Assembly (NCBI RefSeq): GCF_014696715.1
Contig: NZ_JACJQO010000013.1
Location: forward strand, 1 to 64,000
Origin: Pseudanabaena sp. FACHB-2040
GTDB taxonomy: Bacteria; Cyanobacteriota; Cyanobacteriia; Phormidesmidales; Phormidesmidaceae
Direction of reading: 5' to 3'
Length of the DNA stretch: 64,000 nt
Shown here: in pieces, positions 1 to 64,000 of the stretch
How positions within the stretch are numbered: the stretch's first letter is position 1
How the letters are laid out: each line of letters begins with the position of its first letter
Position numbers and translations under genes: made by a program
Notes under the pieces: model-generated
What the model saw: the letters and a program-made list of their open reading frames with translations, nothing else
The model's database searches: none
Told to the model about the DNA's origin: nothing

Positions 1-752
1 CCGGTATAGAGGTCGTAGGAGACTTCGACGCCGCTACTGAGGGTGGTGTTGATCTGGCTGCCGCTGGTGATTTGCCCGGTGGTGGGAGAAAAGTCGGAGG
101 ACTGCCCCTCCTGAGCGGTTAGCGAAGCAGAGAGGTTGACGCCGGGCAGGCGGTCGGCTTGGGCTTCTCGCAGGGCGGCCTGGCTGCGCTCAAGTTCGAG
201 CAGGGCGATTTGCAGCTCTTGGTTGTTGCGGGCAGACAGCTCAATAGCCTGCTCTAGGGTGATGGCCTGAGCCTCTGTGATGCTCACTTCCCCAGGTCGA
301 GTCGGCAGCAGCAGTGGGTTGGCCTCGGGGTCGAGGGCTGAAGAGGTCGGTGGGATTGTTGTAGGCTGCCCCGTTACGGTAGGGGCAAGCGGTTCTCCCT
401 CAGCTTCCAAAGGCTCGGTTTCCGGCTGCTGTGATGGCGTGTTTACGGCATCTGCCTCTAAAGGAAGGGGGGTTTCGGCAGGATCCAGGGCAGGGGTAAC
501 CCTAGTTCTGGGCACCTGCTGCAGATCAATGCGGGGCAACAGCACCTCTGGCTCAATCGTCTGTTTCACTGGCTCTAGAGAAACTGGTTCAGAACCGGGC
601 AATCCAGTCTGAGCAGAATCCTGGGGCGGAGGTAGGGGGCCAGCAGCAGGGGCTGAACCGGACTCAGCTGAAGCAGGCCTCATGTAAGGCAGCACTGCGA
701 TCGCAGTTCCCAGCCCCAGAGTCATCAAATAACGGTGAAAGGTGTCTCGCAT
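1..752 (-). CDS. TolC-family outer membrane efflux protein, N-terminal part (truncated by window edge)
   Basis: The frame opens with ATG at 752-750 and runs off the left edge, so about 250 N-terminal residues are visible. Residues 1-29 form a signal peptide (short basic start, LGLGTAIAVLP core, ending near PASA). A proline/glutamate-rich low-complexity linker of about 130 residues follows. The sequence then becomes typical of the TolC/OEP family: EAQAITLEQAIELSARNN, then alternating helix (LELERSQAALREAQADRLP) and strand (VNLSASLT). TolC proteins are trimeric outer-membrane channels for type I secretion and drug efflux. The long proline-rich linker before the first helix is common in cyanobacterial members. 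Family call is solid; the exported substrate cannot be told. Confidence 0.8.
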   Translation of the reverse strand, partial: MRDTFHRYLMTLGLGTAIAVLPYMRPASAESGSAPAAGPLPPPQDSAQTGLPGSEPVSLEPVKQTIEPEVLLPRIDLQQVPRTRVTPALDPAETPLPLEADAVNTPSQQPETEPLEAEGEPLAPTVTGQPTTIPPTSSALDPEANPLLLPTRPGEVSITEAQAITLEQAIELSARNNQELQIALLELERSQAALREAQADRLPGVNLSASLTAQEGQSSDFSPTTGQITSGSQINTTLSSGVEVSYDLYT

Positions 753-898
753 AAATACCAATACTTATCTGCAAGCACAAGCAAGGAGGAACGTCACCGG
801 CGAAAGACGAAACTTCAAACTCCCCTAGCATATCGGGAACTGGGCAGCCTTGACGACGGACTCAGCTAGAGTCCCAACCAATTGCTTCATTATCTGCC

Positions 899-2305
899 TT
901 AAGTCGGTGTCCAGTAACCTGCTGCTGGCTGCAGCTGCCGCGACGAATCCAGGGGCTCAATGTCTTGGCAGGCAAGAATTAGAGCGTCTACATCATCAAC
1001 GGGGTAAATCGGACAGCCCAGCCGTTGGCTAACCTCAGCCAAGCTCAAATCATCCAAAAAGAGCATATCCTCAGGGCGACCCGAATCTCCCTGTTTCAGC
1101 ATGACCGACGGCAGCAGTATGGCATCTCCCAGCGGTTGACCCGAGAGCGATCCCAGCAGATCTTGTCCGGTCAATAGGCCCGTTACTGAAATGTCTTGGC
1201 CCCAGTAGTTGCTTGAGATCGCAGCCAGCCGCACGGTTAACCCCTCAACCGCGTTCAACCGCTGCAAGATTGGCTGAAAGGCTTTTTCAACGGCATTGCC
1301 CACTACCCAAGTGAGCGTTCGAGGTGGCGTCACCTGATCGGGCAGATCCTCAGCCGCCGCCTCAAGCTGCAGCAGAAACTGCCGGATCGAGCCAACGCCA
1401 TTGCCGATCTGAGGATAGTCTTCATAGTGGCTCTCAGGGGGCAAATCAACCCCCGCAATCAAAAACCACTCGTCTGCCAGCCAGACAAAGGTGCTGCCGA
1501 GCTGCGCCTGAAACTCCGCCTGGAGCTGCTGCACCTGGGCGATCACCTCCTGGGCTTTGGCGGGCGTCACCGGCACCAGCTCATCCTCCTCAGGCCGAAA
1601 CCGAGTTAGCCCCACCGGCACCACCGCTGCCGACGCCACCGCTGGCACTTCTCCCGCATGAAACTGAGCCAGATCGCGCAGCGTCGTTTCTAGGTGCTCG
1701 TCATCGTTAATACCGGGACAAACTACCACCTGAGCATGGATCTGCAGCCGCTGCTGCTGAAACCACTCCAATTGGGACAAAATCTGCCCCGCTCGCGAGT
1801 TTTTCAGCAGCCGTTCTCGCACCGCCGGTTCTGTAGCGTGCACCGAAACATAGAGCGGAGAAAGCCGCAGCTGAGCGATCCGCTCCCACTCCGCGGGCAG
1901 CAGGTTGGTCAGCGTCAGGTAACTGCCGTAGAGAAAGCTCAGCCGGTAGTCATCGTCCTTCAGGTAAAGCGTCTGGCGCTTGCCCGGAGGCTGCTGATCA
2001 ATAAAGCAAAAAGGGCAGCGATTGTTGCACTGGATCAGCCCATCGAACAGAGCCGTGTCAAACTCTAGGCCCAGATCGTCGTCGATGTCTTTTTCGATCT
2101 CAATGCGGTGGGTTTTGCCCTGGGCGTCTAATACCTCCAGAGCCAGTTCCTCATCGGCACTGAGAAAGCGATAGTCGATCAGGTCGCGGGGTTGCTGCCC
2201 GTTAATCGAAACCAGCCGATCCCCCGGCTCAAACCCAATTTCTTCAGCAATTGAGTCAGGCAGCACACGGGTAATCAGGGCGGGACGAATGGATTGAGTG
2301 CTCAT
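899..2305 (-). CDS. DUF512 / TIGR03279-type radical-SAM-like FeS protein
   Basis: 468 residues from ATG 2305. An N-terminal PDZ-like segment (about residues 8-70, ending a GFEPGDRLVSINGQ stretch) is followed by a CX3CX2C cluster motif, C93-C97-C100 in IQCNNRCPFCFIDQ, as in radical-SAM enzymes. The DUF512 region follows to the C-terminus. This matches the family annotated as a putative FeS-containing cyanobacterial oxidoreductase; no reaction is established for it. The ATG lies 92 bases past the uppP stop (2339 is the low end of that gene), so uppP and this gene may be co-transcribed on the minus strand. Family assignment is strong, function unknown. Confidence 0.85.
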   Translation of the reverse strand: MSTQSIRPALITRVLPDSIAEEIGFEPGDRLVSINGQQPRDLIDYRFLSADEELALEVLDAQGKTHRIEIEKDIDDDLGLEFDTALFDGLIQCNNRCPFCFIDQQPPGKRQTLYLKDDDYRLSFLYGSYLTLTNLLPAEWERIAQLRLSPLYVSVHATEPAVRERLLKNSRAGQILSQLEWFQQQRLQIHAQVVVCPGINDDEHLETTLRDLAQFHAGEVPAVASAAVVPVGLTRFRPEEDELVPVTPAKAQEVIAQVQQLQAEFQAQLGSTFVWLADEWFLIAGVDLPPESHYEDYPQIGNGVGSIRQFLLQLEAAAEDLPDQVTPPRTLTWVVGNAVEKAFQPILQRLNAVEGLTVRLAAISSNYWGQDISVTGLLTGQDLLGSLSGQPLGDAILLPSVMLKQGDSGRPEDMLFLDDLSLAEVSQRLGCPIYPVDDVDALILACQDIEPLDSSRQLQPAAGYWTPT

Positions 2306-2338
2306 CCCAAAGGCGCTAACAAAGGTCCAATGCCTATG

Positions 2339-3247
2339 TTAGATGTTCTGCATTCGTCCGGTTGCGATCGCAGCCAAAATTGCAACGCCAAAGGCCAGCC
2401 GGTACCACACAAAAACCCAGGTAGAGCGCTGCTTGAGAAAACGCAGCAGCCAGTCGATAGAGATGTAAGATGCGATCGCAGACACCAAAGTCCCCACTAT
2501 CAGAGGCAGCCAACCCACAGAGCTAGTGCCAGCATCAAACATATTTTTCAATTCCACTAGGCCAGCTAAGGTAATCGCCGGAATTCCTAGCAGGAACGAA
2601 AATCGAGCTGCAGCCGCCCGCTCTAGCCCCAGAAACAGGCCTGCCGTCAGCGTTGAACCCGAACGAGACACCCCCGGAATCAGCGACAGCGCCTGAGCAA
2701 AGCCCATACCCACGCCATCCCGTAGATCTAAGTCGTTAAAATTGCGCTTGCGTTTTCCCAACCATTCAGCGCCCGCCAGCAACAGCGCCATAATGATAGA
2801 CATCTGGGCAATAGTAGAGCTGTTGCGCAGAGGAGAGTTGTCGAAATCCGGCACCAAAGCTTTAATCAGCAGCCCGCAAATTACGATCGGCAGCGTTCCC
2901 AGAAAAATGCCTAGGCCTACCCGAAAGTCTGGTGAAGCATAATCAGAGCGCTTTGCAGCCTGCACCATCTTCACCGTAACCTGAGTCAAATCGTCCCAGA
3001 AGTACCAGAGAATCGCTGCTATACTGCCCAGCTGAATCACCGCCGTAAAGGCCACGCCCGGATCGCCCCAGCCCAGAGCTACTGGAACAACCTTGAGGTG
3101 AGCTGTACTGCTGATCGGCAAAAACTCAGTCAATCCCTGCACAATGCCCAGCATGGCAGCTTGAAACACAGACATTTGCTTGCTGAGCTCAGCCGGCTCA
3201 GCCACTTGTAGCAAAAGAGCCCAGGGGCCAGTCATCAGTTGATTCAT
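2339..3247 (-). CDS. uppP: Undecaprenyl-diphosphatase UppP (BacA)
   Basis: Integral membrane enzyme that dephosphorylates undecaprenyl pyrophosphate, recycling the lipid carrier for peptidoglycan and other surface polymers. Both family signatures are present: GLTEFLPISSTAHLK near the start and IPGVSRSGSTL in the C-terminal half, with about eight hydrophobic segments. The frame extends to a TTG at 3301. I prefer ATG 3247 (MNQLMTG..., 302 aa); a second ATG at 3175 (MSVFQAAMLGIVQG) would give the E. coli-like start, but cyanobacterial homologues often carry a short extension. Near-intergenic spacing to the DUF512 gene suggests joint transcription. Confidence 0.93.
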   Translation of the reverse strand: MNQLMTGPWALLLQVAEPAELSKQMSVFQAAMLGIVQGLTEFLPISSTAHLKVVPVALGWGDPGVAFTAVIQLGSIAAILWYFWDDLTQVTVKMVQAAKRSDYASPDFRVGLGIFLGTLPIVICGLLIKALVPDFDNSPLRNSSTIAQMSIIMALLLAGAEWLGKRKRNFNDLDLRDGVGMGFAQALSLIPGVSRSGSTLTAGLFLGLERAAAARFSFLLGIPAITLAGLVELKNMFDAGTSSVGWLPLIVGTLVSAIASYISIDWLLRFLKQRSTWVFVWYRLAFGVAILAAIATGRMQNI

Positions 3248-3454
3248 AGCAGATTCAAGCTTAGGGAGCAGCAACCCGGCAGGGGCAAGGTCGAGCGGCA
3301 ATTGCGCCCAAATTTACGACCCTGCCGCCAACAGTTCTAGTGAATTTTAGACCTTGATGCTGCAAAGAGCCGCCCAAACCTAAATTCTTTTTGTAGACTT
3401 AACGCCGCTGTAGAAGCGCTGTGAAGAAGCAAGTGACCTCCCTGACGGAGTTCT

Positions 3455-3487
3455 CCCCCTCCTGGGAGGTTCAAATGCCGGAGGGGG
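3455..3487. promoter_or_regulatory. GC-rich inverted repeat upstream of DUF3120 gene
   Basis: CCCCCTCC (3455-3462) and GGAGGGGG (3480-3487) are perfect inverted 8-mers separated by 17 bases, in the divergent uppP/DUF3120 intergenic space. This could form a hairpin in a leader transcript. There is no T-run after it, so it is not a standard terminator. Role is inference only. Confidence 0.4.
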
Positions 3488-3495
3488 GCATGTTA

Positions 3496-3513
3496 TGTTA
3501 ACTATAGTTAACA
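3496..3513. promoter_or_regulatory. Perfect 18-bp palindrome, candidate operator
   Basis: TGTTAACTATAGTTAACA is an exact palindrome, 16 bases ahead of the first possible start of the DUF3120 gene (TTG 3530) and 46 ahead of its ATG (3560). A related shorter form, TTAAC-N5-GTTAA, occurs near 7979 in the purL-purF gap. Position and symmetry suggest binding of a dimeric repressor; no cognate regulator is identified. Confidence 0.45.
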
Positions 3514-3559
3514 CGTTCTCAGAAAAGCTTTGTCTTTATCTAGTCCGCCCGATAATATT

Positions 3560-4243
3560 ATGACCCCCCTAAAAGGGTCTCTTCTACGAGGGTGGTTTGA
3601 CCTCACCAGCCGCCAGGTGCAGGTTCTAGCCGCTGCTGTTGGCCTGGTTGTGCTTCCTGTTTTCTTCCAAGCTCCGCTGGTACGGGTCTTTCCCTGGCTG
3701 AGTCTGGCTTTGACAGGAGCCTGGTTAGGGCTGGGCCTTTGGCTAATGCAGCGTCCGCGGGGCCGAGTCTGGGGAGATCTTCTAGTGGGCTTTACTTGGA
3801 CTTGGCTAGCCGGGTCGCTCTATTGGGGCTGGCTCCGCTGGGAACCCATGGTGCATCTGCCTGTTGAAGCGCTAGCTCTGCCCATTGTTGTGCTTTGCCT
3901 GAGGCGAGGCTGGGGGCGAGTGGGTGGCTACTTTTACCTAGGCTCTCTTTTAGGAACGGCAGTAACCGATCTCTACACCAATTGGATGGGCCTGTTTCCT
4001 TCCTGGCGTCAGCTGATGGCGGTCGATCCAGAATTTGTGCCCGTGGTCTTAAGAGAAGCTGCCGGCTTGCTAGGAACCCCCGTAGCTGGGTACCGCGCGG
4101 CCTTTCTGGTCTTCTTTTTAATCAGCGCTGGCGTCATTCCTCTGCTTTACTCCAGACAACTCATCTGGTGGGCCTTTGGTGGAGCTGTGCTGAGCACGCT
4201 TCTGGTAGACGGGCTGTTTTTTCTGTCAGCGGCCTTGGCTTGA
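3560..4243 (+). CDS. DUF3120 cyanobacterial membrane protein
   Basis: 227 residues from ATG 3560; the frame is also open to a TTG at 3530. Strongly hydrophobic, with about six membrane segments: around VLAAAVGLVVLPVFF, LSLALTGAWLGLGLWL, LLVGFTWTWLAGSLYW, the YFYLGSLLGTAVTDLY region, FLVFFLISAGVIPLLY and AVLSTLLVDGLFFL. It matches the DUF3120 family, restricted to cyanobacteria and relatives and functionally uncharacterised. It stands alone on the plus strand with a symmetric candidate operator just upstream. Family recognised from pattern; function unknown. Confidence 0.75.
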   Translation: MTPLKGSLLRGWFDLTSRQVQVLAAAVGLVVLPVFFQAPLVRVFPWLSLALTGAWLGLGLWLMQRPRGRVWGDLLVGFTWTWLAGSLYWGWLRWEPMVHLPVEALALPIVVLCLRRGWGRVGGYFYLGSLLGTAVTDLYTNWMGLFPSWRQLMAVDPEFVPVVLREAAGLLGTPVAGYRAAFLVFFLISAGVIPLLYSRQLIWWAFGGAVLSTLLVDGLFFLSAALA

Positions 4244-4403
4244 GGTCGAAGGCGTTGGTAAAAGTAGGGCTGCCAACCGCATAGGATTTGCCTTTTGAGT
4301 CAGGCAAAAAACACATAGGCCATCTAAAGCTGGATTTTTGAGCTATTTTTTTAGTAGTTCCTCGCTTCTGTGGGGAGATACCCCATAGACCTCGTCCACA
4401 CAA

Positions 4404-5435
4404 TTGAGCCTCCAGCCCGTCATCGCGAGTAGTCTAGTGACTCTCAAACCCGGCCCTTACCTGGTCCTTCAAACTGAATCTGGCAGTCGCCATTTATCGT
4501 TGATCGGAAGCAACTGCTGGACTATTGGCCGCAGTGATGACAACAACTTTGTCCTTCCCGATCGCTGGATTTCGCGCAACCACGCCATGCTGCAATGCAT
4601 GGAGAACGGCGAGTTTTACCTAATTGATTTGGGCAGCCGCAATGGCTCTTTTGTCAACGGCCGTCGAGTTAGCGTGCCGGTGACGCTGCAAAACGGTGAC
4701 GCCCTGACCTTTGGGCAGACAGAGCTACAGTTTTATTGCCCTGCCCCCGAACCGGCCCTGCCAAATTCCGCCAGTATTGCCAGAGCAGATTCGCAAGACT
4801 TTACAGCCACGGCTACACTGCACATTCGTCGCCTAATTTCGGTCATGGTGGTCGACATCCGCGACTTCACCATCATGACCCGGCAGATCGACGAGAAAGT
4901 TCTCTCAGAGGCGATTGGCACCTGGTTTCGGCGGGCCGGAGAGATCATCGGTCAGTACGGCAGCTGGGTGGATAAATATATTGGCGATGCCGTCATGGCC
5001 GTTTGGATTCATGGGGCCAAAGGGGTAGACCCGGCGGAGATGGTGCAAATCATTCAGGCAATGAGTGCCCTGGCAAAGATGACTAGCACCCTGCACGAGC
5101 AATTTCCCCTACCCTTTCCCCTGCGGATTGGAGCGGGTCTCAATACCGGCTTTGCGATGGTGGGCAACGCTGGCACCGGCGATCGCCCTGACTACACAGC
5201 GCTGGGAGACACCGTCAATGCGGCCTTCCGCTTCGAAACTTCTACAAAACAGTTGGGCCTCGATATCGCTTTGGGTGAAACGACCTATCAGTACTTAGAA
5301 GGGCTAGGGGCCAGTGAACAGTTCTTCAAGCGCTACACAGTTGCCATGAAGGGCTATGAAATGCCGATCATTGCCCACGCAGGCACCTTCTCTGACCTGG
5401 ATCGATTCCTCAAGACGCACAACACGCTGGGTTGA
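4404..5435 (+). CDS. FHA domain-adenylate/guanylate cyclase fusion
   Basis: 343 residues from TTG 4404 (GTG 4437 is an alternative; no usable ATG). Residues about 20-112 are an FHA phosphothreonine-binding domain: TIGRSDDN, SRNHAML, LGSRNGSFVNG. Residues about 143-325 are a class III nucleotide cyclase domain: metal-binding D151 (VVDIRDFT) and D195 (YIGDAVMAVW), K191, and the DYTALGDTVN...R segment with N272 and R276. Thr265 at the base-recognition position suggests ATP, hence cAMP. There is no membrane segment, so it is likely a soluble enzyme recruited or controlled by protein phosphorylation. It sits monocistronically before purL. Confidence 0.9.
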   Translation: MSLQPVIASSLVTLKPGPYLVLQTESGSRHLSLIGSNCWTIGRSDDNNFVLPDRWISRNHAMLQCMENGEFYLIDLGSRNGSFVNGRRVSVPVTLQNGDALTFGQTELQFYCPAPEPALPNSASIARADSQDFTATATLHIRRLISVMVVDIRDFTIMTRQIDEKVLSEAIGTWFRRAGEIIGQYGSWVDKYIGDAVMAVWIHGAKGVDPAEMVQIIQAMSALAKMTSTLHEQFPLPFPLRIGAGLNTGFAMVGNAGTGDRPDYTALGDTVNAAFRFETSTKQLGLDIALGETTYQYLEGLGASEQFFKRYTVAMKGYEMPIIAHAGTFSDLDRFLKTHNTLG

Positions 5436-5516
5436 GTTCGCTGAGCTCCACTGAATCTCTGTCAGATCGGGTAGCTGCAGCGATAGAATTTTAGACGCAC
5501 TGCACAGGCCGACCCT

Positions 5517-7901
5517 ATGACCGCTTCTTCTGCCGCTCCGTTTTCCCCCGATGAAATCGCTTCAGAAGGCCTGAAGCCAGGGGAATACGAAGAAATTGTT
5601 CGCCGGCTGGGCCGCCACCCCAACCGGGCGGAGCTGGGTATGTTTGGCGTGATGTGGTCGGAGCACTGCTGCTACAAAAATTCTCGCCCCCTGCTCAAGC
5701 AGTTTCCTACCGAAGGCCCGCGAATTTTAGTGGGACCAGGGGAAAATGCTGGGGTCATAGATGCTGGAGAGGGCCTGCGGGTTGCCTTTAAGATCGAATC
5801 TCACAACCACCCTTCAGCAGTAGAGCCTTTTCAGGGCGCAGCCACAGGGGTTGGCGGCATTTTGCGAGACATTTTCACCATGGGCGCTAGGCCCATTGCT
5901 GCTCTAAACTCGCTGCGGTTTGGCGATTTGGGCGATGCCCGCACCCGTCGCATCTTCACCGGAGTCGTTTCGGGGATTGCCCACTACGGCAACTGCTTTG
6001 GGGTACCGACGGTAGGCGGGGAGGTGTTCTTTGACCCGGCCTACACCGGCAATCCGCTGGTTAATGCGATGGCGATTGGCCTGATGGAGACACCGGATAT
6101 CGTGAAGTCAGGGGCCTCTGGTATTGGCAACCCAGTGCTGTACGTAGGCTCTACGACTGGGCGAGACGGTATGGGCGGGGCTAGTTTTGCCAGTGCCGAG
6201 CTGAGCGATGAGTCGGAGGCTGATCGGCCTGCAGTGCAGGTAGGCGATCCCTTTCTAGAGAAGTCTTTGGTAGAAGCTTGCCTGGAAGCCTTTAAGACCG
6301 GGGCTGTGGTGGCAGCGCAGGATATGGGAGCGGCGGGTATCACCTGCTCCACGTCAGAAATGGCGGCTAAGGGTGGAGTCGGCATTGAGCTAGACCTTGA
6401 TCTGATTCCGGTGCGGGAGACTGGCATGGTGCCCTATGAATACCTGCTCTCCGAATCTCAAGAGCGCATGCTGTTTGTCGGGCAAAAAGGTCGGGAGCAG
6501 GAGCTTATTGAGATCTTTGAGCGCTGGGGGCTGCAGGCTGTGGTTGCCGGAACGGTGATCGAAGAGCCGATTGTTCGCATTCTCTTTAAAGGGGAAACTG
6601 CCGCCGAAATTCCGGCCCTGGCCCTGGCTGAAGACACGCCGATTTATCACCGCGAGCTGCTGGCTGAGCCGCCTGACTATGCCCAGCAGGCTTGGGCCTG
6701 GACAATGGATCAGCTGCCCCATTGCTCACTGTCGGGAACCTCGGTTAAGGGCACCCCTCTAACCTGGAATGAAGTGCTGCTAAAGTTGCTGGACAGCCCC
6801 ACGATTGCCTCCAAGCGCTGGGTTTACCGGCAGTACGACCATCAGGTGCAAAATAATACGGTGCTGTGGCCAGGGGGCGGTGATGCCGCTGTGATTCGGC
6901 TGCGGCCTCTTGAGGAGGAGCCAGGGGATCTGGGGAGCAAGGGAAACAGAAACCGGGGGCTAGCGGCGACCGTAGACTGCAATTCTCGCTATGTCTATCT
7001 CAATCCCTACGAGGGGGCTAAGGCAGCAGTAGCCGAAGCGGCCCGCAACCTCAGCTGTGTGGGCGCAGAGCCCCTGGCAGTTACCGACAACCTGAACTTT
7101 GGCAGCCCCGAAAAGCCGATTGGCTACTGGCAGCTAGCCGAAGCCTGTCGGGGGTTGGCCGACGCTTGCCGTGCCTTTGAGACGCCCGTAACCGGCGGTA
7201 ACGTCTCTCTCTACAACGAGACGCTAGACAGCCAAGGCAATCCGCAGCCAATTTACCCCACTCCAGTCGTGGGCATGGTGGGGCTGATTGAAGATTTGGC
7301 GGTGACCTGCGGCCAAGGTTGGCAGCAGGAAGACGACGTGATTTATCTGCTGGGCGTCAAGCTAGAAGAGGGGGAGCAGGCGGCTGTAGAGGACCGCTCC
7401 CTGGTGACGCTGGGTGGATCAGAGTATTTGGCGGCGGTACAGGGCCAGGTGACAGGGCATCCGCCAGTTGTGGATATGGATCTGGAGAAGCGAGTTCAGG
7501 CAGCCTGCCGCTACGGGATTGGTCAAGGCTGGGTGCAGTCGGCCCACGATGCAGCGGAGGGTGGAGTTGCGATCGCACTAGCCGAAGCCTGCATTAGTGG
7601 AGGACTGGGAGCCGAAATTACGCTACCAGTAGACTCGACCTACGCTGGGCGCTGGGATGCCCTGCTATTTGGCGAAGGGGGGGCGCGCATTCTAGTCTCG
7701 GTTAAGCCTGAAGCCATTGAAGCTTGGGAGCACTATCTGGAGACACACCTGCAGACGGCGTGGCAGCGATTGGGCCGGGTGCAAGCTCCAAAATCATCAC
7801 TGACCTTGAGCACACTTGATAGCAAGCCGGTTTTGGCAGCTTCTTTAAGCACAATGGCGGAAACTTGGGAAACTGCTATCGAAAGGCGGCTGACGGCCTA
7901 G
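5517..7901 (+). CDS. purL: Phosphoribosylformylglycinamidine synthase subunit PurL
   Basis: 794 residues from ATG 5517. It is the ATP-dependent synthetase subunit for step 4 of purine biosynthesis (FGAR + glutamine to FGAM). The length fits the small PurL type, which works with PurS and PurQ; neither is in this window. Visible motifs include the N-terminal [17 protein letters not shown], the active-site region [22 protein letters not shown], and [15 protein letters not shown] in the repeated AIRS-like halves (second copy [16 protein letters not shown]). purF follows after about 250 bases in the same direction, an arrangement common in cyanobacteria. Confidence 0.97.
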
Positions 7902-8149
7902 AAGCAGTGACCAATCCAGATTGTGGAATCTTCCCCTGAGGTGATCCCGGCATTCAGGTGCTAGGATCATCTAGTCTTAACAATTGGTTAAACAGTAGAG
8001 CATCTTGCTGTCTCTGGCTGTTTCCAGCCCTCCTGAAATTTGCTTCGTATGATGGATCGTGTGTTCAGTGCATCGGGTATCTTGCCTGCTTCGCGGCACA
8101 CGATTTTTAGTTGCCGATCCCAGCACTCTTTGCGACCCTTCTTCCTGAG

Positions 8150-9676
8150 ATGATGTCTTTACCGTCTGAACCTGCGGCGTCCAGCCATTCTACCAATGGC
8201 ACTGACTCTACCCTGCCTCTGACTGAACGACCAGATAAACCTGAAGAAGCCTGCGGCGTGTTTGGGGTCTATGCCCCAGGCGAAGACGTAGCTACCCTGG
8301 CCTACTTCGGCCTCTATGCCCTGCAGCACCGCGGCCAAGAATCCGCCGGGATAGCAACCTTCGACGACCAAACTGTGCATTGCCATAAGAACATGGGCCT
8401 GGTTTCCCAAGCTTTTACCGGCAATGCCTTGAAGGAACTGCCAGGACAAATTGCGGTGGGCCACACCCGCTACTCCACCACCGGGTCAAGCCGAGTCTGC
8501 AATGCCCAACCGGCTGTTGTAGAAACTCGGCTGGGCGCGTTGGCGCTGGCCCACAACGGCAATCTGGTCAATGCTGCCGACCTGCGCGAAGGGTTGACCC
8601 AACGGGATCAGCTAGTTTCGACTACCGATTCTGAGATGATTGCCTTTGCTATGGCTGAGGCCGTCGATGAAGGACACGGCTGGGTAGAGAGTGCGATCGC
8701 AGCCTTTAAACGCTGCTATGGAGCTTTCAGTCTGGTAATTGGCACCCCCTCAGGCATTATTGGTGCCCGCGATCCCCAGGGCATTCGACCTTTGGTGCTG
8801 GGCGTAGTAGGCCAAGAGGAAAACCCCCACGACGGCCCCGCCCACTATGTGCTGGCCTCTGAAACCTGCGGTTTAGATATCATTGGTGCTACCTTCATCC
8901 GCGATATTAAGCCCGGTGAACTGGTTTGGATCACAGCTGACGGCATCGTCTCAGTGCAATGGGCCGAAGCCCAGCGCAAGCTCTGTGTCTTCGAAATGAT
9001 CTATTTCTCTCGGCCCGACAGCATTGTTCACGGCGAAAGCCTCTACAGCTACCGGCAGCGGTTAGGTCGCCGTCTGGCTAAAGAAGCCCCCGCCGATGTT
9101 GATCTGGTCATGGCTGTTCCAGACTCTGGTGTACCCGCCGCCATCGGCTTTTCGCAGGAGTCAGGCATTCCCTACGCTGAAGGGCTGATCAAAAACCGCT
9201 ACGTGGGCCGCACCTTTATTCAGCCCACTCAGTCCATGCGGGAAGTCGGCATTCGCATGAAGCTAAACCCGCTTAAAGACGTCTTGGCAGGCAAGCGTAT
9301 CCTGATTGTCGATGATTCGATTGTGCGCGGCACCACCAGCCGCAAAATCGTTAAGGCCCTACGCGATGCGGGTGCAACTGAAGTTCATATGCGAATCTCG
9401 TCGCCTCCTGTCACCCATCCCTGCTTCTACGGCATTGATACCGATAGCCAAGACCAGCTCATCGCTGCCACCAAAACGCTAGCAGAGATCTCTGAGCAGA
9501 TTGAGGTTGACTCTCTGGCTTACCTAAGCTGGGAAGGCATGTTAGAAACCACTGAGCAAGACCCTCAAACCTTCTGCTCAGCCTGCTTCACTGGCAACTA
9601 TCCGGTAGAGATTCCAGAGATCTTCAGGCGCTCTAAGCTGAAGTTTGAGAAAGCAACGGCCTCTGCTCCCACCTAA
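8150..9676 (+). CDS. purF: Amidophosphoribosyltransferase PurF
   Basis: Catalyses the committed step of purine synthesis, PRPP + glutamine to 5-phosphoribosylamine. I choose ATG 8150 (or the adjacent ATG 8153); the frame is open to TTG 8111. A propeptide of about 30 residues precedes the N-terminal nucleophile cysteine in EEACGVFGVY, normally exposed by processing. Glutaminase motifs HRGQESAGI and HTRYSTTG and the PRPP-binding motif ILIVDDSIVRGTTS are intact, as is the CFTGNYP segment near the C-terminus with the cysteine typical of FeS-containing PurF. A hairpin terminator follows at 9719-9751. Confidence 0.97.
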   Translation: MMSLPSEPAASSHSTNGTDSTLPLTERPDKPEEACGVFGVYAPGEDVATLAYFGLYALQHRGQESAGIATFDDQTVHCHKNMGLVSQAFTGNALKELPGQIAVGHTRYSTTGSSRVCNAQPAVVETRLGALALAHNGNLVNAADLREGLTQRDQLVSTTDSEMIAFAMAEAVDEGHGWVESAIAAFKRCYGAFSLVIGTPSGIIGARDPQGIRPLVLGVVGQEENPHDGPAHYVLASETCGLDIIGATFIRDIKPGELVWITADGIVSVQWAEAQRKLCVFEMIYFSRPDSIVHGESLYSYRQRLGRRLAKEAPADVDLVMAVPDSGVPAAIGFSQESGIPYAEGLIKNRYVGRTFIQPTQSMREVGIRMKLNPLKDVLAGKRILIVDDSIVRGTTSRKIVKALRDAGATEVHMRISSPPVTHPCFYGIDTDSQDQLIAATKTLAEISEQIEVDSLAYLSWEGMLETTEQDPQTFCSACFTGNYPVEIPEIFRRSKLKFEKATASAPT

Positions 9677-9718
9677 TTTGTAGGGAAATTCGCAAAGCAA
9701 AAGTGCCCTCAACCCTAT

Positions 9719-9751
9719 AGCCGGAGCTTGGCAAGTTGCTAAGCCCCGGCT
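9719..9751 (+). terminator. Probable terminator of purF
   Basis: AGCCGG (9719-9724) pairs with CCGGCT (9746-9751); inside, after one mismatch, GCTT pairs with AAGC. The run TTTGGTGTTT follows. It lies 43 bases past the purF stop. Confidence 0.65.
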
Positions 9752-9855
9752 TTGGTGTTTCTCTGCTCGCGCCTCAGTTCCTCTGTGGGATTGCTTCGCT
9801 CCGCTCGCAGTGTCAAGGTCAAGGTTGGGTTGTTTTAACCCTACTAGACTGACTG

Positions 9856-10917
9856 CTACAGCAGATGCTTAAAGCGATCCTCCGCTCCAATCTGCTTAAC
9901 GGCTTGCTTGATGTCCTGAGTACGGTCTTTACGCACAATCAGGGTGGCGTTGCCATCACGAACAACGACAATATCTTCTAGGCCAATGGTGACCACAATT
10001 TCGTCGGGATCAGAGGCGTAGACGATGCTGCCTGTCGTATCTAGCCCCACATGGGTTGCCAGCTCCACATTTTGGTCGGTGGGCTGCTTCAACAGACGCT
10101 CAACCGCGTTCCAGTCACCCAAATCATCCCAGCCAAAGGCAACAGGCATGACGTAGGCGCGGTCGGTCTTTTCCATGACAGCGTAGTCAATGCTGAGCTT
10201 GGGCAGGTGCGCATAGGCATCTACACCTTGCTCTAGAATCGGGTTAATCAGCTCTGGGGCGTGGGTCTTTAACTCGTGCAGCATGACCTCGGCAGGAAAG
10301 ATAAACATGCCGCTGTTCCAGCTAAAGCGACCGCTGGCAATGAAGCCTTCGGCTGTGTCTTTGTCAGGTTTCTCGGTAAAGCGGCTGACGGGGTAGGCGT
10401 TTAAGCCACCGTAGCTGCCCGCATCGTCGCCCTGCTCAATGTAGCCGTAGCCGGTAGCTGGGTAGGTCGGGGTAATGCCCAGGGTTGCGATCGCACCTTG
10501 ACTCACCGCTAGATCTGCCGCTCCTCGCAGCGTCTGGCAAAATCGATCCTGGTCTGCAATCCAGTGGTCTGCCGGGAAAAAGCCAACAACGGCATCCTGA
10601 CCATGCTTTTTAGCCACTTCCAGCGTGGCCCAGGCAACCGCAGGAGCCGTATCGCGGCCCTGCGGCTCAACCAGCAGGTTTTCCTCGGGCAGGTGGGGCA
10701 GCTGCTGCCGCACCTCATCCGCCAAATGAGCCGCTGTAATCACCCATAAGGAATTCCAATCATCCGCCAGGGCCAACAGCCGAGTTGCCGTAGATTGCAG
10801 CAGACTTTGACCGCTGCCGTCTAGGCATAGAAACTGTTTCGGCCGCTTTAACCGACTGACCGGCCAGAACCGTTCGCCCTTGCCACCTGCCAGAATCACG
10901 GGGATTATCTTGACCAT
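9856..10917 (-). CDS. manC: Mannose-1-phosphate guanylyltransferase
   Basis: 353 residues from ATG 10917; a GTG at 10932 would add five residues. Makes GDP-mannose from mannose-1-phosphate and GTP for surface polysaccharides and glycoconjugates. The N-terminal nucleotidyltransferase signature VILAGGKGERFWPVSRLKRPKQF is intact, followed by FFPADHW, FTEKPD and FSWNSGMFIF typical of the family. It is the single-domain form, without the type II isomerase extension. It diverges from the LCP-family gene, so sugar-nucleotide supply and polymer attachment share an intergenic region of about 200 bases. Confidence 0.93.
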   Translation of the reverse strand: MVKIIPVILAGGKGERFWPVSRLKRPKQFLCLDGSGQSLLQSTATRLLALADDWNSLWVITAAHLADEVRQQLPHLPEENLLVEPQGRDTAPAVAWATLEVAKKHGQDAVVGFFPADHWIADQDRFCQTLRGAADLAVSQGAIATLGITPTYPATGYGYIEQGDDAGSYGGLNAYPVSRFTEKPDKDTAEGFIASGRFSWNSGMFIFPAEVMLHELKTHAPELINPILEQGVDAYAHLPKLSIDYAVMEKTDRAYVMPVAFGWDDLGDWNAVERLLKQPTDQNVELATHVGLDTTGSIVYASDPDEIVVTIGLEDIVVVRDGNATLIVRKDRTQDIKQAVKQIGAEDRFKHLL

Positions 10918-11124
10918 ACCTCTGTCCTGCACGACAATCCTTCGGACTCATCCTATCCCCTTGGGAGATGTGTCAGGCTATAATCGCCTTAATATTGATT
11001 AACAAATCATCTGTTTGCGAAGATTTACACGTTTCAGGCTGGTTCTTCCGGTGTTTGGAACCAAAAAGCCGTGTTTACAGACAGGGCCAGCGCCCATCGT
11101 GAGGAGTGATAACAGCAGGTGACA

Positions 11125-12678
11125 ATGCCTCCCAAGTCTCTTGACGCCCAACCCCCCGAAGACCATAGCCTGTCATCTGAAAATATCCCAACAGCACAAG
11201 AGGTCCCCGATCCGGTTGAGGCTCCTGTAGATGACCCACCAATGTCTCCTCAAACCCCATTGGTGCAGACACCAGCCTCTCCAGAAAACAGTTTTCCGGA
11301 GGATACACCCCCGATACCCCCTTCTTCCTCTACCTTTCAGCGGATTGGTAAGACCGTGCTGTGGGGCAGCCTGTTTGGGGGAACGGCTGTTGCCTCAGCC
11401 TGTCTGGGAGCAGTATTGGCCTTATCAGTGCCGCTGCCTAGGCAACTCGCGCCTCATCAAGCGGAGGCCTTGGGCCTAGGCGAGCTCTGGCAGAGCGGCT
11501 TTCGGTACCGTGTCACGCGCCCTGTCAACCTGCTGCTGATGGGTATTGATGAGGTACCAGACGTGCCCAAAGATTCCGAGGAAATTTTTTCGGGCCGCAC
11601 CGACAGCCTGCTTCTGGCTCGCATTGATCCTGACAGCAATGCCACCAGCCTGCTTTCTATTCCCCGCGATACTCGGGTTCGCATTCCTGGCTATGGCACC
11701 GCCAAGATCAACCACGCCAACGTCGAAGGCGGCCCCGAACTCGTGGCTCAAACCCTCAGCTCCAACTTGGGCTCGATCGCGGTGGATCGGTATATCAGAG
11801 TCAGTACTGGCGCTTTTAGAGAAATCGTAGATCTCGTGGGCGGAGTAGAAGTCTACGTGCCCAAGCGTATGGAGTACGAGGATCGCACTCAGGATCTCTA
11901 TATCGATCTCTATCCCGGCTGGCAAACTCTAGATGGCAGCCAAGCTGAACAGTTTGCCCGGTTTCGCCAAGATCAAACTGGAGATATTGGTCGAGTGCAG
12001 CGTCAACAGATACTGCTCAAGGCCCTGCGGGAGCGGCTCACCAGTCCAGCGGTAATTCCCAAGCTGCCTCAGATTGTGCGGGTACTGCAGCGCTACATCG
12101 ACACCAATCTCTCAGTGGAAGAAATGCTGGCGCTGGCCAACTTTGCCCTCAGCATGCAGGCAGATGATCTGCATATGGTCATGCTGCCGGGGCGCTTCAG
12201 TGAAGTCAGCGAGTACAACGCTAGCTACTGGTTGGCAGACTCGGATGCGACAGCCCAAATTATGCAGAACTTCTTCCAGGTAGAGACGGTCGCCACCTTG
12301 GCTGGGCACGGTTCTCTAGTACCTGCCGAATTGAGCATTGCTGTGCAAAACGCCTCCGACTCGCCTGATATGGCCACGAAGGTTGCCCGTTACCTGCGCA
12401 AGCAAGGGTTTTATAACGTCTACGTCGTGTCTAACTGGCCCAACAATGAGTCTCGCACCCAGGTCATTGCTCAGCGAGGAGACTTGGCCGGAGCCCGCAC
12501 CCTGGCTGCCGTTTTAGGCAATGGACGTGTCGTTTCAGACTCAACCGGCGATCTGCAGTCGGACATTACTATCCGCATTGGTGAGGACTGGAGAGAGCCT
12601 AGCACTAGAGATACTGGCACTAGAGATACTGGCACTGAAGAAGACACTACTGTAGAAGAGGTAGATGATACTCCCTAA
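11125..12678 (+). CDS. LytR-CpsA-Psr (LCP) family protein
   Basis: 517 residues from ATG 11125; a GTG two codons upstream is also possible. A proline-rich cytoplasmic N-terminus of about 75 residues leads to one membrane helix (LFGGTAVASACLGAVLALSV). The LCP domain follows: LLMGIDEV, GRTDSLLLARIDP, LLSIPRDTRVRIPGYG, KINHANVEGG, FARFRQDQTGDIGRVQRQQ. A LytR_C domain then begins at ELSIAVQNASDSPDMATKVA. LCP enzymes transfer undecaprenyl-linked glycopolymers to peptidoglycan; the cyanobacterial acceptor polymer is not defined. The C-terminus ends in a TRDTG repeat and acidic tail. Confidence 0.9.
   Translation: MPPKSLDAQPPEDHSLSSENIPTAQEVPDPVEAPVDDPPMSPQTPLVQTPASPENSFPEDTPPIPPSSSTFQRIGKTVLWGSLFGGTAVASACLGAVLALSVPLPRQLAPHQAEALGLGELWQSGFRYRVTRPVNLLLMGIDEVPDVPKDSEEIFSGRTDSLLLARIDPDSNATSLLSIPRDTRVRIPGYGTAKINHANVEGGPELVAQTLSSNLGSIAVDRYIRVSTGAFREIVDLVGGVEVYVPKRMEYEDRTQDLYIDLYPGWQTLDGSQAEQFARFRQDQTGDIGRVQRQQILLKALRERLTSPAVIPKLPQIVRVLQRYIDTNLSVEEMLALANFALSMQADDLHMVMLPGRFSEVSEYNASYWLADSDATAQIMQNFFQVETVATLAGHGSLVPAELSIAVQNASDSPDMATKVARYLRKQGFYNVYVVSNWPNNESRTQVIAQRGDLAGARTLAAVLGNGRVVSDSTGDLQSDITIRIGEDWREPSTRDTGTRDTGTEEDTTVEEVDDTP
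12600..12637 (+). repeat. Short tandem repeat at the 3' end of the LCP gene
   Basis: The 15-base unit ACTAGAGATACTGGC occurs twice in a row, followed by a degenerate third start (ACTGAAGAAG). It encodes TRDTGTRDTGTE in frame, so copy-number change would stay in frame and only lengthen the acidic tail. Confidence 0.8.
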
Positions 12679-12683
12679 CTGGC

Positions 12684-12863
12684 ATGAACTCTTCCGCCCC
12701 TGATTCTCTGCCCTCTCCCAAAGCCACAGCCTCGCCTCCTCAAACATTGACGGTTGGGGCTGTGGTTATGAGGTTGGTTGCGATCGCACTTAATCGCCGC
12801 GCTTTAACCATCACAGCCCTAGCGATTCTCTGGGTTCTGCTCAGCGCTCGATCAGCCAAATAG
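12684..12863 (+). CDS. Possible small membrane protein, 59 aa
   Basis: ATG 12684 to TAG 12863, five bases past the LCP-gene stop and in the same direction. The product starts with a Ser/Pro-rich stretch (MNSSAPDSLPSPKATASPP). It then has a basic LNRRAL turn and one hydrophobic helix (TITALAILWVLLS, residues about 42-54), ending RSAK. There is no clear ribosome-binding site, but the position suggests translational coupling with the upstream gene. A HIP1 site lies inside. Not recognised as a known family; it could be a chance frame. Confidence 0.45.
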   Translation: MNSSAPDSLPSPKATASPPQTLTVGAVVMRLVAIALNRRALTITALAILWVLLSARSAK

Positions 12864-12878
12864 TGGGCTTACGCGCAT

Positions 12879-13589
12879 CTAGAGAGCCAATTCAGGGCTA
12901 TCTAAAGCCCCTTGAAACGCCTCCCAACTCAAGATGTCGTTCAGCAAAGCGCAGTATCCAGCTACATTGGGATGCAAACCATCACCAGAGAGTAGAGGCC
13001 GCCACCAGTCATCGCCCCGCTTCAGCCAGTGGCTTAGAACATCTAGATAAGGAACCTCAAGCGCTTCACAGGCTATCCGAGTGGCCTCTTTGTAGCGCCA
13101 CTGATCGGTATGGGAGTAATAGAGCACCTCAGAAAACGGCATGGGCCGTTCATCAATCGGAGTCATTCCTACAAACAGCACAGGGCACAGTTGCTTAGCC
13201 TGCTTGAGTAAGCTCTCTATGTCATGCTGAAACGCTTCATAGTCAGTCAGTTGCCGCCCTGTAGGCCTGCCCACACGAGCGGAATCGTTCACACCAACGG
13301 ACAGAATAATCAAATCAGGGACCCGATTTCTCAACTCGCCCCGCAGGCGAAACTCCTGCTCCAGCCGTTGAGTCACCTGCCTCACCCCATCTCCTCGCAC
13401 GCCTAGGTTGTAAAAAACCGGGCCTGCCTCTCCCAAAGCCATGCTGCGCCGCCGGATACGCTCTACCCAGCCACCCCCTTCAAAGTCTCCAAAACCATAT
13501 ACCAAGCTATCTCCCAAGACCACAACCTTTTTGGGATGGCTCTTGGCAGGAAGTCTTGAGGTGCGCTGCTCATATTGGATTGCCAACAT
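12879..13589 (-). CDS. SGNH/GDSL-type esterase or lipase
   Basis: 236 residues from ATG 13589. Block I GDSLVYGFGD carries the nucleophile serine, YNLGVRGDGV supplies the oxyanion glycine region, SVGVND is block III with its asparagine, and GDGLHPN near the C-terminus is block V with the Asp-x-x-His pair. This is a complete SGNH catalytic set. No signal peptide is seen, so it is probably cytoplasmic. The family hydrolyses esters of lipids, acyl groups or sugars; the substrate is not predictable here. It converges on the LCP-gene cluster. Confidence 0.85.
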   Translation of the reverse strand: MLAIQYEQRTSRLPAKSHPKKVVVLGDSLVYGFGDFEGGGWVERIRRRSMALGEAGPVFYNLGVRGDGVRQVTQRLEQEFRLRGELRNRVPDLIILSVGVNDSARVGRPTGRQLTDYEAFQHDIESLLKQAKQLCPVLFVGMTPIDERPMPFSEVLYYSHTDQWRYKEATRIACEALEVPYLDVLSHWLKRGDDWWRPLLSGDGLHPNVAGYCALLNDILSWEAFQGALDSPELAL

Positions 13590-13834
13590 GCTAAACCGGC
13601 CCTTGGGAGATAGAGAAAACGGTTATATACGAGGAATCATTACGATGAGCTTAGGGTATCACTCTATGCTGCCGTTTTCAATTCTTTACATTTCAGCCTT
13701 TTTGTCATCAACCATTAGCACTAGACACAATTAGGGCAAGTCCTCAAACCCCTTGTCCAAATAGGGGCCTTATCCCAAGAAGATGTTGAGATCGAGCTGG
13801 AGGAAATCACAGGAAAGCTTTGAGACAACCAGAC

Positions 13835-14572
13835 TTATCTACAGACTAATTCTTTAGATTCCCCCAGCATCCTCTGCATTTGAGCCAGAGTTGTCCGGTC
13901 AAACTTCTCAGTCAGCAGTCCACTAACCTGCTTCAATCTGGATAAAGGCCGGTCGTACAGCTTCAGGCCACACACCGAAGGAACCAGTTCTTGAGGAATC
14001 CGGTAGCGGATGAGCTTAGCCGGGTTGCCTGCAAAAATGGCATAGGGAGGAACAGATTTAGTAACGACTGAACCTGCTCCAATCACAGCACCTTCGCCAA
14101 TCTGGACTCCGCTTAAAACATGAACCCCATAACCAACCCAAACACCGTCTCCAATAACCACGGGCCCCTTAGTCGCCCCAACCACCGGGTAAGGACTCTG
14201 AATCAACTGGGCTAGGTGATTCTGCATAACCAGCTGTTCGACGTAATGATTTGACTCCCAGACTGACATTCCACCTGCGATCGCACAGTACCTACCAATC
14301 TGAACATCTCCCTGAAACAGTGAAGGAGTATTAATTCTCGTTCCACGGCCAATGTCAAGACGGCCGGTAATCACCGTACCTGGAGCAATTCGAACATCGT
14401 TGAGCGAGTAGATAGGAAAAGCCAATATTTTGCGAAGACCATCTATTTTGTAGCGAACCTTCTGGGCCTGCTGCATCAAACGACTTACATAGTTCTGACT
14501 AGATATATAAAACCCACTCACTTTTATTCTCCCTAATCTAAATAGGATTGCGATAAAGCCAGGCTCAATCAA
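13835..14572 (-). CDS. Hexapeptide-repeat (left-handed beta-helix) acyltransferase
   Basis: 245 residues if read from TTG 14572; ATG 14476 is a shorter alternative. Imperfect hexapeptide repeats run through the middle (VRIAPGTVITGRLDIGRGTRI, then VVIGDGVWVGYGVHVLSGVQIGEGAVIGAGS). They lead to VVTKSVPPYAIFAGNPAKLIRYR, the hallmark ending of WcaF/CatB/serine-acetyltransferase-like O-acetyltransferases. Such enzymes acetylate sugars of surface polysaccharides. The ATG/TTG ambiguity arises because the first 30 residues are hydrophobic and atypical. A perfect 13-bp hairpin lies just upstream. Confidence 0.82.
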   Translation of the reverse strand: MIEPGFIAILFRLGRIKVSGFYISSQNYVSRLMQQAQKVRYKIDGLRKILAFPIYSLNDVRIAPGTVITGRLDIGRGTRINTPSLFQGDVQIGRYCAIAGGMSVWESNHYVEQLVMQNHLAQLIQSPYPVVGATKGPVVIGDGVWVGYGVHVLSGVQIGEGAVIGAGSVVTKSVPPYAIFAGNPAKLIRYRIPQELVPSVCGLKLYDRPLSRLKQVSGLLTEKFDRTTLAQMQRMLGESKELVCR

Positions 14573-15606
14573 ACTAATTTTGGGGCGGCAATCTTTGATG
14601 CACTAGCTCAAAATTAGTGCATCAAAGGCTACGTCTAGGTATCACCTACGCTACCCTTGAAAATGACTAGAAGAAGCACTTCTAAAGGATGGTTCTTTCT
14701 TCCATCCACAGACGTAAAAGCCGCATTCCCTTTGACAAACCTTCGACAAAAATGACTTGCAAAAAGAGACAAAATCTCTAGCAAGCGTTGTCAATAGCTA
14801 AGCTGAGCCTTTACAAAGCCAGCCTTTAAACTGAACGAAATTGAAGTTAAAGCTAATTGTCTGGCTACACTACAACGTTTGTAGCAGGTAAAAAGCTTAA
14901 GAGATAAGCCTAGAACTGCGCTGAAGTTGCTGCCGAAAGCATTAGAGAGCCCTCTTTAGAGAGCATTCAGTTCTCACGATGCAACTACTCAGTGAGCTTA
15001 AGATCTTGTATCAGCTGCAAATGCCCTTACCCAGCAGGCCTCTGAGTTGCCTTACTGAGTAAACGCGCTTGGGCATGCTTTATGGGGGACTCATACGACT
15101 AAATAAGCTTCGCCTTAATAGCGCAAAGCATCTTTGTCGAAGGATCGGAATAATCATAAGGGCACCTTCCAACAGTACTAGCTTTGGAAGCTTTGAGCAA
15201 ATCTGATATTAGTTACTAATTTACCAACATAAGTGTAAAAATCTGATGAAGGAAAACCAGATTATATTGATTGTTTTATAAAGCCTTTATGAATTAGAGT
15301 AAGCAGTTTATCTTCACCCATCTAGCCTGACCATGCTAAAACAAAAAAGAGAATGGGGAACTGTCTACCAAGCATTGGTTCGTTCGCATCGTTTTATATT
15401 TTCGGGGTGAAGACATCACCAATCTAGGGACAGCCTCCTTCCTCGAAATCCCTGTTTCCTCTCTAAAAACAGCCTATTTAGCTTCTTGACTCAGTCCGCG
15501 ACCTAAACTCATTCTTGGGCTAACGTGCCTCTCAGGTTTTGCAGCAACTGTCACTTAACCCAATTGGCTTGGTAAACTAGATCAACTCGTTTCACTCAGC
15601 TAAGGC
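14573..15606. other. Gene-free kilobase upstream of rpoZ
   Basis: No convincing coding frame on either strand and lower GC than its surroundings. Apart from the hairpin at 14593-14627, only short imperfect repeats are seen (for example TTACTGAGTAA near 15053). I looked for tmRNA, 6S, RNase P and SRP RNA landmarks and did not find them. It may hold long leaders, an unrecognised small RNA, or decayed sequence. Confidence 0.5.
14593..14627. promoter_or_regulatory. Perfect 13-bp inverted repeat upstream of acyltransferase
   Basis: CTTTGATGCACTA (14593-14605) and TAGTGCATCAAAG (14615-14627) are exact inverted copies with a 9-base spacer. The element starts 20 bases ahead of the TTG start of the acyltransferase on the minus strand. 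It could be a leader hairpin, an operator, or a terminator of upstream transcription, but no T-run follows on either strand. Confidence 0.55.
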
Positions 15607-15837
15607 ATGATGATCAAGCGTTCGCCCTTCGACAATACTCAGGTTATGCGCCGCACCGAGGAGCTAATCCGGGCAGCCTCCAACCGCTACAGAATTACTG
15701 TCCAAGTCGCTAATCGGGCTCAGAGACGGCGTTTTGAGGAATTTGACAGCTACGACGATCCCAAAATGAAGCCAGTCCTACGGGCCATCATTGAAATGTC
15801 CGATGAGCTGACCCAACCCGAAATCATCGGGGAATAG
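15607..15837 (+). CDS. rpoZ: RNA polymerase omega subunit
   Basis: 76 residues, the usual cyanobacterial length. The core [22 protein letters not shown] and the C-terminal [20 protein letters not shown] are near-identical to cyanobacterial RpoZ. Omega helps assemble the large subunits and promotes sigma recruitment in cyanobacteria. It is followed 130 bases later by the DUF1818 gene, a neighbourhood seen often in this phylum. Confidence 0.96.
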
Positions 15838-15967
15838 GCCCTGTATTTCAGTAAGGAGGGCTGTGTCGAAAGGTAGGCCCCCTTACTGAGTACCTTGAGC
15901 CTGCCAGTGAAGAGAGCTTTGCAAATCGCAGGCTCAACTCTCTCTAAAATCTTAGACCGCCGCTTTC

Positions 15968-16333
15968 ATGAGTCGCTACATTAAGGAGGGCAACGGCTGG
16001 CGTTTAGGCTGGAATGCAGCAACCCCTACTTACCAAGGACTAATCGCGGGTGAACATTGGTCAATTGAGCTAACCCGGTCTGAGTTTCAGGACTTCTGCG
16101 CCTTGGCCCAGCAGCTATCTCAGGCGATGAGCCAGATCAGCAGTGAGCTCATGGAATCAGAGCGCATTGCGATGGAAGCTGAAACCGAGCACATCTGGCT
16201 GGAAGTAGAAGGCTTTCCCCATCACTTTAGCCTCCACATCATTGTGCAGACAGGCCGCCGCTGCGAAGGCAATTGGCCAGAAGACGCTGTGACCGAGCTA
16301 CTACAGGCAATTCCCCAACTAACCCTGTTTTGA
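15968..16333 (+). CDS. DUF1818 family protein
   Basis: 121 residues from ATG 15968. The sequence opens SRYIKEGNGWRLGWN and continues through a strand/helix pattern to FSLHIIVQTGRRCEGNWPEDAVTELLQAI, diagnostic of the cyanobacterial and plastid DUF1818 family. No signal peptide or membrane segment. The function is not established. It follows rpoZ in the same direction and may be co-transcribed with it. Confidence 0.8.
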   Translation: MSRYIKEGNGWRLGWNAATPTYQGLIAGEHWSIELTRSEFQDFCALAQQLSQAMSQISSELMESERIAMEAETEHIWLEVEGFPHHFSLHIIVQTGRRCEGNWPEDAVTELLQAIPQLTLF

Positions 16334-16502
16334 GCTTGAGCAAGCCCCATGTCAGAATAAATAGTTAAGGATTTTGCCCTGAAGCTAGTTAGCGGCAAAA
16401 GATTCCGTATCATTTGAGCACATCATATTGGACATCTGCAGGCTTAGAGGCGGGCTGCTTCTGCAGCTAATAATTTGCTCTGTTGTGTAGGGATGCATTG
16501 CT

Positions 16503-17684
16503 ATGAAAGTAATTGTTAAGAGCGATACCTGGTTTAAGCTTAGCCCCAAGTCCTCAAACGAACTGACCGACCTAGAAAAAGTCATTGTCAAGCGAGGAAC
16601 AGAGCTAGAAGTCCAGTTTTACGTAGAAGTTGGGGCCGATCATCTAAAGATCAAACTGGCCAATGCAACCCTGGACAGCCAGCAGACTAAAGACTGGTTT
16701 GTCTTTAAGCCAGATATCGAAGTCAAAGGCTCAGGGGTAGAACTCACTGTGGTCAGCGACACCCTCTTCAAGCTCAAACCTGTTAACTCCCGCGAACTGT
16801 CTGATGCTGAGAAAGTTTTTGTCAAACGAGGCACCCAGTTTGAGCTGTCTTCGTATCTGCCAGCTGAAGGTAATCACACTCGGGTAGCGCTGTCCAATCA
16901 ATTTTTGGGACCCAACAATCGCAACACCTGGTATGTCTATAGCCCGGACATGAAAGTTACCGGAGACAAGGTTGACTTGAAGGTGGTCAGCGACACTCTG
17001 TTTAAAGCTAGGCCAGAACTGTCTAGTCAGCTTACAGCAGACGAAAAAGCCTTTGTTAAAACCGGCAGTGTCTTTGAGCTGCAATCTCACGCGCCTGCCC
17101 CTAATAACCACGTTAAGGTCGCCTTAGACGGGGCATTTTTAGGGTCAAATAACCTAACTACCTGGTATGCCTATACTTCAGATATCACCGTTGAGGGCAA
17201 TGAGCCCCTGAACAAGCCCAAAGACAATCAGCCTGCCAATCCGAAAGATCCAGGTAGAGCCATTCGCCTGCCAGGCTTCACCGGTCTCTACTATCTAAAC
17301 AATTCAATTGTGCCAGGCGGTAGCTTTACCTGGGGAGAAGCTACCCACGCAGGCACCCGTATTCCTGTGGACCAGTCGATAGTCTACGGCATGATTCGCG
17401 TGGCTCAACACATGGAAGAAATTCGGAAAATGTTTGGCAACCGACCTATCTCCATCAACTCCTGGTATCGCGATCCGGTAACCAACCGACGAGTAGGAGG
17501 AGCCCGGTTTTCCCGCCATCTTAATGGAGACGCTATTGACTTCAATATTCAGGGGTATCATCCCTCTAGCGTCTACGCCAAGCTAAATGGTTGGTGGGGA
17601 ACCCGAGGTGGGTTGGCCAGCTCTTCTGTATTTACCCACATTGACGTCCGAGGCTATCGTGCTCGCTGGTCCTATGGATACTAA
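16503..17684 (+). CDS. Leaderless M15-type peptidase with three N-terminal repeat modules (copy 1)
   Basis: 393 residues from ATG 16503. Three ~75-residue modules (about 1-76, 80-154, 158-232) share the pattern VVSDTLFKxxP...EKxFVKxGTxFEL...NHxxVAL...NTWYxYxPDI. A short proline/asparagine linker follows, then a Peptidase_M15_3-like domain (about 255-393). The zinc set is visible as SRHLNGDAIDF (H339, D346) and THIDVRGYRARW (H379). M15 enzymes cleave D-Ala-D-Ala or cross-bridges in peptidoglycan. No signal peptide or membrane segment is seen, odd for a wall enzyme. The repeat module is not one I can name; it may bind wall or polysaccharide. It is a tandem paralogue of the next gene. Confidence 0.82.
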   Translation: MKVIVKSDTWFKLSPKSSNELTDLEKVIVKRGTELEVQFYVEVGADHLKIKLANATLDSQQTKDWFVFKPDIEVKGSGVELTVVSDTLFKLKPVNSRELSDAEKVFVKRGTQFELSSYLPAEGNHTRVALSNQFLGPNNRNTWYVYSPDMKVTGDKVDLKVVSDTLFKARPELSSQLTADEKAFVKTGSVFELQSHAPAPNNHVKVALDGAFLGSNNLTTWYAYTSDITVEGNEPLNKPKDNQPANPKDPGRAIRLPGFTGLYYLNNSIVPGGSFTWGEATHAGTRIPVDQSIVYGMIRVAQHMEEIRKMFGNRPISINSWYRDPVTNRRVGGARFSRHLNGDAIDFNIQGYHPSSVYAKLNGWWGTRGGLASSSVFTHIDVRGYRARWSYGY

Positions 17685-17728
17685 AAGCTAGAGCAGTCCT
17701 ACGATGATTTGTTCTAAGAGTGTGAGCC

Positions 17729-18988
17729 ATGAAAATCAAGGCTAAGAGCGACACCTTGTTCAAACTCAAGCCCAAGCTGTCGAATGAGCTTTCTGCTACT
17801 GAGAAAGTATTCGTCAAAAATGGAACAGAGTTTGAGATTGAGTACTATGTTGATGTGGGCAGCAACCATTGGCAGATCGAACTTTTGGAGTCTGCCGTAG
17901 GCGACTCCAAGATAACGTCTTGGTATATTTTTCGGCCCGATTTTGAGCTAAAAACTCCAATTACGCTTAAAGTCGTTAGCGACACGCTCTTCAAGCTGGA
18001 GCCTAAACTATCGAGCGAACTCACAGATATCCAAAAAATCTTCGTCAAAAATGGGACTCAGTTTGAAGTCGCTTCTTATCTGCCTGCCGCCAGCAACCAC
18101 ACCCGGCTCGCTCTAGCCAATGCCACACTAGGCCCCAATAGGCTCAATAGCTGGTACGCCTATACCCCTGACATTAAGCTTCAGGGCGATCGCCAGGAGC
18201 TGAAGGTGGTCAGCGATACGCTGTTCAAAGCCGAACCAACGCTTTCGAGTGAACTGTCAGCCGCCGACAAGATCTTTGTTAAAAACGGAACAGTTTTTGA
18301 GCTCAGTTCCTACGGCGCAATCGAGAAAAACCACGTTAGAGTCGCGCTGCAAGGTGCTTTTCTCGGGCCTGGCAACCGCAACACCTGGTATGCCTACGCC
18401 CCAGATATTCAAATCAGCGGCAACATTCCTGGAAACAGACCGAACGATCAAAATTCTGCCGGGAGTGGGAGTAGCTCTCAACCTGCAAACCCTGTCAACC
18501 CTACAAACCCTGTTAACCCTGCCAATCCCGTTAACCTCGGTAAGGCTATGCGGTTTCCTGGCTTTGATGGGCTCTACTACACCAATAACCCCATCATTTG
18601 GACAACAGCTTACGGGGAGCGAGGGCACTTTACCTGGGGAGAAGCAACCCATGGAGGTACTCGCATCCCTGAAAACCAGGATGTAGTGTATGGCATGATT
18701 CGAGTAGCTAAAGCTCTGGAAGATATCCGCTACAGATTTGGTGGACGCCCCATGAGTATCAACTCCTGGTACCGACCCCCTGCTGTGAACGCGGCTGTAG
18801 GGGGCGCTAGTCAGTCTCGTCATTTAGCAGGAGATGCCGCAGACTTTGTCATCTCTGGATACCACCCCTACGATGTGTTCGACAAGCTAGACGCTTGGTG
18901 GGGCAACAAAGGTGGGCTAGCCAGCGCCTCAGTTTTTACTCATATTGATACACGGGGCTACCGTGCTCGCTGGTCCTACGGCTACTAA
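17729..18988 (+). CDS. Leaderless M15-type peptidase with three N-terminal repeat modules (copy 2)
   Basis: 419 residues from ATG 17729, 44 bases after copy 1, same architecture. Modules are at about 1-75, 79-153 and 157-231. An Asn-Pro-Val linker (NPVNPTNPVNPANPVN, about residues 255-270) precedes the M15_3-like domain (about 275-419). Zinc residues are SRHLAGDAADF (H365, D372) and THIDTRGYRARW (H405). The two proteins end in the same RGYRARWSYGY. The longer linker and an extra TTAYGERG loop distinguish it from copy 1. Again no signal peptide. It arose by tandem duplication; both copies look intact and therefore selected. Confidence 0.82.
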   Translation: MKIKAKSDTLFKLKPKLSNELSATEKVFVKNGTEFEIEYYVDVGSNHWQIELLESAVGDSKITSWYIFRPDFELKTPITLKVVSDTLFKLEPKLSSELTDIQKIFVKNGTQFEVASYLPAASNHTRLALANATLGPNRLNSWYAYTPDIKLQGDRQELKVVSDTLFKAEPTLSSELSAADKIFVKNGTVFELSSYGAIEKNHVRVALQGAFLGPGNRNTWYAYAPDIQISGNIPGNRPNDQNSAGSGSSSQPANPVNPTNPVNPANPVNLGKAMRFPGFDGLYYTNNPIIWTTAYGERGHFTWGEATHGGTRIPENQDVVYGMIRVAKALEDIRYRFGGRPMSINSWYRPPAVNAAVGGASQSRHLAGDAADFVISGYHPYDVFDKLDAWWGNKGGLASASVFTHIDTRGYRARWSYGY

Positions 18989-19048
18989 AACCAGATTCAG
19001 ATCGAAGATCTAAAACAAATTAATCTGATCAAATCTGTCACGTCTCTA

Positions 19049-19057
19049 TGCTATTCT
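19049..19057 (+). promoter_or_regulatory. Extended -10 promoter of tRNA-Pro
   Basis: TGCTATTCT is an extended -10 element (TGn-TATTCT) placed about 25 bases before the tRNA 5' end. No good -35 is seen, as expected for the extended -10 type. Confidence 0.5.
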
Positions 19058-19081
19058 AGGTAGGCGCGTGAGACGCGATAT

Positions 19082-19155
19082 CGGGGCGTAGCGCAGCTTG
19101 GTAGCGCACTACTTTGGGGTAGTAGGGGTCGCAGGTTCAAATCCTGTCGCTCCGA
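19082..19155 (+). tRNA. tRNA-Pro (GGG)
   Basis: 74 nt cloverleaf. Acceptor CGGGGCG pairs with CGCTCCG, with one G-T wobble. The D stem is GCGC/GCGC and the anticodon stem is CTACT/AGTAG around the loop TTGGGGT, giving anticodon GGG. The T arm is GCAGG-TTCAAAT-CCTGT. The CCA end is not encoded. No intron. Confidence 0.93.
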
Positions 19156-19280
19156 TAGCTAAAACCCAGCCATATGGCTGGGTTTCATGCTTTTAAAGGA
19201 GCCATTATTTTTGGGCCGGTACCCAGCGGTCATCGACACAAAACGATGTTTTCCCGTCTACCAGCGGCCAGGTTCGGTGA

Positions 19281-19937
19281 TCATTTCTGCTGTTCTAGTT
19301 GCTCTCGCACCCATTGTCTTATCGCTCGCCTTACCGCTAGCCTACCGCTGCTGCGATGGCTTTCAATCAATTGAGGCAATGTCTGAACTGCCAGCAAAGG
19401 AAACACAAGGCTGCGCTTAGCCAGCACATAATCAGTGTTTTGCAGGTGATAGATCTTCAGTGCTCCGCTGTCGTAATACCACAGCTCGGGCACCCCCAAT
19501 CGTGCATAGATAGGAAAGCGATCCAGGGATTTGCTGGTGATGTCAATTTCAAGGGCCAGATCGGGGGGTGGGTCTTGATTGAGGTCAAAGTTTAGTTTGC
19601 CGCGAACCAGCGCTTCGTTCTGAAAATAGAAGCAGTTATCAGGTTCTAACCCAGCTTGTTTGACTTCGCGCCGCCAGGTTGTAGAGCCGTAGCTCTCATA
19701 GTTAATATCTAGTTCCTCAGCAATGTCTTTAACAGCATCGCTAAGGGTTTCTTTAAAGTACTCATGCTCTGGTAGCGGTGTCATAACTTCTAACCTGCCC
19801 CGGTCATAAGCAATTCGGCTACTCCGGCGTTCTCCCAACTCGTCTAAAATCGCCTCAAGCGTAGACCAACTCACATCATTGAGCAGCAGGGATTGACCTG
19901 GCGGAACTTCCAACTGTCGAAGCTTCAACGTAACCAT
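19281..19937 (-). CDS. Uma2 family endonuclease (PD-(D/E)XK superfamily)
   Basis: 218 residues from ATG 19937. The Uma2/DUF820 signature is clear: SRIAYDRGRLEVMTPLPEHE, an invariant PDLALEIDITSKSLDR strand with the D...E-x-D/K catalytic pattern, and YARLGVPELWYYD. These proteins are greatly expanded in cyanobacteria; their biological role is unclear and many may be domesticated from mobile elements. It lies between two tRNA genes, next to integrase remains, which fits a mobile history. A second member is at 37760-38401. Confidence 0.88.
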   Translation of the reverse strand: MVTLKLRQLEVPPGQSLLLNDVSWSTLEAILDELGERRSSRIAYDRGRLEVMTPLPEHEYFKETLSDAVKDIAEELDINYESYGSTTWRREVKQAGLEPDNCFYFQNEALVRGKLNFDLNQDPPPDLALEIDITSKSLDRFPIYARLGVPELWYYDSGALKIYHLQNTDYVLAKRSLVFPLLAVQTLPQLIESHRSSGRLAVRRAIRQWVREQLEQQK

Positions 19938-20199
19938 CGAAGTACTCCCAACTAGGGGAATGAGTATGCCTCAATCTTAGGTGATCTATTAAGTGAGAAA
20001 GGTTGCAAATACAGTGCTGTTAGGCGGCGAACTTGCGATCGCTCAGCGCCACATACGCGCCATCTGCCGTATTGCTTACCAGCGTTACCGGATTGTTGGT
20101 AGGTAAGACATTGCTCTCCCAGTTGCCTAAATGCGTTGCGGGCCCTCAACCGGCTGCGCGTGTTGCGCGTGTTGTCCGAGCCACCTGTAGCAGCGGCTC

Positions 20200-20470
20200 C
20201 ACCGTCAACTCCGCAGCAGGTGACAACTTGTTAAATGGCTGCCGGTAGTCAGTTTTCCAGGTTGTTGCTCTGCCAACAACAGGCCTCGCGCATTAGCAGG
20301 CAGGCCCAAAGCGATGCACTGCTGAGGGGCGATCTTTCACACTGTCAGGACAGGTGGGAAAGTGCCCCGCACAAGAGGGCTCGCTCCACCTAGGCGATGC
20401 GACAGGGAATCTTAGCAGCCTTGAGCCTGCTATTGGCTCGGTTGATGCGCTCGTTGAAGTCCACTGAAAC
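20200..20470 (-). pseudogene. Frameshifted N-terminal remnant of a site-specific integrase
   Basis: Minus-strand pieces in different frames read DFNERINRANSRLKAAKIP, then, after a shift, SPLVRGTFPPVLTV, a stop, and APQQCIALGLPANARGLLLA followed by EQQPGKLTTGSHL. This order resembles the N-terminus of cyanobacterial phage-type integrases: a helix with NxRLKxAxIP, an LRGTFPP strand, an xQQxIxLGxPANAxGLxxAE segment. The match is from memory of the family, not a search. It lies about 150 bases beyond the 3' end of tRNA-Cys, the classic attachment side for such enzymes. No catalytic domain is found, so the gene is dead. Confidence 0.5.
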
Positions 20471-20513
20471 CGTTGCCTAAAATTTGGCCTAAATTCTGCC
20501 CTCAGTTATCTAT

Positions 20514-20551
20514 AACCAGCTACAAATAACAAAACCAGCTACAAATAACAA
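20514..20551 (+). repeat. Tandem 19-bp direct repeat
   Basis: AACCAGCTACAAATAACAA occurs twice back to back (20514-20532 and 20533-20551), exact. It sits between the integrase remnant and tRNA-Cys and could be a leftover of an attachment or arm-binding site, or simple slippage. Confidence 0.8.
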
Positions 20552-20624
20552 CATGCCAAAAAGGGCAAAACCGAAAACGCCTGATAAAAGGGACGTTCTC
20601 AGCTGAAAATTTGCGCTTTAATGA

Positions 20625-20695
<71 letters not shown>

Positions 20696-20710
20696 GCATT
20701 TCAATTTCTT

Positions 20711-20719
20711 ACTATATCA
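20711..20719 (-). promoter_or_regulatory. Extended -10 promoter of tRNA-Cys
   Basis: On the minus strand the sequence reads TGATATAGT, a TGn plus TATAGT hexamer, about 16-24 bases before the tRNA start. It abuts the end of the fructosamine kinase gene. Confidence 0.45.
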
Positions 20720-20722
20720 AAC

Positions 20723-21586
20723 TTAGCTCAACAACTGATCAATCATCCGATTTGCTTGAGATGCGTAGCCGCCGCCAAAGAGGTTGAAGTGGTTGAGGAT
20801 GTGATAGAGGTTGTAGAGAATCTTGCGCTGAGGGTAGCCTTCGTCGAGTGGATAGGCTGCGTTGTAGCCTCTATAGAAAGCGGGGTGAAAGCTGCCGAAC
20901 AGTTCACTCATAGCGATGTCTACTTCGCGATCGCCGTAGTAAGTTGCCGGATCGAGAATCACGGGTTCGCCTGCTTTTGTGACTGAGGTGTTGCCTGACC
21001 AGAGATCGCCATGCACAAGAGATGGAGTGGGGGTGTGTCCTGCAAGCAGGGTCGGCACTGCTGTTAGCAGTTCTTCCTGCCGGGGAAAATGGCCGCCGCG
21101 TCGATGGGCTAACTGAAACTGGTAGCGCAGCCGATGTTCTCGGTAGAATTCTACCCAGTCTTGAGTCCAGGGGTTGCGCTGGGGTGTTTCGCCAATGGTG
21201 TTGTTGCGGTCCCAACCAAAACCTTGGGGGCTGGTGACGCGGTGCATAACTGCCAGGTTCTCGCCCATGCGCTGCCAGGCCTGTTCGCTGCCATAGCCGA
21301 ACTCGAGCCAATCTAGCACGATAAAAGCGGAACTTTCAGCGACTCCCCAACAGATTGGGCGCGGCACCTGAATAGTTTGGCTGTCGTAAATTTCCTTGAG
21401 GCCCAGCGCTTCGGCTTCAAACATGCCCATCTGGGTTGCTGCATTAAGCTTAACGAAGTAGCTTTGTGACCCATCGGTGATGCGGTATGCCTGATTGATG
21501 CACCCCCCACCTATCGAATGCTGGGCTTGCACGGTGAAGGGCTGCCCGGTTGCCTGACTAATTTGCTCTGCAATTGAGGTCCACAT
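20723..21586 (-). CDS. Fructosamine kinase family protein
   Basis: 287 residues from ATG 21586; the frame extends two codons to a TTG. It has an aminoglycoside-phosphotransferase-like fold: glycine loop IGGGCINQAYRI, catalytic loop SLVHGDLWSGNT with its Asp, and metal-binding ILDPATYYGDREVDIAMSELFG. This matches the fructosamine-3-kinase/ketosamine-kinase family, which phosphorylates glycated amines so that they decompose (protein deglycation). It is cytoplasmic. It is followed on the same strand by tRNA-Cys and preceded by the M16 protease gene at a gap of 10 bases, so the two may form an operon. Confidence 0.9.
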   Translation of the reverse strand: MWTSIAEQISQATGQPFTVQAQHSIGGGCINQAYRITDGSQSYFVKLNAATQMGMFEAEALGLKEIYDSQTIQVPRPICWGVAESSAFIVLDWLEFGYGSEQAWQRMGENLAVMHRVTSPQGFGWDRNNTIGETPQRNPWTQDWVEFYREHRLRYQFQLAHRRGGHFPRQEELLTAVPTLLAGHTPTPSLVHGDLWSGNTSVTKAGEPVILDPATYYGDREVDIAMSELFGSFHPAFYRGYNAAYPLDEGYPQRKILYNLYHILNHFNLFGGGYASQANRMIDQLLS

Positions 21587-21596
21587 AGGCAACTGT

Positions 21597-22922
21597 CTAA
21601 GCCGGACGGAGGGTCACCAGGCCGTAGGCGTCTGGGATGAGGTATTGCTGCGCTGCCAGCTGAATGTGCGTCGCTTCTAGGCCCTGGATTTTGGCGGGGT
21701 AATCTAGAGCGTAGCCGACATCACCGGTGAGGGTGTGGTAGTAGCCATACAGGCCAGCGCGATCGCTTGGGGTTTCGGACCCAAAGACGTAGCGGTTGGC
21801 TACCTGGGTGCGAACTCGGCTAAGTTCGGATTCGGTGATGGGGGTATTGCAGATGGCAGCAATGTGATGTGCGATCGCATCCTCCACCACCTCCAAATTT
21901 TCCACCGGCACCTGGGCCGACACATTAAACACGCCCTGCTGCCCATAGGTCATATTGCTGGCCGAAATGCTGCTAACCAGGCCCCGCTCCTCCCGCAGGT
22001 CGCGCACCAACCGCGACGTGCGGCCCTGACCCAAAATTGATGCCAGGATATCCAGCGCGTAAGTTTCTTCTAAATCCCTCAGGCCAGGCACCCGCCAGCT
22101 CATAATCAAACGCGCCTGCTGCAGACTGCTATCGGCATAATCTGCCCGTCGAATGCAGTCAAAGGGCGCTTCTGGTTTAGGCGCAGTCCAAGTTTCAAAC
22201 TGCTTTAGAGACAGACCAGATGCGACTGCCCAGTCATGGCCATAGCGCTCCAGTTGGGCCTGTTCAAACGCCTCTGCCACCACCTCAATTAAAGTATCCA
22301 CAGGCAAATTACCCACCGCAACAGCCGTCATAGAGCGAGGCTGGTACCAAGTGCGGTGGAAATCTCGCATTTGCTGAGGCTGCAGCTGCTCAATGACGGC
22401 TGCAGGCCCCAAGACCGGGCGGCGGTAAGGCAGCCGATCAAAGGCCATCTCCATAGATCGATAGAAAGTGCGGCGGCGGGGGTTGTCCTCAGCCTGCCGA
22501 ATTTCCTCCAGAATGACGGGTCGCTCCCGCTCAAAATCCTCATCAGCCAGACGCGGATTTAGAACCATCTGAATTTGCAGCGGGGCTAGGGCAGCAAAGT
22601 CCTTAGGGGCCGCCGTGATGTAGTAGTGGGTATAGTCTTGGCTGGTAGCCGCATTGGTCACAGCGCCTCGCCCCTCAATCAGCCGCTCAAACTCACCGCT
22701 TTGCAATGCTGGGGTGCCCTTAAAAATCATGTGCTCTAGAAAGTGAGCCATGCCATTAATAGGGTCTGATTCAATCGCTGAGCCAACCCGCAACCAAATG
22801 CTCAGGTTGATTGCCTCAATTGGCATCTGCTCGGCAATAATGGTGAGCCCATTGGGCAACTGACGAATGGTTGGAGCCACTAGGCCCGCGATGGGAGCGG
22901 CAAAAGCCGTTGAAATAGGCAT
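21597..22922 (-). CDS. M16 family zinc protease (processing-peptidase-like)
   Basis: 441 residues from ATG 22922. The inverted zinc motif HXXEH is present as MAHFLEHMIFKGT (H60, E63, H64), with the distal glutamate in LEEIRQAEDNPRRR. The C-terminal half has the family's second, inactive-type domain (LIMSWRVPGLRDLEETYALDILASILGQGRTSRLVRDLREE). The N-terminus is hydrophobic but not a clear signal peptide. M16 enzymes degrade peptides, and some cyanobacterial members act as heterodimers with an inactive partner, which is not seen nearby. The gene lies just upstream of the fructosamine kinase. Confidence 0.9.
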   Translation of the reverse strand: MPISTAFAAPIAGLVAPTIRQLPNGLTIIAEQMPIEAINLSIWLRVGSAIESDPINGMAHFLEHMIFKGTPALQSGEFERLIEGRGAVTNAATSQDYTHYYITAAPKDFAALAPLQIQMVLNPRLADEDFERERPVILEEIRQAEDNPRRRTFYRSMEMAFDRLPYRRPVLGPAAVIEQLQPQQMRDFHRTWYQPRSMTAVAVGNLPVDTLIEVVAEAFEQAQLERYGHDWAVASGLSLKQFETWTAPKPEAPFDCIRRADYADSSLQQARLIMSWRVPGLRDLEETYALDILASILGQGRTSRLVRDLREERGLVSSISASNMTYGQQGVFNVSAQVPVENLEVVEDAIAHHIAAICNTPITESELSRVRTQVANRYVFGSETPSDRAGLYGYYHTLTGDVGYALDYPAKIQGLEATHIQLAAQQYLIPDAYGLVTLRPA

Positions 22923-23312
22923 AGGATTCTCAGGGTGCCTGCGTCTTCACCTATCTTAATCCTTGAACTTCCAGTGGTGGCTCTTGCCTTTCTTAGAATC
23001 TCAGCCGATCACGGGCAACAACGGCAAATCTGAGCAGTTATTGCCTTTTTTAGATTTGGGCGGCTTTAGACAATCCGATTACAGCGTTGCCTGGTTTAGG
23101 CCAATACAGGAGGTCCGCTGTAGAGTTCCCCTGAGCTTCGCGTATGGTCAGCTCTCAGCAATTCCACCTCAAAGCAGACAGGGGAGCTCCTAAGCTCACA
23201 CCTTAGAAGATTAGAAAACACGACAACTCTCCAAGAATTTATCCATAAAGACGTTCTCCAGCGGAAAAAGTACTGTAAATTCCTGGATATAACGTCTTCA
23301 GGGAGATGAAGC
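22923..23312. other. Intergenic region between M16 protease and lysozyme genes
   Basis: A divergent intergenic stretch with no supported gene. It contains GGCAA...TTGCCTTTTTT (about 23016-23050), a weak terminator-like element, and the strong leader hairpin at 23248-23298 ahead of the lysozyme gene. Confidence 0.5.
23248..23298 (+). promoter_or_regulatory. Leader hairpin ahead of the lysozyme gene
   Basis: AAGACGTT (23248-23255) pairs with AACGTCTT (23291-23298). After a small internal loop TCCAG (23257-23261) pairs with CTGGA (23283-23287), with a ~21-base loop. The structure ends just before the Shine-Dalgarno AGGGAGA and the ATG at 23313, so folding could govern ribosome access. Confidence 0.5.
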
Positions 23313-24044
23313 ATGGGGACCTGGATTAAGGAAACCGATAAAGCTATTTACTTGATGCAGGGTGGATATTGGATTTCAAGAATCTCAAAATATCCCTCAA
23401 ACGCAAACCCAAAAGAACAAGTACTCAACATCTCTGGCCTGCGCTCCTGGTTCATGCGCGATGACTACCCCAAAGCCATGACCGTTTCCATCGGCACAGG
23501 AACCCCCGAACCTGAGCCAATGCCACCCCTGCCGCCCACCCCGCCCCCTGTCCCACCAACTACTCCACCGGCCTCAGGGGCCCGCCAAACCAATGCTGCT
23601 GGCGTAGAAATTATTAAGCACTTTGAAGGAGTACGTCTAAAGGCCTATCAAGACTCAGTTGGCGTCTGGACGATTGGCTACGGTCACACCTCAGCAGCCG
23701 GTGCCCCCAATGTCACCCCTGGCCTAACGATCACGCAAGCCGAGGCTGAAAACATCCTAAAGCGAGATCTGGGGCTGTTTGAGCGCGGCGTGATTGATGC
23801 CGTCAAAGTAACCGTTAACGAAAACCAGTTCTCCTCTCTAGTGTCTTTCTCTTTTAATGTGGGGTTGGGCAATTTGCGAAGCTCCACGCTTTTGAGAAAG
23901 CTCAACGCTGGAGACTACAGTGGTGCAGCCAATGAGTTTCCCCGCTGGGTCAATGCAGGCGGGCAGCAGCTCCCTGGCTTAGTCAGGCGGCGCAATGCAG
24001 AGCGAGCCCTTTTCCTCAGCCAAAACTATCGCGCCTTTATGTAG
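23313..24044 (+). CDS. GH24 (T4/lambdoid-type) lysozyme with an N-terminal unknown module
   Basis: 243 residues from ATG 23313, SD AGGGAGA. Residues about 92-240 are a GH24 muramidase: [20 protein letters not shown] then TIGYGHT, giving the E105-D114-T120 triad with T4-lysozyme spacing. The segment [24 protein letters not shown] is typical of phage endolysins. Residues 1-60 form a small tryptophan-containing domain I do not recognise, joined by a Pro-rich linker (about 64-87). No signal peptide or SAR helix, so export would need a holin, lysis or a non-classical route. It overlaps the end of bioB by 8 bases on the opposite strand. Possibly of phage origin. Confidence 0.88.
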
Positions 24045-25065
24045 CGCTAATCGGAGAGCCATCTGGCGCTTCGAGAACAAACCCCATGTCTCGAATCATC
24101 TCAAAATCAGCTTGGGCTGCCTGACCGGGCGTGGTCAGGTAGTCCCCGACAAAAATAGAGTTAGCCGCATACAGGCCCAGAGGCTGCAAGTGGCGTAGGT
24201 GAACCTCCCGCCCCCCGGCAATGCGAATCTCTTGAGAGGGCAACAGCAGGCGAAACAGACACAAAATGCGTAGACACTGACGCGGAGTGAGCGTGTTTTG
24301 TTCTGAAAAAGGCGTGCCGGGAATAGGAATCAAAAAGTTTAGGGGCACGCTGGTCACGTTCATCTGCCGCAGGGAAAGGGCCAGATCAATCACGTCATCG
24401 TCTGACTCACCCATGCCCAAAATGCCGCCGGAGCAAGTGGTGATGCCAGCGGCCTGAACCGCTTGAACTGTGTCTACTCGATCTTGAAAAGTGTGGGTTG
24501 TGCAGACAGACTCGTGGTAGTTCTCCGCCGTATTGAGATTATGGTTAACCCGATCAACCCCAGCAGCAGCCAGTCGGCGAGTCTGATCTGCATCTAAAAG
24601 CCCTAGACAAGCGCAGATTTTCATAGGGTAGCGAGACTTCACTGTCTGCACAGCCTCTAGCACCTGGTTAAAAACACGCTCTGAGGGAGATCGCCCTGAA
24701 ATCACCATGCAGAAGGTGCCAGCCTGGAGCGTATGAGCCCGCTCAGCGGCTGCCAAAATTTGCTCCTGGGCCATCAAGGGATACTTCTCAATTTCAGCCC
24801 CAGAAATCTTCGACTGGGAACAGTAGTGGCAGTCCTCTGGGCACAGACCGCTTTGGGCGTTGAGTAGAAAATGTAGCCGTACTCGATTTCCCCAGTAGTG
24901 CCGCCGCACCCGGTAAGCTGCCGCCAGCTGGTCTAAAAGCTGGGCGTTGGGAGCCTGTAATACAGCGCGAGCCGCTTCCCGGCTGATCAGGTCACCTGCT
25001 AGAGCCTGCTGAGCTAGTTGAGTCCAATCGACTGAGGGAGCCACTACTGAGTTCATTCGTTTCAA
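24037..25065 (-). CDS. bioB: Biotin synthase
   Basis: 342 residues from ATG 25065. Radical-SAM enzyme inserting sulfur into dethiobiotin to give biotin. The cluster motif CX3CX2C is C75-C79-C82 in [13 protein letters not shown]. The sequence [18 protein letters not shown] and the [32 protein letters not shown] ending are BioB signatures, including the Arg that binds the [2Fe-2S] cluster. Other bio genes are absent here. A hairpin terminator separates it from the DUF4330 gene upstream. Confidence 0.97.
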
Positions 25066-25132
25066 GCTGTTATTAGAGTGCCAACTAATAGGCTAATACG
25101 CTGCCGTAGCGGGTTAGCCAAAACATTGAAAA

Positions 25133-25152
25133 AGACGCGCCCAGGCGCGTCT
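25133..25152 (-). terminator. Rho-independent terminator after DUF4330 gene
   Basis: AGACGCGCC and GGCGCGTCT form a 9-bp GC-rich stem with a 2-base loop. Read on the minus strand it is followed by TTTTTCAATGTTTT, the U-tract expected for intrinsic termination of the DUF4330 transcript before bioB. On the plus strand an A-rich tract follows instead. Confidence 0.75.
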
Positions 25153-25217
25153 CTCTAAAAAAACGGCTGCGGGCGCTGGCCCACTTACTGACCCAAGTTG
25201 AGGCGATGGCCTACTGA

Positions 25218-25757
25218 CTAGGAGGCAGGTTCTAGAACGCGCACGCCAACGGTACTGGTAAAGAAGTTATAGAACTCACCTTCTACCTCAATCTGAGTAC
25301 CGACCTTGACCTTGCTGTTACCAAAAACTGCACCATCGCTGGTGATCTGGGCATCTCCGGTCAGGGTCATCAGCATGTCAACGGTGTACCCCAATTCGGG
25401 CCGAGGGTCGGGGTAAGACTTCACTGTACCGTCGGGCTGGGGAACGGCAACACTGCGGGGCAACAGCTTAACTTCCTTGATGCCGACCTTGCCATAGGGC
25501 TGGTTACGAATAATAACGTTGGTCGTCTCTGAGTTTTGCAGGGTGTTAAACAGCCCTTGTGGATCGGCAACGGTCAGCCCCCGAACCATCACATCCACCT
25601 CGATTGGTTTGGTTACGGCCCCCATCTGAGCAACCGAACCGGAGGTGCCAGGATAGAAGAAAATGCCGACTAGCGCCACCAGGATAATTAGAGCTGCACC
25701 TAAATCGAGGAGGCTGATCTTACCGAATAGCCGCCCTTTTGTATCTAAAAGCTTCAT
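25218..25757 (-). CDS. DUF4330 family membrane-anchored protein
   Basis: 179 residues from ATG 25757 (MKLLDTKGRLFGKISLLDL); the frame is open a further 13 codons. One N-terminal membrane helix (ALIILVALVGIFFY), then a periplasmic domain of about 145 residues with beta-rich pattern (VDVMVRGLTVADPQ...VGIKEVKLLPRSVAVPQPDG...ELGYTVDMLMTLTGDA). This matches DUF4330, found in cyanobacteria next to various envelope genes and without known function. Transcription likely ends at the 25133-25152 hairpin. Confidence 0.78.
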   Translation of the reverse strand: MKLLDTKGRLFGKISLLDLGAALIILVALVGIFFYPGTSGSVAQMGAVTKPIEVDVMVRGLTVADPQGLFNTLQNSETTNVIIRNQPYGKVGIKEVKLLPRSVAVPQPDGTVKSYPDPRPELGYTVDMLMTLTGDAQITSDGAVFGNSKVKVGTQIEVEGEFYNFFTSTVGVRVLEPAS

Positions 25758-26032
25758 ATTGACCTGCCCAACCTGCCCAGAACAATAAGTGGCCAATCGG
25801 CCTCCAGATTGAGGAGAGCCGAGTCGTTACTATTGAAGCATAGGCAGGCACTTTTGATCGTCTGTTGCTGTCTCTTAAACTATAGGAGTAGCCCGTGGAA
25901 TCTTCCGGGAACTCTAAAATTAGATGATTTTAGAGGATTTGTGAGCTGATAAGTCAGCACCAGCTATCATCCCTCTTGCATCTCTAAACATTCTTTTGCC
26001 TGCTCTTTCGTCCTTCCTCACCGCACGGTCCC

Positions 26033-26887
26033 ATGATGTTATCTCATCTCACAAACTCTATCCAGAAATATCAACGCCGCTGGCTATACGGCCTGATGTC
26101 TCTGCTGATGGCTGTCAGCATTAGTCTAGCCACGCCTACACCTTCTCATGCGGGCATTCTAGACCTGATTTTTAACGGGGTTCAGTACATTCAGCTGTCC
26201 AATCTCTCTGACCAAAATGAAGTCACTCTGGGCCGCCAAATCGACCAGCAGATTAAGCGCCAGGGTGTACGCGTTTACAATCGCAATCCAGCCATTGTGG
26301 ATTACGTCAACCAGATTGGTCAGCGGTTAGCGACGACTAGCGATCGCCCTAATCTGCCTTATACAGTCCAAGTGCTAGAAGATAACAGTGTCAACGCCTC
26401 GGCCACGATGGGCGGATTCCTCTACGTCAATACTGGCCTAATCAGAACTGCTGCCAACGAAGCTGAGTTGGCGGGCGTCATGGCTCACGAAATTGGGCAT
26501 ATCACGGGTCGCCACGCCGTTAATCAGATGCGGGAACGTGCGATCGCAAGTGGCATTGCCGGAGCCATAGGCGTCAACCGCGACAGGCTGGTCAATATCG
26601 GTGTGCAGCTGGCGCTGCAGATGCCTAACCAACGGGCAGATGAGTATGATGCAGATCGTCGAGGCTTTGCCAACATGGGTCGGGCCGGGTACGACCAGTC
26701 TGGCTTTGTCACCTTCATGCAAAGGCTCAACAACCAGAGCGGCCGACCCCCCGAATTCTTCAGCACTCACCCCGATCCCAGCAACCGGGTGACCAGTCTG
26801 CAAAACCTGCTCAATGCCGAAAGAAACCCAGCCGCTACTGCCGGGCTCGATGCTAATGCTTACAAAGCTCGCATCAGTGGTCTGTAG
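26033..26887 (+). CDS. Exported M48-family zinc metallopeptidase
   Basis: 284 residues from ATG 26033 (ATG 26036 also possible). A basic start and hydrophobic core LYGLMSLLMAVSISLATPTPSHA make a signal peptide, cleaved near residue 40. The zinc site is MAHEIGHITGRH (H152, E153, H156), with the third ligand in RADEYDADRRG. It resembles periplasmic BepA/LoiP-type proteases that monitor outer-membrane protein assembly, but without the TPR tail of BepA. The end overlaps coaX by 14 bases on the opposite strand. Confidence 0.9.
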   Translation: MMLSHLTNSIQKYQRRWLYGLMSLLMAVSISLATPTPSHAGILDLIFNGVQYIQLSNLSDQNEVTLGRQIDQQIKRQGVRVYNRNPAIVDYVNQIGQRLATTSDRPNLPYTVQVLEDNSVNASATMGGFLYVNTGLIRTAANEAELAGVMAHEIGHITGRHAVNQMRERAIASGIAGAIGVNRDRLVNIGVQLALQMPNQRADEYDADRRGFANMGRAGYDQSGFVTFMQRLNNQSGRPPEFFSTHPDPSNRVTSLQNLLNAERNPAATAGLDANAYKARISGL

Positions 26888-27746
26888 AACTGCGGCAGGC
26901 TGCTAGGCCTAGAAACATAAGATTTGGGTCAAAGCCTATCTGCTCAGCGATCGCAGGGGTAGTCTGCCTGAGGGCGCTGAGCAGGCGGGAGGCATTGCCC
27001 CCCGTAAGCACGGCCTTACCTGCTGGAAATTGCTGCCACCAATCTGCTAGGTAGTCTCGCATACCCGCTAGCTGCGTATAGAGAATGCCGCTCTGAATGG
27101 CTTCTGCTGTGCTGGCTGCCCAACGCTGGGGCAGTGTGTCTTGCGCCCACTCAATCTGAGGCAAGGCATCAGTGCCCTTAGACAAAGCTTGCGCCTGCAG
27201 GGAGAGCCCCGGCAAGATCGCGCCCCCTACAAAGCAGTGATCAGTGCCTGCTGTGAAGGTCAAGGCAGTGCCTGCATCAATCACCAGCATCGGCCAGCCA
27301 TAAATTAACCCTGCCCCCAGCAACGACAAAGCTCGGTCAACACCTAAAGCCGGGTAAAGATTTTGCAGCGGAACCTGCTCCAAGCGAACGACCTGTAGAG
27401 CAGGATATGTTTGCCATAGAGAGATCTGCTCTCTAACAACCGAAGCCGCCCATAGAGGTAGCGGTTTTGCCGCAACCGGTATCTCAACCTCAATCGTAGG
27501 AGCTAAACCCTGCCAACCTGCCGCCTGTAGCCCCTGAGCCTGCAGATTTCTCACCTGGTCAGCATTCAGGTGGGCGGTATGCCAGGAGCAGATTAGCTGC
27601 CGCCCTTTAAAGCAAGCCCAGTGAAGGCGAGAGTTGCCCGCTACCAAAGCCAGCCAGCGATCGCATTCTTCAGAGGCCACCTCGCTTTTTTGTTGCACCC
27701 CAGCAGGCTGAGAACCTTCGCGCCTTTTAGAAGTGAAATCCGCCAT
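26874..27746 (-). CDS. coaX: Type III pantothenate kinase
   Basis: 290 residues from ATG 27746. First step of coenzyme A synthesis, ATP-dependent phosphorylation of pantothenate, in the cytoplasm. The ASKHA-fold motifs are ALVAGNSRLHWACF (phosphate 1, with VAGNS where most homologues have DxGNT), GVDRALSLLGA, MLVIDAGTALTFT (catalytic Asp) and GGAILPGL. The altered first motif is frequent in cyanobacterial CoaX, so activity is still expected. Convergent overlap with the M48 gene. A strong hairpin lies 25 bases upstream of its start. Confidence 0.88.
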   Translation of the reverse strand: MADFTSKRREGSQPAGVQQKSEVASEECDRWLALVAGNSRLHWACFKGRQLICSWHTAHLNADQVRNLQAQGLQAAGWQGLAPTIEVEIPVAAKPLPLWAASVVREQISLWQTYPALQVVRLEQVPLQNLYPALGVDRALSLLGAGLIYGWPMLVIDAGTALTFTAGTDHCFVGGAILPGLSLQAQALSKGTDALPQIEWAQDTLPQRWAASTAEAIQSGILYTQLAGMRDYLADWWQQFPAGKAVLTGGNASRLLSALRQTTPAIAEQIGFDPNLMFLGLAACRSSTDH

Positions 27747-28219
27747 AACGTTCGTTTGTCTTAAACAACAAGAGGGTAGCCGCCCTGGCTACCCTCTGTC
27801 CTAAAGTTGACAATTCAAAAGACAACGAGCAATGGTTCTAGCGAATTTCGACCCAATTAAAGAAGCTAATCAAGTGAATCAAAAAGCGTAGCTACCAAAT
27901 CAATCAGTACATTTCAGTACGTTAAGGGACTACACCCGCACAACCGATGCCTATATCGACATTTAGAATTGGAAATGACTCTAACTAGAGCTTTCTCAAA
28001 GATTGGTCGTGTTAGGGCAAATTTAGATTTGTTGCGAAACTATCACCAGCCTCTCGTCTACCGCGGGTTTGAGTTAGGCTTGTATGTTTATTCAGTTGTC
28101 CTTTGATATTTCTAAAGTATCATAGCCCCCTGGGATCGGGGAGGGGCCTTTACTGAAGTTTACGCAGCTTGATGCAAGTTGGCTTTGTAAACAAAGTTCC
28201 GGCAGACGAATAGTGCTCA
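27747..28219. other. Intergenic stretch between coaX and PLD-like gene
   Basis: AT-richer stretch with no coding frame I can support. The only structured element is the hairpin at 27771-27797. Confidence 0.5.
27771..27797. terminator. 11-bp perfect hairpin upstream of coaX
   Basis: AGAGGGTAGCC (27771-27781) and GGCTACCCTCT (27787-27797) with a 5-base loop. On the minus strand it is followed by TTGTTGTTTAAG, a poor U-tract. It may terminate read-through from the phospholipase-like gene (ending at 28220) or act as a coaX leader element. Confidence 0.55.
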
Positions 28220-29647
28220 CTACAGCCCGCAGGCGCGACGACGTTTGTTAAGGCTGGCCTGTAACAGGGGGGTCATACCCAAGTCAGCAGTGCTGTAGAG
28301 CCGATCAAATTCTCGGCGAAAATGGGCCGCTACGGTGGGGTTGCGAATGACCAGCAGGTTCTCGTCGTTGGTGTCGTTAGCGGCCTTACTCCAGTTTTGC
28401 GAGCCGATGATGACGGTCATGTCGTCAATCAGAGCAAATTTGTGGTGCAGCTTGTCGCCTTCAGCTAGGTGGGGAATGCCCGCCGACAGGATGGGCTTTG
28501 TCCAAGGCTGATTGTTAGCCTCGTAACCACACTTCTGGTTCGGCATACGGACTCCCAGCATATCTAGACCTTCGCTGTAATCCCTGTAGGCAAATCCAGG
28601 ATCGATTAGGGTGCTGACTTGGACACCCCGCCCGGCAGCTTGAGCCAGCGTATTGCTCAGGGCCTGCTCTGAGAACACAAATAGCGCTAGATCAGCTTTT
28701 CTCTGGGCCTGCTGCAGCGTTTTGGCGATCAGGCCGTTGACGCTTTGGGCCCAGGTTTGGGGTTTGGGGGTGGGTGAAAACTGCAGCTGTAGAGTTGTTC
28801 CTGGTAGAGAGAGCGATCGCACTGCCCGATAGGTTTTCTGTTTACCAAAGCGGCTATCTTTACGTTTTGCTGCGCCATCGCCCCACATTTCCTGGAACTC
28901 CTCGGCATAGAGACTTGCCAGCGCCGGACTGTTGATTACCAGCAGCGCGTTATGATTGCCTCGGCTTTCAGGGGAGGCAAAATCTCCGTGAATGTCGCTA
29001 ATCGACCAGTTTGTAGACCCCGTTAGAACGATGCGGCTGTCTATGACTGCAAACTTGTGGTGCATCAAGCCACTGCCTCTAGAGCCGTCTGCTGTGTCAT
29101 CGATCAGCGGTATCTGAGCCTGATGCAGAATATAGAGGGCGTCGCGCTGACGGCGCTCTGCCTCACTCAAATTGCCGTCCCGGTTTTGATCGACTAGCGA
29201 AATGAACTCACTATATTTGCCCTGACGGTACTCATCTAGCTCGCCTACTTGAGAAGGGCTCAGCCCTGTCCAAGGGCGACTGTAGGTGTTCTCTAGGATG
29301 AGGCGTACCTGCACCCCGGCTTGGGCGCGATCGCACAAAACTTGGGCAACTCCCGGCAAGTTTAGCTCATGAACAGCTACGTCGATAGAAGATTGAGCCT
29401 GATTGAGAGTGTCGATGATCACCTGCTCTAGGTTGTCCCCGTAGCGGGTGACTTTGCGGTAAGGCTCGGTGTAAACGCTGGCCTGGCTTTGGTTAAAGTA
29501 AGCTTGCAGGTAAGGATCTTGGGGCAGAGGAACCTGACTGGGCGTGAGCGCTGAACTGGAGTGCCAGCCGTTGAGGGCCAAAAACAGAAGGAGCCCTAGG
29601 CCAAAAAAAATGCCCCACTTGAACCCACGAATTTTGGATAGATGCAC
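28220..29647 (-). CDS. Phospholipase D-like protein with EF-hand loop
   Basis: 475 residues from GTG 29647. An N-terminal hydrophobic segment (IFFGLGLLLFLALNG) anchors or exports it. Two HKD motifs are complete: MHHKFAVIDSRIVLTGSTNWS (H196, K198, D203) and LHHKFALIDDMTVIIGSQNWS near residue 410, so a two-lobed PLD-superfamily active site. Between the first lobe's strands lies DQNRDGNLSEAE (153-164), a canonical EF-hand calcium loop with ligands at positions 1, 3, 5, 7, 9 and 12. Substrate could be phospholipid or nucleic acid; the family covers both. Calcium control is inference. Confidence 0.87.
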   Translation of the reverse strand: MHLSKIRGFKWGIFFGLGLLLFLALNGWHSSSALTPSQVPLPQDPYLQAYFNQSQASVYTEPYRKVTRYGDNLEQVIIDTLNQAQSSIDVAVHELNLPGVAQVLCDRAQAGVQVRLILENTYSRPWTGLSPSQVGELDEYRQGKYSEFISLVDQNRDGNLSEAERRQRDALYILHQAQIPLIDDTADGSRGSGLMHHKFAVIDSRIVLTGSTNWSISDIHGDFASPESRGNHNALLVINSPALASLYAEEFQEMWGDGAAKRKDSRFGKQKTYRAVRSLSLPGTTLQLQFSPTPKPQTWAQSVNGLIAKTLQQAQRKADLALFVFSEQALSNTLAQAAGRGVQVSTLIDPGFAYRDYSEGLDMLGVRMPNQKCGYEANNQPWTKPILSAGIPHLAEGDKLHHKFALIDDMTVIIGSQNWSKAANDTNDENLLVIRNPTVAAHFRREFDRLYSTADLGMTPLLQASLNKRRRACGL

Positions 29648-29713
29648 TAGGAAAAACAGAAAGCAGCCACTTTCTAGTCATCCCTGGGTTGAAAAGTTGT
29701 TAACAGATTGGCG

Positions 29714-30022
29714 CTAGTCAATTCGCTCTAGCTGCCAAAGAATCTGATTGCCCTCCCGCCGCACTCGGGAGACAGTCCAGTTGCGCCAGGCCCAGTACTC
29801 TCCTCGACTGGTCACTGCACTGGCGTTAACGTCCATAAGATCTGCTAGCTCAGAGCTAGTGATCAGATATCCTTGCTTGGCAATTTCATCGGCGATCTGC
29901 AGCGTTTCTAGTGCGTTTCGCAGATTGGCAACACGCACCTCACGCGGCAGCGATTCTAAACTATCGGGAGATGTGGGGACACCTGAATCGGTCATGACGA
30001 CTTTTGGGTTAACTTCGGCCAT
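29714..30022 (-). CDS. Small protein with helix-turn-helix-like segment, unknown function
   Basis: 102 residues from ATG 30022. After a disordered 25-residue start, EVRVANLRNALETLQIADEIAKQ forms a helix. YLITSSELADLMDVNASAVTSRG has the shape of a helix-turn-helix, and YWAWRNWTVSRVRREGNQILWQLERI follows as strands. The layout resembles a small winged-helix cyanobacterial conserved protein, but I cannot name a family. It ends 66 bases before the PLD-like gene begins, on the same strand. Confidence 0.6.
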   Translation of the reverse strand: MAEVNPKVVMTDSGVPTSPDSLESLPREVRVANLRNALETLQIADEIAKQGYLITSSELADLMDVNASAVTSRGEYWAWRNWTVSRVRREGNQILWQLERID

Positions 30023-30456
30023 ATCTTAGGAAAATCCTATCATTTACGCTATTAATTAGCTTGAAAACCCGTCAAGACTTATCACAAGAATTTTCATCGG
30101 GTGAACTTTATGTTTTCTTGACAACCATTTCTGTGTACGCTTCAACACAAATTGTTCAGGATTTTGTCAGGAATTAGTGATCTTTGAAGACGATCATGCC
30201 TACAGGGGCCATTAGCAATAAAAACATTCCTCCTATGTCTTCATAGGCATGCTGTTTCTCATAACAGCAAAATCATTCTCTTCACTTTGGCAGAAAAATA
30301 TTCTTGGAATCCTCATTCCCCCGTACAATTTCTGAAAATTCCCGATCTTAGTAGCCAAATCCTGCCCAAATTGGGCTGACTGAGTTTAAATGGGACGAGG
30401 AATAGGCAGGGACTGCCCTCTAAAACTCTTGCAATCTGTGGTGTCTTGTTAAAAGC
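30023..30456. other. Divergent intergenic region before SpoIID-domain gene
   Basis: No supported gene. A short hairpin CCTATG-TCTT-CATAGG lies near 30233. AT-rich, so it probably carries promoters for both flanking genes, but no consensus pair is convincing. Confidence 0.45.
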
Positions 30457-31701
30457 ATGGTAAAACCCCTTCAGCAGTTGAAGCCTCCCCAACTCAAGCA
30501 GGTGCGTCTGCAGCCCACCAAATTGCGGCAGATTTCCGTGGAGGCGCTACGCATTCCTCTCAGCAAACTGCAGCTGGGCGACGGCAAATCTATTCTCTCT
30601 CTGCCCTACCTCATAGCTGCCAGCGGCCTGGTTTTTGCCACGGTGCTAGCGGCTCAGTTTGCAGCCTCTCCCCTGGCACGAGCCAGCAAAGCTGCCGCCT
30701 TTCAAGACTCTCTTTGGCAGGCTAATGGCGTAGTGCGCCAGTCGATCGTGGGCCTTTATCGGGCTGAGCGTGTGCTGCTGCCCCTACCTACAGGCGCAAC
30801 TCCTCCTCAGGCCGCTGCTAACCCAGCAGCCCCTGGAGCAGCCGTTCCCCCAAGCGCTGCTAGTGCCTCAGCTCCAGCAGCAGCGGCTCGGCCAGCAGCG
30901 GCGGCAACGCCAATAGCGGCAGCAGCGGCTCCGCCAGTTCCGGCTCCCCAGGCAGCGGTCAACCCAGGCTCAACTATTGATACCAATCTGGAGATGCGGG
31001 TTGCGATCGCACGTAACGCCAGCAGCCTCAGTGTCGGGGTTTCCACGGCAGGCTACCTGATGGATCTCAATGGCCAAAACTACTGCAACATTCCGGCTCA
31101 GACCAGCTACGTAGCCCGACCCACCGGACAGGGCATTGACTTTGGCAACTGCCAGTTAGGAACAGCAGTCTGGCTAGAATCTGCAGAAGGCGGCTACATC
31201 TACATTAACGACACCTGGTTCAAGGGTCGGGTGTTGCTGCTCAACGATGGAGGCAACCTACTGGCGGTCAACTATGTGCTGATGCATGACTACCTGAGCA
31301 GCGTCGTCGGCACCGAAATGTTTGTTAACTGGCCCATTGAAGCACTCAAAGCGCAAGCCATTGCCGCCCGCTCCTATGCCTTGACTCACCACGTTCGCCC
31401 CGCTAGTCGCCACTTTGACCTCGACAATACCGAGCGGTTTCAGGCATACAAGGGCATCGCCAAGGAGACCAACACAACCCAAATCGCGGTTGCTGAAACC
31501 TCAGGCGAGTTCATCAGCTACAACGGCGGCATTGTGGAGTCTCTTTATGCTGCCTCTGACCAAATTGTACAGGAGGCCCACGGCGGTCAGGGCATGAGCC
31601 AAACAGGAGCCATGCAGTTGGCTTCCCAAGGCTACAACTACACTCAGATTTTGGCTAACTACTACCCAGGGACAGGGCTGTCTCGCTTGGTGATTGAGTA
31701 G
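30457..31701 (+). CDS. SpoIID/LytB-domain protein
   Basis: 414 residues from ATG 30457. A hydrophobic segment (LIAASGLVFATVLAAQFAAS, about 50-70) anchors or exports it. An Ala/Pro-rich linker (about 112-170) follows. The SpoIID domain then occupies roughly 280-414: EMFVNWPIEALKAQAIAARSYALTHH, RHFDLDNTERFQAYKGIAKE, ISYNGGIVESLYAASD, GGQGMSQTGAMQLASQGYNYTQIL. SpoIID of Bacillus is a lytic transglycosylase acting on denuded glycans; cyanobacterial homologues are annotated only by domain. Predicted periplasmic, acting on the wall. Confidence 0.9.
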   Translation: MVKPLQQLKPPQLKQVRLQPTKLRQISVEALRIPLSKLQLGDGKSILSLPYLIAASGLVFATVLAAQFAASPLARASKAAAFQDSLWQANGVVRQSIVGLYRAERVLLPLPTGATPPQAAANPAAPGAAVPPSAASASAPAAAARPAAAATPIAAAAAPPVPAPQAAVNPGSTIDTNLEMRVAIARNASSLSVGVSTAGYLMDLNGQNYCNIPAQTSYVARPTGQGIDFGNCQLGTAVWLESAEGGYIYINDTWFKGRVLLLNDGGNLLAVNYVLMHDYLSSVVGTEMFVNWPIEALKAQAIAARSYALTHHVRPASRHFDLDNTERFQAYKGIAKETNTTQIAVAETSGEFISYNGGIVESLYAASDQIVQEAHGGQGMSQTGAMQLASQGYNYTQILANYYPGTGLSRLVIE

Positions 31702-31710
31702 CGTGTACGC

Positions 31711-32163
31711 TTAGTCCGTCACCAGCTTGGCTTCGCTCACCTGACCTGACGAGTCAAGCTTGAGTACCAGCCATTCAGAGTCCATGCTGATGAAGCTGCG
31801 CTCAGGCCCTAAGTGATAGACCAAATCGTATTCCGGAAAGTAGCCGATTTCTGATTCGGGCTCTCCCAAAAGTACTTTTACGTCAGCCTGTTTCTGGCCT
31901 GTAAGCAGCCCTTGTGCCAGCAGGTCATCAACCATGCAGCTCCGCACATGGCGAGGAGCGGAGATGAGCGTTGTCTCTTGCCAGGCTTCAGCGTTGAATT
32001 GGGTGTAGCCGCGACAGCGCTGCCACTCGCTCCAGCCGTCTTGGGCTAGCAGTGCGCCAAAAGCTAAAAAGGGGAAACTTACGGCAAGACCGGCTCCCAA
32101 GGTAGTGAAGATGAGAATGCGCTTGAGAAGGTTGGTACGGGGTTTTTGGGAAGGGCTTTGCAT
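31711..32163 (-). CDS. BamE/SmpA-like small membrane-anchored protein
   Basis: 150 residues from ATG 32163. One N-terminal hydrophobic helix (ILIFTTLGAGLAVSFPFLAFGALLA). The rest follows the SmpA/OmlA pattern: a helix VRSCMVDDLLAQGLLTGQKQADVKVLLGEPE followed by strands DLVYHLGP, EWLVLKLD and GQVSEAKLVTD. In E. coli BamE such a domain assists outer-membrane protein assembly, but many unrelated exported proteins share the fold. There is no lipobox. It converges on the SpoIID-domain gene with a 9-base gap. Confidence 0.6.
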   Translation of the reverse strand: MQSPSQKPRTNLLKRILIFTTLGAGLAVSFPFLAFGALLAQDGWSEWQRCRGYTQFNAEAWQETTLISAPRHVRSCMVDDLLAQGLLTGQKQADVKVLLGEPESEIGYFPEYDLVYHLGPERSFISMDSEWLVLKLDSSGQVSEAKLVTD

Positions 32164-32277
32164 CGAAGGGACGTAAGTCTAGCAGGAGTAGCGATCAGGG
32201 TATACAGTAGGCGCGCATCCTTTTCCTGATTAACATGAGGGAAATTAGCCTGCTGGAGAATATAGGAAAGCTCGGTC

Positions 32278-32520
32278 TTAGGTTGAGCGCTGTCTGATTA
32301 GGGCAAGGGCTGCTGCTCTAATGCGACGGCTCACTAGCTTTTCTGCTCCCAGAGCAATCAAAAAACCACCGCCTAGGCAAGCCACCTTAGACAACAGGCC
32401 ACTCTCGGTTAAAAATCCCAAACCAGCGGCGAAAATGCCCAAGCTAATATACGCAAGCATGAGCCAGGTTGGCTGTAGTTTGAGATCTCTCAATAAGAGC
32501 TCGTCGTGTTTATTTAGCAT
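32278..32520 (-). CDS. Small two-helix membrane protein, unknown
   Basis: 80 residues from ATG 32520. Two hydrophobic segments (WLMLAYISLGIFAAGLGFLT and VACLGGGFLIALGAEKLV) between a charged N-terminus (LNKHDELLLRDLKL) and a basic tail (RRIRAAALALIRQRST). No family recognised. The low-complexity-free composition and good codon use support it being real. Confidence 0.55.
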   Translation of the reverse strand: MLNKHDELLLRDLKLQPTWLMLAYISLGIFAAGLGFLTESGLLSKVACLGGGFLIALGAEKLVSRRIRAAALALIRQRST

Positions 32521-32564
32521 CTAAACAACCGATCTAGCGCGAAGGCTGCACCCTGAATTATGGA

Positions 32565-32654
32565 GGCTGGTTTTGCTTGGACGAGGTGCGATCGCAACCC
32601 CCCTTAAAGCTGCTGGGAGAATGGTGCGATCGCAAAAACCTACTCAATCAGTAG
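32565..32654 (+). repeat. Direct repeat copy A with two HIP1 sites
   Basis: A 90-bp element roughly 80% identical by eye to 34214-34302, in the same orientation. Each copy carries two GCGATCGC sites about 40 bases apart and ends in CCTACTCAATCAG. On the minus strand the end reads as a short LLIE-stop tail. No similarity continues outside. Confidence 0.75.
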
Positions 32655-32693
32655 CGGACGGACGAGAGCCACTTATGAGGTTGCAAAAGTTGT

Positions 32694-32768
32694 CTACCGC
32701 CGCTGCATTTTGCCGTTAGGCAGCATGAGCCAAGGTTCTCTCGATTTTGGCTGTACCCGTAGGGTCAT
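32694..32768 (-). CDS. Possible 24-aa frame overlapping the upstream stop
   Basis: ATG 32768 overlaps the stop of the 32765-33217 gene in an ATGA arrangement and reads MTLRVQPKSREPWLMLPNGK before ending MQRR-stop. The coupling geometry is suggestive but the frame is very short and unmatched in memory; it may be chance or the end of a decayed gene. Confidence 0.2.
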   Translation of the reverse strand: MTLRVQPKSREPWLMLPNGKMQRR

Positions 32769-33217
32769 CGTTGGGGTGCAGTTGGTGTTGCCTGGGCCTG
32801 TTCACAGACAAAGCGCAAGACGGCTGCTGCGCTACTGCCTGCTTGAGGTTGCGTCAACTGACCCGCATCCCCATAGTTAATGCGCTGAATCACTTGCCGC
32901 TCCTGGCCATGAACAATAATTTGCCGGAGCCGAGAAACACCGCCAGCACAATCAACAGAGCGATACAGGAGGGCACTATACACCGGTTGCTCCAGCTCAA
33001 CCCCGATAAAGGCATTGTTTGGTTCAGGAAAATCGCGATGCTCCCAATACCAAACAATGCCATCTCTAAGTTCAATGGAGTTACGCTCTACCATGAAACG
33101 ATCGCCCACAGCATTGCGCGTTACCTCGACCCAGTTTGCTTGAGTAGATTGAGCCAGCGCACCAGAAGCACTGACAACAGGAATGATCGCCGCCAAACTA
33201 ACAAGCAAATTTTTCAT
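32765..33217 (-). CDS. Exported small protein, surface-adhesin-E-like
   Basis: 150 residues from ATG 33217. Signal peptide MKNLLVSLAAIIPVVSASGALA, cleaved near ALAQS. The mature part starts NWVEVTRNAVGDRFMVERNSIELRDG, a beta pattern with conserved Trp and a paired-Cys fold (C at VDCAGG and RFVCEQ). This resembles the surface-adhesin E type of secreted domain common in cyanobacteria and proteobacteria. It follows the TPR protein gene by 6 bases on the same strand, an obvious operon. Function unknown. Confidence 0.65.
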   Translation of the reverse strand: MKNLLVSLAAIIPVVSASGALAQSTQANWVEVTRNAVGDRFMVERNSIELRDGIVWYWEHRDFPEPNNAFIGVELEQPVYSALLYRSVDCAGGVSRLRQIIVHGQERQVIQRINYGDAGQLTQPQAGSSAAAVLRFVCEQAQATPTAPQR

Positions 33218-33223
33218 AAGCTA

Positions 33224-33940
33224 CTAGGGATTAGGTTGAGATTGACTATCAGGGGCATCTTCAGAAGTGTCTGTGCGATACTGCTCAACATTTTGAATGG
33301 CCTGCTGGGCATAGGAATTGTTGGGACGTTCGTCTAATGCCCGCTGAAAATAGAGCAGCGCGGTTTCATAATCGCGTTGCTCTGTTGCCTCATATCCTGC
33401 CTCCATATAGCGATCAAACTCTACTGACTGAGGCGGTTGTTGTGTCGCAGGCGGAGAGGATCGAGGCGCTGCCGCCGCTGCTGCTGTTCCTTGCTGCTGC
33501 CCATAGGCATTCACGACCTGCTGAACGTAGTCTGCAATCTCAGAACTGTTGTACTGAGACGGGTCACCCCGCATCCACCAGGCAGCAGATCGACGCACCG
33601 CTAGCATTTCATCGTTACCGCTAGCGTCATACTCATCTTGCAGCACATCCCGCATCACGCAGGTCACAACCGAACGGGCAGCGTCTGGGCTCGCCTCAAA
33701 CTCAGTCGGCGAAAGCTCTCGACCGATACATGACCTTGACCAGCGGGGGATATTTCCTGGCATAATCTGCCAGTCACTATAAAGTCCATCATCTGCACGT
33801 CCCGTTTGAGGCGCTGCTTGACGAAGCGCCTCGACCAGTGCTGCAACTTGACGGTCTGAAACTTGTGCCTGGGCTGGTAGCGCTCCGACTGCCAGGATAA
33901 CGCCAAGGCTGACGATTAGTTTGTCAATGGGTACTCGCAT
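33224..33940 (-). CDS. Exported TPR-containing protein
   Basis: 238 residues from ATG 33940 (frame open ten codons further). Signal peptide MRVPIDKLIVSLGVILAVG, cleaved near ALPAQAQ. The mature N-terminal half has paired cysteines (SRSCIGRELSPTEF and VVTCVMRDVLQDEY). An Ala/Pro/Gln linker leads to a TPR-like pair of helices (EFDRYMEAGYEATEQRDYETALLYFQRALDERPNNSYAQQAI) and an acidic tail. Likely periplasmic and partner-binding. Probably transcribed with the following small exported protein. Confidence 0.7.
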   Translation of the reverse strand: MRVPIDKLIVSLGVILAVGALPAQAQVSDRQVAALVEALRQAAPQTGRADDGLYSDWQIMPGNIPRWSRSCIGRELSPTEFEASPDAARSVVTCVMRDVLQDEYDASGNDEMLAVRRSAAWWMRGDPSQYNSSEIADYVQQVVNAYGQQQGTAAAAAAPRSSPPATQQPPQSVEFDRYMEAGYEATEQRDYETALLYFQRALDERPNNSYAQQAIQNVEQYRTDTSEDAPDSQSQPNP

Positions 33941-34287
33941 GACTATCATCCATCCCAAACTAGCTCTCAAATCGGATCTTACATTTATTATTTGAGGCCT
34001 GCCACTTATCGTTTGTTAGTTGTTTTTTATACAGGAATAGGCATGCTCCCTTCAGTTTAGCTACGGTAGAGTAGGCATTGTCCTGGCAAGACTTCCTCAC
34101 AAATGTCATCGGACTTTCCAATGCCCACCTTCCTGGAAACCGGTGGGCAAGCGGATCTTCTGCGATTCGCACAGGTGTTTTAAGGGGCGTGTCCAGCCTT
34201 CACAACTGGCTTGGGCTGGTTTTGGCTGGGCGGGGTGCGATCGCACCCCGCTTCAGAGTTTCTGGGGGAGGGTGCGATCGCAAAGAC
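33941..34287. other. Gene-poor interval holding repeat copy B
   Basis: No intact gene. It contains direct repeat copy B and, within it, a perfect 22-bp palindrome centred on a HIP1 site (34230-34251). Confidence 0.5.
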
Positions 34288-34302
34288 CTACTCAATCAGC
34301 AG
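34214..34302 (+). repeat. Direct repeat copy B with two HIP1 sites
   Basis: An 89-bp partner of 32565-32654. It contains a perfect 22-bp palindrome at 34230-34251, with GGGGTGCGATCGCACCCC as its core. The right end overlaps the apparent original stop of the frameshifted small gene at 34288-34448, so the repeat covers a gene tail plus its downstream flank. Confidence 0.75.
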
Positions 34303-34448
34303 GTGCTTGATCAAAACCCCATCCACTGGCTATCCTTGCCGCTAGGGATGGGGTCGCTCCAGTCGTCGGGGTCGGCGTAGCGGAGGGTATGCAGATGCTT
34401 GATGGTGCGATCGAGCACTTCCAAACTGCCGTAGAGCACGTTAGTCAC
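34288..34448 (-). pseudogene. Small gene (~53 aa) with apparent frameshift near its end
   Basis: Beginning with a GTG at 34448 that overlaps the end of the Spy-like gene, the minus strand reads VTNVLYGSLEVLDRTIKHLH, then TLRYADPDDWSDPIPSGKDS. In that frame it stops at 34311. Losing or gaining one base in the GGGGTTTT run around 34313-34321 instead continues as VLIKHLLIE-stop at 34288, a more natural ending. The dense, protein-like composition suggests a real small cyanobacterial gene. I cannot name its family with certainty. It may still make a truncated protein. Confidence 0.5.
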
Positions 34449-35322
34449 CTTCTCGCGCCTCGGTTTGCGTTTGGTTGATTGGGCGTTGCCAAACCTGCTG
34501 CTGTTCAGGCGTGAGAATCTGGTCGATCGTGTCCCAATGAGCGAGGACTGATTGACCTAAAAGCCCTTCTGCAAACCGCTCAGTAATGAGAGCAGGCAGC
34601 ATAGCAACCGCCATAAATCGGGCAAAAGTTCCGGTGGGATTCGACTGGAATTCCTGATTCAGGTCGGCTTGCAGTTTGGCATCGGCAGCCTGCATTTGCA
34701 CTTCTTGCTGGGGAGTTAGGGGAACGCCCGCATCTCTGAATCGCTGCTTTGTAGCCTCCCACTGTTGTGCATGTTCAGCTGGATCGGGCGCATTAAAAGT
34801 GACCTGAGAAGTCTCAGATGATTGTGCCTGACTACCGCCCTGCCAAATGCGCTCCTCCCAAATCTGACGCTGCTCCGGAGTCAAAGCATCGAGAACACTG
34901 TTTCGGTAGGCTTGCACAGGAGTTCCTAACCGCTCATCCAGTTCCGTCGCTCTTACCATATCTTCTCTCTGTGCTTCAGGCAAAGAAGATATAGCAAGCA
35001 GTTGTGCAATCGTCATCAGCGGATTGTTCTGAAAAACTTGGCGCATCTCGACTGTAAATTGACGGTGTGCCTGTCGAATAATAGTTTCCTGCTGCGGTGT
35101 GAGAGTAATGCCAGCATCAGCGTACCGTTGCTTTGCTTCTTGCCACTGCTGCGCTTCTTCCGCTGGGACCAATTCATCCATTTTGAACTCCTCTTTGCTG
35201 CTAGTCGAAATCAAGGATTGCTGCATATCACTAAAGGTTTTAACCGCTGCAAACCCTACACTTCCCAGACTTGATAGAACGAGCGTGCCTGCTAAAATTG
35301 CCATCAACTTGTTAAGCTTCAT
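34441..35322 (-). CDS. Exported Spy/CpxP-like protein with two internal repeats
   Basis: 293 residues from ATG 35322. Signal peptide MKLNKLMAILAGTLVLSSLG, cleaved near GFAA. The mature protein has two similar halves, each opening with A(Q/E)QW(Q/E)(E/A)xKQRxxDAGxxLTPQQE and ending LTPEQRQIW / LTPEQQQVW. These are LTxxQ signatures of the Spy/CpxP/LTXXQ family of periplasmic chaperone-sensors. It is divergent from a histidine kinase-response regulator pair starting 197 bases away. By analogy with CpxP-CpxA or Spy-BaeS it may report envelope stress to that pair, which is inference. Confidence 0.65.
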   Translation of the reverse strand: MKLNKLMAILAGTLVLSSLGSVGFAAVKTFSDMQQSLISTSSKEEFKMDELVPAEEAQQWQEAKQRYADAGITLTPQQETIIRQAHRQFTVEMRQVFQNNPLMTIAQLLAISSLPEAQREDMVRATELDERLGTPVQAYRNSVLDALTPEQRQIWEERIWQGGSQAQSSETSQVTFNAPDPAEHAQQWEATKQRFRDAGVPLTPQQEVQMQAADAKLQADLNQEFQSNPTGTFARFMAVAMLPALITERFAEGLLGQSVLAHWDTIDQILTPEQQQVWQRPINQTQTEAREGD

Positions 35323-35518
35323 TGTTTCTCCTTCAGTCACTTAGCTTGTTCCTTTCAGAACTTCTCAAACTTACAAACCGACAGGGATAAACACATGAGT
35401 CGTAAGCCCTGATTTCGTCTTGGGACTTTAGACCTACATGCCGTAAAAACAGGACTTCAGCCCCAGGCATTGGCAATTTGACTTGTGATACAAGAAGAAT
35501 GTCGTTGCACGAAACTGT

Positions 35519-36889
35519 ATGAGTTGGCTAAAACTGCAGCCTCACCCGTTTCGACTGCTACTGGTTTTAGAACGGATCTTGCTAGGCCTATCTGCTTTCA
35601 AGCTGTTTGGGTTTCCTGGCTGGGGACGACCCGTAATTTGGAGCGATGGCAGATGGTTTAGCTCAATCGCCGCAAACCCCCAGGAAATGCTGGCGTTCGC
35701 AGCACTTTTAGCAGCCTTTGGCATTCTGGGCTTGCGGCTTCCGACGACACCTATGGCAAAGTGGGTGTACCTGCTGGTCCAGTTCATTCTGTTGGGAACA
35801 ATCGCCCACTTACAAGGTTGGGGACTCGATGCCCTGTCGCCCTTACTGATTGTGGTGTTGCTCCGCAGCAGCGTTATGTATGAACGGCGAGAACGATGGA
35901 CGATCGCTGGATTAGTGTGGCTGATCTATCCAATCACCCTTGCCCCATTCCTGATTCTCTGGGGAGTTTTGCGCTTTGTCGCGATTAAAGATTGGAATAC
36001 AAATATTCCGGGAATGGTCACTCAACCCGATGGTAGCGTCCAACTTAATCTCAGTTTTAATTCTGAACAGGTGCAGCAGGCCTCTGTCTTTTTGCAAAAC
36101 TCGATTCTTTATTTGCTGTCAGATGCCCTGCTTTCATTCGGATTGATTCTAATTTTTGTACTGCTGGTGGTGAGTTCTTTAGTGAGTGAGCGTCAGGGAC
36201 GGCGCAAGCTTGCCCTAGCACATGAGCAGCTTTATCAGTATTCTTTGCAAATTGAAGATCAGGCAACGCTACAAGAACGCACCCGCATCGCCCGCGAAAT
36301 TCACGACTCGTTAGGGCATCTGCTCACCGCACAAAGCGTCGTTCTAGAAAATATTGCCCTCTCGCTTAAAAGCAATTCTCAAGAAGCTCAAGCCTTTCTA
36401 GAAGATAGTAAACGCCTTGGTGCAGAGGCCCGGCGGGAGCTGCGGCAAGCAATCTTGATGCTGCGCTCAGACCCACTACAAGGGAAGTTATTTGAAGAGG
36501 CAGTTGACCATCTCATTGCCGAGTTCAGCTACATTAGCGGGATTCAGCCTACAGTACAAATTCGTTTGCCAATACACATTCCCGATCGCTATCAAGTTTC
36601 CGCATATCGCATTTTAGAAGAGGCGCTGACCAACATTCAGAAGCACAGCGAAGCAACTCGGGTTGATATTAAACTGGAAATTCAGTCAGCTGCAGATACA
36701 GCAACTCCAATCTTGTATCTAAAAATTGCTGATAATGGAAAAGGATTTAATCTACAGCAAAATAAAACAGGCTTTGGCTTACAGGGAATGCGAGAACGCG
36801 CCGAAAGTTTAGGGGGAGAAATTAGATTTATCACTCAACCAGGGTGCTGTATTACAGTCTTGTTGCCGCTGCTGGGGGCAAAACAATGA
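35519..36889 (+). CDS. NarL-type membrane sensor histidine kinase
   Basis: 456 residues from ATG 35519. The N-terminal ~220 residues hold about six hydrophobic segments; the loop about 155-195 is the only sizeable extracytoplasmic candidate. The HisKA_3 dimerisation box is ARIAREIHDSLGHLLTAQSV region with phospho-acceptor H262. The ATPase domain has YRILEEALTNIQKHSEATRV (N box), IADNGKGFN and GFGLQGMRERAESLGGEI. Overlaps the response regulator by ATGA. The divergent Spy-like gene may be its target or partner. Confidence 0.92.
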   Translation: MSWLKLQPHPFRLLLVLERILLGLSAFKLFGFPGWGRPVIWSDGRWFSSIAANPQEMLAFAALLAAFGILGLRLPTTPMAKWVYLLVQFILLGTIAHLQGWGLDALSPLLIVVLLRSSVMYERRERWTIAGLVWLIYPITLAPFLILWGVLRFVAIKDWNTNIPGMVTQPDGSVQLNLSFNSEQVQQASVFLQNSILYLLSDALLSFGLILIFVLLVVSSLVSERQGRRKLALAHEQLYQYSLQIEDQATLQERTRIAREIHDSLGHLLTAQSVVLENIALSLKSNSQEAQAFLEDSKRLGAEARRELRQAILMLRSDPLQGKLFEEAVDHLIAEFSYISGIQPTVQIRLPIHIPDRYQVSAYRILEEALTNIQKHSEATRVDIKLEIQSAADTATPILYLKIADNGKGFNLQQNKTGFGLQGMRERAESLGGEIRFITQPGCCITVLLPLLGAKQ

Positions 36890-37563
36890 TTCGTCTACTG
36901 CTGGCTGAAGATAAAACGATTATTCGACAGGGCTTACGACGGTTGTTAGAGTCTTATGCAGATTTAAAAGTCGTGGGAGAAGCCGAAAATGGTCAGCAAG
37001 CAGTAGAGCAGGCAGCAATTCTTCAACCAGATCTAGTATTAATGGATGTGCGGATGCCTGTGATGGATGGGATGGCAGCAACGCAACTGATTTGCGATCG
37101 CTTTCCCCAGGTAAAAGTCCTTATTCTGACCACCTTTGATGACGAACAATATATCGAAAAAGTCATGGATGTTGGGGCGAGCGGCTATCTGTTGAAGGAC
37201 ACGCCTTCAGAAGAACTTGCCGATGCAATTCGCTCTGCCCACAGGGGATACACCCAGCTTGGCCCCGGATTGTTCAAAAAGGTGTTTTCGCAGCGTTCTG
37301 TTGCATCCAAAAATTCTGCTGACAGTCGTCGGCTTGAACTGGCAAATCTAACCCCTAGAGAACGCGAGGTGTTGAGCTTGATTGCTACAGGAGCCAGTAA
37401 TCGAGAGATTGCCGAAATCCTTTGCATTGCCGAAAAGACGGTCAAAAATCACGTTTCCAGTATTTTGAGTCGGCTAAACTTGCGCGATCGCACTCAAGCC
37501 GCCGTCTTTACCCACTCCTTACCTCACACCAAACTGTCTGAAAACCTTAAAGCTGATGAATAA
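36886..37563 (+). CDS. NarL/LuxR-family response regulator
   Basis: 225 residues from ATG 36886, which overlaps the kinase stop (ATGA), so the two are translationally coupled. Receiver domain with E8-D9, phospho-acceptor D54 (LVLMDVRMPVMDG) and the conserved Lys in GYLLKDT. The C-terminal LuxR-type helix-turn-helix is LTPREREVLSLIATGASNREIAEILCIAEKTVKNHVSSILSRL. Cytoplasmic transcription factor; targets unknown, though the divergent Spy-like promoter is the obvious first candidate. Confidence 0.94.
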   Translation: MIRLLLAEDKTIIRQGLRRLLESYADLKVVGEAENGQQAVEQAAILQPDLVLMDVRMPVMDGMAATQLICDRFPQVKVLILTTFDDEQYIEKVMDVGASGYLLKDTPSEELADAIRSAHRGYTQLGPGLFKKVFSQRSVASKNSADSRRLELANLTPREREVLSLIATGASNREIAEILCIAEKTVKNHVSSILSRLNLRDRTQAAVFTHSLPHTKLSENLKADE

Positions 37564-37759
37564 CGCTACAAACCCGCGTAAGCGCCAGTCGCTCAACAAC
37601 TCGCTTGCACAGAACCCTGTCAAGGCTGCTGGTCGGACTTGGGAGACCACTAGTAACCAGTGAGGCGGAAGTTATGCCTGTGCAGGCAACAGATTTGGCG
37701 GCAAGAAATTTTGGCAACTTCTCAAGTTATCTACAGAGAGTTGCCAGTCAGCCTATTGC

Positions 37760-38401
37760 TCAAGCACTAAACTGCTGCATGAGCCAACTGCCAACCTGGG
37801 TTTGGTCGGCTTCTTGGCTCTGCTTGAGGGCCTGCTCCAGCGTTATCATTTGCAGGCCTACAATGAGCTGAGATTCGCGAATGCGGTAGCTGCCCTGGTT
37901 TGCCACAGTAAACGCCGTGATCTTCCCTCTTTCCACATCCACAATCCAGTATTCACCCACACCCAGGTCTTCGTAGAGAAGGCGTTTTGCGCCTTGATCA
38001 TCTAGCAAAGAGGACTTAGCAATTTCGATTACCACGTCCGGGGCAGGATACTTGTTTAGGTCAACAATATTGGTGCCGCGAGGAATCGCCAGCGCTTTTG
38101 TACCGACGTAGTAGGAAATATCCGGCTGGCATTCCTGAATCCCCACTTTGCGATAAGAGCAGTTGTCCTTTGCCGTCACAGCAATGCCTTTAAGGGTTGC
38201 ATAAAGACTCACAGCGAAGAGCATCAAAGCATGGTCGCTGGAGTGATCAGACCCAACAGGCAGCATCTCAAGCCTCATAAACCCTTGGTAGTAGTACCCT
38301 TTTGCTCGATTAAGTTCGGGGTCTTTGACAGCCTTAACATAGGCATCCCAAGAAGCCGCAATCCAGGCATCGGTTTTGAGAGGTGTTTCAACCGGATTCA
38401 A
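37760..38401 (-). CDS. Uma2 family endonuclease (second copy)
   Basis: 213 residues read from TTG 38401. The family core PAPDVVIEIAKSSLLDDQGAKRLLYEDLGVGEYWIVDVERGKITAF carries the D...ExxK/S pattern of Uma2/DUF820. The usual preceding segment is GYYYQGFMRLEMLPVGSDHSSDH. Distant from the copy at 19281-19937, so not a recent local duplicate. Role unknown. No partner genes of a restriction system are adjacent. Confidence 0.85.
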   Translation of the reverse strand: MNPVETPLKTDAWIAASWDAYVKAVKDPELNRAKGYYYQGFMRLEMLPVGSDHSSDHALMLFAVSLYATLKGIAVTAKDNCSYRKVGIQECQPDISYYVGTKALAIPRGTNIVDLNKYPAPDVVIEIAKSSLLDDQGAKRLLYEDLGVGEYWIVDVERGKITAFTVANQGSYRIRESQLIVGLQMITLEQALKQSQEADQTQVGSWLMQQFSA

Positions 38402-38618
38402 GCTGTGTCCTCCCCGGTGGCATGTCTTTATTATCGAGCAGGGATTTAAAGACTGTCTGGCTTCAGACTCATCCGCTTAGATCCTCAGGTTCTAAAGCCT
38501 GCGGGCGGCAACCCGTTCGGGAATAAGGGTGAACACCGATCCCTACCTTGAGGATGACCTCCGTACAATGCAAAAAGATGTAGTCAGTATGGATAACACC
38601 TAAGGGGGAGAGAGCTTC

Positions 38619-41234
38619 ATGCAACCAACCCAAAATCAATTTACAGAAAAGGCTTGGAGTGCGATCGCACAGACCCAAGACATTGCCAAGCAGGCCAAGC
38701 AGCAGCAGCTTGAGAGCGAGCATCTCATGGTAGCGCTGCTAGATCAAGAGGGGCTGGCGGCGAGCATCTTCACCAAGCTAGAAGTTAGCCTGGATCTGCT
38801 GAGGGAGCGCACTGAAGCTTTTATTAAAGGGCAGCCCCAAGTTTCGGGCGGCAGTTCTTCGCTATATATGGGCCGCTCCTTCGATACGCTCACCGATCGG
38901 GCCGAGGCTTATCGTAAAGAGTATGGCGACGACTTTATCTCCATCGAGCACCTGATCCTGGCCTACGCTAAAGACGAGCGCTTCGGCAAAACGCTGTTTC
39001 AGGATCTAGGCATTACTGAAGCAAAGATCAGACAGGTGATTCAACAAATTCGCGGAAACCAGAAAGTGACAGACCAGAACCCCGAGGGCAAATACGAAGC
39101 CCTGGAAAAATATGGGCGCGACCTCACTCAGTTTGCTCGCGAAGGCAGGCTTGACCCAGTAATTGGCCGGGACGATGAAATTCGCCGCACCATTCAGATT
39201 CTCTCGCGCCGCACCAAGAACAACCCGGTGCTGATTGGTGAACCCGGCGTTGGTAAAACAGCGATTGCCGAAGGACTGGCCCAGCGGATCGTTAAAGGCG
39301 ATGTGCCCGAATCGTTGCAAGAGCGCAAGCTAATTGCCCTAGACATGGGCGCACTGATTGCTGGGGCTAAGTATCGGGGCGAGTTTGAGGAGCGGCTCAA
39401 GGCTGTGCTCAAAGAAGTCACCGAGTCCCAAGGGCTGATCATTCTGTTTATCGACGAGATTCACACAGTCGTCGGCGCTGGGGCTACCCAGGGTGCGATG
39501 GATGCGGGCAACCTGCTCAAACCCATGCTGGCGCGGGGAGAACTGCGCTGTATTGGAGCCACCACCCTAGATGAGTACCGCAAGTACATTGAGAAAGATG
39601 CGGCCCTAGAGCGACGCTTCCAGCAGGTTTACATCGACCAGCCCAGCGTCGAAGACACCATTTCTATTCTGCGGGGCCTCAAAGATCGCTACGAAACTCA
39701 CCATAACGTCAAAATTTCTGACGGTGCGCTGGTAGCAGCAGCGACCTTATCGACTCGCTATATTAGCGATCGCTTCTTGCCCGACAAGGCCATTGACCTG
39801 GTAGACGAAGCCGCCGCCAAGCTGAAGATGGAGGTGACTTCTAAACCAGAAGAGCTCGACGAAGTTGATCGCAAAATTCTCCAGATAGAGATGGAGCGGC
39901 TGTCGCTGCAAAAGGAAAGCGATCTGGCCTCTAAAGAACGACTCAACCGGCTAGACCGAGAGCTGGCCGATTTGAAAGAAGAACAGGCCAGCCTCAACGC
40001 CCTCTGGCAGTCTGAGAAAGACATCTTAGAGCAGCGTAAGGCAGTCAAGAGCGAAATTGACCGAGTTGAGGTCGAAGTTCAGCAGGCAGAACGGGCCTAC
40101 GACCTCAATAAGGCTGCCGAGCTAAAGTATGGCACCCTGACTGAGCTACAGCACCAGCTAGAGGCGGCTGAGGCCAAAATGGCTGAGCTGCAAACCTCAG
40201 GCCGGTCACTAACGCGAGAAGAGGTGACTGAGTCTGACATTGCTGAGATCATCTCTAAGTGGACCGGCATTCCGGTGAGCAAGCTGGTGCAGTCAGAAAT
40301 GCAGAAGCTGCTGCTGCTGGAAGACGAGCTGCACCGCCGAGTAATCGGCCAGGATGAAGCGGTCACGGCAGTTGCCGACGCTATTCAGCGCTCACGTGCT
40401 GGACTAGCAGACCCCAACCGACCCACCGCTAGCTTTATTTTCTTAGGGCCTACCGGCATTGGTAAGACCGAGCTAGCTAAAGCGCTGGCAGCCTTTCTCT
40501 TCGATACCGAAGAGGCAATGGTGCGCATCGATATGTCTGAGTACATGGAGAAGCACTCGGTTTCGCGTCTAATCGGGGCTCCTCCAGGCTACGTCGGCTA
40601 CGACGAGGGCGGTCAGCTAACTGAAGCAATTCGTCGTCGGCCCTATGCGGTGATTCTCTTCGACGAGATCGAAAAGGCTCACCCTGATGTGTTCAACATC
40701 ATGCTGCAAATCTTGGATGATGGCCGAGTTACGGATGCCCAAGGGCATACGGTGGACTTCAAAAACTCCATCATCATCATGACTAGCAACATCGGATCGC
40801 AGTACATCCTAGATGTCTCTGGGGACGATGAGCAGTATGACGAAATGCGATCGCGCGTGCTCGAAGCGCTGCGAGCCAGCTTCCGGCCTGAGTTTCTCAA
40901 CCGGGTAGATGAAATGATCATCTTCCACACGCTGAAGAAGAGCGAACTGCGCGAGATCGTCAAGCTCCAGGTAATTCGCCTAGAGCGGCGGCTAGCCGAT
41001 CGCAAGATGGCGGTGCGGCTGAGTGAAGCGGCCCTCGATTTCTTAGCAGAGGTGGGCTACGACCCTGTGTATGGTGCCCGTCCCCTCAAGCGAGCGATTC
41101 AGCGAGAGCTAGAAACCCAGATGGCCAAGGCTATTCTTCGAGGTGACTTTGGTGAGGGCGATACGGTTTTCGTAGACGTGGAAAACGAGCGCTTGGCCTT
41201 TAAGCGACTGCCTGCGGAGCTAGTGACCCTCTAG
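38619..41234 (+). CDS. clpB: ATP-dependent chaperone ClpB
   Basis: 871 residues from ATG 38619, preceded by AAGGGGGAG. Disaggregase working with DnaK. N-terminal repeat domain (1-150). NBD1 has Walker [10 protein letters not shown], and a middle coiled coil at about 410-530 ([15 protein letters not shown]...) separates it from NBD2 with Walker [10 protein letters not shown] and Walker [12 protein letters not shown]. The M-domain distinguishes it from ClpC, and no ClpP-binding loop is needed. No CIRCE element is visible upstream. A stem-loop follows at 41270-41296. Confidence 0.97.
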
Positions 41235-41269
41235 GTCAGGCTGCCGTGACATTCTAAGCGATCGACTTT

Positions 41270-41296
41270 GGGCAGTGGGGCTAAATCTCACTGCCC
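41270..41296 (+). terminator. Probable terminator stem after clpB
   Basis: GGGCAGTG (41270-41277) pairs with CACTGCCC (41289-41296), 36 bases past the clpB stop. The 3' side lacks a U-run (GAAGCTGCTTTAGG), so the call is tentative. Confidence 0.5.
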
Positions 41297-41680
41297 GAAG
41301 CTGCTTTAGGGAGGATTGCGGTTCGCAACAAGCCCCACTACCATTGCGTCAAAAAGCTTGCCAGAACTAGCATTGGTCAAATAGCGCCCTGCTGATTGGA
41401 GTTTGCTCAAGGCTAGCGTTCAGCATTGAAATTGCTGAAGGAATCATCAGGGCAATTTCTATTAAAAGTTGTGTAGTGCTGGGCAAAAAACAGCTACCCT
41501 ACCCTCTTTTTACTGACATACTGGAATATTAGTCAGCTGTAAAAAGCACTTACTCAGGGTCATCGTAAAGTTTATCAGATTCATCGGAAGTTTCATTGAA
41601 GTGTTCCCAGCAAGCATCCAAGACTTCACTTGAAAATTCACTTGAAATCAATGCTTGTCCTTTTCTGATTGAGGGTGGTT
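41297..41680. other. Intergenic region between clpB and comFB-like gene
   Basis: No gene supported. A short near-direct repeat TTCACTTGAAA occurs twice around 41625-41645, just ahead of the ComFB gene. Confidence 0.4.
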
Positions 41681-42271
41681 ATGAGTAGTGTTCCTGAATT
41701 TCAAAAGCGGGCGTATATCAACGTCATGGAATGGTTGGTTGCAGAGGAGGTAGAGCGACAGCTACACCGGCTCCCCCCTCGCCTGCAAAAGTATGTCAAA
41801 CGGCTAGAGGTAGAAACTTACGCCCTCAACCGTTTGCCGGCGCTGTATGCTTCTAGCGAAAAAGGCTGGCAGCATCAGTGTGAAAAGGCTAGGCACGAGA
41901 TGGGCAGTCAGATCAAAGGCGCGGTTCAACAGGCTTTGGCAGCTGTGCAGGTTGACCCGTTACGGCTATCTCAGCCTTTAAAGGTCGGCAATGATGAAGA
42001 AGCCAAGGCCGCCCTGCAGGTGTTGCGCGAAATGCTGCAGCAGCCAGAGCTGACCTGGGAGGGCATTGTCAACCGCCTAAAACAAATGCTGTCCAAAGAT
42101 TTGCCCAAAAAAGCGCCCGAACCGCCACCCAAGGCCAAGCCCCCTTTGCCCGGTCAGGGCCACGCTCATCACTGGAGGCCCGGCACCTACGGGGCCGAGA
42201 TCTCCTGGAAACCCAAGCCGCTACCCTCCGGGCAGCAGTTTGACTGGAACGATCCTCGCTACCAGAAGTAG
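41681..42271 (+). CDS. ComFB family protein with Pro-rich C-terminal extension
   Basis: 196 residues from ATG 41681 (frame open four codons further to TTG). Residues about 10-95 are the ComFB domain: MEWLVAEEVERQLHRLPP, VKRLEVETYALNRLPALYASSEKGW. The domain, first seen in Bacillus comF operons, has been reported in cyanobacteria as a cyclic-di-GMP receptor. The C-terminal ~60 residues are proline/lysine-rich with HAHHWRPGTYGAEISWKP. It stands alone, and a stem-loop at 42279-42297 ends the transcript. Nucleotide binding here is inference from family. Confidence 0.82.
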   Translation: MSSVPEFQKRAYINVMEWLVAEEVERQLHRLPPRLQKYVKRLEVETYALNRLPALYASSEKGWQHQCEKARHEMGSQIKGAVQQALAAVQVDPLRLSQPLKVGNDEEAKAALQVLREMLQQPELTWEGIVNRLKQMLSKDLPKKAPEPPPKAKPPLPGQGHAHHWRPGTYGAEISWKPKPLPSGQQFDWNDPRYQK

Positions 42272-42278
42272 CCCCGCA

Positions 42279-42297
42279 GGCCACCTAGCAGGTGGCC
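42279..42297. terminator. Bidirectional stem-loop between convergent genes
   Basis: GGCCACCT and AGGTGGCC with a 3-base loop (AGC), an 8-bp GC-rich stem placed between the ComFB gene (plus) and the glycosyltransferase gene (minus). Confidence 0.6.
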
Positions 42298-42334
42298 CTA
42301 GGAAGTGAACAAGTCAAATCAGCAGAGCTCGGTA

Positions 42335-43546
42335 TCAGGCGATGCCGAGCTTTTTGATGCCTGTCCGCAGGGCCTGAGCCGCTTGCGGATCTGACTGTTC
42401 GTATAGCCGCAGCGCCATACTAAACGCTTGCAGGCACTCAGGCAGCTTGCCCAGCTTAAACAGGGCCACCCCCAAATTCTGGTAAGCCTCGGGGTAGTTG
42501 GGCTGCAGCTCAATCGCTCGACGGTAGGCTGCGATCGCAGGATCAAGGTAGCCCTGGGCTCGGTGGGCAACGCCTAAATTGAAATGAGCGATCGCACAGT
42601 CTGGGTCTATTGCGATCGCCTGCTCAAACTGGGCAATGGCTTCGGGCAACTGCCCCTGCTGCTTGAGGAGACTCCCCAGATTAATAGCAGCCCCTAGCTT
42701 GAGCTTTGGCAGCAGTGGCTGAGCCAGCGCGGTGTGATAGTCCTGTTTGGCCTGATCGAACTGCTGCAGTTGGCGATGGGCCAAGCCTCGGTGATAGTAG
42801 AGTTCGTAGCGAGTCAGTGGGTCGCTATGAGCAGCCGTTAGCCCCCTTTCTAGCAGCGGCAGCGCCTTAGCCCACTCACCCTCTTGGCCGTAGAGAGCAC
42901 CGAGTTTATTGCAGATATAGGCATCTTCGGGGTGATCGGCTAGGTAGGCGGCCATTATCGTTCTGGCCCGCTCAAACTTATTCTGGCGGGCGATCGCATC
43001 GGCCTGGTAGCCCTGGTGGTGCAGTGCGATCGCATCTAGCGTCGCCACTCGCCAGCTAGGTTCTTGCGCCTGCAGAGCCACAACGCTGTCGTCCACAGTT
43101 TCGTGGTAGGGGCGGGTAAAGCGCAGTTCGGGGCGGTTGCGAAAAAAGCGAGAAACCAGCGTGTAAGGAGATTGTTGCGCACCCACCTCCAACCGCAGCA
43201 GGTTCACTAGCAGCAGGTGCTCAGCCGCGATTTCTCCCACACCCTGCCCCTGATCAATGCCCTTGAGCACTGGAACGATGTCTGGCTGCAGAGTTTCATC
43301 GGCATCTAGCACCAAGATCCAGTCGCCCGTTGCCTGTTCCAGCGCAGCATTTCTAGCCGCTGCAAAGTCTTGATTCCAAGCAAAGGTGTGAACTTCAGCT
43401 CCCTGAGCCTGGGCGATCGCTACAGTTTGATCGGTCGATCCAGTGTCGAGCACAATGATCTGATTGATCAAATCTTTAGCGCTAGCTAGGCAGGCAGGCA
43501 AACGCTCGGCCTCATCTCTAACGATCATGCAGAGGCTAATAGTCAT
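42335..43546 (-). CDS. TPR-containing family 2 glycosyltransferase
   Basis: 403 residues from ATG 43546. The GT2 fold opens ISLCMIVRDEAERLPACLASAKD, with IIVLDTGSTDQTVAIAQAQGAEV, NQDFAAARNAAL and the metal-binding DADETL. The C-terminal half has repeated TPR helices (FERARTIMAAYLADHPEDAYICNKLGALYGQEG, IAHFNLGVAHRAQG, PEAYQNLGVALFKLGKL). Soluble; donor and acceptor not predictable. It starts 3 bases after the argH stop, so the two are likely co-transcribed, although no functional link is obvious. Confidence 0.9.
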   Translation of the reverse strand: MTISLCMIVRDEAERLPACLASAKDLINQIIVLDTGSTDQTVAIAQAQGAEVHTFAWNQDFAAARNAALEQATGDWILVLDADETLQPDIVPVLKGIDQGQGVGEIAAEHLLLVNLLRLEVGAQQSPYTLVSRFFRNRPELRFTRPYHETVDDSVVALQAQEPSWRVATLDAIALHHQGYQADAIARQNKFERARTIMAAYLADHPEDAYICNKLGALYGQEGEWAKALPLLERGLTAAHSDPLTRYELYYHRGLAHRQLQQFDQAKQDYHTALAQPLLPKLKLGAAINLGSLLKQQGQLPEAIAQFEQAIAIDPDCAIAHFNLGVAHRAQGYLDPAIAAYRRAIELQPNYPEAYQNLGVALFKLGKLPECLQAFSMALRLYEQSDPQAAQALRTGIKKLGIA

Positions 43547-43549
43547 GAG

Positions 43550-44944
43550 TTACTGCTCATCTAGGAGATTACGAGCGACCTGCAGAGCCCGCTGCACCTG
43601 TTCAAAACCAGTCCCACCAAAGCTATTGCGGGCCGCCACCACCTGCCGAGGGGCAATCGCCTCGTAGATATCCTCTTCAAAGGCGGGGTGGATCTCCTGC
43701 CATTCCTCTAAGGTCAGCTCACGCAGCAGCTTGCCCGCCGCTAAAGATGTTTTGACCACTTTGCCGACTAGGTTATACGCCTCCCGGAAGGGAACGCCCT
43801 TGGCTGCCAGGTAGTCGGCCACGTCGGTGGCGTTAGAAAAGTCTTCGTTGACCGCCTGGATTAGCCGATTCGGCCGGAAATTAATGCCTTCCTGCAGCAA
43901 AATCGTCATTGCCTCCAGGCAGCCCTTCACCGTTTTAACGCTGTCGAAGAGAGCTTCTTTATCTTCCTGCAGGTCTTTGTTGTAGGCCAACGGCAGCCCT
44001 TTCATGATGACCAGCAGCGCCTGGAGATGGCCAAAAACCCGCCCAGCCTTACCTCGCACCAACTCCGGCACATCAGGGTTTTTCTTTTGGGGCATGATGC
44101 TAGAGCCAGTGGAGCAGCTGTCGTTGAGGGTGACAAAGCCAAACTCCTCCGAGGCCCAGAGAATGATTTCCTCCGACAGCCGCGACAGATGCACCATAAT
44201 CAGGCTGGCGGCACAGGCAAACTCAATAGCAAAGTCGCGATCGCTCACCCCATCCAAGCTGTTGCTATAGACGCGCTCAAAGCCCAGCAGATCAGCGCTG
44301 TAGTGCCGATCAATGGGAAAAGTCGTACCGGCTAGCGCCCCACAGCCCAAAGGTGAAATGTTGACCCGACGGCTGACATCGCTCAGCCTTTCCCAGTCGC
44401 GCTGGCTCATCTCGACGTAGGCCAGCAGGTGGTGGGCCAGGCTGAGGGGTTGGGCTCGCTGCAGGTGGGTATAGCCAGGAATGAGGGTTTCTACATGGGC
44501 TTCTGCCAGGGTCAGCAGGGCCCTTTGAAAGGCTTTGAGCTGCTGCTGAATAGCCTCGATTTGAGCTCGCAGGTAGAGCCGAGTATCGGTGCCAACCTGG
44601 TCATTGCGGGAGCGAGCCGTGTGCAGCTTTTTGCCCACATCGCCGACCAGCTGGGTCAGCCGTCGCTCCACAGCGAAGTGGACATCTTCATCTTCAATGC
44701 CCGGCTGAAACTGGCCCTGACGATACTCCTGGCGAATCTGCTCTAGGCCGTTGACTAACTGCTCGCCCTCCTCGGGGCTAATGATGCCGCTCTTGGCCAA
44801 CATTTTGGCATGGGCCTGGGAGCCGGTCAGGTCGTACTCAATCAGCTCAATGTCAAACCCGATGCTGGCATTGAAGATTGCGATCGCAGGATGCAGAGCA
44901 GTCTCAAACCGCTGGCTCCAGGTTTGAGTAGGTGACGTTTCCAA
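43550..44944 (-). CDS. argH: Argininosuccinate lyase
   Basis: 464 residues if started at TTG 44944. That TTG follows GGAG at a 7-base spacing and gives the usual N-terminus shortly before TWSQRFE. The frame is open a further 22 codons to a TTG at 45010, which lacks family support. Last step of arginine synthesis: argininosuccinate to arginine plus fumarate. Signatures include [33 protein letters not shown], and the fumarase/aspartase box [12 protein letters not shown]. Followed at 3 bases by the glycosyltransferase gene. Confidence 0.95.
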
Positions 44945-45046
44945 CGGTTTTCTCCAGTGTTCAAAAAGCAGTTGAGCAGAAAATAGCTCCCAGCCTGTCA
45001 CAGCAGACAAAGGCGACAGTGAGATCCTGGGAGCAGTTCAAATGGC

Positions 45047-45364
45047 TTAGTAAGTTGTCATGCCTCGAATCAGGTAGCCCAATACCACGCCAATCACCAA
45101 CGCCCAAACCTGACCAGACTGAATAAAGGTATTCCAGGCATTCCCCATATCTCCCAGAACATCTTGATCAAACTGCTGGGCCAAAACCATCGCCTGGGCC
45201 TGTTCTCCGTTAGAAAGCAGGGTAGATACGGGCGAAAAGGCCGAGGAGGGAGCCCAGGAGAACCCCGACTCAGGCTCAGCAGTCCAGGGCAACATGATGC
45301 TATCTAGGCCATCGTCCCAACTATTGAAGGACTGAGCAGCCAAATCCCTTACAGCAAAATCCAT
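45047..45364 (-). CDS. Small C-terminally anchored protein, unknown
   Basis: 105 residues from ATG 45364. The first ~80 residues are soluble, acidic and Trp-containing (WDDGLDSIMLPWTAEPESGFSW). A C-terminal hydrophobic segment (VWALVIGVVLGYLIRGMTTY) would anchor it with the N-terminus in the cytoplasm. No family recognised. It lies between argH and the phosphatase gene on the same strand, with gaps of about 100 and 87 bases, so it is probably its own unit. Confidence 0.6.
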   Translation of the reverse strand: MDFAVRDLAAQSFNSWDDGLDSIMLPWTAEPESGFSWAPSSAFSPVSTLLSNGEQAQAMVLAQQFDQDVLGDMGNAWNTFIQSGQVWALVIGVVLGYLIRGMTTY

Positions 45365-45451
45365 AGTGCCACAGCCTTTGCAAAGATTTCACCCCAAAAC
45401 TATACACCAGCCCTTGACGACTGGTAGATAATTCGCTACTCCCCAGAAAAA

Positions 45452-46903
45452 TTAGCTCGCCAGATGCAGCTGCATCTCTGGCTTAACCCGCATAACGACC
45501 AAAGTCATGTCGTCGTCGTTGCGGCTCTCTTCGCCAATAAACCGCTGCAGCAGGTCAAAGAGGTACTGCAAAATGGCGTCTGCTGAGTTGCAGTTGCGGC
45601 AGGCCCACTGCAGCGCCTTGATCAGATTGTCCTCGTCAAAGCGCTCACCTTTGCGGTTAGCTGCTTCAGTAAAGCCATCGGTATAAAATACAACGGTGTC
45701 TCCCGGCTGCAGCTGCACCTGGGCCTCACGGTACTGGGTGTTCATATCTAGTCCCAGCAACATGCCAACCGTATCTAGCCGCGTGATGGTGTTGGTAGAC
45801 GCCTGCCAGAGAAAAGGTGGATTGTGGGCCGCATTACCATAGGAGAGAATGCGGCTCCTAGGGTCATACTCCGCATAAAACAGAGTCACGAACCGGTTAG
45901 AGTTTTCCAGATCCGTGTGCATGACGTAGTTGAGATGTTCCAAAATGCTGGCAGGCGAATGGCCGTTTAGCACCTCAGCCCGCAACATGCCCCGCAGCAT
46001 CGTCATAATCAGGCCAGCTGGCACCCCTTTGCCCATGACATCCCCAATGGCAAGGCTCCAAGCAGACAAGGACGACTGTTGCGCGTCGGGGTAGCGGAGC
46101 TGATCATAAGTGGTCGGAATAAAGTCGTAATAGTCACCGCCGACTTTGTTCGCCGTTAGGCAGCGAGCCGACAAATCCATGCCTTCGATAATGGGGCATT
46201 GCCGAGGCAACAACTGCAGCTGAATTTCTGCCCCAATCTCTAGCTCACGATCAAGCCGCTCTTTTTTGCGGAGGGCAACGGTCAGCTCATCATTTTCAAT
46301 AGCAACTGAGGTTTGGTCGGCCACCAGCCGCACCAGCTTTTGCCGGGTCTCGGTCCAGGTATAGTCTGGGTCGTGGCTAAAGACATACAGCCGCCCCCGC
46401 TCAACGTTGCGAACGATGATGGCGGTGCCAAAGATTTGAAAGTCTTCGCCCAGGTAACGGTTGACCTGGTGGTCTAGCGCCATCATCGCGTTTCGCCCCA
46501 GGGAGAGTGAGGCATTCCCCGCAGGTTGAGCAAAGCTGGCAGTCACCTGACGAGTAGCTGCCTCTAATGCCGAGCGAACGTCTTGGCAGTGATCGTCGCT
46601 TTGGCAGTGCAGTCGCTCCAGCCGTACCTGACCATCGGCTCGAAACAGCACCAGCGCCCCACCAGTGGCATCAGTTACCCGGCTGGCAATCATCGGGATC
46701 AGCTCAAGAAACTGGTTGAGGTTGTTTAAGCTCCGCAGAGCAAAGCCCAGGGAACTAAGCAAGTCCTGAATTTTGTACTGTTCTCGCTGCAGCCTTGCCA
46801 CTAACTCCTTGAGGGCAAACACCGGAGTTGACTCTGGCAAAGTATTACTGCCAGTGCTGTCGAAGGATTGTGAAGACCCTGGTGGTAGGGGAACAGCGGT
46901 CAT
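45452..46903 (-). CDS. GAF-PP2C (SpoIIE-type) serine/threonine phosphatase
   Basis: 483 residues from ATG 46903. Residues about 40-205 fit a GAF-like sensor domain. A short coiled linker (LRKKERLDRELEIGAEIQLQLLPR) is the usual entry to a SpoIIE-type PP2C domain: VGGDYYDF, LAIGDVMGKGVPAGLIMTMLRG, VFYTDGFTEAANRKGERF, DDDMTLVVMRV. All metal-binding Asp residues appear intact. These enzymes typically dephosphorylate anti-sigma-factor antagonists in partner switching; no kinase or STAS gene is adjacent. Soluble. Confidence 0.9.
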   Translation of the reverse strand: MTAVPLPPGSSQSFDSTGSNTLPESTPVFALKELVARLQREQYKIQDLLSSLGFALRSLNNLNQFLELIPMIASRVTDATGGALVLFRADGQVRLERLHCQSDDHCQDVRSALEAATRQVTASFAQPAGNASLSLGRNAMMALDHQVNRYLGEDFQIFGTAIIVRNVERGRLYVFSHDPDYTWTETRQKLVRLVADQTSVAIENDELTVALRKKERLDRELEIGAEIQLQLLPRQCPIIEGMDLSARCLTANKVGGDYYDFIPTTYDQLRYPDAQQSSLSAWSLAIGDVMGKGVPAGLIMTMLRGMLRAEVLNGHSPASILEHLNYVMHTDLENSNRFVTLFYAEYDPRSRILSYGNAAHNPPFLWQASTNTITRLDTVGMLLGLDMNTQYREAQVQLQPGDTVVFYTDGFTEAANRKGERFDEDNLIKALQWACRNCNSADAILQYLFDLLQRFIGEESRNDDDMTLVVMRVKPEMQLHLAS

Positions 46904-47400
46904 AAAGTTAGGATTCCAGAGGACTCAAGCAGGGCTCGACTGAATTATGAGTAGCTTGTAACCGATTTAGCCTTTCTAGAAGCTATTAAGACGCTTTTAG
47001 AAGCACCAATTTTGGAGACTAAGCATAACACTCCCTACGCTTTTGGATCACCTTCAACAAAAATTAAAAAATTAATGAAGGAGGCTCCTCACTTTTCAGC
47101 AAGTTTCGGGCTAATTCTAGTTAGGAGGGCGCACGGTAACAAGCCTCTTGGGAGTAACCTATCTCTGGCCCAAGGAAGATATCAACAGCTGCCGTTGAAC
47201 GACCTTTGGTTCACGCTCAACTCACGCTTGCGAAGGAAACAGCTTAAAGGAAGAACCAATAGAGAAACATTGGCTTGCTGAAATTTCTCCCCATTTTTTC
47301 TAAAAAAGCAGCTTTTAACCAGAAAACTCCACCACCACGTTTCCACTCAAGGCTTTCTTGCCCCAGTGGGCGGGGAAGCCGGGAGCGACTTGCGGTTATT
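46904..47400. other. Intergenic region between PP2C and cobK genes
   Basis: Low-GC stretch. A 90-codon frame at 47012-47281 has no good start, no recognisable domain and odd composition; I regard it as chance. No clear regulatory element. Confidence 0.45.
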
Positions 47401-48210
47401 TTAGCGGATTTGTTCTGAAGCAAGAGGGGCAATTACACCCAGTTGACGGCAAAATTCTAGCGCGATCGCAAGTGACTGGGTCTGCTGAGGGTAGCTGATT
47501 GGGGGCCGCTGCAAAACCACCAGCGGCACACCGAGGCTTTGAGCAACCTGGCGCTTGATCGCTTCTCCGCCCGCTGCACCTGAGGCTTTGGTCACCACAC
47601 AGGTAATTTGCCACTGCTGCCACAGCGCCCGTTCCAGAGCTTCGCTGACCGGCGGACGCAGAGCTATCAGGCGATCGGGGGTAAAACCCGCCGCCAGTGC
47701 CCCATTGAGCGCAGGCACAGAGGGCAAAATTCGGGCGAACAGCGTTGATCGGGTTTGCCACGCTTGAAAGGCGGGTAGCCAGCGGTAGCCCAGAGTCAGC
47801 AGCACCCGCTGCCCCTCTAAGTAAGCGCTGTTCAACAGAGAGTCTAGGCTGTCAAAGGCGACCTCAGGGGCGGCAGCCGCTGCCTGCAGCTCACTGCGCT
47901 CAAAGCGGAGATAGGGCAGCTGCAGGGTTTGGGCGGTTGCGATCGCAAGCCCCGAAATCTCCACTGCAAACGGATGGGACGCATCTAAAATTGCTGCAAC
48001 ATTTTCCTGCTGTAGAAAAGCTGGCAGGGTCGCTGCCGTCAGCTGGCCTACCCAAACTCGCAAGGTCGCCGCCACCGGGTAGAGCCCGCGGGCTGACGGG
48101 GTCGTTACCGTTACCGTGCAGGGAAGGTGCAGCGCCACCAAAGATCGGGCCAGTTCAGCACTTTCCCCAGTGCCACCAATCAACCAAACCCGAGGAGCAG
48201 ATTCGCCCAC
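47401..48210 (-). CDS. cobK: Precorrin-6A (cobalt-precorrin-6A) reductase
   Basis: 269 residues from GTG 48210. Reduces precorrin-6A in cobalamin ring synthesis. The N-terminal nucleotide site WLIGGTGESAELARSL, the ILDASHPFAVEIS motif and CVVTKASGAAGGEAIKRQVAQ (TKxSG) are diagnostic for CobK/CbiJ. It lies 12 bases after the methyltransferase gene on the same strand, a likely operon; no other cob gene is near, as is usual for dispersed cyanobacterial B12 genes. Confidence 0.92.
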   Translation of the reverse strand: MGESAPRVWLIGGTGESAELARSLVALHLPCTVTVTTPSARGLYPVAATLRVWVGQLTAATLPAFLQQENVAAILDASHPFAVEISGLAIATAQTLQLPYLRFERSELQAAAAAPEVAFDSLDSLLNSAYLEGQRVLLTLGYRWLPAFQAWQTRSTLFARILPSVPALNGALAAGFTPDRLIALRPPVSEALERALWQQWQITCVVTKASGAAGGEAIKRQVAQSLGVPLVVLQRPPISYPQQTQSLAIALEFCRQLGVIAPLASEQIR

Positions 48211-48222
48211 CCCGTTACCCCA

Positions 48223-48906
48223 TCACCACTTCACCTTATAGAGATGGAACGGGTCATAGTCTTTTTGAGACACAATCCGCGCACCGCTGCTTTTGATCAG
48301 GCGAGGCCAGGTTTCCAGCGGCTCTAACTGTACCTCAGCCCCCAAGTAAGTTTCTAAAATGGCCCAGTTTTCTGCCGATGGCTGGTCAGGGTCAATCACG
48401 TCAAAGACAAAAACACCCTCCGGCTTCAGCACCCGCTTGACCTGGGCCATCACGGTTTCCCAGTAATCCGGTGCATAGTAGCAGCTCACCCCGGTCGCAA
48501 CTACCAGATCAAAAAAGTTAGCCTCGTATTCTAGCTGGTGGGCAGGGGCCAGCTGACAGCTCTTGAAGAGTTTTGAGTTGAGCTGAGGCCCTCGGGAGAT
48601 TAGGGCTTTTTGTGCGATCTCACTGATCTCCTGCCCGTAAAACAGCGCCTCCCATTCCCGCCAGGGATAAATCAAAAAACTTACCCCACAGCCAATGTCC
48701 AGGCAGCGCTGCCCCCGGCGAGGCCGAGCCAACTCCCAAAAAGGAGCGGCAATGCGAGAGGTCAGCTGGCCCGAAGTCCACTCCCGAAAAATCGGCATCT
48801 CTTCCACTTCTGGCGGCAGATCAAAGGCTGCCCCCGAAAGCTCGCGGTCGTAGCGTCGGGCTACAGTCTGGATTTGCTCTGGTAAAGGAGAATTGCCGAT
48901 TTTCAA
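48223..48906 (-). CDS. Class I SAM-dependent methyltransferase
   Basis: 227 residues read from TTG 48906. SAM-binding motif I is CLDIGCGVSFLIYPWREWEA, motif II/post-I is LFYGQEIS, and FFDLVVATGVSCYYAPDY then VLKPEGVFVFDVIDPDQP completes the fold. This fits the general Methyltransf_11/25 group; the substrate cannot be deduced. Its C-terminus abuts cobK at 12 bases, hinting at a shared transcript, but the sequence is unlike the known corrin methyltransferases (CobI/J/M/L). Confidence 0.82.
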   Translation of the reverse strand: MKIGNSPLPEQIQTVARRYDRELSGAAFDLPPEVEEMPIFREWTSGQLTSRIAAPFWELARPRRGQRCLDIGCGVSFLIYPWREWEALFYGQEISEIAQKALISRGPQLNSKLFKSCQLAPAHQLEYEANFFDLVVATGVSCYYAPDYWETVMAQVKRVLKPEGVFVFDVIDPDQPSAENWAILETYLGAEVQLEPLETWPRLIKSSGARIVSQKDYDPFHLYKVKW

Positions 48907-48997
48907 GGGGTAGCCATAGGAACTAAGGACACAGAGAAGTCAGTTATAGAGAAGCCAATAGGGCAGGGGTCAGCCTTAGGCTGCTCCCAAACTCCGA

Positions 48998-49180
48998 CTA
49001 GCCCTTAAGCGCACGATTGAAATTTTGCCGATAGGATCTATTCACCATCAGAAACAGCGGCCAGAGCAGAGTCAGCTGCAGCTTCCCCTGGCTAAAGTTG
49101 GTGCGGTGAAAGCCCTTCCAAAACTTCCACGCCCCACCCCCGTAAAGCGTCAGCACTACCAGAGCAACTAAAGGTTCCAT
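48998..49180 (-). CDS. Small one- to two-helix membrane protein
   Basis: 60 residues from ATG 49180, preceded by AGGAG at 7 bases, which decides the start over an upstream in-frame alternative (49237). Sequence has a hydrophobic N-terminal helix (EPLVALVVLTLYGGGAWKFW), a basic patch (KGFHRTNFSQGKLQLT), and a second hydrophobic stretch (LLWPLFLMVNRSY). Looks like a conserved cyanobacterial small membrane protein; no family name recalled. Confidence 0.6.
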   Translation of the reverse strand: MEPLVALVVLTLYGGGAWKFWKGFHRTNFSQGKLQLTLLWPLFLMVNRSYRQNFNRALKG

Positions 49181-49520
49181 ATCAGGTCTCCTGATTAACC
49201 CACAAAAGTCTACCTTCTCAAATACTAGCCTTTGCACTTCAGCTCTGCTGGCTTTGCCTAGGCTCCCGGCAGCACTGCGTTAAAGAGCAAGCCTCAATTC
49301 TAAAGTCGCAGGGGGTGCAGTGACTGTAGAAGAGTGAACGGCGTTTGCCAGGATTCGGGCGCTATCCTAAACATCAAGACCTGAAACGTCGTGAAGACAG
49401 CCTAAGCCAAAGATCGTGGACTGTGGAGAGGGGTTTACCCCTTACTCCTGCATCCTAAGACTTTACAAGGCTGAGGCCGCCAAGGGATTTGCATCTAACT
49501 AGCAGCAGGAAGGAGGATTT
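49181..49520. other. Leader/intergenic region before the fused nucleotidyltransferase gene
   Basis: No gene supported. The right end contains AGGAAGGAGGATTTATG, an excellent Shine-Dalgarno for the gene at 49521. AGGGG-TTTA-CCCCT near 49437 is a small stem. Confidence 0.45.
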
Positions 49521-52049
49521 ATGAGAGCGGTTCTGATGGCCGGAGGTTCAGGAACTCGGCTACGCCCACTCACCTGTGATTTGCCCAAGCCCATGGTTCC
49601 TATCTTAAACCGGCCAATCGCAGAGCACATTGTCAATCTCCTCAAGCGCAACGGCATTTCAGAAATCATTGCCACCCTGCACTACCTGCCCGACATCATG
49701 CGGGACCATTTTCAGGACGGTCAGGACTTCGGCGTTCAAATGACCTATGCGGTCGAGGAAGATCAGCCCCTAGGTACCGCTGGCTGCGTCAAAAACATTG
49801 CCGAACTGCTAGACGACACCTTCTTCGTCATCAGCGGAGACGCGGTTACCGACTTTGATCTGGAGGCAGCCCTGCGGTTCCACCGGGAAAAAGGATCCAA
49901 AGCTACCCTGGTGCTAACTCGAGTGCCAAACCCGATCGAGTTTGGCGTTGTCATCACCGACGGGGCAGATCGCATTACCCGCTTTCTAGAAAAGCCTTCT
50001 ACCAGCGAGATCTTCTCCGATACGGTCAATACCGGCACCTACATTCTGGAACCTGAGGTACTAGACTACCTGCCCGAAAACCAGGAATCTGACTTTTCCA
50101 AGGATCTCTTTCCCCTACTGCTGGAAAAGGGCGAACCCATGTTTGGCTATGTTGCCGAGGGCTACTGGTGCGACGTGGGTCATCTAGAGGCCTATCGTGA
50201 GGCTCAGTACGATGCCCTCTACGGCAAAGTTCATCTGGATCTGCCGTATTCCGAAAAGTCTGCAGGCATTTGGATTGGGCAAAATACCTTTATTGACTCC
50301 ACTGCGACCCTTCATCCTCCCGTTTTAATCGGCAGCAACTGCCGCATCGGAGCTCGGGCCAATCTAGAGCCCGGCACCGTGATTGGCGATAACGTCACCA
50401 TTGGCAGCGATGCCGATCTCAAGCGCCCCATTCTCTGGAATGGCAGCATCATTGGCGATGAGGTCCACCTGCGGGCCTGCACCATCTCACGAGGCGTACG
50501 GGTAGACAGACGCTCCCACATTTTGGAGGGAGCCGTTGTCGGGCCGCTTTCCAACATTGGGGAAGAAGCCCAAATTAATCCTGGCGTACGCGTTTGGCCC
50601 AACAAACACGTTGAGTCAGGAGCCACGCTCAACATCAATTTGATATGGGGCAACACGGCCCAGCGCAACCTGTTTGGCCAGCGGGGAGTTACCGGCTTAG
50701 CCAACGTCGATATCACCCCCGAATTTGCCGTCAAGCTCGGGGCAGCTTATGGCTCTACGCTAAAACCCGGAGCCCACGTTACAGTTTCTCGCGACCAGCG
50801 CAGCATCTCCCGCATGGTCACCCGATCTCTGATTGCTGGACTGATGTCAGTTGGCGTCAATGTCCGTAACTTAGAAGCAACTGCTATTCCGGTAGCCCGC
50901 ACAGTTTTGGCTAACCTAAAAGTATCAGGCGGCATCCACGTTCGTCTCCACCCCGATCGACCCGACCACATTCTGGTTGAGTTTTTTGACGAGTACGGCA
51001 TTGATATTCCTAAGAGCAAGGAGAAGAAAATCGAAGGGGCTTACTTTAAGGAAGATTTTCGCCGCTCTCCCATCAATGAAATTGGTACCGTGTCTTACCC
51101 CACGCGACTGGTCGATACCTATGCCACGGCCTTTGAGCACCATCTCAATATCGGGGCCGTGCGCCACAGTAAGTCCAAAGTCGTCATTGACTATGCCTAT
51201 GCGGTCTCTGGAGCAGTGCTGCCTGAGCTGCTGACTAAGTTCGGCTGTGATGCCGTGGTGCTCAATGCCAGTCTGCGGCAGACGGCCCCGGCTGCTGCTG
51301 AACGGGACATCATGCTAGGACAATTGGGGCAGGTCGTGCAGGCGCTGCGGGCCACCTTTGGGGCGCAGGTTTCAGCCAATGGCGAACAGCTGGTTTTAGT
51401 CGATGAAGTCGGAACGGCTATTCGGGGGGAAACGCTCACCGCGCTTATGACCCACCTGATTTTGACCACCCAGCCTCGGGGCACTGTTGTTGTGCCTATT
51501 CACGCGACCGGAGCCGTTGAGCACATTGCCCGACGTCATGGCGGACAGGTGATTCGCACGAAGGCCAATCCAACTGCTTTAATGGAAGCCTGTCAGGCAA
51601 ATTTCAATGTGGTGCTGGGGGGCAGCGGTGATATGGGATTTATTTTTCCGCATCTCCATCCTGGCTTCGACGCGATGTTTTGCATCGCCAAGCTGATTGA
51701 AATCTTGACAATTCAGGAGCGATCGCTCGGACAACTCTGGTCAGAGCTGCCTCGGGTTTCCCACCGGCATCAGACCCTGCGCTGTCCCTGGATCGTCAAA
51801 GGAGCGCTGATGCGGTATCTGGTCGAGAGCCATCCACCGGAAAATCTAGAGCTGATCGATGGCGTGAAGGTGCTGGGTGACACGCCCGGTGATTGGGTGC
51901 TGATCTTGCCCGATGCAGGAGAGCCGCTGGTGCACATCTTTGTTAACAGCGAAAACCGCGCCTGGATGGACGAAAAACTGCGAGAGTATCAAACGCGAAT
52001 ACAAACGTTTATCGAAAAGGAACAGGGCATGAAGGAGGCTATGGCATGA
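49521..52049 (+). CDS. Sugar-1-phosphate nucleotidyltransferase fused to a degenerate phosphohexomutase domain
   Basis: 842 residues from ATG 49521 with strong SD GGAGG. Residues 1-235 form the nucleotidyltransferase: [32 protein letters not shown], and [12 protein letters not shown]. Residues about 245-370 form a left-handed beta-helix of hexapeptides. Residues about 380-830 have the phosphoglucomutase/phosphomannomutase fold. Its phosphoserine loop reads [14 protein letters not shown] (about 469-482) instead of a TASHNP-type loop, and the metal loop near 625-635 reads [11 protein letters not shown] rather than DxDxDR. So the mutase half looks inactive. Family members are often called mannose-1-phosphate guanylyltransferase; the sugar is unproven here. 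Confidence 0.85.
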
Positions 52050-52522
52050 ATAGCTGCATTTTGATGGCGGACATTATTCAATCCCCCCAACTGCGCTACA
52101 CCTCAGACAACCAGACCCCCATAGCTGAGTTTGTGGTGCAGTTTCCCGGTCCCCGACCAGAAGATACGCCCTCTCAGCTCAAGGTGATTGGCTGGGGCAA
52201 CCTGGCTCAAGAAATTCAGGAAAACTACCACGAGGGTGATCGGGTACTGCTAGAAGGCCGGCTAGGCATGAACACCGTCGATCGACCCGAAGGGTTTAAG
52301 GAGAAGCGGGCAGAAATGACGGTGCAGCGCATTCATCGCCTGAGTGCCCTAGGAGAACTGTCTATGCCTCCTAGCCCACCGTCTCCGGCCCTAACTGCTC
52401 AGACCCCAGCCCCGGCTCCAGCGCCTTCTCGAGCGTCCACAACTTCTGCCCCTGGCAGCTTTAGTACAAGCACAACATCGGGCGGCGAGGCAGAACCTGA
52501 CTACGATGACATCCCGTTCTGA
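52046..52522 (+). CDS. ssb: Single-stranded DNA-binding protein
   Basis: 158 residues from ATG 52046, overlapping the previous stop by 4 bases (ATGA). OB-fold residues 1-105 ([61 protein letters not shown]). A Pro/Ala/Ser-rich linker follows, then an acidic tip DYDDIPF, the interaction tail that recruits replication and repair proteins. Coupling to a sugar nucleotidyltransferase gene is unusual but probably just packing. A long stem-loop at 52529-52570 follows. Confidence 0.93.
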
Positions 52523-52528
52523 TTGATT

Positions 52529-52570
52529 CAGTCCAGATAGGACTCCTCTAAAGGAGTCTTGTCTGGACTG
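52529..52570. terminator. Long interrupted stem-loop after ssb
   Basis: CAGTCCAGA (52529-52537) pairs with TCTGGACTG (52562-52570). Inside, GGACTCC/GGAGTC forms a second stem with a short loop. It lies between convergent genes and probably ends transcription from both; no U-run. Confidence 0.65.
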
Positions 52571-52583
52571 AGCGACCCAAGCT

Positions 52584-52949
52584 CTAAATAAAGTCCTGTA
52601 AAAACTCGTAAGGCTCGTCGTCCCAGCAGGGTTCAGGGTAGAGGCGGCGTAAGTACTGATGGATATCTGCTTCGATTTCGGTGAGCTGGTCGTGGGCAAA
52701 GATATCGACCAATGCCTGAATGTCGCGCGATCGCAACGGCGATAGCGGACCGGCATGGGTCAGCGAAAAGCTCAGTGGCAATGTCAGGACTTCCTCACCC
52801 TCCTGAGCCTTTTGCCTCTTCTGCTCAACCAAGGGCTGGGTCGGCTTACTCGGCCGTGAAATCTGCTTCTGCTCCGAGGCCCTACTAAACTGCAGCAGGC
52901 CCTGCACATAAGTGTCATAGCCTCCTTGAGGAATGCCAGATGGTTCCAT
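52584..52949 (-). CDS. Hypothetical protein, 121 aa
   Basis: From ATG 52949. Disordered N-terminal half with Gln/Lys/Pro (SRPSKPTQPLVEQKRQKAQEG), then an ordered stretch THAGPLSPLRSRDIQALVDIFAHDQLTEIEADIHQYLRRL ending YPEPCWDDEPYEFLQDFI. No signal peptide or membrane segment. Not recognised. The acidic, aromatic C-terminus and conserved-looking helix suggest a real, conserved cyanobacterial protein. Converges on ssb. Confidence 0.55.
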   Translation of the reverse strand: MEPSGIPQGGYDTYVQGLLQFSRASEQKQISRPSKPTQPLVEQKRQKAQEGEEVLTLPLSFSLTHAGPLSPLRSRDIQALVDIFAHDQLTEIEADIHQYLRRLYPEPCWDDEPYEFLQDFI

Positions 52950-53143
52950 GAGTGATCTTTAACTCCCCGGCGAGCGGTACTCCATCACAGGCCGAATTTT
53001 CACAAATCTTGACAGCTTTTTTAGTGTAGCGACTGCTTTGCTGTGGCGCTGTATAGCTTTAGTATTATTTCCGAGGCCAAGTACCGGGTTACCAGGCCGC
53101 TAGACGTTTCATCAGCCAAGTCAGAGCACTGCAGCGCCGCCGC

Positions 53144-53854
53144 TTACCTTAACAGGGTAGCCAGATCTACCATTGGCTCCTGCAGGCTCACTCCGAAGAC
53201 CTGAGCAAAGGCTGTCGCGACAACCGGGCGCACCTGCTCAACATCAATCCCTGGGCAAAACTGATGAAGGCTGCCAACCGGCTTATCAACAATACCGCAG
53301 GGCACAATCCGCTGAAATCCAGCCAAGTCAGAGCATACGTTTAGAGCAAACCCGTGCATCGTAATCCAGCGGCTGACCTTAATTCCAATCGCCGCCACCT
53401 TATAGCCGTCAATCCACACACCCGTCAAACCCGCAACTCGGGTGCCAACTAGTCCCCATTGGCTCAAGGTCTGAATCACTACCTCCTCAAGCTGCCTCAG
53501 ATACCAGTGCAGGTCGAGCTGAAACCTCTTTAAGTCCAGAACCGGATAGCCTACCAGCTGTCCAGGGCAGTGGTATGTGACTTCTCCACCCCGCTCAATC
53601 CGGTAAAGCGAATGTCCCTCCTGGTCAGGGTCAAATTTAATTAAACTCGGGTCTGCTCCCTGGCCTAAGGTATAAACCGGTGGATGCTCTAGGAGCATTA
53701 AAACATCCGAAGACAGGCCTGCTTTCTTATGTTGCACCAGCGATTGCTGCCATCTCCAAGCCGTTTCATAAGGAACTAGGCCCAGGTTGTAGAGGGTGCA
53801 GATGCGATCGCCCGGAATCGGTCTCTGAACATCGCAAATCTCTCTTCGGACCAT
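53144..53854 (-). CDS. lipB: Lipoyl(octanoyl) transferase
   Basis: 236 residues from ATG 53854 (GTG one codon upstream also open). Transfers octanoate from acyl carrier protein to E2 and GcvH lysines. Motifs: [50 protein letters not shown] (with the catalytic Lys region) and [15 protein letters not shown] with the active-site Cys. All are intact. Stands alone; LipA is not in the window. Confidence 0.95.
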
Positions 53855-54034
53855 CACTGCAAACCTCTTCTAAGACCTATTAAAAGCCACTGAGAATCTA
53901 CTGAAATCCTTATTTAACAGCCTTTTCGAAATCAAGAATTACTAACGGATGCAAAGGATCTTAACGGAGACTGTCGTACAAAATACAAGGTGCTAGGGTG
54001 AAAACATAAGCCGACATTTTGAAGGAGGCGCTGT

Positions 54035-54694
54035 ATGAAGCTCGTTATCCAGGGTAAAAACATCGAGGTCACAGATGCCATTCACGACTATGTGGAGCAA
54101 AAGATTTCCAAAGCAGTCAGCCACTTTAAACACCTGACTAATGAAGTCGATGTGCACCTGTCCGTCGCTCGCAATCCCCGGATAAGTCCCAAGCAATCGG
54201 CTGAAGTCACCCTATATGTCGATGGCGCTGTCGTGCGAGCTGAAGAAAGCAGCGAGAACCTATACGCCAGTATTGACTTAGTCGCCGATAAAATTAGCCG
54301 TCAGCTGCGCAAATACAAAGAAAAGCGCCAGGACAAAAAACATCCTGCAGCCAAGCCCAACGATGCTTTTATCCGTCAAATCGCAGCCTCGGATGTATCC
54401 GCTGTTTTAGAGAGCCGAGAGCCCGAGCTGCCCTCAGAGGTCGTGCGATCCAAATACTTCGCAATGCCTCCCATGACGGTAGAAGAAGCCTTAGAACAGC
54501 TAGAACTTGTCGATCACGACTTCTACATGTTCCTTAACTCCGATAGCGGAGAAATCAACGTTATCTACGAACGCAACCACGGTGGCTATGGCTTGATCCA
54601 GCCCCGCAACGCTAAAAGCAACGGTCATCAAAACGGCAATGGCAATCACTCGGCCGACAAAGTCGCCAGTCCCGAAGCTGCCAAAGTCTCTTAA
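54035..54694 (+). CDS. hpf: Long-form ribosome hibernation factor (Hpf/LrtA)
   Basis: 219 residues from ATG 54035, SD GAAGGAGG. N-terminal ribosome-binding S30AE domain (residues 1-105: [60 protein letters not shown]). The C-terminal dimerisation domain (about 143-205: [53 protein letters not shown]) makes it the long type that forms 100S ribosomes. In cyanobacteria the gene is known as lrtA, a light-repressed transcript. An Asn/Gly-rich tail ends it. Confidence 0.95.
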
Positions 54695-54708
54695 ACCTGC
54701 CTGAACTT

Positions 54709-54741
54709 AAAGGGATGGACAACTTACTTGTCCATCCCTTT
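54709..54741. terminator. Bidirectional terminator between hpf and glutaredoxin genes
   Basis: AAAGGGATGGAC (54709-54720) and GTCCATCCCTTT (54730-54741) are perfect 12-bp arms with a 9-base loop. A/T ends on both sides give U-tracts in either direction. Confidence 0.85.
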
Positions 54742-54752
54742 GGCGTAAAAAT

Positions 54753-55022
54753 CTAGATTGAGCTGACTGCCAGCATAGAATCTAGCCGCCCTGCAGCTTC
54801 GAGATCGTGCAGATCATCACAGCCACCAACATGCTGGTCGTTAATAAAGACCTGCGGCAAGCTGCGACGACCGTTTGCCCGCTCAGACATTTCTGAGCGA
54901 GCCACTTCATCCCCATCAATACAGTGTTCCGTGTAATCTACGCCCTTGCGATCTAATAAGCCCTTAGCCCGAATACAGAAAGGACATCGGCTCCAGGTGT
55001 AGATTTCAACTTTTGACGCCAT
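54753..55022 (-). CDS. grxC: Glutaredoxin 3
   Basis: 89 residues from ATG 55022. Dithiol active site CPFC (C13-C16) in YTWSRCPFCIRAKGLL, the cis-Pro motif SLPQVFINDQHVGGCDDLHDL for glutathione binding, and usual Grx length. Uses glutathione to reduce disulfides and ribonucleotide reductase-type substrates in the cytoplasm. Converges on hpf. Confidence 0.93.
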   Translation of the reverse strand: MASKVEIYTWSRCPFCIRAKGLLDRKGVDYTEHCIDGDEVARSEMSERANGRRSLPQVFINDQHVGGCDDLHDLEAAGRLDSMLAVSSI

Positions 55023-55183
55023 AAGACTGCCCTCAGCAAATACATATTTGTTTAAATTCTAACGTTCCTGCAAATGTTCCTTGGCTTGCCTATAGTTAAA
55101 CAAGTCCATAGCTAGAGTTCGTTCCAAGAGAAGTCCAGATTCCAAATGGGGGCGTGGGGCATTGTTCGACCAGATTGTTGTCG

Positions 55184-55408
55184 TTATGCCAAATTGGTAA
55201 GGTCAGATAGGTTAACCTCAAGCTGAATGTCTTCAAAAGTAACCTTGTCACCCGTAAACAGCTTGCGTCCACGTCGAGTTTCAACCAAGCCATTGACCTG
55301 GATATAGCCATCCTGAATCAGCAGTTTTGCCTGCCCGCCTGAAGGAGCAATCTGCATGAGTTTAAGAAACTGATCAAGTTTAATGAAGGGTTCTGTCGGC
55401 GTATTCAT
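55184..55408 (-). CDS. S4-domain RNA-binding protein (YbcJ-like)
   Basis: 74 residues from ATG 55408. Single S4 domain: FIKLDQFLKLMQIAPSGGQAKLLIQDGYIQVNGLVETRRGRKLFTGDKVTF, the signature alpha-L RNA-binding surface. Resembles the YbcJ/YaaA group, linked by homology to ribosome or tRNA binding. Stands alone on the minus strand. Confidence 0.85.
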   Translation of the reverse strand: MNTPTEPFIKLDQFLKLMQIAPSGGQAKLLIQDGYIQVNGLVETRRGRKLFTGDKVTFEDIQLEVNLSDLTNLA

Positions 55409-55492
55409 AGAAAATCTTCAGGTCTGGTTTCAATAACCAAGACTACACTTTGAATAGGACCCATCACCTAGTCCTTCTACCCGCAAAGGTCC

Positions 55493-55831
55493 ATGACATC
55501 GGCAGATCGTCATCTCTTGCAAGAACTTTCCCAGAAGCGTCAGCAGCTTCAAGACTTCCGAGCGTCTCTGAGCAGGGGGCTCCAAACAACGCTGGATCAA
55601 TGTGAATGGAGCTTTTTACCAGATGCTGGTCACAACGGTTTACCACTGATTACGCTGCGATTGCCCTGGCGGATCTTTTTAGGTGATCCGTTCCTGGTAG
55701 ATCTAGCTGAGCAAACTCAGCAAACCTGGGGATCAATGGATTTTGTCCTATTCTCAGGAGAAACCTCAGAACCCCTCAGAGTGTTAAATCAGACACTGTT
55801 AGATCGGCGATGGCGTTGGCACAAAGCATAG
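55493..55831 (+). CDS. Hypothetical protein, 112 aa
   Basis: From ATG 55493. Helical start (ADRHLLQELSQKRQQLQDFRASLSRGLQ) then a mixed domain (CEWSFLPDAGHNGLPLITLRLPWRIFLGDPFLVDLAEQ) and the ending LNQTLLDRRWRWHKA. No membrane segment or family recognised. It converges with the 67-aa gene that follows on the opposite strand. Confidence 0.55.
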   Translation: MTSADRHLLQELSQKRQQLQDFRASLSRGLQTTLDQCEWSFLPDAGHNGLPLITLRLPWRIFLGDPFLVDLAEQTQQTWGSMDFVLFSGETSEPLRVLNQTLLDRRWRWHKA

Positions 55832-55840
55832 CTAGAACCC

Positions 55841-56044
55841 TTAGTCTAGCTTGAGCGCGTTCACCGGAACTTCCTCCCAAGAGGCAACTGTTCGCATTTG
55901 GGCTATCCAACCAGCTGCTTTTTGCTCAATCGTCAGATTGGCCTCAAAAGATTCGTGGCAGGCCTTAGCGTGATCTTCGTCACGACAGGCAATACAGGAG
56001 TAAATTAGCCCAGAAGGGTCAATTTGTTCATTCACCCAGATCAT
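55841..56044 (-). CDS. Small conserved cyanobacterial protein, 67 aa
   Basis: From ATG 56044. MIWVNEQIDPSGLIYSCIAC then RDEDHAKACHESFEANLTIEQKAAGWIAQMRTVASWEEVPVNALKLD. The three cysteines (CIAC, ACH) and the sharp conserved look suggest a real gene; similar proteins are widely annotated in cyanobacteria as uncharacterised, sometimes as glycogen-debranching-related without support. No function is assigned here. Confidence 0.6.
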   Translation of the reverse strand: MIWVNEQIDPSGLIYSCIACRDEDHAKACHESFEANLTIEQKAAGWIAQMRTVASWEEVPVNALKLD

Positions 56045-56210
56045 GGTGATATCAAATCCATATAGTGATAGGTAGTTGACTCTACCGCAGATGAATCGCC
56101 TATGTGGGCAACGGAACCCATAATGCTAGCAATTTAACGGTTTTTGGTAACCTAGGCTCTGCTGTAATCCCATTTAGCAACCAGCAGAAGATAATAGTAG
56201 GTAAATCCAA

Positions 56211-57971
56211 TTAGGAAGCCATTGCCTGGGCAGGGTTATCGGCCACGCTGAGAACCGTCTGCCGCATTTCGGTAATCGCCTGAAGCTGATAGTCGCTAGC
56301 CTCTTGAAACTGAGCCACAGAGTTAGCGATCTCTTCCAAGGATTGTCTGAACTGGTTCAGACTTTCTTGCGTAGATCCAAGGAGCTCTTCGTAGAGCTGG
56401 GCTCTCCCAGCCAAGGTAGAAGCCTCATCCCGCTGCTGCTGTAGGTCAAACTCAAACTGCTGAATCTCAGAGCGCTGCTGCTGTTGTTCAGAGGTCTGCT
56501 GCTCAATTTCCTGCTTGAGCTGGCTCATCCGCTCCTGGATCTGTTTCAGCTCTGCTTCTAGCGATTGCATGAGCGTAGTCGTGTGCTGTCGCTGTTCATC
56601 AATGGTGTTTAGCAGAGGTTCTAGGTCTACAGAGTTAACAGGCGACTCGTCTGTCGCTAGACCTTGCCGCCGCCTTAAGATAGCTTGGTGCTGGCTCAAA
56701 ACCTCTTCCCGCTCTAGCAGGTTGCGTCGCTGACCAACCAAGGTTTCGTTGAGCATGCGGTGGCGATCCTGTTCATCCGCCAGTTCTGTTTCTAGCTGCA
56801 GGCGGTCAAATTCGTTGGCCTGCTCAATTCTGCCTTTCAACTCATCAATGGCCTGCTGCTCCAGGGTCAGTTCCTCTTCCTGGTCCGAGACAAAACGAGA
56901 AACCTTCTCCAGATCCTTCTCCAAATCGTTGACCTTGGACTGAAGGTGCTCTAGAGTCATTGCCTCTAGCTCAGCTACGTCTACTTTACGGCTAAGTCTG
57001 ACTTTGTCCGAGGTATTTAGCAGTTCATAAACATGATGATGCAGGTTGCCCTGGCGGTGCAATTCTTCCGATAGAGCCTGCAGCCGCTCCTGCTTACCGC
57101 TGATCAGCTGCTGCTGCAGTTTTAATTCAGCAATCCGACCGTATAACTGCTCGTTTGACTGAAACCAAGCTTCCCAACGACCTTTTAATTCCGTGGCCTG
57201 CTGCTCTAGGCTCTGGCGCTTCTCTTCCAGTTCAGCTCTCTGCTGATCCAGGCCTTGCTGATGCTGGTCCAATAAAGATTGATGCTGGTTGATCAGTTCC
57301 CCAGAAACGCCGACCTTTTCACGCAGAGCTTCGGTAGGGGTAACGGCTCCCATAAGCCGATTGAGAGACTCCTGCAGCTGGTTGACCTGACCCTCATCGA
57401 GCCCGCCCTGTTGAGAAAACTCAGCCTGCCGCTCTTCAAGCCGCCGCATCTCCCCATTCAGATGAGCCCAAGCTCCTTCCAGATCTTGGTTCTTCCGGGT
57501 CAGCTCTTCCTGAAGTTGGGTCAGATCCTGACGGGACTGCTCAACCTCTTGGCGCTGTGCCTCCAGTTTCTCTAGGTCTGCTTCGGCCTGCTCTAGCTGC
57601 TCCTGCCGGGTTTCAATCTCCATTTCCCGACGGTTCAGTTCCTGACTTTGAAAAGTCAGGGACTGCTTCCACTGCTCTATTTCTTCTTCCTGGGTTTTGT
57701 ACTTTTTGTTGAGGCTGGAAAAATTTTGCAGAATGCTGACCAGTGGACGACCGGCTTCGTAGTGGCGCTGTACCTGACGGTTGTTGTTGAGCTCAACCAT
57801 GACCAGTGTACCGGCACTATAGTTGGCGGCATCATCAGGGGCTGGGACTGACTCTTCTCCAGGAACAGCCGTCCAACTTTGCTCGCTCCGTTGACAGGCA
57901 AGCAATTTGAACTCAGCCTTGCCTCCGCCAATAAATCCGGCTTTTTTCTGGACTTCTACTAGGTACAGCAC
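56211..57971 (-). CDS. hmpF: Pilus-motility taxis protein HmpF
   Basis: 586 residues from ATG 57971. A conserved globular start (MLYLVEVQKKAGFIGGGKAEFKLLACQRSEQSWT, about 1-90) is followed by ~430 residues of almost continuous coiled coil (Gln/Glu/Leu-rich heptads). The C-terminal segment SYLQ/YQLQAITEMRQTVLSVADNPAQAMAS is short. This is the HmpF family, ubiquitous in filamentous cyanobacteria and required for type IV-pilus-driven hormogonium gliding in Nostoc punctiforme. The divergent chemotaxis-like genes to its right match the hmp locus, which supports the call. Probably localises to cell poles or septa, by analogy. Confidence 0.85.
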   Translation of the reverse strand: MLYLVEVQKKAGFIGGGKAEFKLLACQRSEQSWTAVPGEESVPAPDDAANYSAGTLVMVELNNNRQVQRHYEAGRPLVSILQNFSSLNKKYKTQEEEIEQWKQSLTFQSQELNRREMEIETRQEQLEQAEADLEKLEAQRQEVEQSRQDLTQLQEELTRKNQDLEGAWAHLNGEMRRLEERQAEFSQQGGLDEGQVNQLQESLNRLMGAVTPTEALREKVGVSGELINQHQSLLDQHQQGLDQQRAELEEKRQSLEQQATELKGRWEAWFQSNEQLYGRIAELKLQQQLISGKQERLQALSEELHRQGNLHHHVYELLNTSDKVRLSRKVDVAELEAMTLEHLQSKVNDLEKDLEKVSRFVSDQEEELTLEQQAIDELKGRIEQANEFDRLQLETELADEQDRHRMLNETLVGQRRNLLEREEVLSQHQAILRRRQGLATDESPVNSVDLEPLLNTIDEQRQHTTTLMQSLEAELKQIQERMSQLKQEIEQQTSEQQQQRSEIQQFEFDLQQQRDEASTLAGRAQLYEELLGSTQESLNQFRQSLEEIANSVAQFQEASDYQLQAITEMRQTVLSVADNPAQAMAS

Positions 57972-58546
57972 GCTGGTCGCCCTCGTATGTAGTGGTAAGG
58001 ATAGCCTTTAATGACCTGAATGGGGGATTGAGAGACCGACAAACCCGGGTGCATCAATCAGGTTACTTAAAATCAAGGCGTCCTATATAGCGATAAGACG
58101 CTTAAGCCTATTTCTTCTCTGATCGCTTCTGAGTAGGTGGGGTTTCTCCCTCTAAATTAACGCATCCTGATGGCTTAAAGTGCTGGTTAAGGGACCCTAA
58201 ACAGCAACTTCACCCAGTGTACTGAGGAGATCTTAAACGGAGGGTTGCTAGCTGTCTGGCCAAGCTTTGGGTTGAGGGCAATTTTGAGCGCGATCGCATT
58301 GTTCAAGACAACGCCGAGGGCCCGTGCTATCGCTATCAGCAGTCTATTTAGCGCTACCAGTCTCTTCGTCAACCAGCTTCAACAATATAGAGTGCCCTAG
58401 ATTTCCGCTTTTTTGCAAACTGCTGGAGATTAGTTTAGATCTTCCTTTATCGCAGCCTCTAAGTGGGAACTATACTGAGGGCAGTACAGGCAGCCTAGCT
58501 CTTTTAGCCCTCTCTCATCCGCCTATTCACCCCCTTGTCAGCGCCC
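57972..58546. other. Divergent intergenic region between hmpF and the chemotaxis operon
   Basis: Contains a HIP1 site. A weak -10 candidate TATACT at about 58468 has a poor -35 (TTTATC at 19-base spacing) on the plus strand. No gene supported. Confidence 0.45.
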
Positions 58547-59821
58547 ATGCAGGGTCATCTTTCTGAAATTGACATCCGCAGCATTCTGCAGCTTATCGAG
58601 CTGGGCCAACGAACCGGCGAACTCTACGTGGAAGCGCACCCGCTGCAGTCCATTGGGCGTTCTGGAGCTTGGGGGCCTGCCGCTGAAGCAGCTCCCTCGT
58701 GGCTGGTTTTTCTGGCCAACGGCCAAATTGTGTATGCCGGTGCCAGTGATGGGCAGCTCACCCGGCTGCGCGATCATCTGCATCGCTACGGCTTAGACCA
58801 AACGCTCGATACCGCTGAGGTCTCTGCGATCGCATCTTTCAACTCTCCAGAGTACGGCTACCTGTGGACCCTACTAGAGAGCCACGTGCTAACGCCTGAC
58901 CAGGGCCGAGCCATCCTCAAACACATGGTGCACGAAACCCTGTTCGACCTGCTGAGCCTGCATCAAGGCAGCTTTGTCTTCAAGCTAAGTTCGGCGCTCA
59001 GTCCTCAACTAACGACACTAGAAATTGGCCCTTTAGTCGCAGGCATTACCAAACAAACGCAGGAGTGGAAACAGTTCCATCCCCTTATTCAGTCACCCCT
59101 GCAGTGTCCGGTCATTCCCGATCTAGAAGCCTTTCGCACCAATGTTTCCAAAAGCACCTACAGCCGTTGGGCTAATTGGATGAATGGGCACACCAGCCTG
59201 CGGCAGCTGTCTCGCTACCTTAATCGGGATCTGATTACCGTCGTCAAAGGCATCTATCCCTACCTACTGCGAGGGCTGGTACAGCTCACCCATGCTCCTA
59301 GCCAACCCGACCAGCACTCCATCAACACCCTAGAGCAGTGGCAGATGGGGCGAGTACCCCGCATCGTCTGCGTCGATGACGGCATCGTTGTGCGGCAAAA
59401 GGTTGAGCAGATCTTAGAGGCTCAAGGCTACGAAGCGACCTCTATCGGCAATCCGCTGAAAGCCCTCAGCCTACTGTTTCAGCTACAACCCGACCTGATT
59501 CTTTGCGATATTGCCATGCCCGAATTAGAAGGCTACGAGCTCTGCGCCATGCTGCGTAGCTCCAACGCCTTCCGCCAAACTCCCATCGTGATGCTAACTG
59601 GAAAAGACGGCTTTCTAGATCGGGTTAAAGCCCGGATGGCAGGAGCTACCGACTATCTCACTAAACCCTTCGGACCGGGAGAATTGCTAGCCTTGGTCGA
59701 AAAATACGTAGGCCCTGGCGATCTGCAGCGGCCGCGGCCAGATACGCTCCTGGCAGAAGCCATTCAAGACGAGCTAGATCGCGACCTCTCGGGGACAGGA
59801 TCCAAGCCAGGAGGATTTTAG
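58547..59821 (+). CDS. PatA-type response regulator (PilG/HmpA-like)
   Basis: 424 residues from ATG 58547 (frame open four codons to a TTG). The N-terminal ~200 residues are a DUF4388/PATAN-type domain (GHLSEIDIRSILQLIELGQRTGELYVE). A central helical part follows, and the C-terminal receiver domain (about 285-405) has the phospho-acceptor in DLILCDIAMPELEG and Lys in YLTKPFG. This layout is that of PatA/PilG/PixG proteins at the head of cyanobacterial taxis operons, thought to relay signals to pilus machinery. First gene of the plus-strand operon. Confidence 0.88.
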   Translation: MQGHLSEIDIRSILQLIELGQRTGELYVEAHPLQSIGRSGAWGPAAEAAPSWLVFLANGQIVYAGASDGQLTRLRDHLHRYGLDQTLDTAEVSAIASFNSPEYGYLWTLLESHVLTPDQGRAILKHMVHETLFDLLSLHQGSFVFKLSSALSPQLTTLEIGPLVAGITKQTQEWKQFHPLIQSPLQCPVIPDLEAFRTNVSKSTYSRWANWMNGHTSLRQLSRYLNRDLITVVKGIYPYLLRGLVQLTHAPSQPDQHSINTLEQWQMGRVPRIVCVDDGIVVRQKVEQILEAQGYEATSIGNPLKALSLLFQLQPDLILCDIAMPELEGYELCAMLRSSNAFRQTPIVMLTGKDGFLDRVKARMAGATDYLTKPFGPGELLALVEKYVGPGDLQRPRPDTLLAEAIQDELDRDLSGTGSKPGGF

Positions 59822-59924
59822 TCCTAGCCAAGACAACCAAGCACCGATAAGAACCGACAGAATTCCTAAGCAGAATGATTAATTTCTTGAAAACGTCAGT
59901 AATGGATGGATTTGGGGGTACCTT

Positions 59925-59963
59925 AAAGGCACGGGAGGCCTGCCCGTCCTAAGGCATGCCTTT
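59925..59963 (+). promoter_or_regulatory. Nested inverted repeat between PatA-type and CheY genes
   Basis: AAAGGCA (59925-59931) pairs with TGCCTTT (59957-59963), and inside ACGGG pairs with CCCGT. This sits in the 211-base gap before the CheY gene; could attenuate or process the operon transcript. Confidence 0.4.
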
Positions 59964-60032
59964 CCCCACCGTAAGAAAGCGACAATAGCCTGTCGGTTTC
60001 TGAGCCATATTTCTGGCACACCGTTTAATATT

Positions 60033-60398
60033 ATGAGCACAGTTTTGGTGGTGGAAGACAGCATTCCTCAGCGAGAAATGATTATTGAACTACTTCGGGG
60101 TAGCGGGTTAAACGTCACAGTTGCAAGCGATGGTCTAGAGGCTTTGGAGCAAATTCAAGGCAGCCCGCCTGACCTAGTTGTGTTAGATATCGTTATGCCT
60201 CGCATGAATGGCTATGAACTCTGTCGCCGCTTAAAAGCTGACCCAGCCACCCAAAATGTCCCGGTTGTTATGTGCTCATCTAAAGGCGAGGAGTTTGACC
60301 GCTATTGGGGTATGAAACAGGGAGCCGATGCCTATATTGCTAAACCTTTCCAGCCAACAGAACTGGTAGGTACTGTGAAACAATTGCTAAGGGGTTAG
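60033..60398 (+). CDS. CheY-like response regulator (PilH/HmpB-like)
   Basis: 121 residues from ATG 60033, a stand-alone receiver domain. Acidic pocket E8-D9, phospho-acceptor D52 (LVVLDIVMPRMNGYELC), Thr/Ser position in VVMCSSKGEEFD, and Lys in AYIAKPF. Phosphorylated by the CheA partner to tune twitching or gliding direction. CheW gene follows after 16 bases. Confidence 0.92.
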   Translation: MSTVLVVEDSIPQREMIIELLRGSGLNVTVASDGLEALEQIQGSPPDLVVLDIVMPRMNGYELCRRLKADPATQNVPVVMCSSKGEEFDRYWGMKQGADAYIAKPFQPTELVGTVKQLLRG

Positions 60399-60414
60399 TT
60401 GGCCAAAACACATC

Positions 60415-60945
60415 ATGGTAGGAAATCCTGACTTCTTAACCAACGCAGGGCAAGATCAAGAGCCCGAACTTCAGGAATTAGAAACCCCTGAAGGCGAGCT
60501 CTACCTGCGCTTCTTCGTCACCTCTGGCGACGAATTTGCCCTCCCCGCCACAGGCATCCGGCGCATTATTGAACAGGCCCCTGATCGGATCACGCCCATT
60601 CCCAACGTATCTCAGCTATTGTTAGGCACCCTCAATGAGCAGGGTCGGGTAATTTGGGTGGCAGATCTGGGGCAATTTTTGGGTTACAGCGCTCTATTAA
60701 ATACAGATCGCCCTGAAATTCCGGTGATTGCTGTCGAAGACCAGGGAACTATGCTAGGCTTAGCCGTTAACCGGATTGTCGGCACCGACTGGCTAAATCT
60801 GGATGATATTCAGGTAGCCGGCAACACCCCTGACTCTATGGCTCCATTTTTGCGGGGTGAATGGGCCGTTGATAATGATGAAGGGAAAACACTCCGGCTA
60901 CTCGATCACGTTGCAGTCCTACGATCAGCGCGATGGGCAGCCTAA
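60415..60945 (+). CDS. CheW-like coupling protein (PilI/HmpC-like)
   Basis: 176 residues from ATG 60415. After an acidic N-terminal ~30 residues the CheW fold follows (LYLRFFVTSGDEFALPATGIRRIIEQAPDRITPIPNVSQLLLGTLNEQGRVIWVADLGQFLGY, then PVIAVEDQGTMLGLAVNRIVGTDWL). Couples the MCP to the CheA kinase. The MCP gene starts 53 bases later, so these are one operon. Confidence 0.92.
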   Translation: MVGNPDFLTNAGQDQEPELQELETPEGELYLRFFVTSGDEFALPATGIRRIIEQAPDRITPIPNVSQLLLGTLNEQGRVIWVADLGQFLGYSALLNTDRPEIPVIAVEDQGTMLGLAVNRIVGTDWLNLDDIQVAGNTPDSMAPFLRGEWAVDNDEGKTLRLLDHVAVLRSARWAA

Positions 60946-60998
60946 GCTCAAATTCATCACCTTATTAAGGGAAACTTGCACTGGCAGGAGAAGGACAG

Positions 60999-63980
60999 AT
61001 GGCTTCAGGCATTGATTACTCTCAAGCATATCAGAAAGCTGAGAGAGCCTACATGCAAGGCAGCTATGAAGAGGCGGCAACGGTCATCGATCAGCTTGCT
61101 CACGACTACCCCAACGATCCCAGCGTTCTTCTGCTGCGGGGCCATATCTACTGCTATGGTTTGCATCGGTTTGACGTGGCTCGCGATCAGTACGAGTCCG
61201 TCTTAAACGTGACCACCGACCCAGATTTTGTAGACTACGCCAGCAACGGTTTAGCTTACGCCAATCAATTTGTTGGTAGCAGCACTGCCCTCCCTAGCGA
61301 TGATTACACGGGTTCAGATGAGGGGGCTCTAGGCGAGGTATCGGATGAATCCGCAGCACTGTTTGACACAGGTGTTGCCGATCAAGGCGAAGACTTCATT
61401 CTTGGAGATGAACTACTCGACTCCGATCTCGATTTTGCAAATCTCAGCCTGGATGACAGCGACTTTAGTTTAGCCGAGACAATTGATTCTGCTGTAGACA
61501 CGCCCTTTGACTCAGAATCTCCTGGTCTACCCTCAGATTTCAATGATCTAGAGGATCTAAGCAGTGCTCCAGCAGACAACTCCAACGCCTTCGACAGTCC
61601 CTTTGCTTCCGCTCAGGACGATCCCTTTGACCTAGGGTCCTCTAATGACTTTGGCGGCTTTACCGAATCTCCAGCAGATGACTTCTTTGCAACTCCATTA
61701 GAAGAATCTGAAGCCAACGCCGCTTCCCAGGGAGGGGGCTGGAACCAGAGCGATCCGTTTGAGGGAACGGGAACGGCCAATCCCTTTGAGGTGGATGATC
61801 AAGATAGCGCCTTTGAGGATTTTGCCAACCTCGCTCTAAACGATCTAGACGACAATCTAATCCTGGAGGACGAACCTGGCAGTTTCTCTCCCTACACTGA
61901 GGAGCCCCTGTCAGATCCCGCTGCCGAGATTGACTTTGCGGATTTTTCGGTAGGAGAAGAGGCTGATTTTTCCGCTGATGCATCCACCTTCGACGTTGAT
62001 CCTCTCTACAGCGAAAGCGAAACGGGAGATCAAACTCTCTTTATGGAGGATTCTTCACATTCTGGGGCGCTGCTTGATGATTATGCTGGCGGAGAGGAGG
62101 TCGATCTAGCAGCACCAAACCTGTCTGATGAACGGACTATCTTCTCCACTGACGCCGACATGACAGCGGCTACTTTTGACGCTGCCGAGGATGATAGTGA
62201 TCGATACTTCAGCAACGGTATTTCCAGTGAACTAGAGTCGGGAGATTCGCAGCCCAACAGCAACATCGATTTCCTAGATGAATTCAACGAGTTTGACGAT
62301 TTAGGCAGCCTCCCTGACTTTGAGCTATCTGACAGTTCTGCCGGGTTTACCAGTCCCTCAGTTGGTACCTCCGGATGGGGCGCTACCGACGATACGGGCA
62401 ACGGAATTAGCGGCTCGGCCTTTAATCTAAGTGAAGTTGGCGATCAGTCTTCCATCGTAGAAGACGAAATCTTTGGCATGGCCGGTGCCGCAGATTCGCT
62501 TCCTGTCTTCGCCCAAGGGGACGATAGTGGAGTTGAAGAAGTCGCAGTCGAGCAGGGCTGGCTGGCCTTCCTAGAAAATGCCCCCCTATCAAGTAAGGAG
62601 TGGATGGTAGCCGCAGCGGCTGGGGTTATGTCAGCCTTAGCGGTGGGAGTCGTCAACTTTGTGGCCTCAGCAGCGCTGCCTACAGAGCGTGTGCCCAGAA
62701 CACTACATGCCTCTATGGCAGTAGCAGCCGGGGTGACTGGATTTGGCGCTGCCCTAGGCGGCGGTTATCTAGCCCACCGCCGCATTAAGCAGTCAGCGGC
62801 GGATCTGCAGAGCCAGTTTGATTCGGTCATTCACGGCAACCTGTCAGCCCGAGCCTCTGTTTACGCAGAAGATGAGTTTGGGCAACTCGCCTCTGGCTTC
62901 AACAAGATGGCCCGAGTCATTCTCACGACCACCAGCGAAGCCCAGCGCAAAGCGCAGGAGCAGGAGCAAGCGAAGGAAGACCTGCAGCGGCAGGTGATTC
63001 GCCTGCTAGATGATGTGGAAGGCGCAGCGCGAGGTGATCTGACAGTGCAGGCTGAAGTAACCGCAGACGTGTTAGGTGCAGTTGCAGACTCCTTCAACCT
63101 GACTATTCAAAACCTGCGGGAGATTGTGCAGCAGGTGAGCGTTGCGGCCCGCCAGGTCAGTAAAGGCTCTGCCGAAAACGAAATGTTTGCCCGCAGCCTG
63201 TCTGCCGACGCGTTACGGCAGGCAGAAGAACTGGCTGTCACCCTAAACTCCGTGCAGGTGATGACTGACTCCATTCAGCGTGTGGCCGAGAGCGCCCGCG
63301 AGGCAGAAGAAGTGGCTCGTTCAGCATCTTCTACAGCCCTTCGCGGCGGCGAATCGGTAGAGCGAACGGTGGCTGGTATTCTCGAAATTCGAGAAACTGT
63401 TGCTGAAACCACTCGTAAAGTGAAGCGGCTTGCCGAGTCTTCTCAGGAGATCTCGAAGATCGTGGCCTTGATCTCTCAGATTGCGTCTCGAACCAACCTG
63501 CTGGCACTTAACGCCAGCATTGAAGCGGCCCGTGCTGGAGAGGCGGGACGGGGATTTGCAATCGTGGCTGATGAGGTCCGGCAGCTAGCTGACCGAGCCG
63601 CTAAGGCTTCTAAAGAAATCGAGCAGATTGTACTGCAGATTCAAAGTGAAACCAGCGGCGTGATGACGGCAATGGAGGAGGGCACTCAGCAGGTGATTGA
63701 GGGCACTCGCCTAGCCGAACAGGCGAAGCGATCGCTGGAGGACATTATTCAGGTGTCCAATCGAATTGACGTTCTGGTGCGCTCTATTACCGCCGATACG
63801 GTTGAGCAAACAGAAACCTCTCGAGCGGTAGCCCAGGTCATGCAGTCAGTCGAACTGACAGCGCAGGAAACCTCCCAGGAAGCGCAGCGAGTGTCGGGCT
63901 CTCTGCAGAACCTGGTTGGGGTTGCTCGCGACCTGCTAACTTCCGTGGAACGTTTTAAGGTGGAGCAAAAACACGAGTAG
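60999..63980 (+). CDS. Methyl-accepting chemotaxis protein with long acidic N-terminal region (PilJ/HmpD-like)
   Basis: 993 residues from ATG 60999. Residues ~1-95 have a TPR-like start ([27 protein letters not shown]). About 95-525 is a very acidic Asp/Ser/Phe/Gly-rich region with no recognisable domain. Two membrane helices follow near 534-555 and 569-590, then a HAMP-like domain and linker, and the signalling domain from about 730. The hairpin tip is [40 protein letters not shown]. No GAF or PAS photosensor is present, unlike phototaxis PixJ. Such receptors control type IV pilus taxis through CheA, expected downstream of the window. Confidence 0.92.
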
Positions 63981-64000
63981 AGACTGTCTAGAACCTGTAC

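Follow-up and report, generated by a model that had tools for sequence, protein, structure and literature searches.

Leaderless, endolysin-like M15_3 peptidases with predicted SH3-like modules at a conserved chromosomal locus of Pseudanabaena sp. FACHB-2040

Phage endolysins of the M15_3/DUF882 type (phrog_894), as in Vectrevirus K1-5 and Microcystis phage LMM01, are leaderless enzymes whose M15_3 domain is 35–47% identical to that of P1 and P2, two adjacent genes in the window studied here (the whole 64,000-nucleotide stretch of DNA that was analysed). However, the match covers only the catalytic part: P1 and P2 add three modules of predicted SH3-like fold each, and their chromosomal locus is conserved and has no adjoining holin. 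Tandem SH3-type barrels joined to a wall hydrolase, as predicted for P1 and P2, are found with the SH3b domains of the phiSM101 endolysin (4krt), CBDP35 and SlpA, from which the module differs in having no sequence similarity and no SH3_3 profile match. The Zn DD-peptidase of Streptomyces albus G (1lbu), a secreted enzyme, shares two zinc ligands with P1 and P2 and is their best structural match, although its peptidoglycan-binding domain has another fold. MepK, a periplasmic L,D-endopeptidase (NF053624), belongs to the same M15 sub-branch, but the match is weak (1.5e-5), its 25 bits lying below the equivalog cut-off of 185. Finally, the endopeptidase/holin pair of the Planktothrix phage PaV-LD provides a lysis enzyme that also lacks a signal peptide and adjoins a holin; in contrast to P1 and P2 it has an M23 domain, and an SH3-like module was not reported (PMC9096620). 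Set against these systems, P1 and P2 are rather probably chromosomal endolysin-type peptidoglycan endopeptidases, which would stay in the cytoplasm until the membrane opens, be held on the wall and act with partners such as the GH24 lysozyme P0003.

Anatomy and history of the gene pair

P1 and P2 have the same layout, with three ~77-residue modules followed by a Pro/Asn-rich linker and a Peptidase_M15_3 domain (Table 1). A first-pass annotation had placed both open reading frames correctly and had counted three modules per protein, six in total, all of which match the module profile at values well outside chance (5e-27 to 2e-35). It had also described both proteins as lacking a signal peptide, leaving room for a real upstream start that would add one. 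In-frame stops lie close upstream of both genes, with no in-frame start before them, so that a signal peptide hidden upstream is excluded and the idea of an upstream start was dropped. As no hydrophobic stretch was found at either N-terminus, neither protein has a Sec/Tat signal peptide. The full P2 AlphaFold model has a pLDDT of 88.

Table 1. Features of the P1/P2 locus and of P0003, in window coordinates
Feature	Position	Strand	Description
Two conserved genes upstream of P1	15607..16333	+	mark syntenic locus
P1 upstream in-frame stop	16488		TAG, 15 nt before start
P1 (P0001)	16503..17684	+	393 aa, leaderless, 3 x SH3-like module + M15_3 endopeptidase (predicted)
P1 module 1	16506..16730	+	aa 2-76; module profile 5e-27
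P1 module 2	16740..16964	+	aa 80-154; module profile 2e-35
P1 module 3	16974..17198	+	aa 158-232; module profile 1e-32
P1 Peptidase_M15_3	17391..17645	+	PF08291 5.5e-18
P1 zinc set	17517-17519, 17538-17540, 17637-17639		H339, D346, H379
P2 upstream in-frame stop	17723		TGA, 6 nt before start
P2 (P0002)	17729..18988	+	419 aa, leaderless, 3 x SH3-like module + M15_3 endopeptidase (predicted)
P2 module 1	17732..17956	+	aa 2-76; module profile 1e-27
P2 module 2	17963..18187	+	aa 79-153; module profile 6e-33
P2 module 3	18197..18421	+	aa 157-231; module profile 1e-33; modelled alone, pLDDT 93.4
P2 Pro/Asn linker	18428..18526	+	aa 234-266; disordered, AlphaFold pLDDT <50
P2 Peptidase_M15_3	18644..18949	+	PF08291 8.1e-17
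P2 zinc set	18821-18823, 18842-18844, 18941-18943		H365, D372, H405
tRNA-Pro(ggg)	19081..19156	+	conserved downstream neighbour
P0003	23313..24044	+	leaderless GH24 lysozyme, N-terminal GTWxKETD domain; PF00959 6e-51

The catalytic domains score 65.5 and 61.8 bits against PF08291, with a curated cut-off of 23.2, and contain the H-x6-D ... H zinc-ligand pattern of Peptidase_M15_3. H339 and D346 of P1 and H365 and D372 of P2 line up with His154 and Asp161 of 1lbu; the alignment stops before the third ligand, and we take H379 and H405 to be equivalent to His197 of 1lbu. Among 33 homologues, H365 and H405 are invariant and D372 is conserved in at least 90%. The intact H-D-H zinc M15_3 domain proposed earlier is thus upheld by the profile matches, the 1lbu alignment and conservation. 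In PHROGs, the M15 domain falls with endolysins (phrog_894, 2e-24 for P2). The four M15_3 proteins found in the genome itself all start without a leader.

Both copies had been called fresh-looking, which is wrong: protein identity between P1 and P2 is 58% and that of the alignable DNA about 67%, and they stand in different clades of the tree, the B copy belonging to one of 31 rows (100/100 support). On identity level and tree, a recent tandem duplication was rejected. Because the modules of P1 and P2 pair position by position across the two proteins (48% identity for 1-1, 64% for 2-2 and 62% for 3-3), the triplication predates the gene duplication.

A module family of predicted SH3-like fold

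Invariant in all six modules are S7, D8, T9, F11, K12, P15, S18, L21, K26, V29, K30, G32, E36, H47, L52, W65 and D71, and T9, K12, L21, H47 and W65 form the conserved core of the module family as such. By sequence, the module matched no family in Pfam, NCBIfam, PHROGs or the PDB; no Pfam model was consistent among 70 modules, profile-profile comparison with the SH3_3 domains of the same genome gave no match, and a literature search found no paper on this module. Its earlier description as unnamed therefore stands, with no curated family in Pfam, NCBIfam or PHROGs. A structure model of the module built from the 70-sequence alignment (AlphaFold, pLDDT 93.4) has its strands ordered as in the five-stranded barrel of SH3 domains. 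With this single module, Foldseek against the PDB returned SH3 domains, the SlpA teichoic-acid-binding domain and an NlpC/P60 SH3b protein at a probability of 0.98, but with weak E-values (best 0.06), which taken singly lack significance, and a TM score of about 0.5. The full protein matched 1lbu best, and its top matches also include the phiSM101 endolysin and the binding domain of a listerial phage lysin, CBDP35. The best viral structure match was a protein of Synechococcus phage S-CBWM1 annotated as peptidoglycan-binding (TM 0.78, E 2e-4). In predicted fold the module thus resembles SH3 domains, but its sequence sets it apart as a new cyanobacterial SH3-like family that probably binds the wall. 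The first-pass annotation had allowed that the modules might belong to a well-described binding domain; this holds for the predicted fold, which is that of lysin wall-binding domains, and fails for the sequence, which neither Pfam models nor the SH3_3 profile of the same genome recognise.

Of 291 cyanobacterial genomes, 175 have modules (83 of 131 genera), among them almost all that were sampled from the family of the window itself, whereas the smallest among the genomes listed (under about 2.5 Mb) had none. None was seen outside cyanobacteria and viral contigs, other phyla not having been searched systematically. The module's partner domains are GH24 lysozyme, PF11860 N-acetylmuramidase, C39_2, GH46, M23, M15_3 and PG_binding_1. 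Of 149 module proteins whose start was visible, 146 lack a hydrophobic N-terminus, the exceptions being a multi-TM protein, one protein with a non-signal hydrophobic start and a phage fusion (L167). These counts bear on a reading in which P1 and P2 leave healthy cells by non-classical export and remodel the wall during septum opening, hormogonium release or motility. Although the fixed locus kept in filamentous genera suggests a regular function, we consider such export quite unlikely, as there is neither a route nor a signal, and unrelated module proteins and phage homologues are equally leaderless, which fits lysis better.

Some modules reside on predicted inner-membrane proteins. In a 237-aa protein of the same genome (contig C17, L007, 5595-6308), one module is followed by two hydrophobic segments and a C-terminus that is basic and probably cytoplasmic; the gene converges on that of a leaderless M15 protein with three modules (4230-5534). 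A second protein (L035, 559-2316), a possible defence or death effector, joins a DUF4231/SLATT 2TM region to a module and a C39_2 peptidase, and a module+GH24 gene follows it. A third (L045, 2455-5673) combines multiple TM segments, a TPR-like region, a module, an M23-like domain and PG_binding_1 in a predicted topology that puts the wall domains on the cytoplasmic side. In all three the module would lie on the cytoplasmic side of the membrane, an orientation that pure wall binding fails to explain. Their predicted orientation, and the fact that C39_2 is not in every case a wall enzyme, favour a cytoplasmic role, with an intracellular ligand for the module and peptidases that work within the cell, for instance in defence against phages or in the recycling of wall fragments. 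However, the topologies come from hydropathy and the positive-inside rule only, the partner domains are mostly wall hydrolases and the phage homologues resemble lysis enzymes; we therefore hold this role to be very unlikely. Leaderless module+C39_2 peptidases also occur on cyanobacterial plasmids (L009 7413-8828, L010 7418-8825, L011 5725-6759), where they adjoin RND efflux and copper/metal genes.

Phage relatives and GH24 partners

In a scan of IMG/VR, many viral contigs (L144-L150, L152, L153, L155-L157, L162 and L164) turned out to encode leaderless module+M15 proteins about 250 aa long. Phage contig L143 encodes three modules with M15 at 38% identity, and viral L167 a hydrophobic N-terminal region with a module and M15. 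The terminase large subunit is also encoded by nine module-bearing viral records, and neighbours in such records, judged by eye, include tape measure, baseplate, portal, tail and head genes. Two isolated cyanophages, S-CBWM1 and Microcoleus phage My-WqHQDG, have the module joined to C39_2; in My-WqHQDG, a holin-like ORF of 106 aa with two hydrophobic stretches, a charged tail and no PHROG match overlaps the module+C39_2 gene by stop/start. The six window modules alone gave no match in the scan of viral sequences, and a more diverse module alignment contained no segment of sufficient conservation for such a scan. Module-only tblastn against the phage collection was likewise empty at E up to 1, the modules of phages having diverged too far; they were recovered there with a query of module+C39_2. 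C39_2 peptidase homologues were present in 87 cyanophage records, some of them annotated as endolysin, and C39_2 is probably a widespread cyanophage lysis enzyme.

As phages carry leaderless module+M15 and module+C39 proteins, proteins of this architecture normally lack a leader. For leaderless wall peptidases the earlier annotation had listed lysis-linked release among the possible routes, rightly so, but it had missed the phage-endolysin architecture, which explains the absent leader without exotic export. In a tree of the M15 domain, which is poorly resolved, host and phage rows are mixed (10 label changes, 41 open forks), so that exchange between host and phage must have happened.

The lysozyme P0003, also in the window, connects to the M15 genes through its N-terminal domain (GTWxKETDxAxYLM), which has no Pfam match. 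In related genomes, the same GTWxKETD domain precedes three SH3-like modules in 25 M15 homologues, and the sister clade of M15 genes is where the protein gained it. A P0003-like GH24 lysozyme follows the M15 gene within 31 nt or overlaps it at six loci and is fused to the M15 homologue at three. These pairs and fusions couple an endopeptidase with a muramidase and link P1 and P2 to P0003. No holin was seen beside the host M15-GH24 cassettes, which are present in strains of Nodosilinea. Two single proteins, of 893 aa (L098, 9740-12421) and 981 aa (L093, 9755-12700), each contain the GTWxKETD domain, five SH3-like modules, M15 and GH24 and are, as read from their sequences, natural bifunctional lysins.

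A conserved host locus and a possible role in lysis

The two genes upstream of P1, which we take to be DUF3134 and DUF1818, precede the M15 gene in the same order at 20 of 80 loci. This arrangement recurs in Leptolyngbya, Phormidesmis, Leptothoe, Adonisia and others, with the same order in the window. Downstream, tRNA-Pro(ggg) was present at 13 of the 16 homologous loci checked, and the window's copy could mark an old integration site. That tRNA genes are common attachment sites, and that phage endolysins are among the closest designs, would suit a recent prophage remnant, with P1 and P2 as the endolysin genes of a decayed prophage beside tRNA-Pro. However, the flanks have no phage genes, and about 20 genomes from several genera keep an intact, syntenic copy of the gene; a prophage origin of the window copy was rejected on these grounds, and we regard a recent remnant as highly improbable. 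Being intact and syntenic across genera, the M15 gene is an old host gene, even if it was once acquired from a phage. The locus is accordingly a conserved host locus, neither phage genome nor prophage, and P1 and P2 are endolysin-like without being phage endolysins.

Near 16-19.5 kb of the window no holin or other release ORF was noted. LrgA was not found in the genome and was rejected as a release route. For endolysin-type P1 and P2, we infer wall binding, bond cleavage, cytoplasmic storage, release on membrane breach and a role in regulated lysis. The zinc M15_3 domain would cleave peptide bonds of the wall while the three SH3-like modules anchor the enzyme there and the Pro/Asn linker gives the catalytic domain its reach. 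Lacking a signal peptide, both enzymes would be harmless in the cytoplasm, where the membrane separates them from their substrate. Once the membrane opens, in regulated or stress-induced cell death, in filament breakage of the necridium type or under phage attack, they would act, with leaderless P0003 and similar enzymes working alongside. Their build, which is that of viral lysis enzymes, and their conserved place in related species make P1 and P2 good candidates for tools that dismantle the wall in dying cells, and domains of this type could serve practically as lysins against cyanobacteria.

Ghost cells of Anabaena under UV or salt stress were always without peptidoglycan (n=88; PMC8894136), and in filamentous strains hormogonia are released at dead necridia (PMC9415839); the passages on ghost cells and necridia in these two papers name no wall enzymes. 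We offer as a proposal that P1 and P2 may act in such cells. More tentatively, and with considerable doubt, multicellular cyanobacteria in general might keep chromosomal, holin-independent endolysin-like hydrolases (M15_3, GH24, N-acetylmuramidase, C39_2) that share a phage-exchanged family of SH3-like wall-binding modules and strip the wall as executioners in ghost cells and necridia.

Leaderless lysins can act from outside, and contig C43 of the genome (L234) carries an eCIS-like cluster with sheath, tube, AAA ATPase, LysM-type baseplate and a possible DUF4157-type ORF, all judged by eye. Both points would fit a weapon, freed by lysing sister cells or delivered by the CIS, that hits the walls of competitors. 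Nonetheless, we consider a weapon unlikely: the neighbours of P1 and P2 are conserved genes, with no immunity-type gene among them and no linked delivery gene (CIS effector or bacteriocin) beside the pair; the CIS-like cluster is on a different contig; and the close phage relatives target the phage's own host, not third parties. On contigs C4 and C42 (L232, L233), the same genome also has clusters of tail genes, of phage or prophage type, that encode tail sheath proteins.
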